A stretch of 18,619 bases of DNA from Calocera cornea HHB12733. Its lineage: Eukaryota > Basidiomycota > Dacrymycetes > Dacrymycetales > Dacrymycetaceae. The notes below the pieces were generated by a model, which was not told where the DNA came from, did no database searches, and saw only the letters and a list, made by a program, of their open reading frames with translations. Shown here piece after piece: positions 1 through 18,619 of the stretch. Made by a program: the position numbers and the translations under genes. The DNA lies in assembly GCA_001632435.1 (NCBI GenBank), contig KV424190.1, forward strand, positions 1-18,619. The letters run 5' to 3'. The stretch's first letter is position 1; every line of letters starts with the position of its first letter.

Positions 1-160
1 ACAAGAGTAGAGTTAGGCACGTAGCAATATCGTAAGAATGCATCGATTGTCCACAGCCGAGTTCCGAATCCGCCGCCCCCTCTCTCTCATCAAGAAGAAC
101 TTATCAACCACAACAGTTCGTCGTACCGCATACTCGCCGACTGTGGCAAGCCTCGTGTCT
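1..160. other. Left edge of window, no gene recognised
   Basis: I see no splice-supported gene here. The open frames that cross this stretch run on into array A1, whose composition lacks stop codons, so they are not good evidence of coding. It could be the promoter or 5' end of a gene lying to the left. Confidence 0.4.
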
Positions 161-352
161 CGGTCGAGACTCGTCGAGATTCGGCCAGTGTGGTCGAGAG
201 TCGTGCGAGTCTCGAACGAGTCTCGAACGAGTTCGAACGAGTTCGAACGAGTCTCGAACGAGTTCGAACGAGTTCGAACAAGATCGAACGAATCTCGAAC
301 GAGTGTCGACGAGATTCGTTCGAGACTCGTTCGATCTCGTTCGAGACTCGTC
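161..352. repeat. Tandem array A1 (10/11-bp units, with internal strand switch)
   Basis: Degenerate tandem units with the core CTCGAACGAG run from about 205 to 303. Around 305-312 (GTGTCGACGAGA) the orientation flips, and units with the complementary core CTCGTTCGAG follow to 352. The array is therefore partly an inverted repeat. It lies upstream of the helicase gene. Looser units (GTCGAGACTCGTCGAGATTCGG) form its left edge. Spacings are 10 bp for the GTTCGAAC type and 11 bp for the TCTCGAACGAG type. Confidence 0.9.
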
Positions 353-788
353 AACCCTGCCAATCTGCGAGTGTACCGGCAATTGCTCGCCATGCTCCCC
401 GGCGTCGTTATACTGGGTCTTGTGTTTGCCCGTTCTCGAAGGGTTCGGTCAGGACCTCCGTGGGCCCGTCTCTTCGCCGTGTCACATGTCCGAACTGGCA
501 ATTGCTCCTGCTAAAGCCACCGGGCTTCGCGAGAGGATGCACCCTGCTCCTGCACCTCCTCGACGTCTCACTGTACTCGTCACACCTTGACCTCGTTCTA
601 CACTCTCTTTGCCTTTCCAGGCAGCGTCCTCTCGAAATGGCTCTCTCTGGTCCTCCTGTCTGCGCCGGCATCACCTCTCTTCACCGCTATCACACACCTC
701 CCCACCGTGTCGCCAGTACTTGCCCGACCATATAACCGTGAGTACCCCAGAGCACATCGTCCTCCCGCAACCCACTGAATCCAAAGAA
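353..788. other. Helicase 5' region, no separate gene seen
   Basis: This stretch lies between array A1 and the first likely ATG of the helicase. It is pyrimidine-rich, with a splice-acceptor-like CCTTTCCAG ending at 620 and a GTGAGT donor-like site at 738-743. A 5'-UTR intron is therefore possible but not provable. The helicase frame stays open upstream of 789 as far as 609, without a convincing in-frame ATG. Confidence 0.4.
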
Positions 789-3700
789 ATGCCCCAGTTA
801 TCCTGCAACGTCTGCGAGGCCAAATTTGCCGCCAAATCCGAGCTGGACGGCCATCGGGCGCGGGAGCACCAGACGCACCTCAAGCTCGTCCTCCCCGACG
901 GCAACCCTTACTATGTCCCGCGCCTCAATGGACGATTCACCTGTCCCGTCAGCACCTGCAGCCACAACGTTGGCGATCCCGCAGTCCTGCACAGGCACTG
1001 GCGGAAAGACCATCAAGATACGATCTTTATCTGCGACCCCGCCCGGCTGCGCAGTAGCAAGGACTCCGACGAACCCTGCCCTTACCCGCCTCGCGCCTCA
1101 TCCCCTTTGACAGGGCGCACGTTGCAGCCCTCTTCCGAGGCAAACGGCAGGGCGGTCGAGCCGGGCGAGGGTGAGGAGGTGTGGGATGATGGTGAGGACG
1201 CGCAAGGGGCTGGGGATGAGGCGGAGCAAGAAGACGACGACGACGAGGAACACGAACACGAACACGACGACGACGACGAGGACGACGAGGACGACGACTC
1301 CTCGGACGATGATAAACCGCGCGCCCAGCCTGGTGAGCTAGCAGCGCTCTCCCATGCCTTCCCTGGCTCATCGCTCTCAGCTACCAGCGTGCCCCTGTCC
1401 TACCCGGCCTGGTCCACCCAGCTCGCCCAAGCAGGCACGTACACCGACCCCGTGCAGACGACCCTGGTCGACGACGACGTCCTCAAACAGCACGGTCTCT
1501 GTCTCGTCCTCCCCTTCCGGCTCATTGTCTGCACCCGCTGCAACTGCGGCGTGCCCGCACAGCTGCTCGTCGGCCACTGCAAGTCGTCCGCGCACCGCAA
1601 GGGCAGCACAGGCCATCTCGACGTCGCAGCCCTCCAGGCCCTTCTCACCTCGGAGCTCGAGCCCGCCAGCGCCGACACTGCCATCCCCCCGCTCGTCTAC
1701 ACGGCTGTGGACGTGCTGCCCAACCCCATACTGGGCTATCGCTGCAAGCAGCATGCCAGCGACTCACCCGACTGCCAGCGCCCGTACGCGTCCAAGACCT
1801 CCTTGCGTCTGCACCTGGACGAGCACCATCCCCGCACCGCCGGGCAGCACACCAGGGTCGCGCGCAATTCGGACAGAGCCTGGGTGCAGGCCTTTTTCTC
1901 CTTTAAGCGCTTTGTCGCCGGTCGCCCCTTCCTCGTCCAGCGTGCGCCGCTCGGCGCTACGAAAGCGGACAGTATCCCAGGCCTGCCCGCCTGTTTGGCC
2001 GAGGCCCGCAAGCTCGATGCGGAGCGCACACAGTTCACCGGCAACACGGTCGAGATGCGGGCCATAACCCATTTCCTCCAGCGCCGGCCCTGGAACAAGG
2101 TCATCGAGGGCCTTAGTCCCGTCGCCGTCGCAAGACTGGACGAGCGCGCGCTTGAACCAGGCGAGGAACCCCTCGCCGCGCTCGAAGTCGTCTGTAACCA
2201 GTACATGCAGACCCTCCACCGCACCACCATCCCCAGCCTAGACGAGGACAGCGTTCGCCGCCGGCTCGTCATCCCTTCTGGCCCGCTCACCCTCGGCGTC
2301 CATCACGGCGCCTACGTGAGAGAAGAGTCGACCACCCAGCTCGCACGCACGCTGCGGCATCTCCTCCTCACCGTCGCCCGTCTCCGAGGTCCCAGGGCAG
2401 AGGACTACCCCGCCTTTGACCTGTGCCTGTCCGCGCGGCAGGAGGTCGCGGCACAGGCCCTGCTCGACAAGCTCTTCCGGGCCCAACCCTGCACCCCAGA
2501 GCTCCATGGGTTCCTCCTCGCCCTCGTCACGGGCAGAAAAACGCAATCCGTCCCCGCCTGGTCCGCGCTTGAGCGCCTCCTCATCGTTGCCTGCTTGGGA
2601 GACAAGGGCGTCTTCAAGTCTGTGGCAACCATGAGTCCGATCGTCACCCGCTACCGCCACCTCCTGCGCGATGTACTATGCCAGGAGATTTGGAACCGGG
2701 CGGGCCGCAGCTACGCCAAGCAGCTCGAGGTCGTCACCGAGTTTGCGCCTTTCTACACCGAATGCCACGACTATCCGTACGACGCGATATCGATCGTCTC
2801 GACCATCATTGCCTCGGTCGTACACAACAAGCCGTCCCTGCCCGACACGATCTGGGACCACAAACAAGAGCACGTAATCTATCGCGGCCTCCCCATCAAT
2901 GTGCAGCGCTTCCGCACCGGCGCCGCCGCCATCGTCGCCCAGGCTGAGGAGACAATGTTCTCCCAGGTATGCCACGGCCTCGAATTCGCAGAGCTCGATG
3001 CCTACATCGATAGCATCCTCGACGGGCACAAGCGCGTCTTTGACTCGGTTGCCGCCCAGGAGGGCGGTTACTCCTTTTTCACCGACCCGAGGAACTCGGA
3101 GATGCAGCAGTTTGCCGACGCCCACCTCCTCATGTCCTCCTTCCTCGCCCACGACGCCCACGCCCCGGGAGCCAGGCCGATCTGCACCGACCGCAGCCAG
3201 GCGGAATACCCGCTCTCTGCGCATCTGGCGAGGAACTGGTTGGAACTGCTGCACGGTTGCAAGCGCGAGATCCTCACCGCCATGCACATCACCGGCGGCG
3301 GGGTCTGCAGAGGCACCGAGGCGATCAACTTTCGCCTCACCAACGATCTCTTGGGGGCGCGCACCCTGGCGTTCCTCGACGGACGAATGGTCTTTATGCG
3401 AGACTATCACAAGCTGAGCTGGAGCAACACGCCGAGCAAAGTCAGCCTCCGCTGGTTCCCGCGACGCGTCTCCCGCCTTCTCCTCTACTATCTCTTGCTC
3501 ATCCATCCAGCAGAGAAGTACTTTGCGGCAAAGTTCTTATCGGAGAAGGCTGCCAACCTTGCCAGCAATTACTTTACCGCTCATAACGAAGACCTCATAA
3601 CCTCGGCCAAGCTGAGCTCCACGCTCGCACAGCTCACGGAGAAGCACATGGGCGTCTGCCTCGGCCTCCGCGCCTATCGTCACATTGTTCAAGCGATCTA

Positions 3701-5858
3701 CCCCCTCGCCACGGGCTACCTGCTCGATGACACCGAGGACATCGAGCACGACAGCGCGCTCGACATGCAGTCTGGGCACACGGCCCAGACGGCGCGGCTC
3801 AGATACGACCGCAATCTCGAGGTCTACGCGCACTCGTCAGCCGCTCAGCTGAGCGAGATGAGGACGGGGAGCCTCATCTGGCACCACTTTATCCACCTCG
3901 GACCGCCCGTGAGCACGGGCAGCGTCTGGGGCGCGCGTGCGCCCGCCCTCACCCAACAGACATCAGCAGAGGTCTCCAGACCGCTGCTAACTCCGCGAGA
4001 CATACTCTGCCGCATGTTTGACGACCCGAACGCCGCCTTCCGATCGCCCGAGCAGGAAGAGCTTTGCTCGCTCCTTTCGCAGAGGGATAAGCACCTCCTC
4101 GTCGTGCTCCCCACTGCCGCGGGCAAGACCGCCTGCGCGGCCTATGCTTGGTGGAGCAACCCCGGGGCGATCGTCGTCTTTATCGCCCCGCTCATTGCCC
4201 TCCGCGACCAAACGCGAGCCCGGATCCAGGCCATGAAGGTTCCCCTGCACACGTGGAAGGCTGGCACGACCTTCTCCCCCGGATTCCTGGTGCTCAGCGT
4301 GGAGGAGGCGAGCAGCGCGGCGTTCCGCCAATGGCTCATGCCAAACGCAGAGAGCGGGCGCGTTTCGCACCTGATCTTTGACGAGGCGCACCAGCTGCTC
4401 ACCGGCGCCTCCTACCGCGGCTCGCTGAACCAGTTCTCCCGCCTCTCCGCCGCCGCGCTCCAGCTCGTGCTCCTGACCGCGACCCTTCCGCCAGCGCACG
4501 AGGCAGCCCTGCTGGGCAGGCTGAACTTGCCCGCCGACAGTGTGCACGTCCTCCGCGCTCCCTGCACCACCCGCACACAGCTCCGGCTGGATTTCATCCG
4601 GACACCAACGTCGCAAGACGCCCGACAGCGCGTGATCGAGTATGTCCAGAACCACGAGCCTGGGGTTGGATTCCGTGGAATGGTCATCACGCGTACGACT
4701 GAGCAGGCGCAAGAGGTCGCCCGCGAGCTCCAGGCGAACCTCTACTACGGGGACATGTCCACCGCGGAGCGCGTGCCTGTGCAGGAGCGCTGGATGAGCG
4801 GCCAGACAAGCCCCTGGATCGTAGGAACGACGGCGGTCGCCGAGGGAGTTGACCACCCTCAAGTTCGCTACGTCCTATTCCTGGAGCTCCCGCACGGACT
4901 CACGTCGTACGTGCAAGGAGCGGGCCGCGGTGGGCGACGCATCCCTCTCTGCGACGTCGTTCTCTTTTACTCGTCCGTCCCTGCCCAGAACGAAGACCAG
5001 GAGGACTACGCCGGCAAGAAACCGCTGAACCTCCTGATCGGGGCCACCGGTTGCCGACAGGCGGTCCTGTCGCAGCACTTTGACGGCCAGATTGCCACGT
5101 GCGAGACGATGGGCGTCCCGGTGGACAACCGCTGCGACCGCTGCCGGCAGAGCGAGCGGACGCTCAGCAAGCGCCGGGCGCTCACACCGCCGCCAGCTCC
5201 GCCGCCTCCTCTGAAACGTCCCGCCGTGGGCACGAGCATCTCTGCGGCCGCTCTCCTGCAGCAGGCAGCGATTGCTGAACAGAAGAGCCAGCTGCAGGAC
5301 CTCGAGCAGCTCCTCCACCGTCTGCGCCCGGCAGGTCAGCCGGGCATGCGCTGCTGCCTCTGCCAGTACGCTGTCGCAGAGGCGCACTGGCTGCGCGCCG
5401 CCCAGTCGGACGCCCCCCCCCTATCCCCCAACGAAACGAACCACAACTATCCCTTTCGATGTGCCTTGCACGGGCTGATCGTGTACGGTGCGGCTCTCGA
5501 GGACGGAGAGCAATACAAGCGGTTTGTCCAGCTGGACGCGTCTCGCCTGCCCAAGGACACGGTTTGTTACAACTGTGCCTGGCCTCGAAACGGCGGCGGT
5601 CACGTAAACCCATGCAACAGCAGGTCCTCCACCTTCCCGGACACGATCAAGATGCTCGCATGGGTGGTGCACCGCCGGCAGCACATGCTTACAGCCGTTC
5701 TTCAGCGCCTCGGCCATTCGACGCAGCGCATCGAGCAACTCGCCCGTGATAGGGAGTCGTTCAGGCAGTACCTCAACTTGGCGCATCCCTCCTTGGGCTC
5801 AAACTGGCTGGACGTTTTCCGGGCCCTCGCGGAGGAGCTGGGTTGGTTGAACGCATAG
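789..5858 (+). CDS. RecQ-like superfamily 2 helicase with N-terminal C2H2 and OrsD-type zinc fingers
   Basis: This is one 1689-residue uninterrupted frame; I chose the ATG just before the first zinc finger. Residues about 6-27 form a C2H2 finger (C-x2-C-x12-H-x4-H), and a second (C-x4-C-x12-H-x4-H) follows near 52. An acidic Asp/Glu/His tract spans roughly 130-175. Two C2H2-like fingers near 240-265 and 315-347, ending in HLDEHHP, resemble the OrsD/DUF3505 domain of fungal helicase-like proteins. The motor has Walker A PTAAGKT (1108-1114), DEAH (1198-1201), LTATLPP, a motif V-like AEGVDHP and motif VI QGAGRGGRR (1376-1384). A four-Cys RecQ-type zinc site follows (C1422, C1438, CDRC 1449-1452), and then more Cys pairs (CCLC, CYNC). 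The family is known for 3'-5' DNA unwinding and includes the subtelomeric TLH helicases of fungi; the exact role here is unknown. It has no intron, unlike most of its neighbours. Confidence 0.9.
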   Translation: MPQLSCNVCEAKFAAKSELDGHRAREHQTHLKLVLPDGNPYYVPRLNGRFTCPVSTCSHNVGDPAVLHRHWRKDHQDTIFICDPARLRSSKDSDEPCPYPPRASSPLTGRTLQPSSEANGRAVEPGEGEEVWDDGEDAQGAGDEAEQEDDDDEEHEHEHDDDDEDDEDDDSSDDDKPRAQPGELAALSHAFPGSSLSATSVPLSYPAWSTQLAQAGTYTDPVQTTLVDDDVLKQHGLCLVLPFRLIVCTRCNCGVPAQLLVGHCKSSAHRKGSTGHLDVAALQALLTSELEPASADTAIPPLVYTAVDVLPNPILGYRCKQHASDSPDCQRPYASKTSLRLHLDEHHPRTAGQHTRVARNSDRAWVQAFFSFKRFVAGRPFLVQRAPLGATKADSIPGLPACLAEARKLDAERTQFTGNTVEMRAITHFLQRRPWNKVIEGLSPVAVARLDERALEPGEEPLAALEVVCNQYMQTLHRTTIPSLDEDSVRRRLVIPSGPLTLGVHHGAYVREESTTQLARTLRHLLLTVARLRGPRAEDYPAFDLCLSARQEVAAQALLDKLFRAQPCTPELHGFLLALVTGRKTQSVPAWSALERLLIVACLGDKGVFKSVATMSPIVTRYRHLLRDVLCQEIWNRAGRSYAKQLEVVTEFAPFYTECHDYPYDAISIVSTIIASVVHNKPSLPDTIWDHKQEHVIYRGLPINVQRFRTGAAAIVAQAEETMFSQVCHGLEFAELDAYIDSILDGHKRVFDSVAAQEGGYSFFTDPRNSEMQQFADAHLLMSSFLAHDAHAPGARPICTDRSQAEYPLSAHLARNWLELLHGCKREILTAMHITGGGVCRGTEAINFRLTNDLLGARTLAFLDGRMVFMRDYHKLSWSNTPSKVSLRWFPRRVSRLLLYYLLLIHPAEKYFAAKFLSEKAANLASNYFTAHNEDLITSAKLSSTLAQLTEKHMGVCLGLRAYRHIVQAIYPLATGYLLDDTEDIEHDSALDMQSGHTAQTARLRYDRNLEVYAHSSAAQLSEMRTGSLIWHHFIHLGPPVSTGSVWGARAPALTQQTSAEVSRPLLTPRDILCRMFDDPNAAFRSPEQEELCSLLSQRDKHLLVVLPTAAGKTACAAYAWWSNPGAIVVFIAPLIALRDQTRARIQAMKVPLHTWKAGTTFSPGFLVLSVEEASSAAFRQWLMPNAESGRVSHLIFDEAHQLLTGASYRGSLNQFSRLSAAALQLVLLTATLPPAHEAALLGRLNLPADSVHVLRAPCTTRTQLRLDFIRTPTSQDARQRVIEYVQNHEPGVGFRGMVITRTTEQAQEVARELQANLYYGDMSTAERVPVQERWMSGQTSPWIVGTTAVAEGVDHPQVRYVLFLELPHGLTSYVQGAGRGGRRIPLCDVVLFYSSVPAQNEDQEDYAGKKPLNLLIGATGCRQAVLSQHFDGQIATCETMGVPVDNRCDRCRQSERTLSKRRALTPPPAPPPPLKRPAVGTSISAAALLQQAAIAEQKSQLQDLEQLLHRLRPAGQPGMRCCLCQYAVAEAHWLRAAQSDAPPLSPNETNHNYPFRCALHGLIVYGAALEDGEQYKRFVQLDASRLPKDTVCYNCAWPRNGGGHVNPCNSRSSTFPDTIKMLAWVVHRRQHMLTAVLQRLGHSTQRIEQLARDRESFRQYLNLAHPSLGSNWLDVFRALAEELGWLNA
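1223..1309 (+). repeat. GAC/GAG/CAC low-complexity coding tract
   Basis: A trinucleotide-like run of GAC, GAG and GAACAC inside the helicase gene encodes the acidic and His-rich linker between the C2H2 fingers and the OrsD-like region. It is likely a disordered spacer and could vary in length between strains. Confidence 0.8.
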
Positions 5859-5894
5859 CACAAAGGTAGACTACATTGTAATACATAGCAATCT
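5859..5894 (+). other. Helicase 3' flank
   Basis: This short AT-richer stretch follows the TAG stop and contains TAATACATAG. It is probably 3' UTR and ends where the type I repeat module begins. Confidence 0.4.
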
Positions 5895-6301
5895 CAATGG
5901 ACCGTGCAACACTTCAACGTCTGCAGCAGTCTGCAAGAGTCGTCGAGTCTCGTCGAGAGTCGTCAACACTCGTTCGAGACTCGTTCGAGAGTCGTCGAGA
6001 CTCGTTCGAGATTCGACGAGACTCGTTCGAGATTCGACGAGACTAGTTCGAGACTCGTTCGATCTCGTTCGAGATTCGTTCGATCTCGTTCGAGATTCGT
6101 TCGAACTCGTTCGAACTCGTTCGAGAATCGTTCGAGACTCGTTCGAGACTCGTTCGAGATTCGTTCGAGATTCGTTCGAGATTCGTTCGAGGGCGCGTCA
6201 ACGATGTGCTTTGCCCCCGCTGGGCGCGTCTCTGACAGTCTTGCGGCACCCGGTCGAGTTGCCTTGTCTTCTCCTCCCACCATGTCTGGCCCGGTGGACA
6301 G
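5895..6301 (+). repeat. Type I module, copy 1 (left flank, array A2, right flank)
   Basis: The left flank, CAATGGACCGTGCAACACTT and onward to CTGCAG, and the right flank, from CGCGTCAACGATGTGCTTTG to the start-codon context CCACCATGTCTGGCCCG, match 9048-9412 with only scattered mismatches. The two copies share the array between these flanks, including the unusual stretch CGACGAGACTAGTTCGAGAC. Copy 1 breaks off 20 bases after its ATG (6282). Copy 2 continues into the SNF2 gene. Confidence 0.9.
5936..6191. repeat. Tandem array A2
   Basis: About two dozen units are of 11 bp (CGAGACTCGTT, CGAGATTCGTT) mixed with 10 bp (CGATCTCGTT, CGAACTCGTT); the left edge is degenerate, with GTCGTCGAG spacing. 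This is the longest array of the six. It lies between the helicase stop and the kinase start, inside a type I module. Confidence 0.95.
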
Positions 6302-6320
6302 ATTCCCATTATATTGCTAA
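6192..6320 (+). pseudogene. Duplicated promoter and first codons of the SNF2 gene
   Basis: This copy matches the region just upstream of the SNF2 start at 9393. It includes CGCGTCTCTGACAGTCTT, the CT-rich leader and the codons for Met-Ser-Gly-Pro. Similarity ends near 6301, and the frame stops after 12 residues (ATG 6282, TAA 6318-6320). It is either a truncated gene remnant or a borrowed promoter that now drives the kinase gene with a short upstream ORF. The sequence alone cannot decide. Confidence 0.65.
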
Positions 6321-6395
6321 TCTTTTGATTTCGGAGCGATACAAGGGTGCGTGAGTCTGCGAGGCTTATTACCCCTATTATCACAGGCTGTGCTG

Positions 6396-6401
6396 ACGCG
6401 T
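6396..6401. promoter_or_regulatory. ACGCGT (MCB-like) site upstream of the kinase gene
   Basis: This is a perfect ACGCGT, the core of the MluI cell-cycle box bound by MBF-type factors in ascomycete yeasts. It lies 111 bp before the chosen kinase start. Function here is inference; the motif is short and also occurs inside coding regions of this window. Confidence 0.25.
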
Positions 6402-6511
6402 GCCCTCACACGTGATGTAGTCATGCGTCGCCCCTTAAGCGTGCGGCACGCGCGCCAGCGCACAGGCACAAGCACGACACTCTGCAACGACCACTCTCTC
6501 CGACAAAAGCC

Positions 6512-8983
6512 ATGTCCACCTCCACGCCGAGACGGTCAGCCCGACCTGCCAACCCGCCGACCAGCCCTGCCGTCGTCCATCCAATGTCCAACGACGAACC
6601 TGGGGAGCGGCTCCCCGAGCGCCGTCGTCGCCTTCTCGACTCCACCCCAATTCATGTCGTCTCGTGGGCAGACTTCCAAGAGGTCCTCCCCGCCCGTCGT
6701 TATCCGGACATTGATCTGGTGAAGGCGCTTGAAGCTTCGCCTGCGAACGCCAACTACAAGCAATTGCCAGACGGTGCGGATTGGAGCTCCACGACCGACG
6801 AAAAGGCCGTCTTCGCCCATCTCGGTCCCGTGTGCGACGCCATCATCGCGGCTTGCACCGCAGCGGCCCGGAAACATGACCCAAAGGCGCAGGCGACCCT
6901 CAAGTTTGTCCTCCAACCCAATCTGGCGCCTCATGACGTGTCCAAGCCGGACAAGAGCCGACCGGATATTGCGGGCATGGACGCGGAGCCCCACCCGCCG
7001 GAGAACGATCCTCTTTTCGTCGAGGCCAAGCCGCTCAATGGGCGCCGCAGTCCCCCCTCGTATCGTTGGATCTTCATGTCAATCACGGGCGAGTGGAAGC
7101 TCTATTGGAAACCAGATTTGGATGGACGGCTCAATGACGAGGTGAGTATCCTCGCCCTCACCCATTGGCGCAGGTCCGTCTGACGCTGGTCCCATGCAGA
7201 ACACCCAGCAAGTCGTGTGGGGCCTCCTGCACCAGCTCTGGACGAGCCCGGACCGCCTCTATTCCTTCGCCATCACATGCGAAGGATTCCACGCCCGCGT
7301 CTGGCTGGCTCATCGGGAGGGGGTGCTGGTTTCGGACGTCATCCACATCCATGACGTGCGCTCCCCGCTCTGCCTCGCAAACCCCGCTCACGCTCTTGTA
7401 GAACAAGGCGGACTTCCTCCGCATCCTGGCCACGTTTGCCTTCGCGACCCGCGAAGATCTCGGCTGGGATGCGAACATGCAACGCCTCGGCAAGGGTGCG
7501 CTCCGCGACGCCGCCCTCACACTCGCGAAGGACTATTGGACAGAGTTCCCCGACGAGCAGGGACCGAAGCTGTGGCTGCCAATCAAGCTGGAGATTGCGA
7601 GGAAACAGTACGTGCTCGCCGCCCTGATCGCCGACGGACGCGCGCGGGCGATCTGCGGCAGCGGCTGCCGCGTATTCCTCGCATACGAGTTGCAAGGTTC
7701 AGACCTGTGCCCTTTGCGCCTCGCAATCAAGATTGTGTGGCGCAACGCCACGCGCGACTCCGAGGCCGCCACGTTCGCTCAGGTCAAAGAGGCAGTGTTG
7801 AGGCTCCCAGACGTCACCGGGGAAGTGTTCAACCAGCATTTCACCAACATCAGCGCGAGCCAGGACTTCGAGGGCATCAGCATCTCCAAGCGCGCCCTTC
7901 GCGGGGCAACGATCGGGAACTGCCACTTGATCACGCGGCGCCAACCCGCCCCCGGACCTGTCGAAATCGTAGGATCGCACCGCTATTCGTCCCCTGGCAA
8001 TTCCGAGGCCGTGGGGCCGCGCAAGCGCCCCAGGATTGAACCGGTCCCAGCGGTCTCGAGCGCGGATGGGCCGTACATGCTGACAGACCGTGTGTACTCT
8101 GCCCTCGTCATGGACTCCGTCGGACGCCCTCTGCACCATGTGCACAACCTGCACAAGGTGTTCAAGGTCCTCGCCCATGTCTCCAAAGGTATGCCCCTGA
8201 CCTCCTTGCGCGCCCGAACCTCGCTCATGTGTCTTCCTTTCCCAAGGCCAGGCTTTCCTCCACCGCGCAGGCAAAGCCCACCGCGACGGCTCCCCCGCAA
8301 ACATCCTAGTCGCGGAAGAAGACATCGGTCTCCTGATGGACTTTGAGTTTGCCAAGACTCTCTTCAGCGACGAAGGGACGCACGGAGAGCGTACGGTGAG
8401 CACCACTCTCGCCCCCGCCGCACCACACCCCTGACCTCGCTCTCCGCAGGGGACGCCGGACTTTATGCCGGTCGAAGCGTTCAAAGCACAGTTCTTATGG
8501 AGGCAATATGGGTATGGCGAGACGCCTACCCCGTTCCGTTGGCACTCGGGTCACGAGATTGAGTGGCATATGTGGATCATGGTCTGGATGCTCTACAAGC
8601 ACGTGGCCAAGGATGAGGCGGGGCGCACAGAGGTGCGCGCGCAGCGGACCGCAGGGCTCAACCGGATATTTGGTCCAGACACCGCCGAGGAACGCAAGAC
8701 CCTTCTCTACGAGCGCACCCCTCTCGCAGACCTCGGCCTCGACTTTGAGGCGAACACCACCTTCTTTACCGCCATGCGCCGCGTCGCCCAGCTGGCGCTC
8801 AAGATCGTGAACGCACACAAAGAAATGGCCAAAAAGGAACTCAACCAGGCGAACAACCTGGTGGTTTGGACGCCGGTGTTCGATGAGAGCCACCAGGCTT
8901 GCGAGTGGCTTGCGACTCTGTTCGCAGACGTGGAGACGGTGCCGCTGGTTCCCCCGCCGGCAGAGGGTGCGCAGGAGGCGTGA
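6512..8983 (+). CDS. FunK1-type fungal-specific protein kinase
   Basis: I propose five exons: 6512-7141, 7200-7355, 7402-8188, 8247-8395 and 8450-8983, giving 751 residues. The introns are 58, 46, 58 and 54 nt with GTGAGT, GTGCGC, GTATGC and GTGAGC donors, and all joins keep frame. The kinase core is split and divergent, as is usual in FunK1. LAIKIVW supplies the ATP lysine (K372). HRD (536-538) with N543 is the catalytic loop. DFE (556-558) replaces DFG. GTPDFMPVEAF corresponds to the activation-loop and APE segment. A basic GPRKRPRIEP in the insert before the C-lobe may be a nuclear signal. The predicted activity is Ser/Thr phosphorylation; substrates are unknown. An in-frame extension upstream of 6512 is open but has no in-frame ATG, so a further 5' exon is possible. 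Confidence 0.87.
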
Positions 8984-9086
8984 GGGTGGGTAGACAGACA
9001 TGCCTTAGACGGCAGACACACTTGTATCGCGTTTGTATGCTCAAATTCAATGGACCGTGCCACCCTTCAACGTCTGCAGAAGTCGG

Positions 9087-9289
9087 CGAGACTCGTCGAG
9101 ATTCGTTGCGACTGGTCGAGACTCGTTCGAGAGTCGTCGAGACTCGTTGGAGATTCGACGAGACTAGTTCGAGACTCGTTCGATCTCGTTCGAGATTCGT
9201 TCGATCTCGTTCGAGATTCGTTCGAACTCGTTCGAGATTCGTTCGAACTCGTTCGAGATTCGTTCGAGATTCGTTTGAGAGTCGACGCG
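9087..9289. repeat. Tandem array A3
   Basis: Mixed 10- and 11-bp units (CGAGATTCGTT, CGATCTCGTT, CGAACTCGTT) share their order over most of the left half with A2. The array lies between the kinase stop and the SNF2 start, about 100 bp from that ATG. Confidence 0.95.
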
Positions 9290-9334
9290 ACCAGAGTCTG
9301 TGGGCGCGTGAACGATGTGCTTTGGCTCCGCTGG

Positions 9335-9340
9335 ACGCGT
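9335..9340. promoter_or_regulatory. ACGCGT (MCB-like) site upstream of the SNF2 gene
   Basis: A perfect ACGCGT lies 53 bp before the SNF2 ATG, within the right flank of the type I module. The equivalent position in the other module copy reads GCGCGT, so the site is not conserved between copies. Confidence 0.25.
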
Positions 9341-9392
9341 CTCTGACAGTCTTTCGGCACCCGGACGAGTTGCCTTCTTCTGTCCTCCCACC

Positions 9393-12300
9393 ATGTCTGG
9401 CCCGATAGACAGCTATGTACGCCTCACCAACCCCGGACGCACCGCGAGTCGAGAGGAGGCGATGCATCTTGTGCGCGAGCGCCACAACGCAATGATCAAA
9501 CAGGCGGAGAAGGGCGCGTTCAAGGATGCGGGCAAGCGGCTGGTCCTTGGCCCCAGCGCAGCGGTTGCGCGCATAGAGGACGAATATCGCACTCGCCCGA
9601 CTTTCGACTGGATCTTGCCTTCGACCGATGTCATCGAGCAGGGTATCCAAGCGAAGAAGGACCGTGGGGACGCCATGAAGCAGGCAATGGTACGCGCTGG
9701 GAACGAAGACGAACGCCGCGCCTTGGCATGGGAAACTCGTGTGACTGAACGCGAGATTGCCAATATCGAAGCGGCCATCGGACTAGCGCCAAACAAGGAG
9801 GTTGAGGGGATTGAGGATCTGAAGTGGGTAGCTTTGACCTCGGATGTCGACACTGATTGATGACTGGTTGCGTCAGTGCCATGCGCGCCTTGCAGGGCGC
9901 CTCGCAGACGGGCGATATCACAGGTGCGCTCTTTCCTTGACACTGACGGGAAAAGGACTGACCTGGCCGTGCAGAACAGTGTTTGCGTGCTATGGAGCGG
10001 CTCGGCGTCAAGCCCGGCCAGAAATGGCCGGTTGGGATGAAAACGGCGTTGATGCCGCACCAGATATTCGCCGTCTGGTGGATGGCGCATCAGGAACGGC
10101 ACACCCCGTGCGTCTCGGATTGTTGCCCGAGTGGGCTCCCCTCACTGACACTTGTTGGGGCCAGATACCACGGCTCCTTCTTGGCGGACGACATGGGCCT
10201 CGGCAAGACGGTCTCCGGGATCGCAGTCATAAAGTACACTCTCCCCACACGCCCAAAGAACAAGCCCGGGACGCTCGTTGTAGCCCCTGCAAGCATCATC
10301 ACTCAGTGGACGCAAGAGGTTCAGAAGCATTCAAATCTCACCGTGCTAGCGTGGCGGGAGCGCACGCGCGTCGATGGGTCCAACGGCCTCAGATTGCTCT
10401 CACAGTTTGACGTAATCGTGACGTCGTACGAACAAATGGTCATTGAGTGGGAGGCGAAGGGGCCGCTCTACCGGGCCCACTGGTTTCGCGTCGTGTGGGA
10501 CGAATGTCAACTCCTGCGAAACAAGATGAGCAAACGGTCGCAGGCGTCTTGCAACCTCAAGGCTCAGTACCGCCTCCTCATGAGCGGCACTCCGATCCAG
10601 AACAAGCTCGAGGAAGCGTTCCCCCATTTCCGCACCCTCGGCCTGCCGGTGCTGCGCACTGAGGACGGCTTCCATGACGCCATTGGCGGCAAGACAGGCA
10701 GGGCCGGCCCCGCGGCGTTGTCGGTGGTGTACAAGGCGCACCTGCTTCGCCGGGTCCAAGAGACGCTGTTCGAAGGCGAGCCAATCGTCAACCTGCTACC
10801 GAAGGAACAAGTCGAAATCCGCGTCGTGCTCGGGCCGGAGCGCGCCGCCGAGTACCGCTCCAGGCGCGCAAAGGATAAACGCGAGTGGATCGAGCGCACG
10901 TACGTCCCCAGTTTGGTAACAGCGACCTGCACTAAACAAGCCGGCACAGGAAAAAAAGCAAGGGTGCTAAGCCGTCCGCTACCGCCGTACAATGGGGTGC
11001 GTGCCTTCTTCCTCGCGTATCAACCCAATTCCTGATGCCTGTCCAGCTCGTGCCCGTCTTCACGAGAATCGCCGCTGGCTCGACCATCCCGCGATCCCGG
11101 GCCCAAAGGACGACGCGCACCAGGGCAGGGACGATGAGGAGGCGCAAGAGCACCTCGCATATTGGACAGAGCGAGAGCATGACGCGGGCATCGATGTTGC
11201 CATGCAGGTTTGTCCCGCCCCACCCGCCCCGCGACCGGACGCCACGGGCTCACTTGTTTGTCACAGGCGCGTGCACACTGTTGCGTGTGCCAGGACCCGT
11301 GGCGCGCTGGGCAAGACATGTTTGTCACGCCCTGCAGCCACGTCTTGTGCATCGGTGCGTTCCCAAACACCGCCTTGCCCTCGCGCTCACCTCGTCCGCA
11401 GGCTGTCACGATAAGAAGCGAAACAAGGCCTTGTGCCCTGCGACCAGGTGCAAGCGCGAGAAAGGGGCAACCCTCGCTGTGACCGACAGCTTCCTGAAAG
11501 TCGCAGTGGGCCAAGGCCATTTGCAGGCGCATGTCCAGCGCGCCCTCAGGATGGGCCTGTGGAGTGAAAAGGTGCGTAATCCCCTCCGTGTTTTGAGAAC
11601 CCAACGCTGATGAGCCCCAGCCCACGGTGAGCTCGCTCGCCGGGTTCCTCCCTCCTGGACTGCGCACTGACGGCTTCTAGGCGCTGTGGAAGAGCATGCA
11701 GTCCTATTTGCGCCAGGACCCAGGGGTCAAGTTTGTCGTGACCTCCATCTGGACCGCCCCACTCGACATCCTCGACGAGTGCTTCAAAAGCAAGCCTGAG
11801 CTCAAAGTCGGCAGGTATCAAGGAAACACCCGCCCCCATGTGCGGGAGGCGCTTCGGGAGCGGTTTGTATCCTCGACAAGAGAGGACTCGATCAACGTGC
11901 TGCTGCTGTCGCTGCTGAGCGGGGGGGTGGGGTGAGTGCCGTTTCCGCGCGTGTTTCCGTGCAGGATCTCTGACCAATTGAACAGCCTGAACCTCGCCGC
12001 AAAGGAGGCAAACGTTGTCATGTACATCTATGAGCCGGATTACAATCCGGCAAACGAGTGGCAAGGTGGGAGCCTGGCCTGCCTGAGAAACCGACCCGCG
12101 CTGACTGACGCGCCCAGTGGAAGCCCGTGTCCATCGGATTGGGGCCGAAAACCACCGTGCGTGGCCGGTGCACACCATGTCGGTATAGAGTGCCTGACCC
12201 AATGTTGTAGAGGTGACGATATGCCGGCTGATCACGGCCGACTCTGATGAGGAAGGGATCCAGAAGATTCAAAGGCTCAAGGTGTGCAATACTGCGCCCC

Positions 12301-12530
12301 GGGTTGGGAGGGGTGCGCGCTGAGCACGCCAACAGACAGCCATTGTTGAGGGCAGCTGGGGAGAGTCGGACGAGGAGGGGGTGGCCCTGCAGCACTACCA
12401 AATGTGTGAGTATACCTATCCGCCGTGAGCTTCGATCCACCGCCTCACGAGCTCAACAGTGTTCGACGCGTACGATTTGGAGGACCCTGCCGAGGAGCCG
12501 CCTAGAACATCCAAACGGCGCTTGGAGTAG
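9393..12530 (+). CDS. Rad5/HLTF-like SNF2 translocase with embedded RING finger
   Basis: I reconstruct 15 exons: 9393-9823, 9877-9923, 9975-10107, 10165-10899, 10950-10996, 11047-11207, 11267-11354, 11402-11571, 11621-11626, 11681-11931, 11986-12065, 12118-12156, 12211-12281, 12336-12405 and 12460-12530. Total coding length is 2400 nt, encoding 799 residues. SNF2_N follows a 180-residue leader: ALMPHQ, DDMGLGKT (212-219), DECQ (316-319, in place of the usual DEAH) and SGTPIQNK. A RING-HC follows (C523, C526, C541, H543, C546, C549, C559, C564). Helicase_C then contains SGGVGLNLA and ARVHRIG (719-725). This order, SNF2_N then RING then Helicase_C, is that of Rad5, Rad16 and HLTF, nuclear ATPases with ubiquitin-ligase activity in DNA-damage tolerance. 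Which subfamily it belongs to is unresolved. Exon phases close perfectly, which supports the model. Confidence 0.88.
11621..11626 (+). other. Predicted 6-nt microexon of the SNF2 gene
   Basis: CCCACG is bounded by CCCCAG on the left and GTGAGC on the right. It separates two introns of 49 and 54 nt, each with a CTGA-type branch sequence. It adds Pro-Thr in frame. Skipping it would also keep frame and would need one 109-nt intron, twice the local norm. Confidence 0.6.
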
Positions 12531-12779
12531 AATCACGAGCAGAGATGGTAATGGATCCGAGTTTAGCGATGGGTGGGCCGGTTGTTCGGGGGGGACGCGT
12601 ATAGCAATGAGTACAGAGAGTAATGGATCCGGGTTTACCTATCGTTTGGGAAGGTGTTGGGGGCACGCCTGGGGATGATTGCCGCGGCCTACGAGACCTG
12701 GGAGACCCCAAGACGGTCCTACACTTCTGCAGAAGTCTGCAAAAGTCGGCAAGAGTCGACAGAGATCGGCAAAGAGTCC
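12531..12779. other. SNF2 3' flank with short direct repeat
   Basis: No gene is seen. TAATGGATCCGAGTTTA (from 12549) recurs as TAATGGATCCGGGTTTA (from 12621). From about 12723 a degenerate 10-bp periodic stretch (GCAGAAGTCT, GCAAAAGTCG, GCAAGAGTCG) leads into the type II module. The 14-bp perfect palindrome ACTTCTGCAGAAGT is at 12723-12736. Confidence 0.6.
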
Positions 12780-12856
12780 GACGCGCCTTTGCACCTCGGG
12801 CAACGTGTGAGAAATCGCCCAGTTTGCTGCACGCCAAGGGAGGTTTCCCGAAGTCC
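12780..12856. repeat. Type II flank element, left of A4
   Basis: GCGCCTTTGCACCTCGGG (12783-12800) is followed by GTGAGAAATCGCCCAGTTTG and GGGAGGTTTCCCGAAGTCC, and it abuts the array. The same order of blocks is present at 15168-15246, so the flank and array move or were copied together. Confidence 0.85.
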
Positions 12857-13023
12857 GTCGAGACTCGTTCGATCTCGTTCGAGACTCGTTCGAACTCGTT
12901 CGAGACTCGTTCGAGATTTGTTCGAACTCGTTCGATCTCGTTCGAGACTCGTTCGATCTCGTTCGAGACTCGTTCGATCTCGTTCGATCTCGTTCGAGAC
13001 TCGTCGAGACTCGTCGAGAGTCG
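12856..13023. repeat. Tandem array A4
   Basis: About 16 units alternate between 11 bp (CGAGACTCGTT) and 10 bp (CGATCTCGTT, CGAACTCGTT), many in pairs. The array lies between the stops of two convergent genes, so it is not part of an ordinary promoter. Confidence 0.95.
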
Positions 13024-13032
13024 GGTAGAGTC

Positions 13033-13120
13033 GGTTGCGCCTTTGCACCTCGGGCCAGAGGTGAGAAAACGCGGAGTTTCCAACAGTGGGCAACGGCAAA
13101 AAGTTGGCAAGAGTCTGCAG
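13033..13120. repeat. Type II flank element, right of A4
   Basis: GCGCCTTTGCACCTCGGG recurs exactly at 13037-13054, followed by GTGAGAAAACGCGGAGTTTC. A4 is thus bracketed by direct copies of the same element. GGCAAGAGTCTGCAGAGGTC, with CTGCAG at 13115-13120, closes the module. Confidence 0.8.
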
Positions 13121-13226
13121 AGGTCTGGGCTAGATGTTTGTCTGGAAGGGTTTGGGAGCTTGGGTGAATGTGACGGGTTTAGGGTACCATTGATTACAGT
13201 GTACATGATCGACTAGTGCTATGTCA

Positions 13227-15049
13227 CTATCCCTGGCGCAATCTACCACTCCTCCGGGGGGGGGCATCGTCTCGTTCCTAGGGGAAGGCAATCAGTCGTG
13301 AGGTGATGAGGTAGGGGTGGGGGCTTACCTGTCCCGTTCGGTTGCGCTTGCGGCTACGAGTGGTGTCATCGTCTTCCTGATCTGTTGAACGAGGGGACGT
13401 TTGGGATGCATCGTCCGCGTCTTGGTCGTCGTTAATGACCGCGGCGCTCTGCGAGACGGGGTCAGAATCGCCTCCGAGGGCATGAGGGGGGAACACTTGC
13501 CTTGGGCGGGCGGCGGCGGCGGCGGCGGGTGGAAGGATGCCAGAGGACGATCGGCCCCTTGCCTCCCGTCTTGTGCTGCATGAGCACCTCGGAGTTTCTC
13601 CGGGTTGCAAGTGCGAGCACTTCCATTTGTTTTTGCAGTCTGACCTGCATCGCCCATGCCGCACCTGAGACGCGGGTCAGCGGTCAGTGAGCGGGCGGTG
13701 AGCAATGACACGTGCTGGAGGTGGTAAACTCTTGGCGGTCCAAGCGGGGAGTTGCCGCTCGGGAGGGTGCTTCCTCATGGTCTAGCCGGCGCGGATGAGT
13801 GTGGGTCGAGAGGGGGGATCGAGGGACGCACCAGAGCCATCATTCCACGCGCTGCTCTCCTCGGCGCTATCCTCCTCGGCAGTTTCCTCCTGCGCCATGC
13901 GCTTGCGCTTGCGGGGTTCCTTCGCCTGCTCCGGGACCCGGCAAATCCCATGCGCATAGCCCATTACGATACAAGAGATGCAGGGCACGGTGGTGGGACC
14001 CTCCTGGCCGTCTCCAAAGCAGATGCGCACCCGGCCACGGCTGGCTGACTTGATGTGGGCACACCGATCACACTGTTGGAGAGATGTCAGATTTGCCAGC
14101 ACGGTCAAGGCAACACGCAGCGGGCGCACAGGAGTGGGGTTGACATAATAGGGCGGCGGCTGGGGGAACCTGCCGTTCGTCTGTGTCGGGGCTCAGTGCA
14201 TGATCGGGTGGGCCAGGAGTGGGTAGTACTTACAGCAAGTTGGTAGTAGTCGAGATATTGTTTTTTTGTCCACACGCCGGCGCAAGACTGCGCAAGCGTC
14301 ATGATGCTCTTGCCCTGTTATGGGCATCAGCATCGGGTGCAAGTGACGGACGACGGGGTGACGTACGTCTTCCGGAAGCGGCATGTTTTGGTAGCCTTCC
14401 TAATACCGAGCGTCAGTGCAGTGTGCGGGATGATGGGAGGTGGGACTCACCAGGTGCAGGCGCGAATAGAGAGCGCACAGCTCTAGGTATCCATAATTGG
14501 GGTCGTCTTGGCTGAAGCAACGCTCTCGATCTACCCTGGACGGTCCCGCCTGATACTCCTCGAGGATGGAGATGAGCTCTGGCCCAAGAGGTTTATCGAC
14601 TTGCGACAGGGGTTCGGGCCAGTCAAGATCGGGACTCTGGATCGTGTGTGTCAGACAGGAAAGGGCCGGGGAGAGGTAGGGGGGGGGGGCACGGCTCACT
14701 TTCTGGCGTGCCGCATCCTGCTCAGAGATGAACCAAGTCTGAAAGACCTGACCCATCCCTTTGGCGGCGTAAGCAGGAATCCCGCATGTTTGCAGCAGAG
14801 CCGCCTGCTGGTTTACTTCTTCGATGATTTGGATCTAGAGGGGGGCGGTGAGCACGGCCTGCGCCCGGGTCAATGCATGGCACGCACCCTCCACTGATGG
14901 GTTGCTTCGGGGTCGATCTTCAAGTAGGCATCAAACTCTTCTATGGATGGGTGCTCCAACGAGCAGGTCATTGTTGCAATGAAATCCTATTTACGAGCGT
15001 CAGCACTCGTCGCCGGTTCGGGGAGGGTCATTACCTCTGGGGACATCAT
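13227..15049 (-). CDS. Unknown protein with Zn2Cys6-like cysteine cluster and acidic, NLS-rich tail
   Basis: Proposed exons in gene order: 15049-15035, 14986-14888, 14834-14700, 14636-14451, 14399-14367, 14314-14234, 14180-14130, 14072-13832, 13781-13710, 13664-13501, 13448-13329 and 13277-13227. Total length is 415 residues. The N-terminal 200 residues (start MMSPEDFIATM) are helical and I do not recognise them. Residues 201-244 hold C-x2-C-x13-C-x12-C-x2-C-x9-C, a stretched version of the fungal binuclear zinc cluster, followed by basic EPRKRKRM. A helical stretch (MQVRLQKQMEVLALATRRN), a poly-Arg run from CGC repeats, an acidic segment and RSRKRNRTG follow. This fits a nuclear DNA-binding protein, but that is inference. 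The donor after 13710 (GTCATT) is weak and the intron at 13449-13500 is GC-AG, so exons 9 and 10 are the least certain. Confidence 0.68.
13449..13500 (-). other. Probable GC-AG intron
   Basis: On the minus strand the donor is AAG followed by GCAAGT, the usual context of rare GC-AG introns. A TTCTGACCC branch site and a CGCAG acceptor follow. Removing it joins the coiled-coil frame to the acidic tail frame at phase 0. No GT donor nearby does so. Confidence 0.6.
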
Positions 15050-15092
15050 GGTGATGGTGGGGGCTGTAGAGCGTGTGAGGAGGACGCGGTTG

Positions 15093-15098
15093 ACGCGT
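15093..15098. promoter_or_regulatory. ACGCGT (MCB-like) site upstream of the Zn-cluster gene
   Basis: A perfect ACGCGT sits 44 bp before the minus-strand ATG at 15049, within ACGCGTCAACC when read in gene orientation. The same CGCGTCAAC string borders other arrays in this window. Confidence 0.25.
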
Positions 15099-15142
15099 TA
15101 GTGTCCGCGGGTGCTTTTTGAGAGAAAGCTCCGTCCCGTCAG

Positions 15143-15246
15143 ACCTCTGCCAAAGTCGGCCAAAGTCTGTTGCGCCTTTGCACCTCGGGCAACATGTTAG
15201 AAAAGGCCCAGTTGCCTGCACGTCGAGGGAGGTTTCCCAAAGTCCG
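15143..15246. repeat. Type II flank element, left of A5
   Basis: GCCAAAGTCGGCCAAAGTC leads to GCGCCTTTGCACCTCGGG (15172-15189), then GGCCCAGTTGCC and GGGAGGTTTCCCAAAGTCC. The block order matches 12738-12856, with roughly one mismatch in five bases outside the core. Confidence 0.85.
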
Positions 15247-15429
15247 TCGAGATTCGTTCGAACTCGTTCGAGATTCGTTCGAACTCGTTCGAACTCGTTC
15301 GATCTCGTTCGAGACTCGTTCGAGATTCGAACGAGATTCGTTCGAGATTCGTTCGAGATTCGTTCGAGATTCGTGAGACTCGTTCGAGTCGTTCGAGTCT
15401 CGACGAGATTCGTTCGAGATTCGTCGGGA
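15246..15429. repeat. Tandem array A5
   Basis: Mixed 10- and 11-bp units (CGAGATTCGTT, CGAACTCGTT, CGATCTCGTT) are present. One unit is in reverse sense (GATTCGAACGAGATTCG, about 15325) and there is a short irregular stretch with 9-bp spacing near 15373-15395. The array lies between the start of the Zn-cluster gene and the end of the JmjC gene, both on the minus strand. Confidence 0.95.
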
Positions 15430-15626
15430 CTCTGCAAGACTCCTGCAGGAGTCTGTTGCGCGTTAGGGGATTCAAGCAACTGGGGCGACGTCTGACAAAA
15501 CGCCAAGTTTGCACACCCAGCTGGTGATGGTGTGAAGGTGGTTTGTGATGAGGGAATATATTGGCTAGGCTCACGATAGTACTAAGTGGACAAGCGGCGG
15601 GATAACAGTACAGATGAGGGACAGAG
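15430..15626. other. Right flank of A5 and 3' region of the JmjC gene
   Basis: The 16-bp perfect palindrome GACTCCTGCAGGAGTC lies at 15438-15453. It is followed by GTTGCGCGTTAGGGG and ACGCCAAGTTTGC, which look like a decayed copy of the type II flank. No gene is seen. Confidence 0.55.
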
Positions 15627-17661
15627 CTACTTGAGACCTCTTGGCTTCTTTACGGTGTGGGAGGCCAACTGGATTTTGCTCGGCGTGAGATTCCTTGCCT
15701 TCATGATGGTATTGATGTTCTGGCATCCTCGGGTGGCCAGTCGTAAAAGATGCGAGAAATTGGGCGGGAAGGGGTGCAGCTTCTCCTTTTGGGTGTACTC
15801 TGTCATTGCAGTTTGGGCGGCCTCACCAATCGTGGAGCCGCTCTCAATCAACTCCAAGTGTCTGGCGATGGTGTGGAGGCAGAGGTAGAGTTGGGAGATC
15901 TCCTTGTATTCCGTTTTTGTTCGGATGTCCCGCTCGGGCACGTACGCGCAGGGATTGGTGATGATGTTCCGCAGTGGGTCGAGGGCGTTGTCAGGGAGCG
16001 AACGTGCTTCGTGGCCATTGGGAGACAAGCTGCTTGCAAATTGGACGGGCGTGCTGTACCAGGCATAGCGCTCTGCGTTGGTCACAGCCAGCCCGGCGAT
16101 GTGCTCGACCTTTAGCGCGACCTCCATCAACGGAAAGCATCTTGGAAAGTCCGCGTGCATCCCGGCCATGATAGACTTGCAACCCTTGTCGGCGCGACTG
16201 TAGACGGCGTGATACATCAAGCTTGGCTGGAAGCTGCAGAAGGAAGAGGTCAACGAGTGTGTGAGGTTGTGAAGTGTGAAGGCTCACAGCTGCGTGCCAG
16301 GTTCGAGCCACACGTAGTGCCATGTGCCGTACAGGCGCATCTGGTCTTCATCGTACTTCATCAGCGCAAGGAGGAGTGTCAGGGCTTCGTCGCGAAGCGT
16401 TGCCTCTCCGAGCGCGTTGAGTCGGAAGTAGAACCAAACTTTGTCACCCTGCTTCTGGTTTCCCCAGGTGGCCCGGTTCCCGGCGTCTTGGTGCACCCCG
16501 GTGAACGAGCCGTCTTCCGCCATGACGAGCCAACCCTGTTCTCTCAGTTCTGAACGCTCAACGATAATGGGGTCAGTTGCATCCCCGCCGACGACCATGG
16601 CGTGGGCGACAGTGCGAGTGAACAAGGCCCTGAAGGAGAGGTCAACAGGGGGACAAGCAGGCGTCGGAACCACCGAGACTCACCGGAGATGTCTGGGCCA
16701 GCCGTGCGCGGGGTAGGGACACTCTAGGCAGTTGAGAGTGTCAGGGTCGTCCGGGGTGCGCGCCAAGAATTGTGGCATCGTGAGGTACGTGTGCAACGGA
16801 GTGGGTTTGTTTTGCTTTCCAAGTTCGTCGTCCTGCGGAAGCCGAGCTTCCTTGAACATGCTCTGGGCCAGGGAATCCATTGCTGTGTGTAAGCGTCAGT
16901 CGGTGGGTGGGTGGGAGGAATGAGTGAGACGTACATGTGAATGTGTAGAGGCGCTCCCGATCGAATATAACACCTTCCTCCTCGAGCATCTCAAGTGTGG
17001 GGGGACGGCCCTCCCAGCTCTCGACGCCGGTGATGAGGATCATGTACTGCTGGCTGAGCAGGTCTTCGAGTTCGCGCGCGGGTAAGGACTGACTGGGGCT
17101 GCTGATGTGATATCGCTTGAACTTGGGGTCGTCGCACGCTGGCTTCGCGATCTTGGCAAGGAAGTCGACCCGGTTTGCAATGATGCGCTGTAAAGCATGT
17201 CAGCACTGTCGCATACATGAAGAGGAGCTTGGGCTCACCTGCTTGGGTGTGCAACGTTGGCTTGAAGGCGGTTCGGGAGGTGTCCATTTGAGCGTCGGCA
17301 CGTGGTTGGCGGGCAGACTCAGTGGTGGTGAGGCGGCCTTGGGTGGGGTGGGGGAGGGCTGCGGGGTGCTTGCCGGGACGGGAGTACGAAGGTCGTCGAG
17401 CGAGCGAGGGGCGGGCCGCTCGGGAAGGCTGAGGGCAGACTTGGGGACTTGCGGCTTCATGTCGCGCATGGCGGTGTACGATGCAAACCACATAATGTTG
17501 CGATCTTGATAGTCCGGGTCGAGCGGGTGGGGACAGTGATGGAGGGGGTGCCCAAAGCCACCGCAGTTGAAGCAGAGGTCGTCAATGGACTCTGGGGTGT
17601 CCATTGACATATCGTGGAGTGCGAGAGCGAGATCGGCGGAATCGTCAGCAAGGGCTGGCAT
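15627..17661 (-). CDS. JmjC-like Fe(II)/2-oxoglutarate oxygenase with N-terminal CCHC zinc knuckle
   Basis: Five exons in gene order: 17661-17239, 17187-16935, 16882-16684, 16629-16288 and 16233-15627. The introns are 51-54 nt with good splice sites, the joins keep frame, and the product is 607 residues. Residues about 30-43 form a CCHC knuckle (C-x2-C-x4-H-x4-C), known for binding single-stranded nucleic acid or protein. A Pro/Ser-rich linker follows. The catalytic part shows the JmjC pattern: FTGVHQDAG, with H338 and D340 as iron ligands; GDKVWFYF, where Lys may hold 2-oxoglutarate; then LEPGTQLFQPS and YHAVYS, with H414 as the third ligand, 76 residues on. Known JmjC proteins hydroxylate or demethylate histones and other proteins in the nucleus. 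The substrate here is unknown. The 190-residue helical C-terminus is unrecognised. Confidence 0.78.
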
Positions 17662-17762
17662 AGCGGAGGGACAGCGGCGACGGGGTTGGACAGGATGAGG
17701 AGAAGGGTGCACGGCTCGCCTCCTTGTGTGGGTTGTTTTGGACCCGTGAGGACCCTGAGACG

Positions 17763-17768
17763 ACGCGT
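17763..17768. promoter_or_regulatory. ACGCGT (MCB-like) site between JmjC gene and A6
   Basis: A perfect ACGCGT within GACGCGTCAACAACG lies between the JmjC start (17661, minus strand) and the array. It is the fourth such site found next to an array in this window. Confidence 0.25.
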
Positions 17769-17780
17769 CAACAACGGGTT

Positions 17781-17956
17781 CGAGACTCGTTCGAGACTCG
17801 TTCGAGATTCGTTCGAGATTCGTTCGAGACTCGTTCGAGATTCGTTCGAGATTCGTTCGAGACTCGTTCGAGACTCGTACGAGATTCGTTCGAGATTCGT
17901 TCGAGACTCGTTCGAGATTCGTTCGAGACTCGTACGAGATTCGTTCGAGACTCGTC
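17781..17956. repeat. Tandem array A6 (16 uninterrupted 11-bp units)
   Basis: There are sixteen consecutive 11-bp units of CGAGAYTCGTT with no 10-bp unit. Position 6 is C or T in the order C,C,T,T,C,T,T,C,C,T,T,C,T,C,T,C. Units 9 and 14 end in GTA instead of GTT, and the last ends in GTC. The array fills the gap between two divergent genes. Confidence 0.97.
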
Positions 17957-18055
17957 GGAGGAGTAGTGGAAAGTGATGGAAGGTCATAGGGACGACACTT
18001 TTTTGGGCGCGCGCGGTCGCCAGTCGTACGCTCAGCCTGTTGGATTGACACCACC

Positions 18056-18619
18056 ATGTCCGACAAGGTGTACTCCCACGATTGGAAAGAGGCGCTAGAT
18101 GAATGGCGTGGCTTGCATATGCTAGCAACGACATGGCCAGAACAATGTGGCGTTGTGTTGGAGAGTAAGGAGGTGAAGGACAGCCTCACGGTACGTGGAC
18201 AGGAGGTGCACACGATGACTGGTTGCTGATCGTGCACGCGCAGGCAATCGCCAATAGCTTGATGGACGCCGATCTCTACGAGGAGCTGAGGAGGGTGGGG
18301 GGGAGGATCATACTTGCGTTGACGCCCGAGACGAGGTTGCGGCTGACGGAGTATCTGAGAGAGGCCCGGGCCAAACGAAGGATGATGGAGCTGGTTGCCA
18401 ACATGGAACGGCTGGGGGTGGACCAGGTCACCGGCAACCAAGTCGAGGGCGTTGGGACGAGCAAGGAAAAGGTACGTTCCTGGCTTTGACCAGTCTGGTG
18501 TACGTCTGACGAGTCATGAGCAGGATGGCGAGGCAGAACATATGACGAGGCTGCGTCAAGAGCACGACGCGCTGCAGAAGGAGCACGACGCGCTCAAGAA
18601 CGATCACGACGCGCTCAAG
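18056..18619 (+). CDS. Coiled-coil protein of unknown function (5' part)
   Basis: Three exons are visible: 18056-18190, 18244-18471 and 18524 to the window end, where the gene continues. Introns of 53 and 52 nt have GTACGT donors and phase-0 joins. The start context, ACCACCATGTCCGAC, is like that of the SNF2 gene. About 120 mixed helical residues, with basic EARAKRRMMEL, precede a run of exact heptads of the type EHDALQK. The protein is probably a coiled-coil dimer or scaffold. I do not recognise the family. Confidence 0.75.
18560..18619 (+). repeat. 21-bp coding tandem repeat (heptad units)
   Basis: GAGCACGACGCGCTSMAGAA-type units repeat at least three times up to the window end. They encode EHDALQK, EHDALKN and DHDALK. 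One unit equals one coiled-coil heptad with Leu in a core position, so copy number can change without breaking the helix register. Confidence 0.9.

Follow-up and report, generated by a model that had tools for sequence, protein, structure and literature searches.

Tandem repeat arrays in the intergenic gaps of a Calocera cornea contig: candidate binding-site clusters of a recurring gene block

Fungal intergenic minisatellites consist of short units repeated head to tail, with uniform centres and degenerate edges, and they are subject to local duplication. Tandem arrays of binding sites are also found in the Drosophila gypsy insulator, where a retrotransposon carries the array. Other systems have also been described: in the aflatoxin cluster, AflR sites with TCG and CGA half-sites occur cluster-wide in promoters at -80 to -600 (PMC10834605); yeast subtelomeric anti-silencing regions (STARs) contain Tbf1 and Reb1 sites (PMC3060084); and Agaricus bisporus carries subtelomeric RecQ helicase genes (PMC7473861).

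Here we describe a locus of Calocera cornea HHB12733 that recalls each of these systems in part. The window—the whole stretch of DNA analysed—is a complete contig of 18,619 bp (C276) from a 32.1-Mb genome in 302 contigs, and it holds six arrays (A1 to A6) of 10/11-bp units. Being built of units at least about 10 bp long in head-to-tail order, the arrays are minisatellites by form, and they share with the fungal examples the short units, the uniform centres with degenerate edges, and local duplication; they differ in that a family private to the locus occupies each gap of a gene block, while a second block has another family. The gypsy insulator offers a likeness in its tandem array of sites (putative sites in the window), although that of gypsy is borne by a retrotransposon.

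With AflR, the parallel lies in cluster-wide promoter sites with TCG/CGA half-sites; the window differs in its spacing, in its tandem arrays, in having an array also in a promoterless gap, and in showing no recognised zinc-cluster domain. The AflR motif TCGN5CGA matches the window 10 times against 10.4 expected, which is chance, and 4 of the 10 matches lie in arrays. A Zn2Cys6 protein was not found in the window cluster—the model of gene 4 gave no match to zinc-cluster families at E up to 10, and its cysteine spacing, judged by eye, departs from the classical Zn2Cys6 spacing. STARs resemble the window in having clusters of binding sites (putative in the window) between genes and repeat-rich DNA near helicase genes; the window has no match to doubled TTAGGG at up to one mismatch, the doubled repeat being the only form searched. 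Telomere repeats were found in the genome only at C181 and C271, and the window contig is not anchored. Gene 1, which has the DEAD and Helicase_C domains of a RecQ-like helicase core, resembles the subtelomeric RecQ genes of A. bisporus in being RecQ-like and in having variable surroundings; it differs from them in matching OrsD and in belonging to a multi-gene block, and the copies of the block on C70 and C124 sit tens of kb inside their contigs. No fungal element of this kind was known to the first-pass annotation, and our search of the titles and abstract openings of the open-licence literature found none either.

Genes and arrays of the window

Six genes are recognised in the window, a count that rests on our own gene models. 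Gene 1 (789..5858, + strand) is one long reading frame starting at the ATG at 789 and encodes an OrsD region together with the RecQ-like helicase domains; gene 2 (6512..8983, +) encodes a fungal-type protein kinase (PF17667). Gene 3 (9393..12530, +) encodes an SNF2 helicase with a RING-like region and has an uncertain 3' end: our model stops at 12428, a TAG is read near 12530, and a deposited model matches over only 60% of ours. Gene 4 (13260..15049, - strand) has a cysteine-rich stretch, and both its model and its 3' end are uncertain. Gene 5 (15627..17661, -) is the zinc-knuckle protein CALCODRAFT_522024, deposited as CCHC-type; our model equals the deposited protein over its full length, and Pfam finds the zinc knuckle weakly. 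A JmjC-like reading of its HxD...H stretch was abandoned, as Pfam returned weak zinc knuckles only. Gene 6 (18056..18619, +) is present as a start that runs off the contig, ending at the contig break in a 21-bp coding repeat (18560-18619). Genes 2 and 4 have no paralogues in a genome search, where both match the window contig only.

The array limits were set by us from repeat-finding and from the letters. A1 (161..352) lies upstream of gene 1 and has mainly - strand units followed by + units. The other arrays are assigned to the + strand: A2 (5932..6191) in the gap between genes 1 and 2, A3 (9087..9287) between genes 2 and 3, A4 (12856..13023) in the convergent gap of genes 3 and 4, A5 (15245..15442) between genes 5 and 4, both on the - strand, with a few inverted units, and A6 (17776..17957) in the divergent gap of genes 5 and 6, where practically all units are 11 bp. 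Arrays stand upstream of all six start codons at roughly 100-440 bp—about 437 bp (A1), 321 bp (A2), 106 bp (A3), 196 bp (A5), and 115 and 99 bp for A6, which faces two genes. A4 lies in a gap without promoter. An earlier reading of the locus had put one array of the same family in every gap, and this is borne out: no gap of the window is empty, and 152 of 153 core words, counted with a looser pattern, fall inside arrays, the remaining one inside gene 3. The pair pattern TCGTTCGA-N2,3-TCGTTCGA matches the window 57 times and is absent from each of 200 dinucleotide shuffles.

Among 95 parsed units, 26 read CGAGATTCGTT, 23 CGAGACTCGTT, 13 CGAACTCGTT and 11 CGATCTCGTT, the remainder being rarer. 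Both CGA and TCG are kept in 89 of the 95, and the four main types (73/95) vary solely between these two triplets. Units occur in both directions within A1 and A5, and across the window array direction does not track that of the genes. By our reading of the letters, array edges are degenerate and array centres uniform. Two structural ideas were set aside: the mean unit of 10.6 bp is suggestive of helical phasing, but 15 of 16 units in A6 are 11 bp; and a palindromic dimer site is not indicated, the stems of window units being no longer than shuffled ones (874 of 3,000 shuffles do as well as the main unit). Palindromy stands out only in an unrelated 22-bp unit on C284, which 95 of 3,000 shuffles reach.

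Four of the arrays form two pairs with duplicated flanks. A2 and A3 have in common a right flank of 111 bp at 89% identity (6191..6301 and 9302..9412, both +); the A3 copy extends into the beginning of gene 3, and the end of the A2 copy repeats the start-codon region of that gene. The A2/A3 duplication left behind a remnant of the beginning of gene 3, ATGTCTGGCCCG, at positions 6292-6310 in the second gap. A4 and A5 have in common a stretch of 129 bp at 88% identity (12775..12903 and 15164..15292, both +), made up of 83 bp of left flank and the first units of each array. Whole-gap alignment gives the A2/A3 arrays an identity of 0.932 against 0.903 and 0.930 for the flanks, and the A4/A5 arrays 0.926 against 0.829 and 0.817. 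The idea that arrays are better conserved than their flanks is thus not clearly upheld in A2/A3. Trimmed, the A2/A3 arrays align at 0.976; arrays without common flanks also align at 0.876-0.971, and therefore neither the A2/A3 nor the A4/A5 identity can be read as constraint.

The six gaps make up 19% of the contig. The first-pass annotation had argued that random insertion would not be expected to give one array per gap; this holds for random placement of six arrays (P 6e-7) and with all six forced to be intergenic (P 0.009-0.013). Because two array pairs share flanks, however, the arrays do not represent six independent events, and with four independent intergenic events the probability rises to 0.23, so the one-per-gap pattern alone is not striking. 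The remaining oddity is the lack of an empty gap together with a family almost absent elsewhere.

A genome-wide search, run with the pair pattern rather than with a profile, returned 62 matches: the 57 of the window contig and 5 in a single array of 78 bp on C114 (C114:1414-1491), near the start of that 107-kb contig. With 57 of 62 matches here, the family is almost confined to the window locus; a spread into genes, which would have spoken against the earlier reading, was not seen with this pattern. The surroundings of the C114 array are gene-poor, no gene being seen before about position 4970. The stretch around it (C114:1-2991) has a GC content of 0.52 and a CpG observed/expected ratio of 0.62, against 1.06 in the window, and CpG decay there is possible. 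When the whole window served as query at the DNA level, the best candidates were matches to the acidic-codon repeat in gene 1 and to a single helicase stretch on C25; hardly any of the contig's DNA is matched elsewhere in the genome. That search scores best candidates only and skips simple repeats, and the pattern count is therefore the safer guide. Outside the genome, 36 viral-contig stretches have one match each and a stricter pattern matches 3 prokaryote contigs, which we take as chance; plasmid sequences searched for the repeat pattern gave none.

Copies of the gene block and their arrays

Homologues of gene 3 (SNF2) and gene 5 lie tail to tail, as in the window, on four other contigs: C25:9359-19714, C284:8070-12919, C124:27983-32288 and C70:91470-98889, the two genes being about 6 kb apart on C70. 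C25 also has a gene-1 homologue in the corresponding place, 41% identical over its main stretch. Among the matches listed, C8 appears for gene 3 but not for gene 5, and C23 for gene 5 but not for gene 3. Other contigs match SNF2 only, and some of these matches may be to ordinary SNF2 genes. Seven contigs carry block genes; within the stretches examined, arrays occupy most gaps in two of them, two others show a single array, and three show none.

The second contig with arrays in most of its gaps is C284, where the family differs from that of the window and has units of 19-22 bp. Arrays with 21-bp units stand at 7271-7353 and 7419-7481, upstream of the gene-5 homologue, and at 10201-10279 in the convergent gap. 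One with 20-bp units (13652-13798) lies upstream of the SNF2 homologue; in addition, four loose units, first spotted by eye, occur near 2612-2691. All 21 matches to AGTTTCCCGTTT at up to two mismatches fall in four intergenic places (13,032 of 15,463 bp searched), the gaps here being our reading without full gene models; the array places have low codon scores, which is a noisy measure. At least one further gap, at about 1392-1620, has no core match. When the three arrays that TRF detects are aligned, they agree throughout a run of 11 contiguous columns but in only one of the other 10; this pattern was reached by 1,199 of 200,000 shuffles (P 0.006), in a hand alignment of TRF consensus units with a 12-column stretch chosen by us. 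The invariant core beside a diverged spacer is the strongest hint of function. A stricter pattern for the C284 family has five matches genome-wide, on C284, C80 and C237; the C80 array adjoins, by eye, a copy of the C284 SNF2 start. C284 also carries an unrelated 22-bp array, TCCAGAACATATGACATGTTCA, at its contig end (15054-15398) and a 33-bp repeat in apparently coding sequence.

The remaining copies are poorer in arrays. C25 has a 28-bp array (20609-20783) about 0.9 kb upstream of a helicase match, and all four genome matches to its exact 19-base core lie in that array; directly after it, 3,217 bases are read as N (20784-24000). Other examined gaps of C25 have no array. C70 has a 20-bp array downstream of the gene-5 homologue (97716-97824) and none in the two other stretches of the three examined. 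At TRF score 80 no array was found on C124 (three stretches), C23 (two) or C8 (one). Since the block homologues of C25, C124, C23 and C8 are without arrays in most or all of the stretches examined, arrays are dispensable between block genes. On C137, a 14-bp array, AACCCCCAAAACGG, lies beside a broken helicase stretch (11417-11529), with a 24-bp array inside that stretch; by eye, the 14-bp motif appears singly upstream of the SNF2 and gene-5 homologues of C124. As a control, 55,933 bp of other sequence contained two arrays of period 10-40 at score 80, that of C114 and a CT-rich one, and a few more at score 60, for example a 17-bp array on C44. The control comprised C114 and twelve loci; it was not random, several loci having been chosen via repeats or helicases.

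Binding sites, neutral spread or boundaries

We tentatively favour reading the arrays as clusters of protein-binding sites that act in cis and belong to the recurring block, with a site that could differ from copy to copy. For the window this would mean CGA/TCG half-sites every 10-11 bp, and for C284 AGTTTCCCGTT every ~19-22 bp; in both families the units have the look of sites that are retained while the spacers vary freely. Their binding factor would control the expression of the whole block jointly and might also separate neighbours—that gene 4 encodes this factor is a guess. The arrays would have grown via unequal exchange or slippage, local duplication would have spread them between gaps, and copies inside genes would not be tolerated. 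The C25 unit, yet another one and found only on that contig, speaks for such sites, as do the filled gaps and near-confinement of the window family, the core matches of C284 with their invariant columns, the triplets kept in the window units and the distances from arrays to start codons. Neutral spread of a minisatellite is nearly as likely: in a repeat-prone region, slippage or unequal exchange would enlarge the arrays, duplication would carry them between nearby gaps, and selection would purge genic copies, with no function involved. It accounts readily for the duplication of A2/A3 and A4/A5 along with their flanks, for the probability calculated with four events, and for the degenerate edges and uniform centres that we read in the arrays. 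The block copies without arrays, the C114 array in its gene-poor stretch and the second, unrelated array of C284 agree with it as well, and these same observations count against binding sites, as do the promoterless gap of A4, the lack of agreement between array and gene direction in the window, and the lack of phasing, of excess palindromy and of clear extra conservation. Neutral spread does not, however, predict that in three gaps of C284 a core stays invariant next to a spacer that has diverged, nor that every gap of the window is filled.

The first-pass annotation had proposed boundary or insulator elements, that is, bound arrays that would part neighbouring transcription units in any direction. 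Arrays in tandem, convergent and divergent gaps of the window, and on C284 and C70 in convergent gaps as well, are consistent with this, and A4, in its promoterless convergent gap, fits it; the corresponding convergent gap on C25 and C124 has no array, however, and we consider a boundary role improbable. Foreign DNA or a misassembled contig is less probable still: the contig is small, it barely matches the rest at the DNA level, and genes 2 and 4 are without paralogue, but its repeat also occurs in the 107-kb C114, homologues of genes 1, 3 and 5 lie elsewhere in the assembly, and the arrays differ from one another.

A broader form of the binding-site reading would have a family of multi-gene blocks in which a copy is marked between its genes by its own family of tandem binding sites. 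Site and factor would co-diverge, leaving every block in control of itself alone, much as if private operator sets had an equivalent in eukaryotes. We regard this as unlikely. If the arrays are block-private control sites, the genome would offer natural replicates of one block, with and without arrays and with different sites; these could then be used to ask by what route one cis-element comes to stand at each promoter of a cluster, and what course a regulator and its sites take as they diverge following duplication. Should the arrays be neutral, the locus would demonstrate that local duplication, combined with selection against genic insertion, can mimic a designed one-per-gap pattern.
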